Source of the DNA: an uncultured Spirochaetaceae bacterium | Lineage (GTDB): Bacteria; Spirochaetota; Spirochaetia; Sphaerochaetales; Sphaerochaetaceae | Assembly: GCA_944392965.1 (NCBI GenBank) | Contig: CALXYM010000017.1 | Location: forward strand, 1 to 44,611 | Reading direction: 5' to 3' | Length of the DNA: 44,611 nt | In this document: one piece after another, positions 1-44,611 of the stretch | Position numbering within the stretch: the first letter of the stretch is position 1 | Layout: every line of letters starts with the position of its first letter | Position numbers and translations under genes: made by a program | The notes under the pieces: model-generated | Told to the model about the DNA's origin: nothing | What the model saw: only the letters and a program-made list of their open reading frames with translations | Database searches by the model: none

Positions 1-564
1 AAGACTGGAATGTACAATCTTCTTCCGTACGTACTCTATAGAAATGAAATGGAGTTCGCTGAAGTTCTCTTAAACTACGGTGCAAATCTTGATGCAGAAT
101 ACATTGGCGATCCACCTCTATATTATGCAATCAATAACGAGGAATATGAGTTTGCTGAAACACTTCTCGAAAAAGGTGCAAAGCTCGGAAGGAACAATTA
201 TCTTGCATGGGTACTCTATAGGAATGAGATAGATTTTGCTAAGGTACTCTTAGACTATGGTGCAGATGTTGATGCAAAGTATATTGGTGAAACTCCTCTA
301 TACTATGCCATCAATAATGAGGCCGAGGATATCGCACTTGAAATCATTGGAAAGGATGCGAAACTTACAGATTCTGCTTATGTTGCCATGGCACTCTATA
401 AAGATCTTCCAGAAGTTGCTTCTGCTCTCATCGCAAAAGGTGCAGATACAACAAATAAGAAGTATTATGGGAATAATGCAGAGATAATTGCCGCAATAAA
501 GGGATATGATTGGGAGGAATTGGTTCAGAATGGTCAATCCTGGCTCACCTCTTTGACAGAATAG
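1..564 (+). CDS. Ankyrin-repeat protein, 5' end outside window
   Basis: The reading frame is open from base 1, so the start lies upstream; the first ATG in the window, at 10, is probably internal. The visible 184 residues are made of short ankyrin-like units (VLLNYGANLDA, LLEKGAKL, VLLDYGADVDA, LIAKGAD), the helix-turn-helix repeat that serves protein-protein binding. Two 60-residue blocks are near copies of each other and share YYAINNE. No enzymatic domain or signal peptide is visible in this part. A strong AT-rich hairpin follows at 650-682. The partner and role cannot be told from sequence. The ankyrin assignment is confident; the function is unknown. Confidence 0.8.
   Translation, partial: KTGMYNLLPYVLYRNEMEFAEVLLNYGANLDAEYIGDPPLYYAINNEEYEFAETLLEKGAKLGRNNYLAWVLYRNEIDFAKVLLDYGADVDAKYIGETPLYYAINNEAEDIALEIIGKDAKLTDSAYVAMALYKDLPEVASALIAKGADTTNKKYYGNNAEIIAAIKGYDWEELVQNGQSWLTSLTE
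31..321 (+). repeat. 180-bp tandem duplication inside the ankyrin gene
   Basis: The stretch starting GTACTCTATA at 31 recurs starting at 211 with the same phase. The similarity covers about 110 bases in each copy and keeps the reading frame (60 codons per unit). Most differences are third-position changes, so the duplication is not brand new but is still easy to see in the DNA. Confidence 0.75.
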
Positions 565-649
565 ATATGCTAACCCCCAGGTTGATGAGGGGTGAAACAA
601 CTAATCTCCTGCAGAGCAGTACAAACATCATCTTTTTGTTTAGTTAAAA

Positions 650-682
650 AAAATAACTCTATTTAAAACATAGAGTTATTTT
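650..682. terminator. AT-rich hairpin after ankyrin gene
   Basis: A perfect 13-bp inverted repeat (650-662 with 670-682) has a 7-base loop. A-rich sequence precedes it and TTTT lies at the end of the right arm, so it could end transcription in both directions. It is the only good terminator candidate after the ankyrin gene. Confidence 0.6.
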
Positions 683-900
683 AGTTAATATAAAACCAAT
701 CTGTTAAAAACTCAGCCTATTTACCTTTTCTGGTTTAAAATAGGGAAAAAGAGAAAGAAAAATACATGAATTTTTGTATTTGAATATAAAACACTAAAAT
801 TATTTATACATATAAATATATACATAATAAATAGATATTAGGATATCATCATTATTAGCATCATCATAAAATCTCAGAAAAACAAAAATTCCATCTCTTT

Positions 901-929
901 TTCAGAATCGGGTAAAACCATGGTACAAT
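901..929 (+). promoter_or_regulatory. Candidate promoter for potABCD
   Basis: A -35-like TTCAGA at 901-906 and a -10-like TACAAT at 924-929 are 17 bp apart. They would start RNA near 936, just ahead of the GGGAG ribosome site at 942-946. The -35 is weak, so confidence is moderate. Confidence 0.4.
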
Positions 930-956
930 TGTATTATTAACGGGAGATTGAGCGTA

Positions 957-2108
957 TTGGAATATAAGGGTGAAGGGGCAAAAGGCGTAGCTGTAGAGAT
1001 AAGGAACATAACAAAGTCATTCGGAGACTTCCGTGCACTGGATGATGTCAGTATTTCAATAGAAAAAGATGAGTTCTTCTCCCTACTCGGTCCCTCAGGT
1101 TGTGGAAAGACAACCCTGTTGAGAATCATAGCTGGTTTTGAGACACCTGAGAGCGGGGATATCACATTTGACGGTAACTCAATACTCCATCTGCCACCTG
1201 AGAAAAGGGAGTGCAACATGGTATTCCAGAATTACGCGCTCTTTCCACACCTAAGTGCGAGGGAGAACATCGCATTCCCTTTGAAACTCAGAAAAATGAA
1301 TAAGGACGAGATCAGGAGGAAGGTGGACCATTACATCCACCTTGTTGAACTGGATGGACATGAGGATAAAAGACCTGCCCAGCTTTCAGGAGGACAAAGG
1401 CAGAGGGTGGCGATTGCAAGGGCCCTCGTGTGTGAGCCGTCAGTACTGCTTCTTGATGAACCGCTGTCAGCCCTGGATGCGAAACTCAGACAGAACCTCC
1501 TTGTAGAACTTGATGAGATCCATGACAAGGTCGGGATAACATTCATATATGTCACCCATGACCAGAGCGAGGCACTCTCAATCTCGGACCACATCGCCGT
1601 ATTCAACGAGGGGAAGGTGTTACAGACGGGAAGTCCTTATGAGATATATGAATCTCCCTCAACGAGATTCGTTGCCTCCTTCATCGGAGACACGAACATA
1701 TTCCCATGTATCGTTGAGAATTCGGTTTATGATAATAACCTCGAAGAGTGGCTCATCACCGTGCAGATCGATGAGCTTGGAAGCACTGTGACTGTAACGG
1801 ATTATGATGACATAGAGATTGGAAGACGACTTTATTTCACGATAAGACCGGAGAAGATAAGAATAGTTGGAGGAGAGCGGAAGCTGGGAGAGAACAGTTT
1901 CAGTGGTTTCGTGGATGAACCCGTATATTCAGGTTATCAGAGCAAGTTCTTCGTAAAACTCGATAACTGTACGTTCATAAAGGTATTGAAAGGGCATACG
2001 ACATATCTTGATGATGGGCCAGAGATCGAATGGAAGGACAGGGTCTCTGTCTCCTGGCGGGCAGTTGACGGATACCTTGTAAAGGAGGAATGGAGTGAAA
2101 AGAGATAA
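957..2108 (+). CDS. potA: Polyamine ABC transporter ATPase PotA
   Basis: This is the ATP-hydrolysing subunit of a spermidine/putrescine importer. The Walker A motif GPSGCGKT lies near residues 45-52, followed by the Q-loop (VFQNYALFP), the signature LSGGQRQRVAIARAL, the Walker B LLLDEPLSALD and the switch histidine in VTHDQSEAL. The C-terminal third is the TOBE-type extension usual in PotA. The frame can start at TTG 948 or TTG 957. The second was chosen because GGGAG at 942-946 is 10 bases from it but only one base from the first. It overlaps potB by 14 bases and heads a complete potABCD operon. Polyamines are the expected substrate by family and gene order, not proven here. Confidence 0.9.
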   Translation: MEYKGEGAKGVAVEIRNITKSFGDFRALDDVSISIEKDEFFSLLGPSGCGKTTLLRIIAGFETPESGDITFDGNSILHLPPEKRECNMVFQNYALFPHLSARENIAFPLKLRKMNKDEIRRKVDHYIHLVELDGHEDKRPAQLSGGQRQRVAIARALVCEPSVLLLDEPLSALDAKLRQNLLVELDEIHDKVGITFIYVTHDQSEALSISDHIAVFNEGKVLQTGSPYEIYESPSTRFVASFIGDTNIFPCIVENSVYDNNLEEWLITVQIDELGSTVTVTDYDDIEIGRRLYFTIRPEKIRIVGGERKLGENSFSGFVDEPVYSGYQSKFFVKLDNCTFIKVLKGHTTYLDDGPEIEWKDRVSVSWRAVDGYLVKEEWSEKR

Positions 2109-2961
2109 AAAGAGGATAAATGTGCGCGCATATCTCTACTCTCTTCCCATGGGTATCTGGGTGACTCTCTTCTTCGCGATTCCCATTGCCATCATCCTCA
2201 TCTATTCCTTTTTAGAAAAGGGTCTTTACGGTGGTGTTGAATGGAGGGCATCCCTCGCTGCGTACAAGGCGATACTGAATCCTAATTTCCTCATAGTGAT
2301 CTGGAGGACGGTGTATATCAGCGTGATAGCAACCGCGATATGCCTCCTTCTCTCATTCCCCGCCTCCTATGCGATGGCACGGTCAAGACATCAGACACTT
2401 TTCCTCTTTTTAATAATCATCCCGTTCTGGACGAACAGCCTCATCAGGGTATATGCATGGATAAACCTATTATCCACAGAGGGACTCATAAACAACGTAC
2501 TGATTAAATTGGGGATAATCTCAGAACCCATCCCTATGATCTATAACCTGTTTTCCGTGATCCTCGTACTCGTGTATATGTATCTGCCATTTGCAATCCT
2601 TCCTCTTTTTACCGCTATCGACCGTTTCGACTTCTCCCTTTTAGACGCGGCAAGAGATCTTGGGTGCGGTAGGTTGAGGGCAATCATCTTAGTAATGTTC
2701 CCCGCGATAAGAAGCGGTTTCTTCAATGCTCTCATATTCACCCTCATTCCGATATTCGGGGCATATACTGTGCCCCTACTTGTCGGAGGAATGGGGAGTA
2801 CGATGGTTGGCAACATCATAGTCGACCAGGTTCAGAAGACCCGGAACTGGCCCCTGGCCTCGGCCTTCTCCGTCATACTGACACTGATTTCCATGATAGG
2901 AGTGATGGCGATGCTCGGTAGTGGTAAGAAGAAGGAGGAGATGAATGAGAAGTTATTATAA
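2095..2961 (+). CDS. potB: Polyamine ABC transporter permease PotB
   Basis: This is one of the two inner-membrane permeases of the polyamine importer. At 288 residues it has about six hydrophobic segments, starting near residue 15. The EAA-type loop that docks on PotA is seen as DAARDLGCGRLRAIILVMFP. The start is GTG at 2095, six bases after an excellent AAAGGAGG at 2081-2088. That places it inside the 3' end of potA and implies translational coupling. It overlaps potC by 17 bases. The length and the position between potA and potC match the family. The permease call is very sure; substrate specificity is inferred from the operon. Confidence 0.9.
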   Translation: MKRDKKRINVRAYLYSLPMGIWVTLFFAIPIAIILIYSFLEKGLYGGVEWRASLAAYKAILNPNFLIVIWRTVYISVIATAICLLLSFPASYAMARSRHQTLFLFLIIIPFWTNSLIRVYAWINLLSTEGLINNVLIKLGIISEPIPMIYNLFSVILVLVYMYLPFAILPLFTAIDRFDFSLLDAARDLGCGRLRAIILVMFPAIRSGFFNALIFTLIPIFGAYTVPLLVGGMGSTMVGNIIVDQVQKTRNWPLASAFSVILTLISMIGVMAMLGSGKKKEEMNEKLL

Positions 2962-3745
2962 AGAGAAGAGGTCCTTCTCTTTCTCAAACCTCTGCCTCTT
3001 CTTCGTCCTGCTCTTTCTCTTCCTTCCCCTGATAGTCGTAATCGTATACTCTTTCAACTCTGGCCGTGCGATGGTATGGCAGGGTTTCTCACTCAACTGG
3101 TACAGGGAACTCTTCACCTCTTCCGTGGGCCTTTGGAAGGCGCTTTGGAACAGTATCATCATCGCTATCACATCATCCATCACTGCAACAATCCTCGGAA
3201 CGGCTGCCTCGATAGGGATAAAATGGTACCGTTTCAAAGGTAGAACCTATATAACGGTTGCAACATATCTTCCAATGATACTGCCGGATGTCATCATCGG
3301 AATCTCAATGCTGATCTTCTTCTCAAGCGTGAACCTTCCACTGGGAATGTTCACGATCTATGCCTCCCATACGACATTCAACCTTCCATTCACGTTCCTC
3401 TTGGTAAGCTCACGCCTTGATGAGTTCGACTATTCAACGATAGAGGCCGCACGGGACCTTGGGGCAAGGGAATATGACACGATGGTACGAGTAGTCATCC
3501 CATCAATCTTCCCAGGTATCCTCAGCGCATTCCTCATGGCCCTCACGATGAGTATTGAGGACTTCGTAATCACATTCTTCGTCTCCGGACCGGGGAGTAC
3601 GACATTGCCATTATACGTGTACTCATCAATCAGATATGGGGTTAGCCCCGTGATAAACGCCCTTTCCCTGATCCTCATACTCTTAAGCATGGCGATCGCA
3701 TTCACATTCCGCCGCTTTTTAAAATCCTTCGCGGCTTCAGCATAA
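2945..3745 (+). CDS. potC: Polyamine ABC transporter permease PotC
   Basis: This is the second permease of the same importer. It has 266 residues, an N-terminal membrane segment (LCLFFVLLFLFLPLIVVIV) and the EAA loop EAARDLGAREYDTMVRVVIP near the middle. The ATG at 2945 sits inside the end of potB and is preceded by AAGAAGGAGG, so coupling to potB is likely. A 17-base gap containing AAAAGGAGGTGG separates it from potD. PotC is normally slightly shorter than PotB, as here. It should pair with PotB in the membrane and be powered by PotA. Confidence 0.9.
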   Translation: MRSYYKEKRSFSFSNLCLFFVLLFLFLPLIVVIVYSFNSGRAMVWQGFSLNWYRELFTSSVGLWKALWNSIIIAITSSITATILGTAASIGIKWYRFKGRTYITVATYLPMILPDVIIGISMLIFFSSVNLPLGMFTIYASHTTFNLPFTFLLVSSRLDEFDYSTIEAARDLGAREYDTMVRVVIPSIFPGILSAFLMALTMSIEDFVITFFVSGPGSTTLPLYVYSSIRYGVSPVINALSLILILLSMAIAFTFRRFLKSFAASA

Positions 3746-3762
3746 AAAGGAGGTGGTTAAAA

Positions 3763-4800
3763 TTGAGAAAACTGCTCTTACCACTGGCTATCATCTTACT
3801 TCTTCTTTCCTCCTGTTCAAAAGATGAGGAGAAAAGGACTCTGCACCTATACAACTGGACATATTACATGCCCGAGAGCATTGTCACAGCATTTGAAGAG
3901 GAATACGGATGTGATGTCGTCATCGATTACTTCTCCTCAAATGAGGAGATGTTCGCAAAGCTCCAGGCCGGAGGCGGGAAGGGATATGATATCATATTCC
4001 CATCCGCAGACTATACGAGCATTATGATAAAACTCGACATGCTGTCTCTTATCGACCATGAGAAGATCCCGAATCTCAGATATATTCCATCCATCGTCAA
4101 GGACAAGGCGACATATGATCCGGAAATGGAGTACTCCGTCCCCTACTTCATGGGAGCGGCTGGAATAGCGGTGAATAAAACTCTCGCCCCCGAAAACTAC
4201 GAGAGAAGCTGGATGATCTTCTCCGACGAGAGGATGAAAGGAAGAATGACCCTTCTTGATGACATGAGGGAGGTCTTAGGGGATGCGCTAAAAACACTGG
4301 GATATTCAAACAACACCTCAAATGAGGAAGAGCTGGAAGAGGCGGCACGAATCGTAAGGGAGGAGTGGAAGCCGAATATCGTTAAGTTCGACGCGGAGAG
4401 TTTTGCAAAATCATTCGCACGTGGAGAGTTCGCAGTCGTACACTGCTATCCAGAGAACATCGTATCAGAGCTAAGTGAGGAGCAGATGGCGAACGTGGAT
4501 TTCTTTCTCCCCGAAACCGGTGGTTCGATGTACATAGACAACATGGTAATATTGAAGGATTCAGAAGAGAAGGATTTGGCACACGCGTTCATAAACTTCG
4601 TGCATGAGCCAAAGAACTATGCCGTATTCTTAGACGAATTCTCATTCCCACCCACAACGAATACGGAAGCAGAAAAGTTCATGACCACTACCCCTCTCTT
4701 CACAAGTGAGGATTTAGAGAATTACGAGGTATTAATCGACGTGGATGAGGATCTGGAGAAATACAACAGGCTCTGGGAGCCGATAAGATATACGAACTGA
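3763..4800 (+). CDS. potD: Polyamine-binding lipoprotein PotD
   Basis: This is the substrate-binding protein that captures spermidine or putrescine outside the membrane and delivers it to PotBC. The start is TTG, preceded by a strong AAGGAGGTGG. The N-terminus is a lipoprotein signal: a charged MRK, a hydrophobic run and the lipobox L-S-S-C with the cysteine at residue 18. The mature part contains PotD/PotF-like elements such as LHLYNWTYYMPE near its start and AFINFVHEP near the end. At 345 residues it has the usual length. It closes the potABCD operon and converges on a MATE gene, with a hairpin between them. Confidence 0.9.
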   Translation: MRKLLLPLAIILLLLSSCSKDEEKRTLHLYNWTYYMPESIVTAFEEEYGCDVVIDYFSSNEEMFAKLQAGGGKGYDIIFPSADYTSIMIKLDMLSLIDHEKIPNLRYIPSIVKDKATYDPEMEYSVPYFMGAAGIAVNKTLAPENYERSWMIFSDERMKGRMTLLDDMREVLGDALKTLGYSNNTSNEEELEEAARIVREEWKPNIVKFDAESFAKSFARGEFAVVHCYPENIVSELSEEQMANVDFFLPETGGSMYIDNMVILKDSEEKDLAHAFINFVHEPKNYAVFLDEFSFPPTTNTEAEKFMTTTPLFTSEDLENYEVLIDVDEDLEKYNRLWEPIRYTN

Positions 4801-4833
4801 AAAAACGCCATGGGCCGACATGCTCATGGCGTT
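4798..4833 (-). terminator. Intrinsic terminator of marR-MATE operon
   Basis: The arms AACGCCATG (4804-4812) and CATGGCGTT (4825-4833) form a 9-bp stem with a 12-base loop. Read on the minus strand, the stem is followed directly by a run of T. On the plus strand no T-run follows, so it mainly serves the minus-strand genes, although potD also ends here. Confidence 0.75.
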
Positions 4834-4853
4834 GATTCTCAGCTAAGCGGAGA

Positions 4854-6224
4854 TTATCTCATATCCATCTTTCTAAGTGCCTTCCTGAACTCATGCTGGA
4901 AGAGGATCACGGTAAAGAGTACTGAAAGGAAGTCCGCTATAGGCTCTGCAAGGAACACGGCCATCGTCTGGTTACCGGTAATCAAGAGAGGAAGAATGTA
5001 CATGAGGGGAATCAAAAGGATGAACTTCCTCATGACCGCGACAATCGTGGAACTCTTTGCATTGCCAAGTGCGGTGAACGTCATCTGACAGGCTATCTGA
5101 ATGCCGAATATGACAGTACTTCCCATGTATAGACGGAGTGCAGGAGCCGTGAACTCGATGAGTGCGGTATCGGACGTGAACATCGCGGCAAAGCCCCTTG
5201 GAAAGAGCTGTACGAGGCTCCAAAGAAGAGCAGAGAAAGCAAAACTGACTATTAAGAGGCAGAAATAAGCTTTTCTCACCCTCTCCCTGTTTCTTGCTCC
5301 GTAATTGTAGCTAATAATGGGCTGAGCACCCTGTCCAAGTCCCTGAAGCGGCAACATTGCAAACTGCATGACGCTTGAGAGAATCGTCATCGCTCCTACT
5401 GCGATATCCCCACCGTATTTCAGAAGGGAAGAGTTGAAACAGATGTTTATGATGCTCTCACTCGCCTGCATGACGAATGTCGCAAATCCAAGAGCAAGAG
5501 CAGGCAATACGATGGCCTTCTCCAGTTTCATATATTTAAACCTGATTCTCAGGAAAGTACGCTTACCAAAGAGGAACGAAAGTACCCATATCGTAGAAAG
5601 GAGCTGGGAGAGAATTGTCGCAAGAGCCGCACCTCTAACTCCCATGTTGAATGTGAAGATGAATATCGGGTCAAGGATGATGTTCGCTACAGCTCCTATC
5701 GCGACACTGAGCATTCCTGTCTTGGCAAATCCTTGTGCTGTGATGAAATAATTCATACCAAGCGTAATCTGTACGAAGATTGTCCCGATTGCATATATGT
5801 TCAGATAATCCACCGCATAGCCAATCGTGTTACCGCTTGCACCGAAAAGGAGCAAGAGATCCTTGCCCCATACAAGGAGTATTATCGTCAGTATCACAGA
5901 TATCGTGATCTGCATCGTGAAACTGTTAGAAAGCGTCTTCTCTGCTTTGTCATACTCCTTCTTACCCATGAAGATTGATGCTCTGGGAGCACCACCTGCA
6001 CCGACAAGAGCCGCAAAGGCTGAGACTATGAGGATTATCGGAAGACAGACTCCCACACCGGTAAGGGCGAGGGCTCCGTCTCCGGGCATATGTCCTATGT
6101 AGATCCTGTCTACGATGTTGTAGAGCATGTTTATAAGCTGTGCCGCGACAGTCGGTACGGCAAGACGGAATATCAGGCGTCCGACAGGCTCGGTTCCAAG
6201 AAACTCCTTATCACTGTTATTCAT
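4854..6224 (-). CDS. MATE-family efflux transporter
   Basis: This is a membrane antiporter of the MATE/NorM type, which expels drugs or other small compounds using an ion gradient. It has 456 residues and about twelve hydrophobic segments. The opening FLGTEPVGRLIFRLAVPTVAAQLINMLYNIVDRIYIGH is represented by the family's typical pattern (P-x-x-x-x-x-L-x-x-x-x-Y-x-x-x-D). The chosen start, MNNSDKEF, has GGAGG upstream; an ATG 63 bases earlier would fall deep inside marR. The gene overlaps the end of marR by 8 bases, so the pump is translated together with its likely regulator. The exported compound is unknown. Confidence 0.88.
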   Translation of the reverse strand: MNNSDKEFLGTEPVGRLIFRLAVPTVAAQLINMLYNIVDRIYIGHMPGDGALALTGVGVCLPIILIVSAFAALVGAGGAPRASIFMGKKEYDKAEKTLSNSFTMQITISVILTIILLVWGKDLLLLFGASGNTIGYAVDYLNIYAIGTIFVQITLGMNYFITAQGFAKTGMLSVAIGAVANIILDPIFIFTFNMGVRGAALATILSQLLSTIWVLSFLFGKRTFLRIRFKYMKLEKAIVLPALALGFATFVMQASESIINICFNSSLLKYGGDIAVGAMTILSSVMQFAMLPLQGLGQGAQPIISYNYGARNRERVRKAYFCLLIVSFAFSALLWSLVQLFPRGFAAMFTSDTALIEFTAPALRLYMGSTVIFGIQIACQMTFTALGNAKSSTIVAVMRKFILLIPLMYILPLLITGNQTMAVFLAEPIADFLSVLFTVILFQHEFRKALRKMDMR

Positions 6225-6657
6225 TCTTTCCCGCCTCCATAGCATTTTTCCATAATCTAGTAAGCTGCATATCCAGCACTTTCTCATCCTCCTCAGAAAA
6301 ACCTGAGAAAATGGCCTCCCTCATCATCCTCATCCGCTCTCGCAGGGCTAGGACGATCGGCTCTGACTTCTCCGTCAGGTTCAGATGTATCCTCCTTCTA
6401 TCCCCGCTATCGGTATTCCTGATAAGATACCCAGAAGAAACAAGACTTTCCACCCCTCTTGAAACGATACCCTTTGGCATGAGACGACCCTGGGCTATCT
6501 CCTGAGCCGTATCCATAGAGGGATTATTGGCAAGAAAGAGAAGAATCTTTCCTTCCGCAGGAGAGATTCCGAACTTCGCGCCAACCTCTTTCAGATACAT
6601 GTTGTTCACACGGACTATCGCCTTAAATAGATTCATAAGCTGATCAAGAGTTCCCAT
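6217..6657 (-). CDS. MarR-family transcriptional regulator
   Basis: This is a 146-residue winged-helix repressor of the MarR type. The DNA-binding part spans roughly residues 30-100: FGISPAEGKILLFL, then QEIAQGRLMPKGIVSRGVESLVSSGYL, then the wing NTDSGDRRRIHLNLT. The start is ATG 6657 with AAAGG upstream. The longer frame to 6720 is rejected because it would begin upstream of the promoter at 6689-6717. By family habit it probably represses its own operon, including the overlapping MATE pump, until a ligand binds. An imperfect dyad (AGTTC and GAAACT) lies just after the -10 and could be its site. Confidence 0.88.
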   Translation of the reverse strand: MGTLDQLMNLFKAIVRVNNMYLKEVGAKFGISPAEGKILLFLANNPSMDTAQEIAQGRLMPKGIVSRGVESLVSSGYLIRNTDSGDRRRIHLNLTEKSEPIVLALRERMRMMREAIFSGFSEEDEKVLDMQLTRLWKNAMEAGKNE

Positions 6658-6688
6658 AATAGTACCTTTTATAACAGTTTCAAAAAGA

Positions 6689-6717
6689 ACTATATTTACC
6701 AGATTAGAACATGTCAA
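6689..6717 (-). promoter_or_regulatory. Strong promoter of marR-MATE
   Basis: On the minus strand, TTGACA (6712-6717) is followed after exactly 17 bp by TATAGT (6689-6694). This near-consensus sigma-70 promoter overlaps the end of the upstream MATE gene (stop at 6720). An imperfect dyad AGTTC/GAAACT next to the -10 is a possible MarR operator. Confidence 0.8.
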
Positions 6718-6719
6718 CA

Positions 6720-8084
6720 TCAGATGACGTTAATCGTCTTCCATTTACCTTTCCTAAACCTGATCTCATAGACAATAGCTCTGAATCCCCAGTCAAGACC
6801 GACACCAAAGTATACACCGATGAGTCCGAAATCAAACAGGAGAGCGAATAGGCTTCCGAAAAGGACGCGGAATAGCCACATTGAGAGAATGGCGATACCA
6901 AGGGTAAACTTCACATCTCCCGCAGCTCTAAGGGAGGAGGGAATCGTAAAGGACGGGGCCCAGACGATGATTGATTCTATTACGACCGTATAGACTGCAA
7001 TCCTCGCTAAATCACCGAAACCGGAAGAGAGTCCGAAAACTGAGACAAGCTGAGGAGTGAAGAGAATCGTGATGATGCCAGAACAGAGCAAACTGACCCA
7101 TACAAGGCGTAAAAGCATCCTTGAATAGTATTCTGCCTGTCTTATCTTCCTTGCCCCGCAGCACTGGCCAATGACCGTGATGACCGCGGTGTTTATCGCA
7201 GCCCCCGGGATATTGAAGATGCCTGTGACATTGCACATGATCGCATCAGCAGTGATCGCAGCTGTTCCAAGAGAGGCGATTACGGAGCTTATTATCAACT
7301 TCCCGATCTGGAAGATGCTGTTCTCAACACCAGAGGGAATCGCGATTCTCAGAATTCTTCGGATCATCGTCCTATCGGGCTTAAAGCGACGGATTGAATC
7401 TATATGCAGGATCTCTTTCTTGTTCGATATGAGCTTTAGCTGTATCACCGTGCCTACCATCTGTGCCACCAGGGTTGCAAGACCAACCCCGAATGCTCCG
7501 AGATCAAGGACGTGAATGCAGAACGCGTTTCCACAGACATTCAAAAGATTCACAAGAAGTGCGATAGAGAGACTGACGTTGCTCTTATTCATCGACCGGT
7601 AAAGGGCGTTTATAGAATAGGAGACGGCAAGGAAAGGATACATGATGAAGATAGGATACATGTATGCGATCGCAGAATTCCTGACAGAAGGATCCAGAAC
7701 AGGATAGACAAGGGATATCAGCAGAGGGCCGCCTGGGATGAGGATTATTGAAAAAGGCAATGCGATCAAGGCCGATATAACAACAAGCTGATTAGCAGAA
7801 AAACACGCCTCCTTATAATCCCTGCTGCCCAGATACTGGGAAGCAATGACAGCACCTCCTGTCGCAAAGGCTGTAAATAGAAGTGTAAAGAGCTGGGAGA
7901 TGGTATTGATAATAGCAACACCGGACACTGCCTCCTCCCCTACCGAGGAGACCATCATCGTATCGATGAAGCCGACGGCCATGCTCAGGGCAGTTTCCAG
8001 CACAAGGGGAAATATCAGCTTCCACAGATCCCTGTTGGAAAAAAGCATCTCCCCTTCATTCAGAGATGATAATTTGTTTTTCAT
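6720..8084 (-). CDS. MATE-family efflux transporter (end of uronide operon)
   Basis: This is a 454-residue polytopic protein of the MATE family. The N-terminal half has LWKLIFPLVLETALSMAVGFIDTMMVSSVG as the family opening and a second copy of the fold follows. It starts 8 bases after the LacI gene stop, without a clear ribosome site. An alternative start at ATG 8048 has AAGGGGAG directly against it. The tight spacing suggests it is the last gene of the sugar operon that begins at 19183, which is unusual for a pump. It may export a toxic intermediate or simply be carried along. No terminator is seen before the marR promoter. Confidence 0.85.
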   Translation of the reverse strand: MKNKLSSLNEGEMLFSNRDLWKLIFPLVLETALSMAVGFIDTMMVSSVGEEAVSGVAIINTISQLFTLLFTAFATGGAVIASQYLGSRDYKEACFSANQLVVISALIALPFSIILIPGGPLLISLVYPVLDPSVRNSAIAYMYPIFIMYPFLAVSYSINALYRSMNKSNVSLSIALLVNLLNVCGNAFCIHVLDLGAFGVGLATLVAQMVGTVIQLKLISNKKEILHIDSIRRFKPDRTMIRRILRIAIPSGVENSIFQIGKLIISSVIASLGTAAITADAIMCNVTGIFNIPGAAINTAVITVIGQCCGARKIRQAEYYSRMLLRLVWVSLLCSGIITILFTPQLVSVFGLSSGFGDLARIAVYTVVIESIIVWAPSFTIPSSLRAAGDVKFTLGIAILSMWLFRVLFGSLFALLFDFGLIGVYFGVGLDWGFRAIVYEIRFRKGKWKTINVI

Positions 8085-8092
8085 TTCGAATA

Positions 8093-9136
8093 TTATTTTT
8101 CAGTAGATGCAGGGGCGACCGAAGAACGCTCGACATATTCCATTTTTATCTCTATCCTCTTTCCTTCCTGATTGTTCTCAACCATTGAGACGATTTCAGA
8201 AAGAGCATGATGGGCAAGCAGTCCGAAATCAGCCCTGAAGGTAGATAGAGGTGGTCTTAGATATGAGGATATGAGGATATCATCAAATCCCGTCACAGAT
8301 ACATCATCGGGAATCCTGTATCCAGCTTTCTGCAGAGCTTCCATACACCCAATCGCAGAAAGGTCATTGGCTGCTATCACAGCAGTGGGATGATCCCCAT
8401 CAGACAAGGATGCAAGATACTCATCCATTCTCCGGTAAGAGATATCCTCATTGAATTCACCGTCTATCTTGTGGTAGGAGTCGATGCTACTTGAGAAGTC
8501 ACTTATGGCTTTTTCAATGTTTCTTGTCCGCCTGATAGCAGGTAAACGGTGTATGCTTGAATAGACATAAAGGAATCTCCTATGTCCAAGGTCAATCAAT
8601 CTTTTCACGAGATTATAGGCGCACTCCTCATCATCCATGTTAACCATCGAGATATTGGGATAGTCGCATCTCTCCTCCTGATTGACCAGGACAAGTGGAT
8701 ATTTCTTCTCACAGAGCTGCCTCACCTCCGGAGCATCGGTGGTATAGCCGAACAGGATTCCCCCCATGATCATCCGGGAGGAAAACAGTTTATTAACTTC
8801 GGAAACAAGCTTGTCCTGAGAGCAAAGGGTTGCCAGAACCTTATACCCGGCCTTTTCTGCCTCAATGAGAACATAATTAGTAAACTCCGTTGAGAAGTGG
8901 GAGGATATCTGGCTATGGCTGTCGAACACGAAGGAAAAGGAGGAGAAGAATCCTATGACCTTCTCCTGCTTACCTATCAGGCTGCGTGCATGGACGTTGG
9001 GCATGAAGTCGTATTCAGCAATCGCCGCATCAATCCGGGATGCGGTCTCAGCACTCACCCCGCTGCGTCCATTCATGTACTTTGACAATGACACCCTCGA
9101 TATTCCAAGAATCTTAGCAAGCTCCGTCGTCGTCAT
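8093..9136 (-). CDS. LacI-family regulator of the uronide operon
   Basis: This is a 347-residue repressor. The N-terminal helix-turn-helix reads MTTTELAKILGISRVSLSKY and the hinge helix is near residues 45-60. A periplasmic-binding-protein-like sensor follows, with AVIAANDLSAIGCMEAL and VSVTGFDDILISSYLRPPLSTFR, both LacI hallmarks. The start at 9136 has GAGGA eight bases upstream; a longer frame would run back into the PHP gene. It lies 10 bases behind the PHP gene in the operon. The near-perfect palindrome at 19212-19231, overlapping the operon's -10, is its likely operator. The inducer is probably a breakdown product of the imported oligosaccharide. Confidence 0.88.
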   Translation of the reverse strand: MTTTELAKILGISRVSLSKYMNGRSGVSAETASRIDAAIAEYDFMPNVHARSLIGKQEKVIGFFSSFSFVFDSHSQISSHFSTEFTNYVLIEAEKAGYKVLATLCSQDKLVSEVNKLFSSRMIMGGILFGYTTDAPEVRQLCEKKYPLVLVNQEERCDYPNISMVNMDDEECAYNLVKRLIDLGHRRFLYVYSSIHRLPAIRRTRNIEKAISDFSSSIDSYHKIDGEFNEDISYRRMDEYLASLSDGDHPTAVIAANDLSAIGCMEALQKAGYRIPDDVSVTGFDDILISSYLRPPLSTFRADFGLLAHHALSEIVSMVENNQEGKRIEIKMEYVERSSVAPASTEK

Positions 9137-9146
9137 ATTCTGTTCC

Positions 9147-10076
9147 TCAAACCAGATAAATAGGATTAGTCCAGGCCACCTTACCATTGGAATCTATGCA
9201 TTCAGCTCTGACGAATTCCTTATTCCCTCTCAGCTCTATCTTTGCTTCAGTGATTCCCGGTCCAATCGCTCTTCTTATATTTCTATACTCACCCTTTATT
9301 ATAATCCTATCAACAGGAGAACACGAGATGTAAGCATAGTTATCCTTTACATAAAAATCATATATCTCTGGCCCGGAGGACGCATAGAAGCTGCCATTCT
9401 CTATCGCTTTAATGATAGCTTCCTGACTCCTCTCTTCTGTTCTGACGCAAATCCAACCGCCATAAGCATCGATATACCAGCAATTAAACGGCCATCCTTC
9501 CTGTTCAACATATCCATGGTGATTGTCATCGGAAGCAATAGCCTTCCATTTCCAACCACGACGTAATCCGCTTTCCCAGAAATGAGTACTCTCACCCATG
9601 TTCTCTCCCAGTACCGTTCCCCAGTTGTAAACCTCAACACCCGTAAAGTAGTCTATGTTGGCAATATCGGGAAACTCCAGAAGTGACCAGTTAGGATGAT
9701 TCAGGATTATAAGATAATCATCCTTATGCTTTCTGCAGAACTCATCCGTCTCTTCAGACGACGACATTTTAAAATGCGTTCCGCTTTCAAAAGGGGAATG
9801 CTTCCCCTTCTGAATAAAATTCAAATGAACGGGCTTCTCATTGAGGGATCCTGACAACTCAAAGCCCGGAATCAGAATAAAATTATCTATCTTGAGATCT
9901 GAATAATCATGATAATAATTATGATCTGTCACAGAGATGAAATCATATCCCCGTTCAGCAAAGGATCTGACCATCATCTCTGGACTCAGATCTCCATCAG
10001 AGGCCGTACTATGGCTATGGAGATTTCCTTTCAGCCATAACCCGTCCTTACTAAAATTCCTCAATTCCATAGCCAT
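9147..10076 (-). CDS. PHP-domain metal-dependent hydrolase
   Basis: This 309-residue protein carries the PHP fold, a metal-dependent phosphoesterase-type domain. Visible metal ligands include H20 and H22 (NLHSHST), D51-H52 (SVTDHN), E73 (GFEL), H127 (LNHPNW) and a late DDNHHG around 183-188. The pattern is closest to stand-alone CehA/McbA-type PHP proteins rather than polymerase or HisK forms. The start ATG at 10076 follows AAGGAGA. It sits between the binding-protein gene and lacI with gaps of only 10-11 bases. Its place in a sugar operon suggests it acts on a sugar-derived ester or phosphate, which is an inference. No signal peptide, so cytoplasmic. Confidence 0.8.
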   Translation of the reverse strand: MAMELRNFSKDGLWLKGNLHSHSTASDGDLSPEMMVRSFAERGYDFISVTDHNYYHDYSDLKIDNFILIPGFELSGSLNEKPVHLNFIQKGKHSPFESGTHFKMSSSEETDEFCRKHKDDYLIILNHPNWSLLEFPDIANIDYFTGVEVYNWGTVLGENMGESTHFWESGLRRGWKWKAIASDDNHHGYVEQEGWPFNCWYIDAYGGWICVRTEERSQEAIIKAIENGSFYASSGPEIYDFYVKDNYAYISCSPVDRIIIKGEYRNIRRAIGPGITEAKIELRGNKEFVRAECIDSNGKVAWTNPIYLV

Positions 10077-10087
10077 TACGTTTCTCC

Positions 10088-11629
10088 TTAGTTATTCTCT
10101 ACTGCAAACGTTGAATCATACCAGGCTGCCCTCTCATCAAGAACTTCCTGCAGATGGTTCTCAAGAAGCACCTGATACTGCTCCTCATAGACTGCATCAA
10201 ACTGTCCCTCAGGAGCATTCATGACCTTGAGTACGAACTCACAGATAAGTGTCTGCAAAAGCGGTACATATTTATCCGAAGGAAGAGCTGCATGTATTAC
10301 GCAAGGATCGTAGTAACCGTCCTTGTTGTATCTGATATCGAAATCAGCCTTGAAGAATTCCGTTGGAACTCCGGGCCAGCTGTTCTCCTGATTTCTCAGA
10401 TATACATCCTCTCCAAAGAAAAGCGGGCTTCTGATGAGCATTGAGAAATCACCGAGTGATGTCGGATAGCCAAGTGCTCTTATCTCATCATTCGATTTCT
10501 TTACTGGAACACCATCCTCTCCCATCGTAGAGCCGATTCCAACCCTTGCATACTCTATCTCCATCACGTTGTCCCTGTTGGACATGAAGTTAAGATAGAC
10601 CATGATGGCATCGATCTTATCCTCTGAGGCAACTGGAACATATACGTAGTTTGATACAGGGGATGCAGAAGGTACTATATGATCTCCATCCGCATTTGGA
10701 AGGGTATCAACAGGCCACATGCAGTAGTTCTCCAGTTCGGGGTTCGTGAATGCAGGATATGCGTTATCGGTATCATTTCCGATGAAGTATGCAACCTTTC
10801 CATTGGCAAGGTCCTGCTTCAGCTGAGTCTCATCCGTATCAATTGCGAAGTTAGGATCGATTATACCATCAAGCACGAACTGATTGAGCTGCCTCAGTCC
10901 TTCTTTGCCACCCTCTTTGAAAATGCTTGTAAAGGACGGTTCATAGATGTAGTTCGCCCTCTCATCGGCACGGCTTGTATAGGAAAGGATGAAGTTGATG
11001 AATCTTGCATCAGTGACCTTTCCAGAGAAGCCGAAAGGTTTCATATCCGGATAGTTCTCCTTCACGGCATAAAGAAAATCGATAAGCTCCTCCCTAGTGT
11101 CGGGCATCTCCATTCCGAGCTCTTCAACGATATCCTTTCTTATATACTGGTGGTGGGATCTTCCATAGAGCTCAAACGTTCTTGGAAGGCAGTAAAGCTC
11201 TCCATCAAGCTTTACCATGTCGATACCGGAGGCGGAATTTTCAAGCCACTCAGGATCAAGGCGGTCCAGATACGGTGTAAGCTCTAAAAGTCCTCCCTGG
11301 CTGGCGTAAGTGGAGACACGCTGGAAATCATATGTCATCACGACATCCGGAGCGTCCCCCGCGGCAAGCATGGAGTTGACTGTATCATCAGCTCCTGAAC
11401 GTGGGATAGGAACATATGTAACCTTCACCCCCTGAGGAGCAAGCTGCTCGTTTATCCAGCGTGTCAGCTCGTTATCAACTGTAGTGTTTCCACCGGAGAA
11501 CTGCTCTCCTCTCTCATATACCATTACACGTATCTCAGTCAAATCACCTGACTGCTCACTGCTTCCACCTGCGAAACAGAGGCTTATTGAACATACGATA
11601 CTCAACACGATTAACAGAATCCTCTTCAT
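10088..11629 (-). CDS. Sugar ABC transporter substrate-binding protein (LipO type)
   Basis: This 513-residue extracytoplasmic binding protein belongs to the large family-1 type that partners LplB/LplC permeases. The N-terminal signal (MKRILLIVLSIVCSISLC) leads into FAGGSSEQ, a spirochaete-like export signal with a cysteine at 18. Domain signs include MLAAGDAPDVVMTYD near residue 95 and AYPAFTNPELENY in the middle. The start has a perfect AAAGGAGGT upstream. It is encoded three bases after the 763-residue protein and eleven before the PHP gene. It should bind the oligosaccharide that the operon degrades. The operon carries no ATPase, so a shared one is needed. Confidence 0.85.
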   Translation of the reverse strand: MKRILLIVLSIVCSISLCFAGGSSEQSGDLTEIRVMVYERGEQFSGGNTTVDNELTRWINEQLAPQGVKVTYVPIPRSGADDTVNSMLAAGDAPDVVMTYDFQRVSTYASQGGLLELTPYLDRLDPEWLENSASGIDMVKLDGELYCLPRTFELYGRSHHQYIRKDIVEELGMEMPDTREELIDFLYAVKENYPDMKPFGFSGKVTDARFINFILSYTSRADERANYIYEPSFTSIFKEGGKEGLRQLNQFVLDGIIDPNFAIDTDETQLKQDLANGKVAYFIGNDTDNAYPAFTNPELENYCMWPVDTLPNADGDHIVPSASPVSNYVYVPVASEDKIDAIMVYLNFMSNRDNVMEIEYARVGIGSTMGEDGVPVKKSNDEIRALGYPTSLGDFSMLIRSPLFFGEDVYLRNQENSWPGVPTEFFKADFDIRYNKDGYYDPCVIHAALPSDKYVPLLQTLICEFVLKVMNAPEGQFDAVYEEQYQVLLENHLQEVLDERAAWYDSTFAVENN

Positions 11630-11632
11630 CTG

Positions 11633-13924
11633 TTACCTCCTTTGAATGAACTCTGATAAATAGTTTGTCAATTTTTCTATCTCCCCAGTTCCTAATTTCC
11701 CTTCAGATATCCAGACTCTCCAGACATCATCATCTCCATAGGAACGGATTTCCATGTTTTTAAATGGTCCCGATGTGACCAGTTCCAGACCATTCTTCGC
11801 AGAAAGATACACGTATACATCTTCTTTCCTCACATACATGTGATTACCTTCCATTTTGAAATCATCGAAGAAGAGAAGAGGTACATACGCATGGGTAAAA
11901 CCAGCCTCTCCTGTAAGACGTCCGAATCTCAGCTCTGCCCTGTTTTCATCCTGAGCGACGGTGGGAAGTAGAAGGCTTCCTGCGAAATACGAGGGGCGTC
12001 CCTCTCCGAAGGGAGCCAGCTCTCCTGGGTGATTTATCCAGATCTGACAGTCAGGATTACATACACTGATATGTATCAGATGTTCCTGATTACCCTTCTC
12101 TCCTTCCTTTCTATTAAGAGCCGTCGAGAGTATGAACTTTGGCGTCTTGTAGGAATAGAGATCGAGAGAAAGAGGATTCACCCTTGCCTTAAAGATCGTC
12201 GGGCTCTTCACCTCATACCTCTTTATGATGTCCTCTCCCGGTTCATATGTGGAGAGACAGAAGAGGACCGTTGCGAAGGCGTTCTGATTGAGATACCCCT
12301 CCCCGAAGAATATCCAGTTGAGAGCGGATATCTCTCCCAGTCTCCGTCCGATGAGGTTCTTAAAATAGATTCTGCCATAACTGGAGGACATGACACCTTT
12401 GAAGCTGTTCTCCGCTATCAGGGTAAAAACGGAATCAAGAATCTTCTTAGCACGCGTAACAAGGCGTTCATTCTCCGAGCAGATCACAATAGAGATGATG
12501 GCGATGAGATCGATTGGAATATAAACTGATGAGTTCCACTCTATGAACCCGTTCTTCTCGAAATTATCAAACCACGCATCCAGTCGTTTTTCAGCACGTT
12601 CTACATGCTCACTGCCTTTGATTTTCGCAGATGAGAACATCTCATCAGGATAGAGCTCTCCTGCAAGAAGTTCTGAAACATGGAAATTAAGCGCATGGTT
12701 CTCACTGTAATACCACATCACATCAGTGCCATACTCATCCGACCAGTAACGGAAATTCAGGATCATCTCCTTCATTCTTTCCAGCTGCTCGGCAGAGAAG
12801 AAATGCCTCAGGTTCTTCATAGCATATATGATCGCTGCGAATCTGAAATCTGAGCAGTCATAATGCGCCTCCATCTTCTCCATCTCAAGATTGAATATCT
12901 CCTGATCAAGATGGTTCTCAACAAGACATTTGGCGATCAAGGTCTGGAATGTCTTATTCCCGTACTTTGCATAGAACTTGAGAGCTTCCTTTTTTCGCTT
13001 CTCTATAGTATCGGGTGCCTTTATGCTAATCGTGTAGTATTCGGCATCAAGTTTTGAAGTTATGCGACAACCCTCCACCTCGGCTTCGATACAAACTGAG
13101 ATGAGTCCGAACGGTTTAAATAGCATATCACTTAAAGGAATGCTTTCTTTATCCCCATCAATAACGAACTTTTTGCTACTAGATTCCGTTACCGCGTTAG
13201 AATCGGGATAGCTCAGCGTGATATTAAGCTCCAAGGGCTCCCTTACCCTCTTGCCTACTATTATATTCACATCAGAAGTTGAATAGTTCTGCCTGTCCAG
13301 ATAAAGGCTGTCCAGGACATCCCTCACATATGATATCTTCTCGAAATCAACCTTCTTTGGAAGATGTAAAAACAGGGTATCTTCCCCCAGATATGTAAGT
13401 CTTACATAAAGCTGGGAATCCCTCTCTGCAAGATCATCCGCAACGATCTTAACAACATGACGACCTTTTGTAAGATGCAGGGAAAAGAGGATTTCCTTCT
13501 CGATTATCCTCATCGAATTGAAATCCGTTATGACAAGCATACCGTCAAGATATATCTTTATAAGACTGCAGGTATGCAGAGAGAAGGGATAGAGTCCCTC
13601 CTTCTCCACTTCCATGTCATACTCGGCGGCAAAACTCACCTCATGAGGGGTGAAAAAGAAACGGCTGAACTCCACCCTGGTACTTCTTGATGGGATTGAG
13701 ATCTCAGTGCACTCAGGCTCTGGTCTGAGCCCGGAGATGAAATCATTGTCCCTCTCGTAAATCCTTCTGAGGGGGGAGACTATCTCCGTGTAATGGATAT
13801 CAGGTCTGTAGATGGCCTCATACACTCCTCCCTTCCTGTTCCAGGGCAGGGCAGTCAGGTCACTCTTCTTACAAAGCCCCAGATCCTCCCCCTTATTTAT
13901 CCTGATTTTAAAATCCTTATTCAT
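11633..13924 (-). CDS. Putative alpha-toroid lyase-like protein, paralogue B
   Basis: This 763-residue cytoplasmic protein is of unknown family and clearly paralogous to its upstream neighbour. There are three regions. Residues about 50-190 look like a jelly-roll (IKIYLDGMLVITD, GRHVVKIVADD). Residues about 310-560 are alpha-helical with WYYSENHALNFHVSE (N409, H410) and EWNSSVYIPIDL (Y468). Residues about 580-720 are beta-rich with IWINHPGE (N631, H632) and GRPSYFAGS. The helical plus beta layout and the Asn/His, Tyr and His spots recall heparinase- and alginate-lyase-type enzymes. The order is similar but I cannot assign a known family. The start overlaps the previous gene by 8 bases (coupled). 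No signal peptide is present, so it would act on imported sugar. Confidence 0.6.
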   Translation of the reverse strand: MNKDFKIRINKGEDLGLCKKSDLTALPWNRKGGVYEAIYRPDIHYTEIVSPLRRIYERDNDFISGLRPEPECTEISIPSRSTRVEFSRFFFTPHEVSFAAEYDMEVEKEGLYPFSLHTCSLIKIYLDGMLVITDFNSMRIIEKEILFSLHLTKGRHVVKIVADDLAERDSQLYVRLTYLGEDTLFLHLPKKVDFEKISYVRDVLDSLYLDRQNYSTSDVNIIVGKRVREPLELNITLSYPDSNAVTESSSKKFVIDGDKESIPLSDMLFKPFGLISVCIEAEVEGCRITSKLDAEYYTISIKAPDTIEKRKKEALKFYAKYGNKTFQTLIAKCLVENHLDQEIFNLEMEKMEAHYDCSDFRFAAIIYAMKNLRHFFSAEQLERMKEMILNFRYWSDEYGTDVMWYYSENHALNFHVSELLAGELYPDEMFSSAKIKGSEHVERAEKRLDAWFDNFEKNGFIEWNSSVYIPIDLIAIISIVICSENERLVTRAKKILDSVFTLIAENSFKGVMSSSYGRIYFKNLIGRRLGEISALNWIFFGEGYLNQNAFATVLFCLSTYEPGEDIIKRYEVKSPTIFKARVNPLSLDLYSYKTPKFILSTALNRKEGEKGNQEHLIHISVCNPDCQIWINHPGELAPFGEGRPSYFAGSLLLPTVAQDENRAELRFGRLTGEAGFTHAYVPLLFFDDFKMEGNHMYVRKEDVYVYLSAKNGLELVTSGPFKNMEIRSYGDDDVWRVWISEGKLGTGEIEKLTNYLSEFIQRR

Positions 13925-16289
13925 TACTACCTCTCAATAAAGGGAAACGAATTATGCCATATGAAAAATCATCGACGACGGCCTCTTTTCCCTCATAATC
14001 CAGATGGAAAGTCTCTGCATAACGTCTGAAAGCAGAGAAAGATATCTCGTCTGAATCGGCAACCCTCACATACCATGTATTCACAAGACCCTTTGATGTA
14101 AGCTGGTACCGTCTCAATGATGGTATCGATGAATCCATCAGACCATTCTCGGCATAGATGAAGGCAAAAGCACTGCCAAGGTGCAGGATGACATACTTCT
14201 CCCCTCTGAGAACTTCATCATAGGAATCGAAATTTGCGATGAGCTGCGTGTAATCGGCCTCCACCAGACTTGTTCCCGATGGAGGGAAGTTCCATGAAAG
14301 CAACACGGACGACTGATACTGTGTCACTTTTGGAGTAAGGGCGTTACCCGTGAAAAACCCCGGACGACGTGTTCCCCATATCTTCAACTCTCCCGGGTGA
14401 TTTATCCAGAAATGCCCCCTCCAGTCTGAGAGTAATACGTTTATCAGCTGTTCCTGAGAACCTGGACCTCCTTCCCTTGGAGATGAGGAAGAGGAGATTA
14501 TGTAATTCGTATTCTTTGCAGTATAGGTTCTTACCTTAAATCTACCACTCTCCCTTTCCCTGACATAGAGCTCCTTCTTATTCCAATTTGCAATCTCCTC
14601 CTGTCCTTTCTCTGGCTCATAAGAAGAGAGGGCAAAAAGAAGTGGGCAGTCGGCAACTACGAGATTACCAGTTCCCCATGCCAGACGGCATAGAGAGCCA
14701 GTGAAGTGGGTCCTGGTACCAAACAGATCCTCAGCATAAATCCTGCCACTGGAACCGATGAGCATTCCCTTGAAAACGAAATCTGAGAAAATGGAGAAAG
14801 TCATGTCAAGCGCTTTTCTGGAATACTGCCTCAATACCTCGTCATCACATAACTCAAACAGGGTAAAGAACGCAACAAGGTCCACGGGGATGTATGTTAT
14901 GGAATTCCATTCGTTATACCCTCTCGTGAACAGCTGGGTGAACCAGTCCATCAAAAGTGCTCTGGCCTTAGTCTTATGTTCAGAGCCTGTGAGCCCACTG
15001 TTCGTGAATACCCTCTGGGGAAAAAGTGTTCCCGCTATGTATTCACTGACGTGGAAGGAAAGTGCATGATTTTCAGAGAAGAACCACATCGCATCATTTC
15101 CCGGTTCATCATACCAATATCTGAAGGAGAGGAAGAGAGCCTCAACATTTTTCTTTTCCTCAGATGAAAACACATGTGGCCATTTCGAATAGATCCAGAG
15201 GAGACGGAGCATCCTGAAATCGGCACAGTCCCCTCTATGACGGATCATGTAATAGAATCCCTCGAGATCACGCATGTCATCCTCTGCAACCGCCTCAAGA
15301 TAAAGGGAGGAAATCAGATGGGCAAATGATCCCTTCGTGTTATCTGCGACAAACCTCACATACTCCAGCTTCCTCTCCTTTATATCCGCGGAAGCAGGAG
15401 ATGATGAGCAGGAGGAAGGAACGGTTTCCGCATAAAGCTCACTCTCCAACCTAACATCGCTTTCCCTGTAAGTCACCTTGAGGGAATTAAAGCCCCCTGC
15501 CACATCATCTGATGAGCGGACGAACAAACTCTTCTCTCCTTTTTTCCATACAAACTGGGATGAAAAAGAACCGAAGGTGATAAGGAGCTCCAGATCATAA
15601 GGACATGGGATATCAGAATAAAGATTGACGGCAGCTCCCTCATAACTGAAACTCTCAAGATAGAGGGAAGAGAGGAAATGTTTGACCTCTTTGAGCCGTC
15701 TCTCATCGACATCCGTCTCCACAGAGCATGAGAAAGGAATCCCACAGTTCTGGATGGCAAATCGGAAAAGGATGTTCCTCTCCCCATAATCATCATAACC
15801 GACAACGATCTCATTCTTCCCCTTCTCAAGATCGGCATGGAAAGAAAACTCCTGCTGAATGTTGCTCTGGTAAGGGGCGTGAGCGAGGACTTCTACCCCG
15901 TTCACCCATACCTTCATCGCCCCGGAAAAGAGGGCCTTGAACTCATGTACATGCGCCTTGTCCGTAATAAGGAGGACTCGGGAATACATGGTCAGGGAAG
16001 TAGGATATTTCCACATACCGGAGAAATCAACCTGATTAGTATCAGAAGGCCAGTAGAGCTTAAAAAAGCTGATGTCAGACGGATAGGATGTATTCAGAAA
16101 ATCCCTCTCCCGTACATATTGTCTTTTTGCAGGAGATACGATCTCCTTTCCGTTTTTTTGCTTCGTACTGGCTCCCGCATGGTAGTTATCAAACTCCATC
16201 CTCTGCATATCGGCACTATAAGGCTTCTCGATACAGCCGGTGGTATTCCAGATGTTTATAAAACCGTTCGTCTCAACCGTATATTGCAT
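13917..16289 (-). CDS. Putative alpha-toroid lyase-like protein, paralogue A
   Basis: This 790-residue partner of the next gene has the same domain order. The N-terminal jelly-roll carries MKVWVNGVEVL and LEKGKNEIVVGYDDYGERN (residues about 125-175). The helical domain has MWFFSENHALSFHVSE (N407, H408), EWNSITYIPVDL (Y466) and SSGRIY (513-518). The C-terminal beta part has FWINHPGE (N630, H631) and a RRPGFFTGN element. These shared spots are the best candidates for an active site. There is no signal peptide. The start ATG follows GAGAGGTG, 13 bases after the permease stop. Two diverged copies side by side suggest two cleavage specificities on one substrate. Lyase activity is an inference from fold and the GH105 neighbour. 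Confidence 0.6.
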   Translation of the reverse strand: MQYTVETNGFINIWNTTGCIEKPYSADMQRMEFDNYHAGASTKQKNGKEIVSPAKRQYVRERDFLNTSYPSDISFFKLYWPSDTNQVDFSGMWKYPTSLTMYSRVLLITDKAHVHEFKALFSGAMKVWVNGVEVLAHAPYQSNIQQEFSFHADLEKGKNEIVVGYDDYGERNILFRFAIQNCGIPFSCSVETDVDERRLKEVKHFLSSLYLESFSYEGAAVNLYSDIPCPYDLELLITFGSFSSQFVWKKGEKSLFVRSSDDVAGGFNSLKVTYRESDVRLESELYAETVPSSCSSSPASADIKERKLEYVRFVADNTKGSFAHLISSLYLEAVAEDDMRDLEGFYYMIRHRGDCADFRMLRLLWIYSKWPHVFSSEEKKNVEALFLSFRYWYDEPGNDAMWFFSENHALSFHVSEYIAGTLFPQRVFTNSGLTGSEHKTKARALLMDWFTQLFTRGYNEWNSITYIPVDLVAFFTLFELCDDEVLRQYSRKALDMTFSIFSDFVFKGMLIGSSGRIYAEDLFGTRTHFTGSLCRLAWGTGNLVVADCPLLFALSSYEPEKGQEEIANWNKKELYVRERESGRFKVRTYTAKNTNYIISSSSSPREGGPGSQEQLINVLLSDWRGHFWINHPGELKIWGTRRPGFFTGNALTPKVTQYQSSVLLSWNFPPSGTSLVEADYTQLIANFDSYDEVLRGEKYVILHLGSAFAFIYAENGLMDSSIPSLRRYQLTSKGLVNTWYVRVADSDEISFSAFRRYAETFHLDYEGKEAVVDDFSYGIIRFPLLRGSNE

Positions 16290-16302
16290 GATTCAACACC
16301 TC

Positions 16303-17169
16303 TCATTCCTTCACACTGCCGACCATGACGCCCTTCTTGAAATACTTCTGTACGAAAGGATAGATTATGAGCATCGGGAGCATGGTAAACACAACACATG
16401 CGGATTTGAAATTCTCAGGAGCAACAATCTGAACCATTCCATCCTCATAAGGAATGTTTATCAGATCAAGCATCAGCTTAAGCTTGTACTGCAGCGTATA
16501 GAGGTTTGGATTCTGAATATACAATATGATATCAGAAACCCCGTTCCACCTGTTCACAGCATAGAACATCGTCAGAGTAAGAAGAGCAGCCTTAGAAAGA
16601 GGTATTGCTATCTCTCGAAGAGCCTTGAACTCACTGCATCCATCAATGTAGGCAGCCTCATACAAACTCTGGTTTATGCTCATGAAGAATGTTCTCAGAA
16701 TTATGAGATTGAAAGCACTTATCATTCCAGGAAGCAGGAGTACCCATATGGTATTCAGAAGATGAAGTTCTTTGTAAAGGAGGTACTCGGGTATCATTCC
16801 CGCACTGAAATACATGGTGAAAACGATCATCAGGAGGATGACCCTCTTCCCAGGAAGGTCCTTCTTTGAAAGAGGATAAGCGGCAAGTATCGTCGCCATC
16901 ATGGAGATTACTGCCTGTGCGATCATCAGGGCGATGGAGAAGAAGAACGCCCTTATCATGCTCAAGTCATTGAGAATCATCGAATATGCTTCGGTATTGA
17001 AACCGACGGGCCAGATGCCGACCTTACCTGTGAGAATGGCATTCTTATCACTGAAGGACGTAGCTACGATGTTTATTATCGGAAGAAGCGTTATCACGCA
17101 TACAAGTATGAAGAATATGGTCATCACAAGCTGGAATGCGCCGAATTTTCTCTCATATACAGTAGACAT
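16303..17169 (-). CDS. Sugar ABC transporter permease, LplC/YtcP type
   Basis: This 288-residue inner-membrane permease carries the LplC-type opening (FGAFQLVMTIFFILVCVITLLPIINIVATSFS in part). Its EAA loop reads EAAYIDGCSEFKALREIAIP, followed by further membrane helices and a C-terminal PFVQKYFKKGVMVGSVKE typical of the family. It starts on the last base of the LplB stop (TAATG), so the two permeases are translationally linked. With the LplB-type protein it forms the channel for the oligosaccharide delivered by the binding protein at 10088. The permease class is sure; the substrate is inferred from neighbours. Confidence 0.9.
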   Translation of the reverse strand: MSTVYERKFGAFQLVMTIFFILVCVITLLPIINIVATSFSDKNAILTGKVGIWPVGFNTEAYSMILNDLSMIRAFFFSIALMIAQAVISMMATILAAYPLSKKDLPGKRVILLMIVFTMYFSAGMIPEYLLYKELHLLNTIWVLLLPGMISAFNLIILRTFFMSINQSLYEAAYIDGCSEFKALREIAIPLSKAALLTLTMFYAVNRWNGVSDIILYIQNPNLYTLQYKLKLMLDLINIPYEDGMVQIVAPENFKSACVVFTMLPMLIIYPFVQKYFKKGVMVGSVKE

Positions 17170-18095
17170 TAGAACAATCCCTCCTCTCCTGCTTTCTTTG
17201 CGATGAAATTCGCAAGTACGACCATGACAAGACCTACCACGGACTGGAACAGGCCGACTGCGGTCGCATAATCATAAAGACCTGCCTGAAGCCCCATCTT
17301 GTATACATATGTGCTGATTACAGAAGCAGCGTCATCAACAAGAACGTTCGATAAAAGGTACGGACGCTCGAATCCTATGGCGAGAATACTTCCGATATTC
17401 ATGATGACCATTGTCACGATGGTCGGTTTAAGCTGAGCCAATGTAACATGCCAGATCCTGCACCAACGACCACCACCATCCAGATATACAGCCTCATAGA
17501 GCTCTTTGTTTATTCCGCTTATAGCAGCAAGATATACGATCATGCCGTATCCTGCGCCCATCCAGATTGAAGCAATCCAGTATGTGAATCTCCACGTCTG
17601 TGGATCTGTCAAAAATGGAATAGAGAAACCGAAAGCTCCGTTAAGGAAGTTGTTTATGACCCCAGTCGGGGAGAAAACGAGACTGACGATACCTGCGATG
17701 ATAACCATTGAAAGAAAGTGTGGCAGATACATTATGGTCTCCGTCGCCTTTGCCAGTCCCTGCAATTTCAGTTCATTCAGAAGAATTGCAAAGAGTATAG
17801 GAATTGGGAACGTGATCAGCAGCTCACCCAGGTTCAATATGAGGGTGTTCTTCAAAGCGTTGAAAAATCCAGGAGTGGAGAAAACCTCTTTAAAGTGGGC
17901 AAGCCCGACCCATTCGCTCCCTGCAAGCCCCTTGAAGATGTTGTAATCCTTAAAGGCGGCAACGATTCCATACATGGGGCCATATTTGAAGATGACGAAA
18001 TAAGCCACGGGTATGATGAGCATTATGTACAGCGGTATGGCTTTTATAACCCTCTTTTTCAAAGGTTTCCTAATGACGACATCCTGTTTTTTCAA
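17169..18095 (-). CDS. Sugar ABC transporter permease, LplB type
   Basis: This 308-residue permease shows the LplB-family signature near its start (YFVIFKYGPMYGIVAAFKDYN in part) and the EAA loop EAVYLDGGGRWCRIWHVTLAQ. The start is TTG at 18095, overlapping the GH105 stop as TTGA, with GGGAGG seven bases upstream. LplB/LplC pairs serve complex oligosaccharides, often those cut by polysaccharide lyases, which fits the GH105 neighbour. No ATPase gene is present in the operon, so a multitask MsmX-like ATPase encoded elsewhere is expected. Confidence 0.9.
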   Translation of the reverse strand: MKKQDVVIRKPLKKRVIKAIPLYIMLIIPVAYFVIFKYGPMYGIVAAFKDYNIFKGLAGSEWVGLAHFKEVFSTPGFFNALKNTLILNLGELLITFPIPILFAILLNELKLQGLAKATETIMYLPHFLSMVIIAGIVSLVFSPTGVINNFLNGAFGFSIPFLTDPQTWRFTYWIASIWMGAGYGMIVYLAAISGINKELYEAVYLDGGGRWCRIWHVTLAQLKPTIVTMVIMNIGSILAIGFERPYLLSNVLVDDAASVISTYVYKMGLQAGLYDYATAVGLFQSVVGLVMVVLANFIAKKAGEEGLF

Positions 18096-19183
18096 AATAG
18101 TCCCTCCCTTTCAGCCTTCTCACATTCAACAACAGCAAGAATCATGAGACTCTGCCCATATGGCATCTGTCTCAGGGGTATGTTCCTGTAATGATCCAGG
18201 TCCAGACCGACGTTAGTACCATAAGATACATTCGCAACCGTTCCATCATCCTTAATCTCATTTAAAAGTGCCGGATAGGCTTTCTTGCATACGGAAAGAT
18301 ATTTCTTATCCAGAACTCCAAGACGGACAGAACGCAAGATACCGTATACAAAACCGGCAGAAGCGGATGTCTCGATGTAGGAGGTATCCTCATTTATAAG
18401 AGTATGCCAGAGCCCGGACGCATCCTGATACCTCTCAATCGCAGAAACCTGATCCTGCAGCACGGTCACCATGAAACGAGAGAACGCGTCATCCTTTCCA
18501 ATGAGCTCAAGCATCTCGGGAACGAATACCGTAATCCATGCGTTTCCCCTGCCCCAGAGAGCGTCAGCAAAATTATCCCTTTTATCAAAACGCCATGCGT
18601 GGAACCATAGTCCAGACCTGTTATCAGCAAGATACTTCTGATGAAGTAGCCACTGATATCTTGCCTCTTCTATGTATTCAGGCCTGTTAAAAAGAATTCC
18701 AGCGCGACAAAGGAAGAGAACAGTCATGAACAGGGTATCATCCCAGAGTTCCTGAGAGTTCTCACACTCGGCATGCTTATGCTGTATTCCACCGTATTCA
18801 GTCCTCGTCATCTTCGTGAAGATCCAATCTGCCCACTCTCTCATCACACGCTCAAACTCTGCATGCGGACGCTTTTCCTGAATATATGTAAGTGCATAAA
18901 GAGGAGTTACCGTATTAACGTTCTTTCCAGGAAGACCGAACTCAATCCTCTCCATATACCACTTCTCAAGATAGTCCAGTACCTCCTCTCTCCCAGAACT
19001 CAGATAATACCTGTATAGACCGTATGTACCGATACCATGCGGCCAGTCCCATGTAGCGTATTTGATGGCCTCATCCTTCCCCCATCCGAGAGAGATCAGA
19101 TTCTCTATATAACTCTCATCCCTGACAAAGAGTAATCCTTTCAGGTTATCCTCTAATGCTGCTATCGCTTTATCCGTGTTCAT
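18092..19183 (-). CDS. GH105-type unsaturated uronyl hydrolase
   Basis: This 363-residue (alpha/alpha)6-barrel enzyme resembles YteR/YesR. It removes the 4,5-unsaturated uronic acid left at the end of oligosaccharides by polysaccharide lyases, by hydrating the double bond. Visible family spots are WDWPHGIG (45-52), NTVTPLYAL (90-98), ELWDDTLFM (145-153, with the likely acid D148 or D149) and GLWFHAW followed by ALWGRGNAW. Length is normal for GH105 and there is no signal peptide, so it acts in the cytoplasm. It is the first gene of the operon, with GGGAGGCG ahead of ATG 19183. It indicates that the imported sugar is a lyase product such as a pectin or other uronate oligosaccharide. Confidence 0.85.
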   Translation of the reverse strand: MNTDKAIAALEDNLKGLLFVRDESYIENLISLGWGKDEAIKYATWDWPHGIGTYGLYRYYLSSGREEVLDYLEKWYMERIEFGLPGKNVNTVTPLYALTYIQEKRPHAEFERVMREWADWIFTKMTRTEYGGIQHKHAECENSQELWDDTLFMTVLFLCRAGILFNRPEYIEEARYQWLLHQKYLADNRSGLWFHAWRFDKRDNFADALWGRGNAWITVFVPEMLELIGKDDAFSRFMVTVLQDQVSAIERYQDASGLWHTLINEDTSYIETSASAGFVYGILRSVRLGVLDKKYLSVCKKAYPALLNEIKDDGTVANVSYGTNVGLDLDHYRNIPLRQMPYGQSLMILAVVECEKAEREGLF

Positions 19184-19211
19184 CCACGCCTCCCAAAGCA
19201 GTGTTTTTGTT

Positions 19212-19253
19212 TACTTTACACGTATAAAGTAGCACAAATTTCCTACATGTCAA
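19212..19253 (-). promoter_or_regulatory. Uronide operon promoter with LacI-type operator
   Basis: On the minus strand, TTGACA (19248-19253) is followed after 16 bp by an extended -10, TGC then TACTTT (19226-19231). The -10 is part of a 20-bp palindrome at 19212-19231, centred on CG, with a single mismatched pair. CG-centred palindromes of this kind are typical LacI-family operators, and the operon encodes such a regulator at 8093-9136. Binding would cover the -10 and block initiation. Confidence 0.8.
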
Positions 19254-19539
19254 CAAAAATTTTTCTCATGTTCTTCACACTTTTTTTATCAGTAAAAATT
19301 AAATTTGAATGCTTATTTAAATATATTTATACATAAAATACATATATTATTCGAATTAGAGGATATCATTAGAAAAAACATTAATTCCTAGTCTACATTT
19401 AAGAACTTAGAAAAAAGAAGAAAATTTCACTCTTTTTAGTTTTCTCGTGTAAACTTCACTCTCAGAAACAGTATTTGAAACGGGAAAAGAAACTGCAACA
19501 AGGGTCATATAAGGATGCCTTGCATCGCCCTATTTCCAC
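19254..19539. other. AT-rich gap, no gene seen
   Basis: No coding frame or RNA gene is recognised. The block 19304-19369 contains the words TTTGAAT, TTTATACATA and GGATATCAT in the same order and nearly the same spacing as 779-849. No convincing terminator for the HAD gene was found. Confidence 0.4.
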
Positions 19540-20316
19540 CTATATCAATCCATTCTGCAGGCAATAGTAATAGATTCCATCATCTGAGACATGGCCACAC
19601 ACATTGTCTGCTACCGCCTTCAACTGTTCTGAAGCATTAGCCATTGCAATACCTGTTCCTACAGCGTTCAGCATTTCAATATCATTGTTGCCATCTCCGA
19701 AAGCAATCGCTTCCTCAGGTGCAATATGATAATGCTCCAGAACCTTTTCAATTGCGATGCCCTTTCCCCCGTTTGCAGGAATGATATCAACAGCCCTATC
19801 CCACCATGCTGCAATTTTAGCATGATGAACATCCTTCATCACGGATGAATACTCCGACTCATAACAGCCCATCATCACCTGATAAATCTCCTCTTGTAAG
19901 AGATCGTTAAAATCATTTGCGACTTCCACCTCAAGTCCTGCAATCCCGAAGTAATCTGCCAGATCGTTATCCGTACCATTTGCAGCTAAACGGTTCTTAG
20001 TCGCAATGCAGACGGGACGGTTGATCCCCGCTGAGTTTTCAATCAGTTTCAGAATGTCTTCATGCGGGATGGGATTGCTAAATAGCACCTGCTCTGAATC
20101 ATAACAATAGGATCCGTTGAAAGTGAGAAAGGCATCAAACTCAATTCCAGAAAAATGAGGTAATGCCAAAGGAGATCTTCCTGTGGCAAGACAGAGTTTG
20201 ACTCTATTAGCCCGTAAACGTATCAGGGCTTCCAATGTCTTTGCAGAGATCTGTCTGGTATTGAAATCTACCAGAGTTCCATCGATATCAAAAAAGGCAA
20301 TACGTATTCTATTCAT
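19540..20316 (-). CDS. HAD-superfamily phosphatase, Cof type
   Basis: This 258-residue HAD hydrolase belongs to the IIB (Cof) subfamily. Motif I is FFDIDGTL with the nucleophile Asp near residue 9. Motif II is in CLATGRS, motif III is the lysine in NGGKGIAIEKVL, and motif IV is AFGDGNNDIEML. A C1/C2-type cap domain lies between. These enzymes dephosphorylate sugar phosphates, flavin or other small metabolites; the exact substrate cannot be read. A modest CAGGA lies upstream of ATG 20316. It stands alone, with a decayed gene fragment upstream on the same strand. Confidence 0.88.
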   Translation of the reverse strand: MNRIRIAFFDIDGTLVDFNTRQISAKTLEALIRLRANRVKLCLATGRSPLALPHFSGIEFDAFLTFNGSYCYDSEQVLFSNPIPHEDILKLIENSAGINRPVCIATKNRLAANGTDNDLADYFGIAGLEVEVANDFNDLLQEEIYQVMMGCYESEYSSVMKDVHHAKIAAWWDRAVDIIPANGGKGIAIEKVLEHYHIAPEEAIAFGDGNNDIEMLNAVGTGIAMANASEQLKAVADNVCGHVSDDGIYYYCLQNGLI

Positions 20317-20364
20317 AGTTATCCTGAGAAGCTACTCTCCATTGTACACACAAGCAGAGCATAA

Positions 20365-20600
20365 TCAAAATATGAAAACATCATGTTCAAAATTAATTCC
20401 TATCTTGTCATGCTTAAATACATCTCCTGGTTGCATTGTTCTTATTATGATAATACTTGAACCGGAGATGAAATATCTTTATCCTGCCACATTCTGTTTC
20501 TCTTCTGCCATTACTAATGGTAGTTTCAAAAGTGTTAAATGCACTATGATGGAAGCCACCGTTTACAACACGTTCCGCAAATTACTCCCCTCCTCCCATG
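20365..20600 (-). pseudogene. Possible relic of an ABC-ATPase C-terminus (TOBE-like)
   Basis: On the minus strand a frame ending at 20365 reads SGSSIIIIRTMQPGDVFKHD and then KIGINFEHDVFIF before its stop. That resembles the end of the TOBE domain of PotA/FbpC-type ATPases. Two in-frame stops upstream, and VVNGGFHHSAFNTFETTISNG in another frame, suggest frameshifts. There is no start and no ATPase core, so at most this is a decayed gene end. Recognition is by eye and tentative. Confidence 0.3.
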
Positions 20601-20811
20601 CAGGAGTCAGCATGAACAATTTGAATTCATGTTTTAAAGATCATCGAAAAGGTGCTCTACCATTCTTCACTTCATCTTAAAACATATTTCCCTTACCATC
20701 TCAGACTATGCGAAGAACAGGATAAAACATATCAAAAAGTAAAAGAATTCTTGCAATTACGGACATTCAAAGATTAAAAAAAAATAATACTACCACCTAT
20801 TTTACTTTTTT

Positions 20812-20901
20812 TGAATTTTTCAAAAATATAAAATAGGCAGTGCATAAAAGATTATTTCTGCTATACTTTATAAAAAGTGAATTTTTCAAAAAATATAAAA
20901 T
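20812..20901 (+). repeat. Direct-repeat pair bracketing the first DUF4143 ATPase promoter
   Basis: A 23-24-bp unit (TGAATTTTTC, then A5 or A6, then TATAAAAT) occurs at 20812-20834 and 20878-20901, differing only by one A. The copies start 66 bp apart. The extended -10 at 20859-20867 lies between them. The second copy ends one base before the GGAG ribosome site. Each unit has a small internal dyad, TGAA-TTT-TTCA. Confidence 0.75.
20859..20867 (+). promoter_or_regulatory. Extended -10 promoter of first DUF4143 ATPase gene
   Basis: TG-C-TATACT is a good extended -10 element. No clear -35 is seen, as is common with extended -10 promoters. RNA would start near 20874, just before the second direct repeat. 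Confidence 0.5.
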
Positions 20902-20911
20902 GGAGCTACTT

Positions 20912-22207
20912 ATGATGATAGAACGCAAAGAATATCTGGAACGACTTGTATCAAAGATTGGGAACGGTATGATCAAGATAATTACGGGTATAAGACGTTG
21001 TGGCAAATCATTTCTATTATTCAATATATTCTACGATTATCTCATATCGCAAGGAATAGAGGATGAATGTATCATCAGAATACCGCTAGAAGATGATGAT
21101 TATAGAGAGTTAAGAAATCCTGACAACTTAAAAGAATACATAAAACAAAATATGAAGGACTCCCAAAAACTTTATTATATCTTACTGGATGAAGCCCAAT
21201 TTGCAATCAGCAGAGAGGAAATGAAAAACAGGGATATTCCTATCAGACTATACGGTATACTTAGCGGATTATTAAGAAAAGGTAATGCGGAAATATTCAT
21301 CACAGGAAGTAACTCGAAATTCCTATCCAATGATATACGAACCGAATTTCGCGATAGAGGAGATACTATTCATATCTCTCCTCTTTCATTTTCTGAATAC
21401 TATCATGCCTCGTCTCTTGATAAAAGTGAGGCATGGAAGGAATACATCTACTTTGGAGGATTACCCCATCTCTTTGAAGAAAAGGGGGAAACAAATAAGA
21501 TAAATTACCTTAAAAACCTGAATGGCAGAATTTATCTGGCAGACCTTGTTGAACGTAATACGATAAAAGATGATTCAGGAATGAGCGAACTGATGAGAAT
21601 TCTTGCCTCATCAATAGGATCTCCTATAAATCCAAGAAAAATAGCAGATACGTTTACATCAAACAGGATAAAAGGACTAAGTGAACCAACAATAAAAAAT
21701 TATATTGGATATCTAGAGGACGCATTCATCATCACGCCTGCAGAACGTTATGATATAAAAGGAAGAAGATATATATCTTCTCAAAAAAAATACTATTACT
21801 CAGACATCGGGTTAAGAAATGCGATTCTCAACTTCAGACAACAGGAAGAGAGTCACCTGATGGAAAACGTGATCTTTAATGAGCTTATATTCAGAGGATT
21901 AAATGTCGACACGGGAGCTGCAATAAAAGATACTATTACTGATGGTAAACATGAGAGAAAGCAGTTAGAAGTCGATTTTGTTGTAAACAGAGCTTCCTCT
22001 AGGGTTTACATCCAGTCAGCTCTTACTATTCCCGATAATCAAAAAATGGAACAGGAGCTGGTCTCTTTAAGATCAATCCCTGACTCCTTCAGGAAAGTTG
22101 TCGTAACAGGAGGTAACTATAGGCCATGGCAAAATGAGGAGGGTATCCAGTTCGTTCCCCTGCTCGACTTTCTCCTTAATCCAGACATACTGGAACGCAT
22201 GTTCTGA
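20912..22207 (+). CDS. AAA+ ATPase with C-terminal DUF4143 domain, copy 1
   Basis: This 432-residue protein belongs to the family of ATPases joined to DUF4143. The Walker A is TGIRRCGKS near residues 25-33, Walker B is YYILLDEAQ, and TGSNSKFLSNDI is a sensor-like element. The C-terminal part has an EVDFVVN...YIQSAL pattern; as I recall, DUF4143 is grouped with PD-(D/E)XK nuclease folds. The cellular role of the family is not established. The start ATG 20912 has GGAG six bases upstream; the longer frame back to 20840 would begin upstream of the promoter. The gene is a full-length paralogue of the one at 22527, and both are preceded by promoter-bracketing direct repeats. Confidence 0.85.
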   Translation: MMIERKEYLERLVSKIGNGMIKIITGIRRCGKSFLLFNIFYDYLISQGIEDECIIRIPLEDDDYRELRNPDNLKEYIKQNMKDSQKLYYILLDEAQFAISREEMKNRDIPIRLYGILSGLLRKGNAEIFITGSNSKFLSNDIRTEFRDRGDTIHISPLSFSEYYHASSLDKSEAWKEYIYFGGLPHLFEEKGETNKINYLKNLNGRIYLADLVERNTIKDDSGMSELMRILASSIGSPINPRKIADTFTSNRIKGLSEPTIKNYIGYLEDAFIITPAERYDIKGRRYISSQKKYYYSDIGLRNAILNFRQQEESHLMENVIFNELIFRGLNVDTGAAIKDTITDGKHERKQLEVDFVVNRASSRVYIQSALTIPDNQKMEQELVSLRSIPDSFRKVVVTGGNYRPWQNEEGIQFVPLLDFLLNPDILERMF

Positions 22208-22245
22208 TTCAGAGACTAAGTTTTTTAAAAATTAAAATTCTTTTC

Positions 22246-22300
22246 CAATAATTCGCAATAGAGGAGATACTATACAAGCTGAAGCTTTCAGATTTTGTTG
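22246..22300 (+). pseudogene. Short relic resembling the DUF4143 ATPase gene
   Basis: The stretch TTCGCAATAGAGGAGATACT (22248-22267) continues as AT and matches 21349-21370 inside copy 1 with one mismatch in 22 bases. In the matching frame it reads FRNRGDTIQ against FRDRGDTIH of the intact gene. Similarity fades after that. It may be a remnant of a third copy or a short gene-conversion trace. Confidence 0.35.
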
Positions 22301-22423
22301 TAATAGTTCCGAACGAAGTATCTTCTCGGTTCAAAAAGTCCCTTTCCGATTTCGTCTCAATCCCAAGATGCCATTCTGACTAGCTATTCTTCATCCTTCA
22401 TATATCATTACTCCGAATTTTCA

Positions 22424-22522
22424 GACAATTTACACTTTTTTCGGAGTAGTTATTGACTTATAGAAGATGGGATCCCTATGATTAATACGAATATCGTGAC
22501 AATTTACACTTTTTTCGGAGTA
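22424..22522 (+). repeat. Perfect 25-bp direct repeats bracketing the second DUF4143 ATPase promoter
   Basis: The identical unit, starting GACAATTTACAC, then T6, then CGGAGTA, occurs at 22424-22448 and 22498-22522, 74 bp apart. The promoter -35 and -10 lie between the copies. The second copy carries the GGAG ribosome site. A TACTCCGAA at 22409-22417 is inverted relative to the TTCGGAGTA that ends the first copy, so the left copy can also form a hairpin. Confidence 0.9.
22453..22482 (+). promoter_or_regulatory. Promoter of second DUF4143 ATPase gene
   Basis: TTGACT (22453-22458) and TATGAT (22477-22482) are 18 bp apart, each one base off consensus. RNA would start near 22489. The element lies entirely between the two 25-bp repeats. 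Confidence 0.7.
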
Positions 22523-22526
22523 TGAG

Positions 22527-23783
22527 ATGACTGAGATAAAAAGAGACACATATCTTCAACGCCTGATCAAAAGAACAGGCAATGGCCGTGCTAAGGTAAT
22601 CACGGGAATAAGAAGATGCGGAAAAAGCTATCTTCTGTTCACCTTGTTCTGGAACCACCTTCTCTCCACTGGTGTTGATAAAGATCACATCATTGCCATT
22701 GCACTTGATGATGATGAGAACGAACATCTTCTGGACAGACATGCTCTGGGATTGGAAATACGCTCAAGAATCAAAGATGAGAAAACCTACTATGTATTCC
22801 TTGATGAGATACAGAATGTCGATGGTTTCGAGATGGTCATCAATGGGCTTCTACATAAACCGAATGTTGATGTCTATGTTACCGGAAGCAATTCAAGATT
22901 CCTTTCCTCGGATATCATCACTGAATTCAGAGGCAGGGGAGATGAAGTCAGGGTAAGACCTCTTTCATTCAGTGAAATCAGACCGCTTTACGATTCGGAT
23001 GATGAAGCATGGGATGATTACTTAAACTACGGAGGACTTCCTGCAATCTATGCAGAAGGAATGGATGATGAACAGAAAGTGTCTTTTCTCGAATATGTCA
23101 CAAAGACAATCTACATCAAGGACATTGTGGAAAGAAACAATCTGAAGGACGATAAAGGCATTAGTAGTGTGCTTGATCTTCTGTCCTCTGCAACAGGGAG
23201 CCTGACAAATCCATTGAAGCTCGCCAATACATTCAAGAGCAAGGGACAGAAAGGGATGACGGACAAGACCATTACCAATTATCTTCGTTTCATCGAGGAA
23301 GCCTATATGGTCGAACGTGTCCAGCGATATGACATCAAACGAAAGGATTATATCGAATCCCCTTATAAGTTCTATTTCTCGGATATCGGTGTCAGAAACT
23401 CCAGAATCAACTTCAGACAGGTTGAAGAGACACATATTATGGAGAACATCATCTACAATGAACTCAAAACAAGAGGATATCTTGTTGATGTTGGAATTGT
23501 AGATCATAGGGATAAGGTAGCTGATGGCACATACAGAAACAGGCAGTATGAAGTTGATTTCATTGCAAATCTTGCAGGTAAGCGATACTACATACAGTCC
23601 GCACTGACACTGCTTGATGAAGGAAAGCTGGAACAGGAGCTTAGGGCTCTTTCCCTGATCAGGGACTCATTCAGGAAAATTGTAATTACAAGGGACAGAA
23701 TCAAACCAAGACGTACGGAAAATGGAATTCTGATAATCAACCTTTTTGACTTTCTGCTCAATGATGGTGCAATAGAACAGTAA
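22527..23783 (+). CDS. AAA+ ATPase with C-terminal DUF4143 domain, copy 2
   Basis: This 418-residue paralogue of the previous ATPase keeps every landmark. The Walker A is TGIRRCGKS (residues about 27-35), Walker B is YYVFLDEIQ, TGSNSRFLSSDI follows, then the linker LSSATGSLTNPLKLANTF and the C-terminal EVDFIAN...YYIQSAL of the PD-(D/E)XK-like DUF4143 part. ATG 22527 is placed six bases after GGAG, which is itself inside a 25-bp repeat. Copies differ throughout, so the duplication is old, yet the regulatory layout is the same with a different repeat sequence. Function is unknown; self-regulation is plausible from the repeats. Confidence 0.85.
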   Translation: MTEIKRDTYLQRLIKRTGNGRAKVITGIRRCGKSYLLFTLFWNHLLSTGVDKDHIIAIALDDDENEHLLDRHALGLEIRSRIKDEKTYYVFLDEIQNVDGFEMVINGLLHKPNVDVYVTGSNSRFLSSDIITEFRGRGDEVRVRPLSFSEIRPLYDSDDEAWDDYLNYGGLPAIYAEGMDDEQKVSFLEYVTKTIYIKDIVERNNLKDDKGISSVLDLLSSATGSLTNPLKLANTFKSKGQKGMTDKTITNYLRFIEEAYMVERVQRYDIKRKDYIESPYKFYFSDIGVRNSRINFRQVEETHIMENIIYNELKTRGYLVDVGIVDHRDKVADGTYRNRQYEVDFIANLAGKRYYIQSALTLLDEGKLEQELRALSLIRDSFRKIVITRDRIKPRRTENGILIINLFDFLLNDGAIEQ

Positions 23784-24000
23784 CGCAAGAAAGCGTGGTC
23801 ATACGTGAACATCATAAATTTATATGCCGAGAGCTGCCTTCGACGTCTGTGGTCAGGCGACTACATTTAAAGTGCCCTGTTCGGCTCTTCGCACAACCGA
23901 GATTGTACGCCTCCCCGACTTAGATTAAGCCTACCCTGAAACAACTAAAAATCCAAGTTGGCAAATTGCTGAAAGACCTGAAATACAAAACATTGAAGAA
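23784..24000. other. Unassigned spacer with a more GC-rich block
   Basis: The part 23820-23940 is noticeably richer in G and C than its surroundings. It carries no frame that I can assign with confidence. Minus-strand frames contain pieces such as CSRLTTDVEGSSRHINL that could be the tail of a decayed gene. No intact insertion-sequence end was recognised. Confidence 0.3.
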
Positions 24001-24521
24001 CTACCTCTGAACATGGAGGCCAGATTTGTTCATTTCCATCTGCCATAATGCAGCTGTTTTCCAAATCGGCAATATTCTGTTCCAGTACCGTCTCATCCGG
24101 ATCTGCATAATCGATCCCAATGAAGACAGGAATCATATACGTCGGAGGCACTTTCAGTTTTACCTTCATGATATCATGTTCCTCATTAAGAGGAATCCTC
24201 ATGGAACAACCAAGTTTCTGCAGTCTCCGTCAGGAATATATTATCAATCACACACCAGATTGTAGAGAACGGATTCAGCTTGGATACATATTCACCGTTC
24301 AGAGCCTTGCACTTGGACAATGGAATTATCCCATACGGTGCATTCTTAGCATTGTATACTCTCTGGGCATCGCGTACCGTACATCTTCTGAGCTAGTGTT
24401 TGAGATATGGCATTGGTACATTCAGATATTTCTCCGCATCGAGGTTATCTACAATTTTCCTTGCATAATCGAATGCATATTCCTTTTCCTCATCTGTTCT
24501 CAGGATTATGTAACCTTGCAT
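24001..24521 (-). pseudogene. Nitroreductase-family pseudogene
   Basis: Minus-strand pieces in different frames add up to a nitroreductase-like protein. It starts at 24521 with MQGYIILRTDEEKEYAF and meets an in-frame TAG after NVPMPYLKH. It resumes with APYGIIPLSKCKAL and WCVIDNIFLTETAE, then shifts frame into LGCSMRIPLNEEHDIMKVKL and IPVFIGIDYADPDETVLEQN, the typical family end. A last shift gives LHVQR and the stop at 24001. Family members reduce nitro compounds or quinones using FMN. At least one stop and two frameshifts make it inactive. The C-terminal match is the strongest part; the N-terminal third is less sure. Confidence 0.65.
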
Positions 24522-24735
24522 TCCCAAATATAAACTATACATTTTTAATCTTTACTCAAATAATTTCTTATTTGTTAATAATTTATCGTTTCAAGCCATA
24601 GTTATGAAAAAAGGAATTTAGGAAGGGAATGCAGGATCGGTACTGGAATCTTTTTCCGAAAGATGCTCAAAAAAGACATAGATGTTTTTTCTGCGATTGC
24701 GAAACATTTGTGGCACATAAGACGTTTTTGAGCTC
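24522..24735. other. AT-rich spacer, no gene seen
   Basis: Nothing coding is supported here. A 71-codon minus-strand frame that also runs through tRNA-Phe is treated as chance. An imperfect A-rich/T-rich dyad around 24668-24695 may form a weak hairpin. Confidence 0.4.
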
Positions 24736-24770
24736 TAAAATAAAATAACTCCTTGGCTTGCAAGGAGTTA
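24736..24770 (-). terminator. Terminator of tRNA-Phe
   Basis: A 10-bp stem (TAACTCCTTG, 24746-24755, with CAAGGAGTTA, 24761-24770) with a 5-base loop is followed on the minus strand by TTTTATTTTA. It lies 15 bases after the tRNA 3' end. Confidence 0.85.
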
Positions 24771-24785
24771 GTATTCTTTATAGAT

Positions 24786-24858
24786 TGCCGCCTCCAGGAA
24801 TCGAACCAGGGACACAAGGATTTTCAGTCCTTTGCTCTACCAACTGAGCTAAAGCGGC
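24786..24858 (-). tRNA. tRNA-Phe (anticodon GAA)
   Basis: The minus strand folds as a full cloverleaf of 73 bases. The acceptor arm is GCCGCTT with AGGCGGC, the D-arm GCTCAGTTGGTAGAGC, the anticodon arm GGACTGAAAATCC with GAA, and the T-arm ends GGTTCGATTCC. The 3' CCA is not encoded, so it must be added by the CCA enzyme. A promoter (24881-24909) and a terminator flank it, so it is a single-gene unit. Confidence 0.97.
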
Positions 24859-24880
24859 ATCTGTCGTTTCAACAGAAGCT

Positions 24881-24909
24881 AAACTACACGATTTAAGAGA
24901 GAATATCAA
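24881..24909 (-). promoter_or_regulatory. Promoter of tRNA-Phe
   Basis: On the minus strand TTGATA (24904-24909) and TAGTTT (24881-24886) are separated by 17 bp. RNA would start about 15 bases before the mature tRNA end. Confidence 0.55.
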
Positions 24910-25034
24910 GTGCTTTTTTTTCTTTTTTTAAAAATTTTCATTTAAGCTAATTTCCTCAATCTGGAAGAATGAGAGAAAATTATCGCCCAATAGTTTATTT
25001 CCTGTTAATATTTATTTCATATCCTTATAAAACT

Positions 25035-26486
25035 ATGACGATAAAGAAGAGAATTGCCATTTCCAACATCCTCATGATCATGGCCCCGATCGTCAGCACG
25101 ATCATAATCGTATCATGTACCCTCTTCGTGATCTATCTGCATCTTATACATGCAAATGATTTATCATTTGTGAACGTCGAGGACTTCAATGTCACAAGTC
25201 ATGCCATGGTAGAGGTTCTTGAGGAAAGGATAGAGGCAAAAGATCCTTCAGTATTGGACAATCTTGATACTTCTCTTGAAAAAGCAGGTCTCTCCCTCGT
25301 CATTTTCGAAGAGGAAGACATCATCTTTCATCATGGAAGGATTCCTGAAAAATTCATAAACGCTTCAAAAGCCATAGGTTCCCTGTCTGAATCCTCATCA
25401 AGCATAACGATTGAAAATGAGAACCTTTACAGTGAGAAATTCGTAGCCGAAGACAAAGAGTATACGGTATTCATCTACGGATTATTCAGCGGCAACACAT
25501 ACGAGCGCTATGAGAGGATCATGCTCATCATCGTCATGATACTCCTATTGACGGTAATTCTCTCGATATGCATTACGAACAGGATACTGGTAAAATTCAT
25601 ATTCTCCCATATAGAGAATCCTTTAAAGCTCCTTGTAAACGGTGTCGAGGAACTTAAAAAAGGAAATCTCGAATATCATATAGAATACACTTACCGGGAT
25701 GAATTCTACCCCGTGTTCCTTAACTTCAATCAGATGGCGATGAGGCTCAGAGAATCGGTAGAGGAGAAAAAGGCGGAAGAGGAGAAGGCAAGGATGCTCA
25801 TGACGGCCCTCTCTCATGACCTGCGAAGTCCTCTGACCTCGATAAAGGCATATGTAGAGGGGCTTCTGGACGGTGTCGCTTACACTAAAGAGGCTCAGAT
25901 CAGATATATCCTGACGATAAAAAGGAAGACGGAAGAGCTGGAGAGCATAGTCTCAAGGATCCTCTCCTATTCGAGAATGGACTCAAAAGAATATCAGAGG
26001 GAGGAGAAGGTGATGCGTCTTGATATCTTTCTCTCTTCCCTGTTCGAAGAGATCGGAGAGGATTATAAGGAGAGGGGAATGGAGATAATTCTTGAAACCA
26101 CCCCTGCCCTGCTCTCATTCGATGGATTTGAGATGAAGGAGATGATCACGAACATCGCAGATAACAGTCTGAAATACAAGAAGGGAGAGAAATGCACCTT
26201 CATCATACGACTGGAAAAGATGGATGGATGCATATATCTTTCATTCTCCGACAATGGCCCCGGAGTCAAGGGTGAGGATCTGGAGAGGATATTCGACCTT
26301 TTCTACAGGGCAAACCAGGCCCGGGATGACAGAAAGAATGGAAGCGGCATAGGACTGGCGGTCGTGAAAAGGACGGTTGAGAGGATGAAAGGGAGAATAT
26401 GGGCAGAAAACATCCCATCTGGAGGACTGAGAATAATAATGAGATTTAGAGATGGAGGAGAGGATGCAGAACATTCTGATAATTGA
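25035..26486 (+). CDS. Two-component sensor histidine kinase
   Basis: This membrane sensor kinase has 483 residues from the chosen start. TM1 is at about residues 11-38, an extracytoplasmic sensor region at about 40-160, and TM2 at about 161-183. A HAMP segment follows, then the dimerisation helix with the phospho-acceptor H261 in ALSHDLRSPLTSIKAY. The ATPase has the N-box NIADNSLKY, G1 DNGPGV, F-box FDLFYRA and G2 GSGIGLAVVK. ATG 25035 (MTIKKRIAISNIL) gives the family's usual N-terminus, though no clear ribosome site precedes it. An ATG at 24969 is also possible. It overlaps the response-regulator gene by 23 bases, forming a cognate pair. The signal it senses is unknown. Confidence 0.9.
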   Translation: MTIKKRIAISNILMIMAPIVSTIIIVSCTLFVIYLHLIHANDLSFVNVEDFNVTSHAMVEVLEERIEAKDPSVLDNLDTSLEKAGLSLVIFEEEDIIFHHGRIPEKFINASKAIGSLSESSSSITIENENLYSEKFVAEDKEYTVFIYGLFSGNTYERYERIMLIIVMILLLTVILSICITNRILVKFIFSHIENPLKLLVNGVEELKKGNLEYHIEYTYRDEFYPVFLNFNQMAMRLRESVEEKKAEEEKARMLMTALSHDLRSPLTSIKAYVEGLLDGVAYTKEAQIRYILTIKRKTEELESIVSRILSYSRMDSKEYQREEKVMRLDIFLSSLFEEIGEDYKERGMEIILETTPALLSFDGFEMKEMITNIADNSLKYKKGEKCTFIIRLEKMDGCIYLSFSDNGPGVKGEDLERIFDLFYRANQARDDRKNGSGIGLAVVKRTVERMKGRIWAENIPSGGLRIIMRFRDGGEDAEHSDN

Positions 26487-27147
26487 AGATGATCCTGATA
26501 TCGCAGCTATTGAAAAAGATTATCTTGAAACTGCGGGATTCCGTACAGACATAGCATATGACGGAGAGGATGGCTTGAAAAAAGGTCTTACGGGTACCTT
26601 TGACCTGATTCTTATCGACATCATGTTACCCAAAGTCGATGGCTTCACGATACTCAGGACTCTCAGGAAATCATATGACATCCCGATACTCATGGTAACG
26701 GCAAAAAGAGAGGATATTGACAAGATTCGTGGCTTCGGCCTCGGTGCGGACGATTATATAGAGAAACCGTTCTCCCCAAGCGTCCTGCTTGCGAGGATAA
26801 AAGCACATCTTGAACGTTACACCAGATTGAAAGGAAAGCGGACAAAGAGCGAGATAAACATCGCAGGAATCTCCGTGAATACGGAAACAAGACGTGTATA
26901 CGTGGACGGAAATGAAGTAGAACTGAAGAACAAGGAATATGAGCTCCTGCTTTTCCTCATGCTGAACATCGACAGGGTATTCAGCAGGGAGGAGCTTTAT
27001 GAGAAAATCTGGGGAATGGAAAGGGCTGGTGACAACACGACAGTAGTGGTTCATATCAACAGGCTCAGAGAGAAGATAGAGAAGAATCCATCCGAGCCCA
27101 GGTACATAGAGACCGTCTGGGGTGCAGGATACCGCTTCAAACCATGA
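26464..27147 (+). CDS. OmpR-family response regulator
   Basis: This 227-residue regulator is the partner of the kinase just upstream. The receiver domain has the acidic pocket EDD at residues 8-10, the phospho-acceptor D52 (LILIDIMLPKVDG), the T/K switch region (MVTAKRE) and K101 in EKPFSP. The C-terminal winged helix (residues about 130-227) ends with TVWGAGYRFKP, a hallmark of OmpR/PhoB proteins. ATG 26464 is preferred over 26452 because GGAGG sits five bases before it. The gene ends at a gap containing a striking palindrome at 27201-27221, which could be a target of this regulator. Confidence 0.92.
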   Translation: MQNILIIEDDPDIAAIEKDYLETAGFRTDIAYDGEDGLKKGLTGTFDLILIDIMLPKVDGFTILRTLRKSYDIPILMVTAKREDIDKIRGFGLGADDYIEKPFSPSVLLARIKAHLERYTRLKGKRTKSEINIAGISVNTETRRVYVDGNEVELKNKEYELLLFLMLNIDRVFSREELYEKIWGMERAGDNTTVVVHINRLREKIEKNPSEPRYIETVWGAGYRFKP

Positions 27148-27193
27148 AAAAGAACAGCCCCGTTCTTACTCATGCTTTACCACGGCATTCACA

Positions 27194-27228
27194 TGTATGT
27201 AACAGATATCTGATATCTGTTGCACACA
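27194..27228. promoter_or_regulatory. Long perfect palindrome, candidate operator
   Basis: Arms AACAGATATC (27201-27210) and GATATCTGTT (27212-27221) around a single T form a perfect 21-bp dyad. Allowing two mismatched pairs it extends to 27194-27228. No T-run follows, so it is more like a protein-binding site than a terminator. It lies between the response-regulator and glycosyltransferase genes. Confidence 0.65.
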
Positions 27229-27268
27229 TCGCCATAGGGGTTTCTCTGCTCATCCAGAATTACATTTT

Positions 27269-27298
27269 CTGACATTTTCATGCCACGGTTAATATTCT
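27269..27298 (+). promoter_or_regulatory. Candidate promoter of glycosyltransferase gene
   Basis: CTGACA (27269-27274) and TATTCT (27293-27298) are 18 bp apart and about 40 bp after the palindrome. RNA would begin near 27305, consistent with the translation start at 27349 but not with an upstream in-frame ATG at 27280. Confidence 0.3.
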
Positions 27299-27348
27299 GT
27301 TTATATCTCCTTTATTCTTTTGAAACCGTAGCGGGTGAAAATCTCAGT

Positions 27349-28488
27349 ATGAAGATTCTTATAACAAGTGATTTATTCCTTCCCTCTATAAACGGCGTGG
27401 TTACATCCATCCTGAATCTTAAGAGGGAACTTGAGAAAAGAGGCCACGAGGTAAGGGTCCTTACCCTTTCTGAAAATGGAAAATCCTATATCGAAAAAGA
27501 TGTGTACTATGCCTCTTCCCTACCCTTTGACGTGATATACAAGGGAGTCAGGATAATGCTGGGAAAACCAAGAAAAATACTGAAGGACATATACGCATGG
27601 CATCCTGACCTGATACATACGCAGAGTGAATTCAGCTCCTACATGCTTGCAAAGAAGATAGCAGGAAAACTCGACATCCCGATCGTGCATACCCTGCATA
27701 CGATCTATGAGGACTACACGCATTACTTCTCACCATCAAGAACACTTGGAAGGGCCCTTGCAAGAAGACTTGTCATCTTCGGTACAAAGAAAGCCTCCGC
27801 GATAATAGCTCCCACGAAGAAGGTAGAGGACATCATCATCGACTACGGTATAAAGAAAAAGACATACATCATTCCATCAGGAATCGATACTGATGCCTTC
27901 ACCACACCCATAAGTGATGAGACGAGGAGAGGATTAAGAAGACGATTTGCCATTCCGGAGGATGCACTTGTGCTTCTCTTTCTCGGCAGACTAGGAAAGG
28001 AGAAGAACATAGAGGAAATAATCAGTGCTTTCAGGCCATTCCAGGATGAGAATGTATACCTGCTGATCGCAGGGGATGGTCCTGCCCGGAAAGAGCTAGA
28101 AGAGATGACAAAAGGCATGAGCCACATCATCTTCACCGGGATGATAGAACCGGGAAACGTTCCTCAGTTCTATAAGATGGCGGATCTTTTCCTAAACGCA
28201 TCAAAAAGCGAGACACAAGGTCTTACTTTCATCGAGGCGCTAAGCTCTACCCTACCCGTCCTCTGTCGTAAGGATCAGGCTGTCGATGGCGTGATAAGAG
28301 ACGGGGTCGATGGATGGCAATGTGATAGTACGGAAGATTTCAAAGCACGTCTGGATTCATTCATCCATGATTTCTCTGTCAGGGAGAATATAAGGAAATC
28401 GGTAAAGAACGAAGCTGAGCGCTTTTCTGCTTCCAGATTCGCGAAAGATGTTGAGAAAGTCTATAATGACATCCTTGCAAAAAGATAA
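27349..28488 (+). CDS. GT4-family glycosyltransferase
   Basis: This 379-residue GT-B glycosyltransferase of family 4 begins MKILITSDLFLPSINGVVTS, the acceptor-side glycine-rich start. HTLHTIYEDYTHYF follows in the first domain, and the donor-side domain has LLFLGRLGKEKNIEEII and the E-x7-E motif in SETQGLTFIEAL. The overall pattern is closest to diacylglycerol glucosyltransferases and PimB-like enzymes, which make glycolipids for the membrane or envelope. That would be natural in a spirochaete but is an inference. The start is chosen from the family N-terminus and GGGTGA upstream. It stands alone after the two-component pair. Confidence 0.85.
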   Translation: MKILITSDLFLPSINGVVTSILNLKRELEKRGHEVRVLTLSENGKSYIEKDVYYASSLPFDVIYKGVRIMLGKPRKILKDIYAWHPDLIHTQSEFSSYMLAKKIAGKLDIPIVHTLHTIYEDYTHYFSPSRTLGRALARRLVIFGTKKASAIIAPTKKVEDIIIDYGIKKKTYIIPSGIDTDAFTTPISDETRRGLRRRFAIPEDALVLLFLGRLGKEKNIEEIISAFRPFQDENVYLLIAGDGPARKELEEMTKGMSHIIFTGMIEPGNVPQFYKMADLFLNASKSETQGLTFIEALSSTLPVLCRKDQAVDGVIRDGVDGWQCDSTEDFKARLDSFIHDFSVRENIRKSVKNEAERFSASRFAKDVEKVYNDILAKR

Positions 28489-28533
28489 TATCCCCATCCT
28501 AGGACTGTCATTTTTCTCCTAGTTTCGGGATAT
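28476..28533 (-). terminator. Candidate terminator after the YbaK-like gene
   Basis: ATATCCC (28489-28495) pairs with GGGATAT (28527-28533), and CCTAG elements inside add a second helix. On the minus strand a TATC then T5 follows the stem. The stem overlaps the last codons of the minus-strand gene, and the converging GT gene ends here too. Confidence 0.35.
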
Positions 28534-29011
28534 CCATTACCGATACGTGCACGGAAAGATCCTTCAGAAGAGCTATCAAAGCAGAAGAGGATAAGAATAC
28601 CGTTTTCGAGTTGTCATTGGGATGGACTCCAATGACTGATGGAAGAAAACTCTCATCCATGATATAGGTGAATCGACGCGCCTCATCATTTAGAAGAGCA
28701 AACGGGGTGACCTCTCCTTGTGAGATTGAAAGGAAATTCTGAAGGGATGTCTCCTCTAAAAAGCTCAGAGGTCGGGAGGAAAGGGCTCTCCTGAGTGCTT
28801 TTAAATCGACCTTTCTATCATGAGGAACGGATAGGAGGAAAAAAGCACTCCTCTTGTCATCCCTCAGGACGATGTTCTTCGCAATATATTCCTTCCCATC
28901 AATCTCCACTTCATCCATTTCAGCAATGGAGAACACCCTCTTATGAAGAGCCATCCTGTAAGAGATGTTCCTCTCTGAGAGAAGATTTAGAATATCAGAA
29001 GTGGTAATCAT
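28508..29011 (-). CDS. Prolyl-tRNA editing (YbaK/ProXp-type) deacylase
   Basis: This 167-residue stand-alone editing domain of the YbaK/ProX family hydrolyses wrongly charged tRNA(Pro), usually Ala-tRNA(Pro). Conserved parts seen are IAKNIVLRDDK (with K45), FFLLSVPHDRKVDLKALRR, GEVTPFALLND and SVIGVHPNDNSKTVFLS. Length is normal. The start overlaps the stop of the amidase gene as ATGA, and GGGCGGTG upstream serves as ribosome site, so the two genes form an operon. The pairing has no obvious metabolic logic. Confidence 0.88.
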   Translation of the reverse strand: MITTSDILNLLSERNISYRMALHKRVFSIAEMDEVEIDGKEYIAKNIVLRDDKRSAFFLLSVPHDRKVDLKALRRALSSRPLSFLEETSLQNFLSISQGEVTPFALLNDEARRFTYIMDESFLPSVIGVHPNDNSKTVFLSSSALIALLKDLSVHVSVMDIPKLGEK

Positions 29012-29775
29012 GATTGCACCGCCCTGATACTGTAGGCACCCACATGCCGGTATTTCCCGACATCCTCATCTCTTCTCCACTTGCGAAGTCTTGGAATGTC
29101 GAGATCTGCATAGGTTAGACCAGAGTAAAGCTCATCAGAGAGGGAAAGGAGAGTGTCCCCTTCCCATGCAAACGGAGAATAGACAGCGGAAAGCCCCTTA
29201 TCCTTTCCAGGCGGATTCACAGATGCGATGTAAAGCGCGTTCTGCATGGCTGCGACCTTGACCTCCTCATTTCTTGGAATCATGCACCCGGTGTCACTTG
29301 AGAGTAGAATAACCTCCGCGCCTTTTAGAAAAAGAGTCCTCGCACTCTCAGGATATTCCCGGTCATAGCAGATCATGACACCGATGGATACCCCGTCGAA
29401 GATGGCCGTTTTGAAATCCCTTCCACTCTTGAGTACATGCTCATGTGAAAAATCACAGGTATGAACCTTGTCGTATGAGATGAGGATATTCCCATCTCTT
29501 CCTATCAGGTAGGCAGAGTCCGTTATACAATCCTCCCTCTCTGTGAACATCGTAATGAGAACTCCGATGGAACTAGACAAAGCGACCTCTTTCAAAGGAT
29601 CAAGGACGGAAATATCCAGCGGACGAGGTGGGAAGGTATACGAGGAGAGATAACACTCTGGAAATATGATTATATCAGCACCATTACCCTTCGCTTCCCT
29701 GATAAGGTTAATAGCACTGTCTATGTTCTTCCTCACATTCAGGGAAGAGGGAACCTGAGCCAATGCGATACGCAT
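29008..29775 (-). CDS. Carbon-nitrogen hydrolase (nitrilase superfamily)
   Basis: This 255-residue cytoplasmic amidase of the nitrilase superfamily keeps the Glu-Lys-Cys triad: E40 in IIFPECYL, K103 in SYDKVHTCDF and C136 in VMICYDREYPE. Substrates in this superfamily range from omega-amides to carbamoyl amines and cannot be told here. ATG 29775 is chosen because GGGAGGT lies five bases upstream; the longer frame adds only six residues. It is the first gene of a two-gene operon with the tRNA-editing protein and is divergent from the methyltransferase. Confidence 0.88.
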   Translation of the reverse strand: MRIALAQVPSSLNVRKNIDSAINLIREAKGNGADIIIFPECYLSSYTFPPRPLDISVLDPLKEVALSSSIGVLITMFTEREDCITDSAYLIGRDGNILISYDKVHTCDFSHEHVLKSGRDFKTAIFDGVSIGVMICYDREYPESARTLFLKGAEVILLSSDTGCMIPRNEEVKVAAMQNALYIASVNPPGKDKGLSAVYSPFAWEGDTLLSLSDELYSGLTYADLDIPRLRKWRRDEDVGKYRHVGAYSIRAVQS

Positions 29776-29860
29776 ATGATACCTCCCTCTCAAGATAGTA
29801 GCAGAAAGAGAAAATAAGGAACATAAGAAAACCCGCCACTGTCATATCTTCCCTCTTTTC

Positions 29861-29869
29861 TGCTATCCT
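29861..29869 (+). promoter_or_regulatory. Extended -10 promoter right before the methyltransferase
   Basis: TG-C-TATCCT is an extended -10 with the -10 at 29864-29869. RNA would start at about 29876-29877, at the ATG itself. There is no ribosome site before that ATG, so the message may be leaderless. Confidence 0.4.
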
Positions 29870-29876
29870 CTTTTTT

Positions 29877-30602
29877 ATGAGTGGAATATATGATGATGAG
29901 AATTTCTTCCTCTCGTATTCGGAGATGCTCCGATCGAAAGAGGGATTGAATGGTGCAGGAGAGTGGGAATGCCTTGAATCACTTATTCCGGATGTAAAGG
30001 ATTTCAACATCCTTGATCTCGGCTGTGGTTTCGGTTGGCATGCAAAGTATTTTATCCAGCACGGAGCAAAAAGCGTAAGAGCCGTCGATGTAAGCAGGAA
30101 GATGCTTACAAAGGCAAGGGAAATGAATAATGACGCTAACATTCTTTATATCGAAGACGACATCGAAAGGACAGAGATCAAAGAGAACTCCTATGACTTG
30201 ATTTTCAGTTCCCTTGTAATGCACTACGTGAAAGACTACCCTGCCCTCGTAGAAAGGATATACAAAGGACTGAAAAAAGGCGGGATCCTGATCTTTTCCT
30301 TCGAACACCCTCTTTTCACCGCGGAGGGAAGCGAGGACTGGTGCTATGATGAAAAGGGGAACATACGGCATTTTCCACTCGACAATTATTTCATCGAAGG
30401 AGAAAGGGAGACGAACTTTCTGAATACAAAGGTTGGAAAATACCACAGGACGCTTACTACATATGTCTCTGCCCTTCTTACTCTCGGATTCAGGATAACA
30501 GGATTGAAAGAACCTGAGGTTCCTGAACATCTGAAGAACAGGGAGGAGATGAAGAACGAATACCGCCGTCCGATGATGCTCATACTCAAGGCTGAAAAAT
30601 AA
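29877..30602 (+). CDS. SAM-dependent methyltransferase (class I)
   Basis: This 241-residue class I methyltransferase has motif I ILDLGCGFGWHAKYF near residues 45-58 for the SAM site, VRAVDVSRKML for motif II, and YDLIFSSLVMHYVKD for the later motif. The C-terminal part (EHPLFTAEGSEDWCYDEKG, then YHRTLTTYVSALLTLGF) matches a group of small-molecule methyltransferases of unknown substrate. No ribosome site precedes ATG 29877, and a -10 element ends eight bases before it. It is followed by the maltodextrin operon's promoter region. Confidence 0.85.
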   Translation: MSGIYDDENFFLSYSEMLRSKEGLNGAGEWECLESLIPDVKDFNILDLGCGFGWHAKYFIQHGAKSVRAVDVSRKMLTKAREMNNDANILYIEDDIERTEIKENSYDLIFSSLVMHYVKDYPALVERIYKGLKKGGILIFSFEHPLFTAEGSEDWCYDEKGNIRHFPLDNYFIEGERETNFLNTKVGKYHRTLTTYVSALLTLGFRITGLKEPEVPEHLKNREEMKNEYRRPMMLILKAEK

Positions 30603-30626
30603 GCCTCTAGAGAGTAAAAGTTTTTC

Positions 30627-30685
30627 TTGACGGGAGAATTAAACCGGTTTAACATTAAAAAAAGAAGGTTATTTAACCGGTTTAA
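30627..30685 (+). promoter_or_regulatory. Maltodextrin operon promoter with two LacI-type operators
   Basis: TTGACG (30627-30632) and TAACAT (30650-30655) are 17 bp apart. Operator 1, TTAAACCGGTTTAA (30639-30652), is a perfect palindrome lying between and over these elements. Operator 2 at 30672-30685, TTTAACCGGTTTAA, sits just after the start of RNA. Both share the right half GGTTTAAC and a CCGG centre, typical of LacI-family sites. The regulator is probably the LacI protein encoded at 33782-34816. Confidence 0.85.
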
Positions 30686-30703
30686 CAAAAAAGGAGAAAA
30701 AAC

Positions 30704-32035
30704 ATGAAAAAGATACTGAGCATTATCTTAGTCATCGCTCTTGCTCTCAGTGCTTCTTTTGCCCAGGGTTCGGGTGAAAGCAGTGCGAACGAGGTGTATT
30801 TCTTGAACTTCAAGCCAGAGATCGCCGATGTCTATACAGATATCGTAGCACCCGCTTTCGAGGAAGAGACGGGAATAAGTCTACGTGTTGTCACAGCTGC
30901 ATCAAACCAGTACCAGACGACACTCCGCTCTGAGATGGCTAAGAGTGAACCACCTGTAATTTTCCAGGTAAACGGCCCTGTTGGAGTCCAGGCGTTCTCT
31001 TCAGACGTAGCTCCTCTCGAGAACACGGAGTTCTATACTCTGCTCTCTGACAAGAGCATGGCAATCGAGCAGGATGGGCATGTAGTTGCAATTCCATATG
31101 CAGTAGAAGGTTATGGAATCATATACAATGATGCGATAATGCACTCCTACTTTGCTCTCCCTGATAAGGCAGTATCAATCTCAAGTGTAGATGAGATAAG
31201 AGATTTTGAAACATTGAAAGCAGTTGTCGAAGACATGACAAAGCATCTTGATGAGCTTGGAATTGAAGGAGTATTCGCATCCACGTCAATGGCAAGCGGA
31301 ACCGACTGGAGATGGCAGACTCACCTTTTCAACATGCCACTTTGGAAGGAGTTCGGCGATGTCCTTACCGCGACGGAAGCTTCTTCCTTTGATTTCACAT
31401 ACAATGAGAATTATAAAAACCTCTGGGATCTTTACCTTGACAACAGCACAACAGCAAAAGGTCTCGTAAGTGCGAGAACGGATGCCGACAGCATGGCCGA
31501 GTTCGCACTCGGACAGTGTGCCATGGTACAAAATGGTAACTGGGCGGCAGCTCAGATTCTCGGTGAGGCTGGAAACGTGGTCGCAGCCGAGGACATCAAG
31601 TTCCTTCCTCTCTATATGGGATTTGAAGGGGAAGAGAACATGGGTATCTGCGTAGGAACGGAGAACTACCTCGCAATAAACGTACACGCAAGCGAAGAGG
31701 CAAAGGCGAATGCCGACACGTTCCTCACATGGCTATTCTCAAGCGAGACAGGAAAGAGAATAGTAAGGGATAACCTCATGTTCATAACACCATTCAACTC
31801 ATTCACATCGGAAGAACTTCCAAGTGATCCACTTGCAAGAGAGGTCAACAGATGGATGAACATGGACGGGGTTACAAGCGTACCATGGGTATTCCAGGGT
31901 ATCCCATCAGAGCAGTGGAAGAGTGATTTCGGTGGTGCACTCCTACAGTACATCAACGGAACGATGGATTGGACTGCCGTAGTAGATATCGCAAAAGCCT
32001 CATGGACGACTGAGGCAGAGCTTGCTGGAAGATAA
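30704..32035 (+). CDS. Maltodextrin-type ABC substrate-binding protein
   Basis: This 443-residue family-1 binding protein has the signal peptide MKKILSIILVIALALSASFA running into QGSGESS, the spirochaete-type start also seen at 10088. The mature part has the maltose-binding-like elements VAIPYAVEGYGIIYN and FALGQCAMVQNGNWAA and the end FGGALLQYINGTMDW. AAAGGAG precedes the ATG. The substrate (malto-oligosaccharides) is inferred from malQ in the operon. A strong terminator follows, so this gene should be expressed more than the permeases downstream, as is usual for a binding protein. Confidence 0.85.
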   Translation: MKKILSIILVIALALSASFAQGSGESSANEVYFLNFKPEIADVYTDIVAPAFEEETGISLRVVTAASNQYQTTLRSEMAKSEPPVIFQVNGPVGVQAFSSDVAPLENTEFYTLLSDKSMAIEQDGHVVAIPYAVEGYGIIYNDAIMHSYFALPDKAVSISSVDEIRDFETLKAVVEDMTKHLDELGIEGVFASTSMASGTDWRWQTHLFNMPLWKEFGDVLTATEASSFDFTYNENYKNLWDLYLDNSTTAKGLVSARTDADSMAEFALGQCAMVQNGNWAAAQILGEAGNVVAAEDIKFLPLYMGFEGEENMGICVGTENYLAINVHASEEAKANADTFLTWLFSSETGKRIVRDNLMFITPFNSFTSEELPSDPLAREVNRWMNMDGVTSVPWVFQGIPSEQWKSDFGGALLQYINGTMDWTAVVDIAKASWTTEAELAGR

Positions 32036-32053
32036 AGGCAAGAATACCAATAT

Positions 32054-32084
32054 AAGCCGTCTATCATCTTAGACGGCTTTTTTT
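32054..32084 (+). terminator. Strong intrinsic terminator inside the maltodextrin operon
   Basis: The perfect 10-bp stem AAGCCGTCTA (32054-32063) with TAGACGGCTT (32070-32079) has a 6-base loop and is followed by a run of seven T to 32084. It lies between the binding-protein stop and the permease start. Partial read-through would set a high ratio of binding protein to permease. Confidence 0.9.
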
Positions 32085-32094
32085 GAAGGGTCTC

Positions 32095-32940
32095 ATGGAA
32101 AAATCAATAAGAAAATATTTTGCGCTCTTCGCGCTTCCTGCTCTTGTCTGCTTTCTGATTGCATTCGTCATACCATTTGTATGGGGACTCGTTCTCTCAT
32201 TCTGTGAGTTCACGAACATAACCGATGCGACATTCGTAGGACTGAGCAACTATGTAAGAGCATTTACAGTTGACAATTATTTTACTCATGCGTTCTTCTT
32301 CACGCTCGCATTCGCCATTGTCAGCGTGATAACGATAAACATAATCGCATTTGCCCTGGCACTTGCACTTACCCGCTCCATTCCCGGAACGAATGCGTAT
32401 AGGACAATTTTTTTCATGCCTAACCTCATTGGAGGAATAGTACTGGGCTGGATATGGCAGGTGATAATAAACGGAGTACTCGCTTACTTCGAGAAAACGA
32501 TCGCCGTGGATGCCGCCTACGGTTTCTGGGGGCTTGTAATATTGATGAACTGGCAGAATGTCGGATATATGATGGTGATCTATATCGCTGCCATTCAGAA
32601 CATACCTACGGAAATGCTTGAGGCTGCGGATATCGACGGGGCCTCATACTGGGTGAAGCTGAGGAAGATAATAATACCGGCAGTGATGCCATCGATTACG
32701 ATATGCCTCTTCCTTACGACAACCAACGGCTTTAAGCTCTATGACCAGAACCTCGCACTTACCGCAGGTAATCCAAACCACCAGACAGAGATGCTGGCTC
32801 TGAACATCTTCAACACGTTCTATTCAAGGATCGGATTCGAAGGTGTCGGACAGGCAAAGGCCGTGATCTTCACGATTCTTGTCGCCTCCATATCTCTGTT
32901 ACAGCTTTATACCACAAGAAAAAGGGAGTATGAGAACTGA
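32095..32940 (+). CDS. Sugar ABC transporter permease, MalF type
   Basis: This 281-residue permease has membrane segments from about residue 9. The EAA loop reads EAADIDGASYWVKLRKIIIP, characteristic of sugar (CUT1) permeases. A TTG at 32083 also opens the frame, but it lies in the T-run of the terminator. ATG 32095 with GAAGGG just upstream is preferred. It overlaps the next permease gene by one base (TGATG). With that partner and the binding protein at 30704 it imports malto-oligosaccharides, by inference from malQ. Confidence 0.88.
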   Translation: MEKSIRKYFALFALPALVCFLIAFVIPFVWGLVLSFCEFTNITDATFVGLSNYVRAFTVDNYFTHAFFFTLAFAIVSVITINIIAFALALALTRSIPGTNAYRTIFFMPNLIGGIVLGWIWQVIINGVLAYFEKTIAVDAAYGFWGLVILMNWQNVGYMMVIYIAAIQNIPTEMLEAADIDGASYWVKLRKIIIPAVMPSITICLFLTTTNGFKLYDQNLALTAGNPNHQTEMLALNIFNTFYSRIGFEGVGQAKAVIFTILVASISLLQLYTTRKREYEN

Positions 32941-33776
32941 TGAAAGGAAAAATGAAGAAATCAAACTGCATATTATTTCTGCTGATGCTCGTATTCGCCG
33001 TTTTCGTGCTCCTTCCCATCATCATCGTGTTCATAAACTCGTTCAAGGGAAGGCTGTTCATCTCTTCTGAGCCTTTCAGCATACCCAGGGGAGACTCGTT
33101 CGTAGGACTGACTAACTACACGCAGGGGCTTGCTCGCACAGGCTTTTTCTCCGCTTTTGGCTATTCGCTATGGATCACAGTATCCTCAGTCATCATCATA
33201 CTGCTTTTCACAAGCATGCTCGCATGGTATATAACAAGAGTGAAAGGCATTCTGACACAGATAATATACTATGCCCTCGTATTCTCGATGATCGTACCTT
33301 TCCAGATGGTCATGTTCACGATGAGCAAGATTGCCAATATGCTTCATCTTGACAATCCCATCGGAATCATAGTTCTTTATGTCGGATTCGGTGCCGGCAT
33401 GGCTTCCTTCATGTTCTCCGGATTCATAAAGAGCATACCGATAGCACTAGAGGAGGCTGCAATGATAGACGGAGCAAGTCCTGTGACGACGTTCTTCAGC
33501 GTTGTGCTTCCCATGCTCAAGAGCACGGCAGTAACGATTGCGATCCTCAATACGATGTGGATCTGGAACGACTATCTCATGCCATATCTCACAATCGGAA
33601 CGGACTACAGGACAATACCTGTAGCAATACAGTACCTGAGAGGAGGATATGGTTCTGTCGACATGGGTGCGATGATGGCGATGCTTGTACTTGCGATGAT
33701 TCCTGTAATAGTATTCTATCTTGTCTGTCAGAAACATATTATAAAGGGAGTGCTCGCAGGAGCTGTTAAGGGTTGA
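32940..33776 (+). CDS. Sugar ABC transporter permease, MalG type
   Basis: This 278-residue second CUT1 permease has the N-terminal segment LLMLVFAVFVLLPIIIVFINSF, the EAA loop EAAMIDGASPVTTFFSVVLPM, and the C-terminal end QKHIIKGVLAGAVKG seen in MalG-like proteins. The start overlaps the malF-type stop by one base, implying coupling. An in-frame ATG at 32952 is an alternative. The operon has no ATP-binding subunit, so the system depends on an ATPase encoded elsewhere. Confidence 0.88.
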   Translation: MKGKMKKSNCILFLLMLVFAVFVLLPIIIVFINSFKGRLFISSEPFSIPRGDSFVGLTNYTQGLARTGFFSAFGYSLWITVSSVIIILLFTSMLAWYITRVKGILTQIIYYALVFSMIVPFQMVMFTMSKIANMLHLDNPIGIIVLYVGFGAGMASFMFSGFIKSIPIALEEAAMIDGASPVTTFFSVVLPMLKSTAVTIAILNTMWIWNDYLMPYLTIGTDYRTIPVAIQYLRGGYGSVDMGAMMAMLVLAMIPVIVFYLVCQKHIIKGVLAGAVKG

Positions 33777-33781
33777 TGGTT

Positions 33782-34816
33782 ATGAAGGCAAAGAGAGTTA
33801 CAATGCTTGACATAGCAAAGACATGCGGGGTATCAAAAGCATCCGTCTCCTTTGCTTTCAATGATCCTAAGAAGATAAAGAGGGAAACCTATGAGAAGAT
33901 CATGGAGACAGCACGGGAGCTTGAATACATTCCTAACCCGATGGCAAAAAGGTTCAGTGAGGGAAAAAGCTACACGATAGGCTTCCTCCTTCCTCAGAAG
34001 CTGGATGTCAGCCTGAACAACCCCTATACCATAGAGGTTTTAAAGGGAATCGGGGAGCTAGCGGAGAAAAGAGGCTATACGATAAACCTCATTCCCCCAC
34101 TCCATTCCTCAATCGCAGAGGCCGTCAAATTCGCAGCCGTTGATGGAATTATAACGATGGGAATAAGCATCGATGAGAACATCAAGGATGCTCTGCGTCG
34201 CAGAAGAATTCCAGTAGTAAGCATAGACGGAAGAGAGAAAGACGGACTTATCAGTGTGAATATTGACGATGAGAAGGCGGCTTATGAACAGATGTCCTAT
34301 GTGCTGAGAAAAGGACACAGAGAGATTGCAGTCATCGCACTTGGAAAAGACGAGTATGGAATGGAAACGGAAGAGGATACAACGAGCAGCCGGAGGCTTA
34401 GGGGCTACGAAAGAGCACTTAAGGAATATGGCCTCTCCCTTTCCAGGACACTTCTTTTCACCGCAGAACCGACACTAGAAGAGGGGAAAAGGGTCTTTGA
34501 CGCCATTATGAAAGCTGGAAAGAATGTCACCTGCATAGTATCGATGGCAGATGTGATATGCTACGGTCTTATAAAAGGAGCATGGGGAAAAGGACTCACA
34601 ATCCCCTCTGCTTACAGCATCATAGGTTTCGATGGATTGAATAACGCACTCTCCGAGGTACGTCTCACAAGTATAAAACAACCGGCATCGGAAAAGGGGG
34701 AGAAAGCCACAGAGCTACTCTTTTCCCTTCTGGATGGGAATGATGAGAAAGAGTGTGTACATTATGTGGAATACGAGCTTACGGAAGGTGAGAGCGTAAA
34801 GGAGAGGGATTACTGA
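33782..34816 (+). CDS. LacI-family regulator of the maltodextrin operon
   Basis: This 344-residue LacI-family repressor has the helix-turn-helix TMLDIAKTCGVSKASVSFAF at residues about 7-26, the hinge near YIPNPMAKRFSEGKS, then a sugar-sensing domain with IGFDGLNNALSEVRLTSIKQP. ATG 33782 is chosen because AAGGG lies nine bases upstream; TTG 33773 and ATG 33776 are in frame too. It overlaps malQ by one base. The two CCGG-centred palindromes at 30639-30685 are its likely targets, with a malto-oligosaccharide or glucose derivative as likely inducer. Confidence 0.9.
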   Translation: MKAKRVTMLDIAKTCGVSKASVSFAFNDPKKIKRETYEKIMETARELEYIPNPMAKRFSEGKSYTIGFLLPQKLDVSLNNPYTIEVLKGIGELAEKRGYTINLIPPLHSSIAEAVKFAAVDGIITMGISIDENIKDALRRRRIPVVSIDGREKDGLISVNIDDEKAAYEQMSYVLRKGHREIAVIALGKDEYGMETEEDTTSSRRLRGYERALKEYGLSLSRTLLFTAEPTLEEGKRVFDAIMKAGKNVTCIVSMADVICYGLIKGAWGKGLTIPSAYSIIGFDGLNNALSEVRLTSIKQPASEKGEKATELLFSLLDGNDEKECVHYVEYELTEGESVKERDY

Positions 34817-36333
34817 TGAATATCGGATACAAACGTCACAGTGGAATACTTCTACATATAACCAGTCTGCCTTCCAGGTATGGAATCGGAGATATCGGAA
34901 AGGGTGCTTATGACTTCATCGGCAACCTGAATGCCACAGGATCCGATCTCTGGCAGATACTTCCACTTGGCCCCACGGGGTACGGGAACTCCCCCTACTC
35001 CCCACGTAGTTCATTCGCTTCGAATGAACTTCTTATAAGCCCTGACGAGCTTTTAGAAGACGGTTATCTGGAAGGAGAAGATCTGGCGAGGCTTCCATCT
35101 TTCAACTCAGGAAAGGTAGATTTCGACAAGGTCATAAACATCAAGACACCTCTTTTGAAAAAAGCGGCAAGAGTTTTTCTTGAAAAAAATAAGGAAGAAG
35201 AGGAATTCAGAGCATTCCTTGAAAGGGAAAAATACTGGATAGAGGACTATGCCCTCTTCATGGTTCTCTATGAGAAATACAGGGACGCACGGTGGGAACT
35301 CTGGAGCCGTGATGAGAGAAACAGGAATCAGGAGGCTCTTGAAAAGATAAGAAAGGAAAAGGGCGATGATATCCTCATATATCTTGCATTGCAATATCTC
35401 TTCTCGAAACAATGGAAGAGGCTCAAGAGATATGCCAATTCACTAGGAATCAGGATAATCGGAGACATCCCCATCTTCGTCGGGAAGGATAGTGCCGACG
35501 TATGGAGCAGGAAGGAGCTGTTCAAAAGGGATGAGAATGGTCACTTTAACAAGGTCTCGGGGGTACCTCCAGACAATTTCTCTGCCACAGGCCAGCTATG
35601 GGGAAACCCGGTATATGACTGGAAAGAACATGAGAAAACCGATTTCAGATGGTGGAAAGAGCGGATAAAAAGGACCATGGAGGATGTCGATATCCTGAGA
35701 ATCGACCATTTCAGAGGTTTTGATGCATATTATGAGATAGACAGCTCAGAAAAGACGGCGGCAAACGGAGTCTGGAAGAAAAGCCCGGGAGAGAAACTCT
35801 TTGCATCAATGCAGAAGGAACTGGGAAGGCTCAACATCATCGCAGAGGATCTTGGATTCATCACGGAAAGCGTTGAGCGTCTCAGGGATGAGAATGGCTT
35901 TCCTGGTATGAAGATAGCACATGAGGGATTTATCCCCCGCAACGACGGGGATATAAACGCACTCGATACGTTCCTTCCACATAACTATACGCGCCCATTC
36001 GTCGCATATACGGGGACGCATGACAATGACACGACAAAGGGATGGTTCTCAGGTTTGAGAGAAAATGAGAAAAAATATGTGCTGGAGTATCTGAACTGTG
36101 AGGAAAGTGATGTTCCCTGGGCGCTTATGAAAGCCGTGATGTTAAGCAGTGCGGACTATGCGATATTCCCAATGCAGGATCTTCTCTCATTAGGTTCGGA
36201 TGCCAGGATGAACTACCCTTCTACCTGCAATGATAAAAACTGGTCATGGAGGATGAAAGACGGGGATTTCAGAGAGGATGTCATAAAGAGGATGAGAAGG
36301 CTCAATGAGCTTTCAGGAAGGGGAAACATCTAA
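34816..36333 (+). CDS. malQ: 4-alpha-glucanotransferase (amylomaltase)
   Basis: This 505-residue GH77 enzyme moves alpha-1,4-glucan chains between malto-oligosaccharides, releasing glucose. It starts RHSGILLHITSLPSRYGIGD, the typical GH77 opening. The active site is intact: nucleophile D297 in LRIDHFRGF, acid/base E344 in IIAEDLG and D403 in TGTHDNDTTKGW. Length is normal for a bacterial amylomaltase without extra domains. ATG overlaps the lacI stop (TGATG). It is the last gene of the operon and supports maltodextrin as the imported sugar. Confidence 0.95.
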   Translation: MNIGYKRHSGILLHITSLPSRYGIGDIGKGAYDFIGNLNATGSDLWQILPLGPTGYGNSPYSPRSSFASNELLISPDELLEDGYLEGEDLARLPSFNSGKVDFDKVINIKTPLLKKAARVFLEKNKEEEEFRAFLEREKYWIEDYALFMVLYEKYRDARWELWSRDERNRNQEALEKIRKEKGDDILIYLALQYLFSKQWKRLKRYANSLGIRIIGDIPIFVGKDSADVWSRKELFKRDENGHFNKVSGVPPDNFSATGQLWGNPVYDWKEHEKTDFRWWKERIKRTMEDVDILRIDHFRGFDAYYEIDSSEKTAANGVWKKSPGEKLFASMQKELGRLNIIAEDLGFITESVERLRDENGFPGMKIAHEGFIPRNDGDINALDTFLPHNYTRPFVAYTGTHDNDTTKGWFSGLRENEKKYVLEYLNCEESDVPWALMKAVMLSSADYAIFPMQDLLSLGSDARMNYPSTCNDKNWSWRMKDGDFREDVIKRMRRLNELSGRGNI

Positions 36334-36482
36334 CAAAGGAGGGCTATTGCCTTCCTCCTGTCCTCAGCAAGAGCCTTCAGGCTTGCCTGAATGGTACCGT
36401 CACTAGCAGTAGGAAAACCCATCTTCCTGCCTTTCTTCTTTCCATGTACAACACTACCCTTTATTTCGGCTGAAACATCCAT
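36330..36482 (-). pseudogene. Riboflavin-kinase-like fragment
   Basis: A 50-codon minus-strand frame holds GSVVHGKKKGRKMGFPTA. This matches the start of the flavokinase domain (G-x-V-x-H-G-x-x-x-G-R-x-x-G-F-P-T-A) of RibF-type enzymes. The rest (SDGTIQASLKALAEDRRKA) does not continue the domain. There is no ribosome site, and stop codons lie just upstream in frame. It overlaps the malQ stop region. It is most likely a relic; a small functional protein cannot be excluded. Confidence 0.4.
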
Positions 36483-36557
36483 ATCAGAATTTCACTACAA
36501 GCAACGGATAAATGCAATAACTTTTCACTTGGAAAAATCGGAGTTATCATTCAGAGT

Positions 36558-36926
36558 ATGATAAGTGACGAGGACTGGTTTTCATTGAAGGAAAGACTCT
36601 CTCGCTCCCCTTTCCGCTCCCGTTTCCATCTAGGAGAGAAAGAGAGAAAATACGTTGAAAAGAAAGGATATGACGTGATAGAAAGCCATGCCTATGACTT
36701 TATAACAAAACGACTGGCCCCTGCCATCATTCCTAATGACGGGAAACAGACACCGATGAAAGGACACCCCGTGTTCATAGCACAGCATGCTACCGCCCTC
36801 TGCTGCAGAGGTTGTATGGAGAAATGGCATCACATAGGAAAAGGAAGGGAATTGACGGAAGGAGAGATTGAATACGCGGTCTCGGTATTAATGCGTTACA
36901 TAAGAGAAGAGATGAAAACATCATAG
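36558..36926 (+). CDS. DUF4186 family protein
   Basis: This 122-residue cytoplasmic protein carries the conserved core HPVFIAQHATALCCRGCMEKWHHI (residues 70-93 in part), with three cysteines (82, 83, 86) and several histidines that look like a metal-binding site. This core marks the DUF4186 family, whose function is unknown to me. Length is normal for the family. GGAG lies further upstream than usual (about 14 bases). It stands alone between relics of other genes. Confidence 0.8.
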   Translation: MISDEDWFSLKERLSRSPFRSRFHLGEKERKYVEKKGYDVIESHAYDFITKRLAPAIIPNDGKQTPMKGHPVFIAQHATALCCRGCMEKWHHIGKGRELTEGEIEYAVSVLMRYIREEMKTS

Positions 36927-36954
36927 CTTCATTTTCAATGGCGGGAGTGATTAG

Positions 36955-37158
36955 TATCGTGCTGATAGCTTTTTCCGTGCAGAATCAATAGCAGCAGGAA
37001 CGAATATAAGAACCACAACGATATATCCCGATATGAAAAGAACGGAACTTTTAAATACCATCGCCCCGTCTGAGACGAAAGCGATGGTTGAGAAATTCTA
37101 TGCCGACGTGATCCTGGATGCCTCTGACACCGCAATCCGTCCAAGCCTAAAGGCTTAA
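36955..37158 (+). pseudogene. Relic of a short-chain dehydrogenase (C-terminal part)
   Basis: The frame ending at 37158 reads FFRAESIAAGTNIRTTTIYP, then DMKRTELLNTIAPSETKAM and VEKFYADVILDASDTAIRPS. This is the section after the active-site YxxxK of NAD(P)-dependent short-chain dehydrogenases (the usual form is LRMESA-x-GTNIRTTTIYPA). Everything upstream, including the cofactor site and YxxxK, is missing and stops interrupt the frame. It is a decayed gene end. Confidence 0.6.
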
Positions 37159-37161
37159 GCC

Positions 37162-38268
37162 TTACTCAAACTTAGCGGCAACCTTCTCTAAAAGATTTCT
37201 TATAGGCAGATGCTGAGGACAGGATTTCTCACACTTGCCACATTTTATACAATCAGAAGCCTTGCCATGCCCATCTACCGTATAGACGTTCTTATAATGA
37301 TAGGAAGCATCCCATGAACCAAGGTTGCCAGAGTTATAGCAGGAGAACAAGTCGGGGATTAGTATCTTCTTTGGGCAACCATCCGTACAGTAGCGACATG
37401 AAGTACAAGCGATTATATCCTTTCCATTGATGATGCTCACGACCTTGGATAGGGCCTTCTCTTCCTCCGTGCTAAGCCTCTTCTCATCCTTCATCGTAGC
37501 AACATTGTCAACCATCTGCTCAAACGTACTCATTCCGGAAAGAATCATGCGTACACCCTCAAAACCGGAAACAAAGCGTAATGCCAGGCTTGCAGGACTA
37601 CCACTGTTAAGATCAGAAAAGACACGGGTCGCCTCCTCTGGAATCGATACGAGTCGGCCACCTTTCACGGGTTCCATGACGATAACCTCCTTTCCGTGCT
37701 TCATACAAATCTCATAGCATTCACGGCTTCTGACGGAAGGATTCTCGAAATCAAGATAATTGAACTGTATCTGAACCACATCTACATAAGGAAACTCTGT
37801 AAGAACCTCATCGAGGAACTCGGGCTGGTCGTGGAAGGAGAACCCCATATGGCGAATCCTACCCTCCTCTTTCAACCTCTTCACACTCTCAAACGCCCTC
37901 GTTTTCCTATAGTGACCTATATTATCCTTATTCACGGTATGTACGAGATAATAATCGAAATAGGAGACACCGCACCGCTCAAGCTGGGAATTGAAAAGAG
38001 GAATGATATCCTCTTCTGTGTTGAAATGCATATAAGTAAGCTTATCCGTAAGAACGTATTTAGAACGGTCATAGCGGCTCGTAAGGGCCTCCTTCACGAC
38101 AAGCTCACTCCTCTTGTCCAGATAACCATGTGCAGTATCGAAGTAATTAAAACCGTTCGCAATGAAATAGTCGATCATCCTCTTGGTCTGTTCAATGTCA
38201 ATATCCTCACCTTTTAAAGGGAGTCTCATCATGCCAAAACCGAATCGTCCTTTGATCTTACTGTCCAT
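37162..38268 (-). CDS. Aldo/keto reductase with C-terminal 4Fe-4S motifs
   Basis: This 368-residue oxidoreductase has an N-terminal aldo/keto-reductase barrel (residues about 1-270) with the tetrad D44 and Y49 (NYFDTAHGYL), K76 and H110 (YYLVHT). A ferredoxin-like tail has two clusters of cysteines: C288-x2-C291-x2-C294-x3-C298 and C340-x2-C343-x2-C346-x3-C350. This fusion is a common anaerobe protein, likely coupling an iron-sulfur electron path to reduction of a carbonyl. AGAGGTGG precedes the ATG. It ends four bases from the SDR relic's stop. Substrate unknown. Confidence 0.92.
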   Translation of the reverse strand: MDSKIKGRFGFGMMRLPLKGEDIDIEQTKRMIDYFIANGFNYFDTAHGYLDKRSELVVKEALTSRYDRSKYVLTDKLTYMHFNTEEDIIPLFNSQLERCGVSYFDYYLVHTVNKDNIGHYRKTRAFESVKRLKEEGRIRHMGFSFHDQPEFLDEVLTEFPYVDVVQIQFNYLDFENPSVRSRECYEICMKHGKEVIVMEPVKGGRLVSIPEEATRVFSDLNSGSPASLALRFVSGFEGVRMILSGMSTFEQMVDNVATMKDEKRLSTEEEKALSKVVSIINGKDIIACTSCRYCTDGCPKKILIPDLFSCYNSGNLGSWDASYHYKNVYTVDGHGKASDCIKCGKCEKSCPQHLPIRNLLEKVAAKFE

Positions 38269-38321
38269 ATATCCACCTCTGGGAACAGTATAACTAAAAA
38301 ACGTCCGGTTTTCAAAACACC

Positions 38322-39257
38322 TTAGTGCAATGCAGCATCATCTGCGACGGGAACGGAATACTTTATCCAGCTGGGATCCAGTGTGAATACGATGTCGGTG
38401 TCTGAATACGTCCATGCCCCCTTTATCTCCATCAATATCTCCTTACGGATCCTATCAAGCTCACTTAATGGCCTTTCCTCTTTCAAAAAGATGTGAATCG
38501 TCGCAGAGACAACCCTACCCTGCTTGTAGGAGTAGATCATATAGCTACGGAATCCGTATTTCCTGACATATTTCTCAATAAGGGAATCGAGTGCATCCTG
38601 AATCTCCTCAGGTGGTGCTGCCGTCAAAAGCTCCCTCACGCTCGAGACAAGCTGACGGATAAGCGGAATACTAAGAGATAGCACGAAGAGTATCGTGATC
38701 AGAGGATCTATGTAATTTGCGATATCACCCCTTCCCGCCTTATCAAGAAGATACATCAAGGAAAAGGAGAGAAGTACGGCAACAGAGAGAAGAGTGTCAT
38801 TTATCCAGCTCCGAGCCTCTGCCTTGAGCATCGGAGAGCCGAGCTTCTTCGCGTTCTGATGAAGGATGGACCACACGATTGAACATCCAAATATAGACAA
38901 CAATGTGAAAATCATGCCAAGGTTCGCCTCTACCCTGTATCCACCAGTAAAGAGACTTGTCACGGCATTAAAGCCTAGGACGATGTTCATGGAAAGGAGT
39001 ACCAGGGTCCTGACTACGATGAAAAATGGCTCAAATGCCCCGTAACCGAACTGGTAGTTCTCATCATCCCTCTTTCCAATGAGTTTCAGAACAAACCCTG
39101 AGGTGAGAATGAAAATGCTCTGGATGAATGAGTACATCCCGTCGAGCAGCATAGATTTTGAATCCGCAAGAACTGCGAATATGACGCCGAGCACGCCAAA
39201 AGAAAAGCATACGATGGTCGTTGCTCGAATAATCCTTAATTCCTTCTGGTTATTCAT
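38322..39257 (-). CDS. Cation diffusion facilitator (CDF) transporter
   Basis: This 311-residue membrane protein of the CDF family exports divalent metals such as Zn, Mn or Fe in exchange for protons. Six membrane segments and a C-terminal cytoplasmic domain (residues about 205-311) fit. The usual acidic/histidine pairs of helices II and V are not fully kept. Helix II has LADSKSMLLDGMYSF and helix V has EARSWINDTLLS, in which the first ligand position is not His or Asp. Metal specificity may therefore be altered. The ribosome site is weak. A well-formed promoter lies at 39326-39354. Confidence 0.85.
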   Translation of the reverse strand: MNNQKELRIIRATTIVCFSFGVLGVIFAVLADSKSMLLDGMYSFIQSIFILTSGFVLKLIGKRDDENYQFGYGAFEPFFIVVRTLVLLSMNIVLGFNAVTSLFTGGYRVEANLGMIFTLLSIFGCSIVWSILHQNAKKLGSPMLKAEARSWINDTLLSVAVLLSFSLMYLLDKAGRGDIANYIDPLITILFVLSLSIPLIRQLVSSVRELLTAAPPEEIQDALDSLIEKYVRKYGFRSYMIYSYKQGRVVSATIHIFLKEERPLSELDRIRKEILMEIKGAWTYSDTDIVFTLDPSWIKYSVPVADDAALH

Positions 39258-39294
39258 AAAATAAGATACGGCAAACTGCCGCTTTCCCCATTTC

Positions 39295-39312
39295 GCCCGA
39301 AATATAACGGGC
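39295..39312 (-). promoter_or_regulatory. Small hairpin in the CDF leader
   Basis: GCCCG and CGGGC form a 5-bp stem with an 8-base loop in the 5' leader of the CDF message, about 40 bases before the start codon. No T-run follows. A regulatory role is possible but unsupported. Confidence 0.3.
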
Positions 39313-39325
39313 TCAGTGTAATATT

Positions 39326-39374
39326 AATATACCATGAAAAGCATTAAATGGCAACCAATGGCACAAAATATGGC
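39326..39374 (-). promoter_or_regulatory. CDF promoter with three phased direct repeats
   Basis: On the minus strand TTGCCA (39349-39354) and TATATT (39326-39331) are 17 bp apart, each one base off consensus. The word ATGGC (GCCAT on the minus strand) occurs at 39348, 39358 and 39370, about one helical turn apart, over and upstream of the -35. That pattern suggests a protein-binding array. Confidence 0.6.
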
Positions 39375-39614
39375 ATAATAAGGCAGGACTACATGTCATT
39401 TACGCTATATATAGTGTTTTATAGTTTATATTACAATCATTTTATTTCATTTTCTGTAAATGCTTATAATAAAAACATTAACGATTTTAAACCTTATTCA
39501 AAAAACAACTCGTCACTATACAACAGAGAAAATATGCTGATACATATATACCATTTCCCCTTCCTTAAAGAAGAGGCTGCAATAACACATGCACATTGGA
39601 GACATAACTGAAAA
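39375..39614. other. AT-rich gap, no gene supported
   Basis: A plus-strand 87-codon frame from 39348 lacks a ribosome site and recognisable sequence and is not called. Nothing else was seen between the MATE stop and the CDF promoter array. Confidence 0.4.
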
Positions 39615-40958
39615 TCAGGATTTGAACTCAGCTCTTTTCCCGAGTTTACTGATCAGATGGAAATAAGCACTGACAACAACAAAATCCGCACCTATCCAAG
39701 CAAATGGGGAAGAGAATACAATCATCTTATACCCCAAGAATGCCAGGGCCGTGGAACAGAAACATCTGGCAAAGAGCTCCACGATGCAGGCAAGGAAGGG
39801 AAAAAACGCATTCCCAATGCTCTGCACGCTTGTCCTATATACCATAAGAATGCCAAGTACGGGATAGAAAGGAAGTGTGACTAAAAAGAAATCCGAACAA
39901 TAGGAGTACACGCTTGCCTCTGCTCCATTAACAAACATGTCGACGATGAAAGGTTCTATCAACAGGATAACTGCGATCATCAGGATGTTCGTAATCACAA
40001 CCAGGAGAAGGGAGTCCCATACTCCCCTCTTTATCCGATCCAGCTTATGTGCCCCGTAGTTCTGAGCGACATATGAGGCTACGGAAAGACCGAAGGCATT
40101 ATTAACGAGGACAGACAGCTGATCGATCTTCGTGGCTGCCGTGTAACCGGCTATAGCACTAGTCCCGAGCATATTCACCGCTGATTGCATTACGAGCTGT
40201 CCTACGCACATCACACTCATCTGAAACCCCATCACAAAACCGAGCTTGAAGTGGCTGATCAAAGTCTTTCCATCGACATGGAAATAAGAGAGGGAAATCC
40301 TCATAACATCATAATTTTTAATTGCGACAAGAGTACAGATCAGGGCAGCCAGAAACTGAGAAAGAACCGTTGCAAGGGCCGCTCCTGCCACCCCCATTGA
40401 GAATGGCACGATGAACACAATATCAAGTACAATGTTCAAAACAGATGAGAAGATAAGAAAAACAAGGGGAGTTCTGCTATCTCCAAGGGCACGCAGGATA
40501 TTGGAAATCAAATTATATGCGACAGGAGCAGCGGTGCCTGCGAGTATTATGAACATGTATACGTACGCATCCTCTCTTATCTCCTCAGGAACTTTAAGCA
40601 ATCTCAATATCGGAGATGAGAAGGCACATGTGATGACTGTGATCACCGCGGTAAAAATAACAGAGAGGATAAGACTTGATGCTATGCTCCTCTTTTCCTC
40701 ATCAATCCTCTTCAATCCGACAAGCTGAGCAAGCAATATTGAAAACCCATTCGTAAAGCCCTGTATGAAACATAGGATGAAATAGGTGAAAACCGTCTTC
40801 GCCCCCACCGCAGAGAGGGCATCGGCCCCGATGGTCTGCCCAACGATTATCGTATCTGCCAGGGTATAAAATAATTGGAAGAGATTTCCTCCGATGACAG
40901 GAAGAGAAAAACGAAAAATAACAGGCAACGGACTACCAACTGTAAGATCTTTTGTCAT
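39615..40958 (-). CDS. MATE-family efflux transporter (third copy)
   Basis: This 447-residue MATE pump starts LTVGSPLPVIFRFSLPVIGG and continues LFQLFYTLADTIIVGQTIG, the usual family opening. It has about twelve membrane segments and the internal duplication. AGGTGAG lies six bases before ATG 40958. Its 5' leader contains a strong terminator at 41034-41063, about 75 bases upstream, so its expression may be controlled by early termination. The gene is divergent from a GntR-type regulator, which is the other obvious control candidate. Substrate unknown. Confidence 0.88.
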   Translation of the reverse strand: MTKDLTVGSPLPVIFRFSLPVIGGNLFQLFYTLADTIIVGQTIGADALSAVGAKTVFTYFILCFIQGFTNGFSILLAQLVGLKRIDEEKRSIASSLILSVIFTAVITVITCAFSSPILRLLKVPEEIREDAYVYMFIILAGTAAPVAYNLISNILRALGDSRTPLVFLIFSSVLNIVLDIVFIVPFSMGVAGAALATVLSQFLAALICTLVAIKNYDVMRISLSYFHVDGKTLISHFKLGFVMGFQMSVMCVGQLVMQSAVNMLGTSAIAGYTAATKIDQLSVLVNNAFGLSVASYVAQNYGAHKLDRIKRGVWDSLLLVVITNILMIAVILLIEPFIVDMFVNGAEASVYSYCSDFFLVTLPFYPVLGILMVYRTSVQSIGNAFFPFLACIVELFARCFCSTALAFLGYKMIVFSSPFAWIGADFVVVSAYFHLISKLGKRAEFKS

Positions 40959-41028
40959 ACTCTCACCTAAACCACACGGATATTAATACAGGTCAAAATG
41001 AAAAACAAGAAGAAAGACCCTCTTTATT

Positions 41029-41063
41029 AAAAACCGACCCAGAGGAGGTGCATTCTGGGTCGG
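41029..41063 (-). terminator. Terminator in the leader of the third MATE gene
   Basis: The perfect 10-bp, GC-rich stem CCGACCCAGA (41034-41043) with TCTGGGTCGG (41054-41063) is followed on the minus strand by TTTTTAATAAAG. No gene is recognised upstream on that strand, so it ends either a small RNA or a regulated leader of the MATE gene. The loop bases, ATGCACCTCC on the minus strand, are complementary to ribosome-site sequence. Confidence 0.85.
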
Positions 41064-41309
41064 AAAAGGGGATGGGCACTAGGATTGAGAATTTACCAAA
41101 AATATAATCCTGGCAAACTTAATTTCTCAACCACATACACCACTAAGGTGCTAGTATGTTTGATAATATCAGATTTTCCTGGTCTTTTAAATAATTTTTT
41201 CAAATTACAAGAAATAAACACCCTGGCCTTAAAAAAACACCAAAAGCCCAAGTAAATCCATATGACCGCTTTATATACTACCACAAATTAAACTAAATGC
41301 AATAAAAAC
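41064..41309 (-). other. Possible leader RNA region of the MATE gene
   Basis: A minus-strand start is suggested by TTGCAT at about 41295-41300 and TAGTAT or TATATA at about 41273-41278. The transcript would reach the terminator after about 200 bases and could form small hairpins such as CACC-TTA-GTGGTG. A 63-codon frame inside looks non-coding. I cannot match it to a known riboswitch class. Confidence 0.3.
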
Positions 41310-41338
41310 TTGAAAAAATTTTTCTGTGCCCTTAAAAT
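41310..41338 (+). promoter_or_regulatory. Promoter of the gntR gene
   Basis: TTGAAA (41310-41315) and TAAAAT (41333-41338) are exactly 17 bp apart. RNA would start near 41345, giving a very short leader that still contains AGAGAAG before ATG 41354. Confidence 0.65.
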
Positions 41339-41353
41339 TTAGACCAAGAGAAG

Positions 41354-42034
41354 ATGGAATTAAAAGACAGGATTCTTGAGAAATACAGGATAAAAATAAT
41401 TAATGGTGAGCTGAAGGAAGGAGTTGTACTCCCAACACAAAGGGAGCTTGCTGAAAGCGAGTCAATCAGCAAGAGCGTTGCAAATTCGATATTCAACACA
41501 CTTGAAAGAGAGGGGCTTATCAGGAGCTACCCAAGGAAGAAATCAGTTGTTGCAGACTGGAAAAACTCCCCGACCTGCTATACACTTCAGGTCCTTATCG
41601 ATGCTGCAAAGAAAAGTCCTACGGATGAGACTATAAAGACGTTTGAGGAGTTCAGAATCTTCAATGAAGGAAAATGTGCAGCCCTGGCAGCACAGCACAG
41701 GACGACGGCGGATCTTGAAAAACTTAAAGAGGCGCTGGAGAAGATCCATAAGGCTCGGGATACTGAGGACTTTGCAGCTGCACACCTTGCATTCCATGAG
41801 ACGATATTCTCAGCCTCTCATAACTTCCTCTACTCCGCGATTGCAGCCTGCTTCAAAGAAATATTCTACAACTGGGGAAAGTCAAATTACATTGATAATC
41901 TATCAACCCTCAATGACCTGCTTGAGAAAATATATGGATATATCAAAAAACAGGATGCTGTAATGGCAGAAGCAGCAATGAACATTTATTCTTATGAGAG
42001 TTCAATAATTTTAAAAGATAATCCTTATAATTAA
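41354..42034 (+). CDS. GntR-family regulator (FadR/FCD subfamily)
   Basis: This 226-residue regulator has the winged helix at residues about 1-70 (GVVLPTQRELAESESISKSVANSIFNTLEREGLI). A helical ligand-binding FCD domain follows, with histidines in HLAFHETIFSASHNFL that fit its metal/ligand site. FCD-type GntR proteins usually respond to organic acids such as sugar acids, lactate or amino-acid derivatives. The gene is divergent from the third MATE pump and may control it or itself; no operator could be assigned. The start ATG is preceded by AGAGAAG. Confidence 0.85.
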   Translation: MELKDRILEKYRIKIINGELKEGVVLPTQRELAESESISKSVANSIFNTLEREGLIRSYPRKKSVVADWKNSPTCYTLQVLIDAAKKSPTDETIKTFEEFRIFNEGKCAALAAQHRTTADLEKLKEALEKIHKARDTEDFAAAHLAFHETIFSASHNFLYSAIAACFKEIFYNWGKSNYIDNLSTLNDLLEKIYGYIKKQDAVMAEAAMNIYSYESSIILKDNPYN

Positions 42035-42308
42035 AATTCCGAATTAGGAATAATATATTAATATATAATAGTAGATTTATAATTCAAATTCTTCATGCCC
42101 TTTCTTTTTCAGATAACTTAACATAAGGGAAGATTATGAAGCTTCTGAACTATCAGTAAGAATAACGCAGCCTGTAATCTCGGCATGTCATCCAGGACAG
42201 AAACACGATGAAAAAAAATGCTGGACTTCCTGATCTCTCAGGAAATCCAAACAACCCCAAAAACATGTCGCGCTCAAGTTGCGCTAAGAAATACAAAACA
42301 AGCCCGGC
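42035..42308. other. Spacer with terminator, no gene seen
   Basis: No gene is recognised. The 3' part carries the terminator of the minus-strand gene at 42309. A 37-codon open stretch near 42125-42230 was not identified. Confidence 0.4.
42211..42248 (-). terminator. Terminator of the unknown minus-strand gene
   Basis: GGACTTCCTGA (42223-42233) pairs with TCAGGAAATCC (42238-42248) apart from one mismatch, with a 4-base loop. On the minus strand, four bases later, a run of eight T follows. It lies about 60 bases after the stop of the gene at 42309. Confidence 0.7.
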
Positions 42309-43031
42309 CTAACATGCCCCCGCGGGGACAAGGCCTCCACTCCGGCCAAAGATATAAAGGCGGGAGGAGGATGCCATTTTAAAAAGCTCATAGGCATAAC
42401 AGGATGCGTACATCATCTTACCTATGAGGAATCTAATGACATCAGAGCAGTACATCATACTCAAAAGATTAAGAAGCTCCCATACTGGAGTATCAGGAGA
42501 AGATGATATGAGACTGTTCAGTTTCGACCTTACCTCAACAATAGCCTTGTTCCTCAAGTCCACATCCTTGATGCGGGAAATGAAGGAACAGGCACTTGCT
42601 GAGTAACTCTGGAGGAAGATACGAATCTTTTCCTGCTCAATGGATGAGAAGAATCCATCAAGATCAAAAGATTCAAATAAAGATGAGAATACGGAAGAGG
42701 AAAGCAAGCTAGGAAGTTCATTCATCCCCGCATCATCCACAGCCCTTACTTTTGCAATGGCTTTTATATATATTGCCTTATCTCCAAAAAACGAATCCAC
42801 CTGACCGTCGAGTTTTCCAGAGACAATGTTTATGATTTCATAAGGACCTGTTATCCCTTTCCTTCCAGAGGAGTCGGAGCATCCATCCAGAGTGGACAAA
42901 GAATCTGAATTGCCCCGAATAACATCTGCCCCATTGTCAGAATTTTCCTTTCCATTCAATTCAGCATCAGAGAAAGAAGAATTACCACACCAAACAGGTA
43001 TGTAACTTAGTATAAGTTTTATAAAATTCAT
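42309..43031 (-). CDS. Unknown protein with possible export signal
   Basis: This 240-residue protein is one I do not recognise. The start at 43031 has GGAGGG before it; the ORF opens 48 bases earlier without one. The N-terminus MNFIKLILSYIPVWCGNSS is hydrophobic with a cysteine at 15 and could be an export or lipoprotein signal, though the lipobox is poor. Next comes a Ser/Asp/Asn-rich stretch (NSDNGADVIRGNSDSLSTLD), then a helical Ser-rich region. It ends with GRSGGLVPAGAC, a C-terminal cysteine. It has its own promoter and terminator, so it is likely real. A spirochaete surface protein is a guess only. Confidence 0.6.
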   Translation of the reverse strand: MNFIKLILSYIPVWCGNSSFSDAELNGKENSDNGADVIRGNSDSLSTLDGCSDSSGRKGITGPYEIINIVSGKLDGQVDSFFGDKAIYIKAIAKVRAVDDAGMNELPSLLSSSVFSSLFESFDLDGFFSSIEQEKIRIFLQSYSASACSFISRIKDVDLRNKAIVEVRSKLNSLISSSPDTPVWELLNLLSMMYCSDVIRFLIGKMMYASCYAYELFKMASSSRLYIFGRSGGLVPAGAC

Positions 43032-43083
43032 ACACACCCTCCATCTGATATGGTTTCTGACTCTTTTTTCTGAGTACAATTAA

Positions 43084-43112
43084 ATTATAACATCCTAAAA
43101 CATAAAAAGCAA
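43084..43112 (-). promoter_or_regulatory. Promoter of the unknown protein gene
   Basis: On the minus strand an extended -10, TGT-TATAAT (perfect TATAAT at 43084-43089), follows TTGCTT (43107-43112) at 17 bp. RNA would start near 43077, about 46 bases before the start codon. Confidence 0.75.
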
Positions 43113-43336
43113 ACAAAATTTTTACAAAACATTATAAAATAGGCTATCATTTTATTTCATTTAGTATCCTAATAAATATCTGAAATATATTTTGGAGATG
43201 TGTTTTCTTAAACTCTCTTTAATACCACAGATAGTAAATTAATTATTTAAAATACTATAATTACGGTCTATAATTGTTGATTCTTCCTTATTTATCGGTT
43301 CATTGAAAAGGAAGTAGAGAAAAAAGAAAAGATCAT

Positions 43337-43642
43337 ATGGTTACTATAAACTTGTATCAAAATATGAATAAAGGAGAGAAATCATTCCAAGAAAAAGAAA
43401 AATACCTGATTGATAATTTTATGAAAAAAAATATCACTGGTCGTAAATTGGTAATAAACATTTTTATTTTAATAGCACATGTAATAAGAATTTTCCGTGT
43501 TTTATACCATTGATTAGGTATATATGCCATTATTCTCTTTTCTTTAGTCCTATATTGCCTATTACATCACGTTTTCAGGGATAAGTGGACTTTCAAAATA
43601 CATTTTGATAGTCTATTAACTGATGAATTGTTGAAGATATAA
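43337..43642 (+). pseudogene. Small two-helix membrane ORF broken by one TGA
   Basis: The frame from ATG 43337 runs 58 codons to TGA at 43511-43513. It then continues in the same frame for 42 more codons to TAA at 43640-43642. The first part has a charged start (NKGEKSFQEKEKYLIDNF) and then a hydrophobic segment (KLVINIFILIAHVIRIFRVL). After the TGA comes a second one (YAIILFSLVLYCLLHHVF). A two-helix membrane protein with a single stop is a reasonable reading, so a pseudogene is likely. No family is recognised and the ribosome site is weak. Confidence 0.35.
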
Positions 43643-44221
43643 ATGTTTTTATGAATTATGAAGCATTATTTATCAGATATCGTTTGGAAAAAAATTGATA
43701 ATATGTCTTTTCTATCACGAATTCATTCATGTTTTCATAACCAAGACCATACATGTTCTCTCGGCATTGGACGGACAAGTATGGTTATCTAGTTTTTGTC
43801 ATATCAAATTCTTCATTTTCCAGATATGAAGATATTAAAATATCATGATATCTTGGATTTCATGCATCATTTTACATGTTTTCTTTCTCTTTACGGTCTG
43901 GATATAATTTTTTTCTTAAAAGAGAGCAGATAGGCAGATATATCTTATTTTTTCCTTGATTTATGGTTTTTATAGCTAAGTGATAAATTCTATACTTTAT
44001 CAGAAGTCAATCTGATTCATTCATAAGCATCATCCCCCCTCTCTCAGATTTTTTCTTCAGGAAGAATGGATTATTCTCATATTTTTCAAGATGATTCTTT
44101 TTTCTTGAAATGGAAATGAATGATTCCTCTTTCATAAGTCCGCATAATGAAGTTAACTGATGAGGAACTTAATCTTCACTTTTTGCTCTTCTTCATCCTA
44201 TATTTATTTGGAGGAGGATAC
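43643..44221. other. AT-rich gap with dyads, no gene seen
   Basis: No coding frame is supported. ACCATAC (43746-43752) and GTATGGT (43779-43785), helped by TGT/ACA inside, can form a hairpin. AAGATAT/ATATCTT at 43829-43854 is another dyad. These could belong to an untranslated RNA or be chance in AT-rich DNA. Confidence 0.3.
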
Positions 44222-44380
44222 ATGTACAACATCGGAGAAGTTTCTGAGAAATATGGGATTCCCGTCTCAACGCTGAGATATTATGACAAGGAAGTATTCT
44301 CTAAAAAAGCAATTTGTTACATACAAACTCATCCCTTATTAGTCAACTTAAAAGAGATCGTAATTTCATTCTCTTTGTAA
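44222..44380 (+). pseudogene. Truncated MerR-family regulator
   Basis: ATG 44222 has a perfect GGAGGAGG upstream and encodes MYNIGEVSEKYGIPVSTLRY, then YDKE, the first helix-turn-helix of a MerR regulator. The next residues (VFSKKAICYIQTH) bear no relation to the family, where the wing and dimer helix should follow, and the frame stops after 52 residues. MerR proteins usually have at least 120 residues. It looks like a gene cut by a rearrangement; an upstream in-frame ATG at 44147 has no merit. Confidence 0.65.
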
Positions 44381-44400
44381 GAAAAATCACGAATTTTGCA

Positions 44401-44429
44401 TTGAACAGGTTCGTTTAAACGAATATAAT
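44401..44429 (+). promoter_or_regulatory. Promoter with 14-bp perfect palindrome
   Basis: TTGAAC (44401-44406) and a perfect TATAAT (44424-44429) are 17 bp apart. The spacer ends with TTCGTTTAAACGAA (44410-44423), a perfect palindrome abutting the -10, the classic place for a repressor. The gene controlled starts at 44469. Confidence 0.75.
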
Positions 44430-44468
44430 AGAAATGGTAATTGTTTGCTTTTACTGGAGGTGGATTCA

Positions 44469-44611
44469 ATGCTGAATGGCTATATTACAACGCAGGAAGC
44501 TGCGCAGAAATGGAACATAAGCGCCCGACAAGTCCAAATCCTTTGTAAGAATAATCGTATAGAAGGCGCTGTACAGATCAATAGAATATGGCTGATACCT
44601 GCCAATGTCAG
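44469..44611 (+). CDS. Helix-turn-helix DNA-binding protein, 3' end outside window
   Basis: Forty-seven codons are visible: the start, after TGGAGGTGG, reads MLNGYITTQEAAQKWNISAR and continues QVQILCKNNRIEGAVQINRI before IWLIPANV. This is the small excisionase-like helix-turn-helix used by many accessory-region proteins and found at the N-terminus of Fic, methylase or abortive-infection proteins. What follows is outside the window. The strong promoter with an operator-like palindrome suggests it or a partner is tightly repressed. It may be the first gene of a mobile or defence region. Confidence 0.7.
   Translation, partial: MLNGYITTQEAAQKWNISARQVQILCKNNRIEGAVQINRIWLIPANV

What the first reader, a model, noticed from the sequence alone, without database searches (positions are those of the whole stretch)
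22424..22522. Promoter of an AAA+/DUF4143 ATPase gene lies between two perfect 25-bp direct repeats
The unit at 22424-22448 recurs exactly at 22498-22522. The -35 TTGACT and -10 TATGAT lie entirely between, and the right copy contains the ribosome site. Recombination between copies would delete the promoter (74 bp) yet leave the gene and its ribosome site intact, a simple OFF switch. Alternatively the encoded protein, or a partner, binds both copies and controls its own gene by looping. The family has no established role, so this layout is a clue.
Basis: partly seen in the sequence, partly recalled or inferred. Interest (0 to 1): 0.82.

Follow-up and report, generated by a model that had tools for sequence, protein, structure and literature searches.

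The report
ATPase gene with private paired operators
The two 25-bp repeats are halves of a pair of binding sites that sandwich the promoter of a DUF4143 ATPase gene, and genes of this large, uncharacterised family in several bacterial phyla each carry their own private version of such sites, which changes together with the parts of the protein predicted to read DNA, so these proteins most likely switch off their own genes.

Summary
GACAATTTACACTTTTTTCGGAGTA occurs twice, 74 bp apart, and nowhere else in the genome. Each copy is part of a 38-bp imperfect dyad (22410-22447, 22484-22521); the promoter lies between them and the right one covers the start site and ribosome site. It is not a one-off. 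Of 164 homologues sampled, 89 have such a pair (controls 0/117), usually 72-78 or 83-86 bp apart, with a different sequence at nearly every gene. Other DUF4143 branches have gene-specific arrays spaced 23, 32-34 or 40 bp. Protein and operator co-vary: residue 247 (winged-helix recognition helix) predicts the outer-arm base (N-A, K/H-C, E-G, P-T), and residues 335-338 (DUF4143 beta-hairpin) predict inner bases. The 247 link held in independent loci and in sister pairs. Most likely each ATPase binds its own operator pair as a dimer and represses its own promoter, perhaps by looping. The recombination OFF-switch is not supported: of 11 orthologues 10 keep clear sites and none shows the deletion. 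These genes are PADLOC's PDC-S01, reported as the fourth commonest 'defence system' of prokaryotes, with no tested function that I found. Binding and repression remain inferred.

The parts
22410..22447 (+). Left operator (O-L), 38-bp imperfect dyad ACTCCGAATTTTCAGACAATTTACACTTTTTTCGGAGT, just upstream of the -35 box
   Evidence: in most orthologues homology stops at its left edge
22424..22448 (+). 25-bp direct repeat, copy 1 (centre and right arm of O-L)
22453..22458 (+). -35 TTGACT
   Evidence: kept in most orthologues
22477..22482 (+). -10 TATGAT, 18-nt spacer
   Evidence: across 80 family loci the best -10 lies mostly 24-29 bp before the centre of the right operator
22484..22521 (+). Right operator (O-R), 38-bp imperfect dyad AATACGAATATCGTGACAATTTACACTTTTTTCGGAGT, over the predicted start site and ribosome site
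22498..22522 (+). 25-bp direct repeat, copy 2
22517..22520 (+). Shine-Dalgarno GGAG, inside O-R
   Evidence: sequence
22527..23783 (+). ATPase gene, 418 aa: STAND-like NTPase + winged helix (about residues 1-295) and DUF4143 PD-(D/E)XK-fold domain lacking the lysine of the (D/E)XK motif (IQSA)
   Evidence: PADLOC PDC-S01 E 1.3e-115
23265..23267 (+). Codon of K247 (start of winged-helix recognition helix), predicted to read C at position -7 of the outer arm
23481..23573 (+). DUF4143 beta-hairpin, residues 319-349, holding residues 335, 336 and 338 that co-vary with the inner half-site
20797..20836 (+). Left operator of the neighbouring paralogue, CTATTTTACTTTTTTTGAATTTTTCAAAAATATAAAATAG
20878..20901 (+). 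Second copy of the neighbouring paralogue's repeat (TGAATTTTTCAAAAA-ATATAAAAT), 66 bp downstream
20912..22207 (+). Neighbouring paralogue (48% identical), AAA_14 + DUF4143, PDC-S01

Best explanation
The repeats are the two operators of an autoregulated gene. The ATPase binds, as a symmetric dimer, a 38-bp dyad whose outer arms are read by its winged helix (residue 247 and neighbours) and whose inner half-sites are read by a beta-hairpin (residues 335-338) of its DUF4143 domain, a PD-(D/E)XK fold that in this subfamily has lost the catalytic lysine and is probably used for DNA reading. One dyad lies just upstream of -35 and one over the start site, usually about 7 or 8 helical turns apart, so occupancy by the protein excludes RNA polymerase; the two dimers may touch through a DNA loop. 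Each paralogue has its own private operators, so the many copies in one genome regulate themselves without cross-talk. Shown: the layout, its family-wide conservation, gene-specificity, promoter position and residue-base covariation. Inferred: binding, dimer, repression, looping, and any link to ATP or to phage defence.
For: Pair present at 52/87 same-order and 37/77 cross-phylum homologues against 0/117 neighbouring control genes (Fisher 1.6e-18 for the cross-phylum set). Spacing clusters at 73-78 and 83-86 while the unit sequence changes. Dyads: 70/89 with z>2. The left copy's best partner in the set is its own right copy in 61/80. Promoter between the operators, Wilcoxon p 2e-14. Operators are conserved in orthologues while the DNA just upstream is at background in seven of ten. 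Covariation: discovery; replication in 16 loci under 80% identical to the first set (247/-7 p 5e-4 and best of 5508 pairs; 338/1 p 5e-4; 338/2 p 0.0015); 27 disjoint sister pairs (247/-8 and 247/-7 rank 1 and 2, 335/0 and 338/1 rank 3 and 4 of 4777). The code (N-A, K/H-C, E-G, P-T) is chemically sensible (own knowledge). Own unit only twice in the genome; three other paralogue units almost only at their own gene. C-terminal model resembles PD-(D/E)XK nucleases.
Against: No binding or expression data. About half of family members lack a detectable left copy; in the second sample only 35/146 reach the threshold. Several genes without a pair still show a right-hand dyad above control level, so looping cannot be essential everywhere. 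Spacings of 67-69 bp (6.5 turns) occur. Residue 328, strong at first, fails the sister-pair test. Covariation used loci chosen for a clear pair, and the effective number of independent loci is small (about 31). Activation instead of repression is not excluded.
Confidence: 0.78

Rival explanations
1. Operator pair bound by the ATPase, but acting mainly as a parking or assembly site: the STAND ATPase is held on its own promoter in an inactive or oligomer-seeding state and is released by a trigger such as phage infection; repression is a by-product.
For: STAND/NLR-like fold; PDC-S01 is a defence candidate (PMC12988326); iteron-like tandem arrays of 23-bp units in another branch (L368, L370).
Against: The promoter is precisely sandwiched, which fits regulation best; no trigger or effector known; the subfamily's nuclease site looks dead.
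Confidence: 0.3
2. Phase-variable OFF switch by recombination between the repeats.
For: Two perfect 25-bp direct repeats flank the promoter.
Against: 10 of 11 orthologues keep clear sites and none has the simple deletion; copies diverge in several; the same layout exists with imperfect dyads across phyla; the L-R similarity is explained by a shared binder.
Confidence: 0.03
3. The sites are bound by a different regulator, not by the ATPase itself.
For: No direct binding data; many families are controlled from outside.
Against: Every gene has its own unit, which would need one regulator per gene; the unit co-varies with residues of the ATPase itself, including a recognition-helix position.
Confidence: 0.07
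4. The pair marks the end of a mobile cassette (recombination or transposition site) consisting of operator, promoter and gene.
For: Homology among most orthologues runs only from the left operator to about the stop codon; the gene sits at the 3' side of tRNA-Phe in the window and four orthologues.
Against: No third copy downstream of the gene or elsewhere; neutral flanks would diverge anyway; no recombinase gene was sought or seen within the short loci.
Confidence: 0.08

Closest known systems
PDC-S01 (PADLOC phage defence candidate, single gene; AAA_14 + DUF4143)
   Same: The window gene and all four other paralogues tested match its models; described as ATPase fused to a PD-(D/E)XK domain (PMC12988326).
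   Different: No function, DNA target or operator was described in the texts I could read; here a gene-private operator system is added, and in this subfamily the nuclease motif is broken.
Paired-operator repressors with looping (LacI, GalR type; own knowledge)
   Same: Two dyad operators on either side of the promoter, mostly integral numbers of helical turns apart, presumably bound by dimers.
   Different: The binder is a STAND-like ATPase with two DNA-reading parts, one a PD-(D/E)XK fold; its only sites found are at its own gene.
RptR, repressor of a defence island through three direct repeats (PMC12255303)
   Same: Direct repeats in the promoter of a defence locus, bound by a locus-encoded repressor.
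   Different: RptR is a small dedicated regulator; here the candidate effector itself would be the regulator.
Archaeal Orc1/Cdc6 and STAND ATPases (2fna, 2qen, 2qby, NLRs)
   Same: AAA+/STAND core with winged helix, Z 13-17; Orc1/Cdc6 bind repeated sites (own knowledge).
   Different: Additional DUF4143 reader domain; sites are private operators at a promoter, not replication origins.

Membership tests
AAA_14 / DUF4143 (Pfam) | Both domains above the curated cut-offs | tested here: met
   PF13173 110 bits, PF13635 59.4 bits
PDC-S01 (PADLOC) | Match to the family's HMMs over the full length | tested here: met
   PDLC04787 E 1.3e-115, residues 3-413
PDC-S01 (PADLOC) | Anti-phage activity | not testable with these tools
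   [quoted passage not shown] found none for PDC-S01
STAND-like NTPases | NTPase core followed by winged helix with a STAND-type fold | tested here: met
   AlphaFold2 model pLDDT 91; 2qen Z 17.2, 2fna Z 16.9, plant NLR and CED-4 Z 14-15 over residues 1-300
PD-(D/E)XK nucleases | Fold | tested here: met
   C-terminal model: 1y88, Cdn1, Can2, Bax1, McrC at Z 8-10; model pLDDT 80 only
PD-(D/E)XK nucleases | Catalytic D...(D/E)xK residues | tested here: not met
   E342-V-D344 kept but Q357-S-A in place of (D/E)xK, Q357 invariant in 54 members; other branches keep E-V/I-K
Autorepressor with paired operators | Two like dyads flanking the gene's own promoter | tested here: met
Autorepressor with paired operators | Protein binds its operators and represses | not testable with these tools
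   Only covariation evidence
Autorepressor with DNA looping | Operators an integral number of helical turns apart | tested here: inconclusive
   Peaks at 62-64, 73-78, 83-86, 94, but also 67-69
Repeat-mediated phase variation | Alleles lacking the segment between the repeats | tested here: not met
   None among 11 orthologues; no reads available

The most novel reading that the evidence does not exclude
PDC-S01/DUF4143 genes, reported as one of the commonest putative defence genes, are a class of self-addressing ATPases: each protein carries a private two-part DNA address (winged helix plus repurposed nuclease hairpin) for sites at its own promoter, which both silence the gene and hold the ATPase in a poised state until a trigger releases it. 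The residue-to-base code would make them a large natural set of orthogonal, re-addressable repressors.
Probability: 0.35. Interest if true: 0.92.

Novelty: new variant of a known kind. Interest (0 to 1): 0.8.

Why it matters
DUF4143 ATPases number in the tens of thousands (PMC12988326 counts 29,494 PDC-S01 in bacteria and 9,986 in archaea) and have no known activity. A private operator pair per gene, with a residue-base code replicated in independent loci, gives the family its first concrete, cheap test: bind protein to its own upstream dyad. It also suggests that DUF4143, a nuclease fold, can serve as a sequence reader, and that the 'defence' label may need revision or at least a regulatory layer. 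If the code holds, dozens of orthogonal repressors with predictable sites become available.

Tried and rejected
Rfam search of the upstream region: nothing. Solved relatives by sequence: none. NCBIfam and PHROGs: no match. Literature: one paper in the held library mentions DUF4143, in passing; searches for upstream repeats or autoregulation in this family found nothing. Residue 328 looked like a clean code (N-G, R-C, V-A) but does not survive sister pairs, so it is reported only as a lead. A distance-based correlation was too weak to locate specificity and was replaced by mutual information. The idea of a mobile cassette bounded by the left operator was considered because homology stops there; not adopted since neutral DNA would look the same. 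DNA loop by phasing: left open.

Full report
OBSERVATION. The 25-bp unit is present exactly twice, at 22424-22448 and 22498-22522, 74 bp apart. Its 20-base core occurs nowhere else in the 2.43-Mb genome with up to three mismatches. The best sigma-70-like promoter of the region, TTGACT-18-TATGAT (22453-22482), lies between the copies. The right copy contains GGAG six bases before the ATG at 22527. The gene encodes a 418-residue AAA_14 + DUF4143 protein.

EACH COPY IS A DYAD. The repeat finder also found an inverted repeat, and a dyad scan places two 38-bp imperfect palindromes at 22410-22447 and 22484-22521. The 25-mer is their shared centre and right arm. The left dyad ends five bases before -35; the right one starts one base after -10 and covers the predicted start site and the ribosome site.

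NOT A ONE-OFF: OWN GENOME. The genome has 27 DUF4143 matches. Many have direct repeats just upstream of the start, each a different sequence: TTTACTATTATTCGTTGA twice, 32 apart (L004); TTCCCCTAGAAAAGTGTG three times, 33 apart (L006, third copy degenerate); GTCCAATACGCCGAAT three times, 23 apart (L010); ATACTTGCGTATTAT three times, 34 apart (L017, third degenerate). Three such units, searched in the whole genome, are found almost only at their own gene. The neighbouring paralogue in the window has its own pair, 66 bp apart.

NOT A ONE-OFF: RELATIVES. In 87 homologues from the same order (85-97% identical orthologues and 45-55% identical others) and 77 from other taxa, a pair with lag 55-95 bp within 170 bp of the start reaches score 14 in 52 and 37 cases, against 0 of 117 upstream regions of neighbouring genes. 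Record titles of the 77 name Bacillota, Bacteroidota (for example Duncaniella muris, L182), Actinomycetota (Slackia, L186) and Planctomycetota (Thermoguttaceae, L188); many are metagenome bins, so their taxonomy is only as good as the binning. Lags cluster at 73-78 and 83-86, with a few at 62-64, 67-69 and 94. In a second sample of 146 loci 35 reach the threshold; the rate is lower, partly because a sister branch in viral contigs shows 39-41 bp spacing instead. Genes without a pair still show an excess of right-hand dyads (0.23-0.40 against 0.07 in controls in the bacterial samples, 0.10 in the viral one), so single-operator versions probably exist. In a set of 53 DUF4143 genes of all branches from nine genomes (own genome included) 26 have arrays or pairs, against 4 of 117 controls, with branch-specific spacing: 23 bp for GPKWCGKT proteins, 32-34 for GARQ/GARR, 40 for one GMRR.

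PROMOTER AND CONSERVATION. Across 80 loci the stretch between the operators scores higher for -35/-10 than its shuffles (p 2e-14), with -10 mostly 24-29 bp before the centre of the right operator. In the window's orthologues both operators are more conserved than the spacer in most cases, and the 100 bp just upstream of the left operator are at background identity in seven of ten.

COVARIATION WITH THE PROTEIN. Mutual information between protein columns and half-site positions (65 loci, effective number 27) singled out residue 247 with the outer arm and residues 328, 336 and 338 with the inner half-site. The model (pLDDT 91) puts 247 at the start of the helix 246-258 of the winged-helix domain and 328-338 on the beta-hairpin of DUF4143. 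In 16 further loci, each under 80% identical to the first set, the same pairs predicted the bases: 247 with -7, p 0.0005 and best of 5508 residue-base pairs; 338 with 1 and 2, p 0.0005 and 0.0015; 328 with 3 and 4, p 0.007 and 0.005. In 27 disjoint sister pairs, which control for shared ancestry, 247/-8 and 247/-7 rank first and second, 335/0 and 338/1 third and fourth of 4777; 328 does not hold. The code for 247 is N to A (92%), K and H to C (100%), E to G (83%), P to T (100%) (effective numbers 9.3, 4.7, 2.0, 3.0, 3.0). The window protein has K247 and its operators read TACGAA and CTCCGAA, with C as expected. The neighbouring paralogue has P in the aligned place (SEPTI against TDKTI; aligned by eye) and outer arms TTTTA, also as expected; it was not among the loci used.

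PROTEIN. Residues 1-300 resemble STAND-like ATPases with a winged helix (2qen Z 17.2, 2fna Z 16.9, NLRs and CED-4 14-15). The C-terminal domain resembles PD-(D/E)XK nucleases (Z 8-10). This subfamily keeps E342-V-D344 but has Q357-S-A where the (D/E)xK should be, Q357 being invariant in 54 sequences, whereas other branches in the same genomes keep E-V-K or E-I-K. It is therefore probably not a nuclease here (inference).

MECHANISM. The simplest reading is an autorepressor: a dimer on each 38-bp dyad, the winged helix on the outer arm and the hairpin on the inner half-site about nine bases away, two dimers boxing in the promoter. Binding, dimerisation and repression are inferred. Looping is plausible from the spacing but the 67-69 bp class and the single-operator genes speak against it as a necessity.

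KNOWN OR NEW. The protein is PADLOC's PDC-S01, as are the four other paralogues tested. PMC12988326 calls PDC-S01 the fourth most common defence of prokaryotes, says that validation is pending for most such candidates and describes an ATPase fused to a PD-(D/E)XK domain. The held library has one passing mention of DUF4143 and nothing on its regulation; preprints are not held. RptR (PMC12255303) is a precedent for repeat-bound repression of a defence locus, but by a separate small regulator.

VERDICT.

Noticed in passing
24785-24859 (-): tRNA-Phe on the 3' side of the ATPase pair; the orthologue also lies next to tRNA-Phe in L031, L033, L034 and L036, and others lie near tRNA-Arg or tRNA-Leu: a possible insertion hot spot.
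   Followed up: partly
L368 and L370: GPKWCGKT-type DUF4143 genes carry four or more head-to-tail 23-bp units just upstream of the start, like plasmid iterons.
   Followed up: no
L038, about 176-244 bp upstream of the start: A separate 33-bp tandem array (TGCATATTTTTATACCATATT) of the kind seen at other DUF4143 branches, perhaps left from a lost neighbour.
   Followed up: no
23834-23962: 129 bp, 85% identical to a stretch upstream of the orthologous gene in L034: a small repeated element.
   Followed up: no
G000: L001, L007, L019: Truncated or interrupted DUF4143 genes: L001 lacks the Walker A part, L007 has an internal TGA, L019 lacks its N-terminal half; gene loss in the family is common.
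   Followed up: no
L249-L294 (IMG/VR contigs): Viral or prophage contigs carry a sister branch (28-38% identical), several with dyad pairs 39-41 bp apart.
   Followed up: partly
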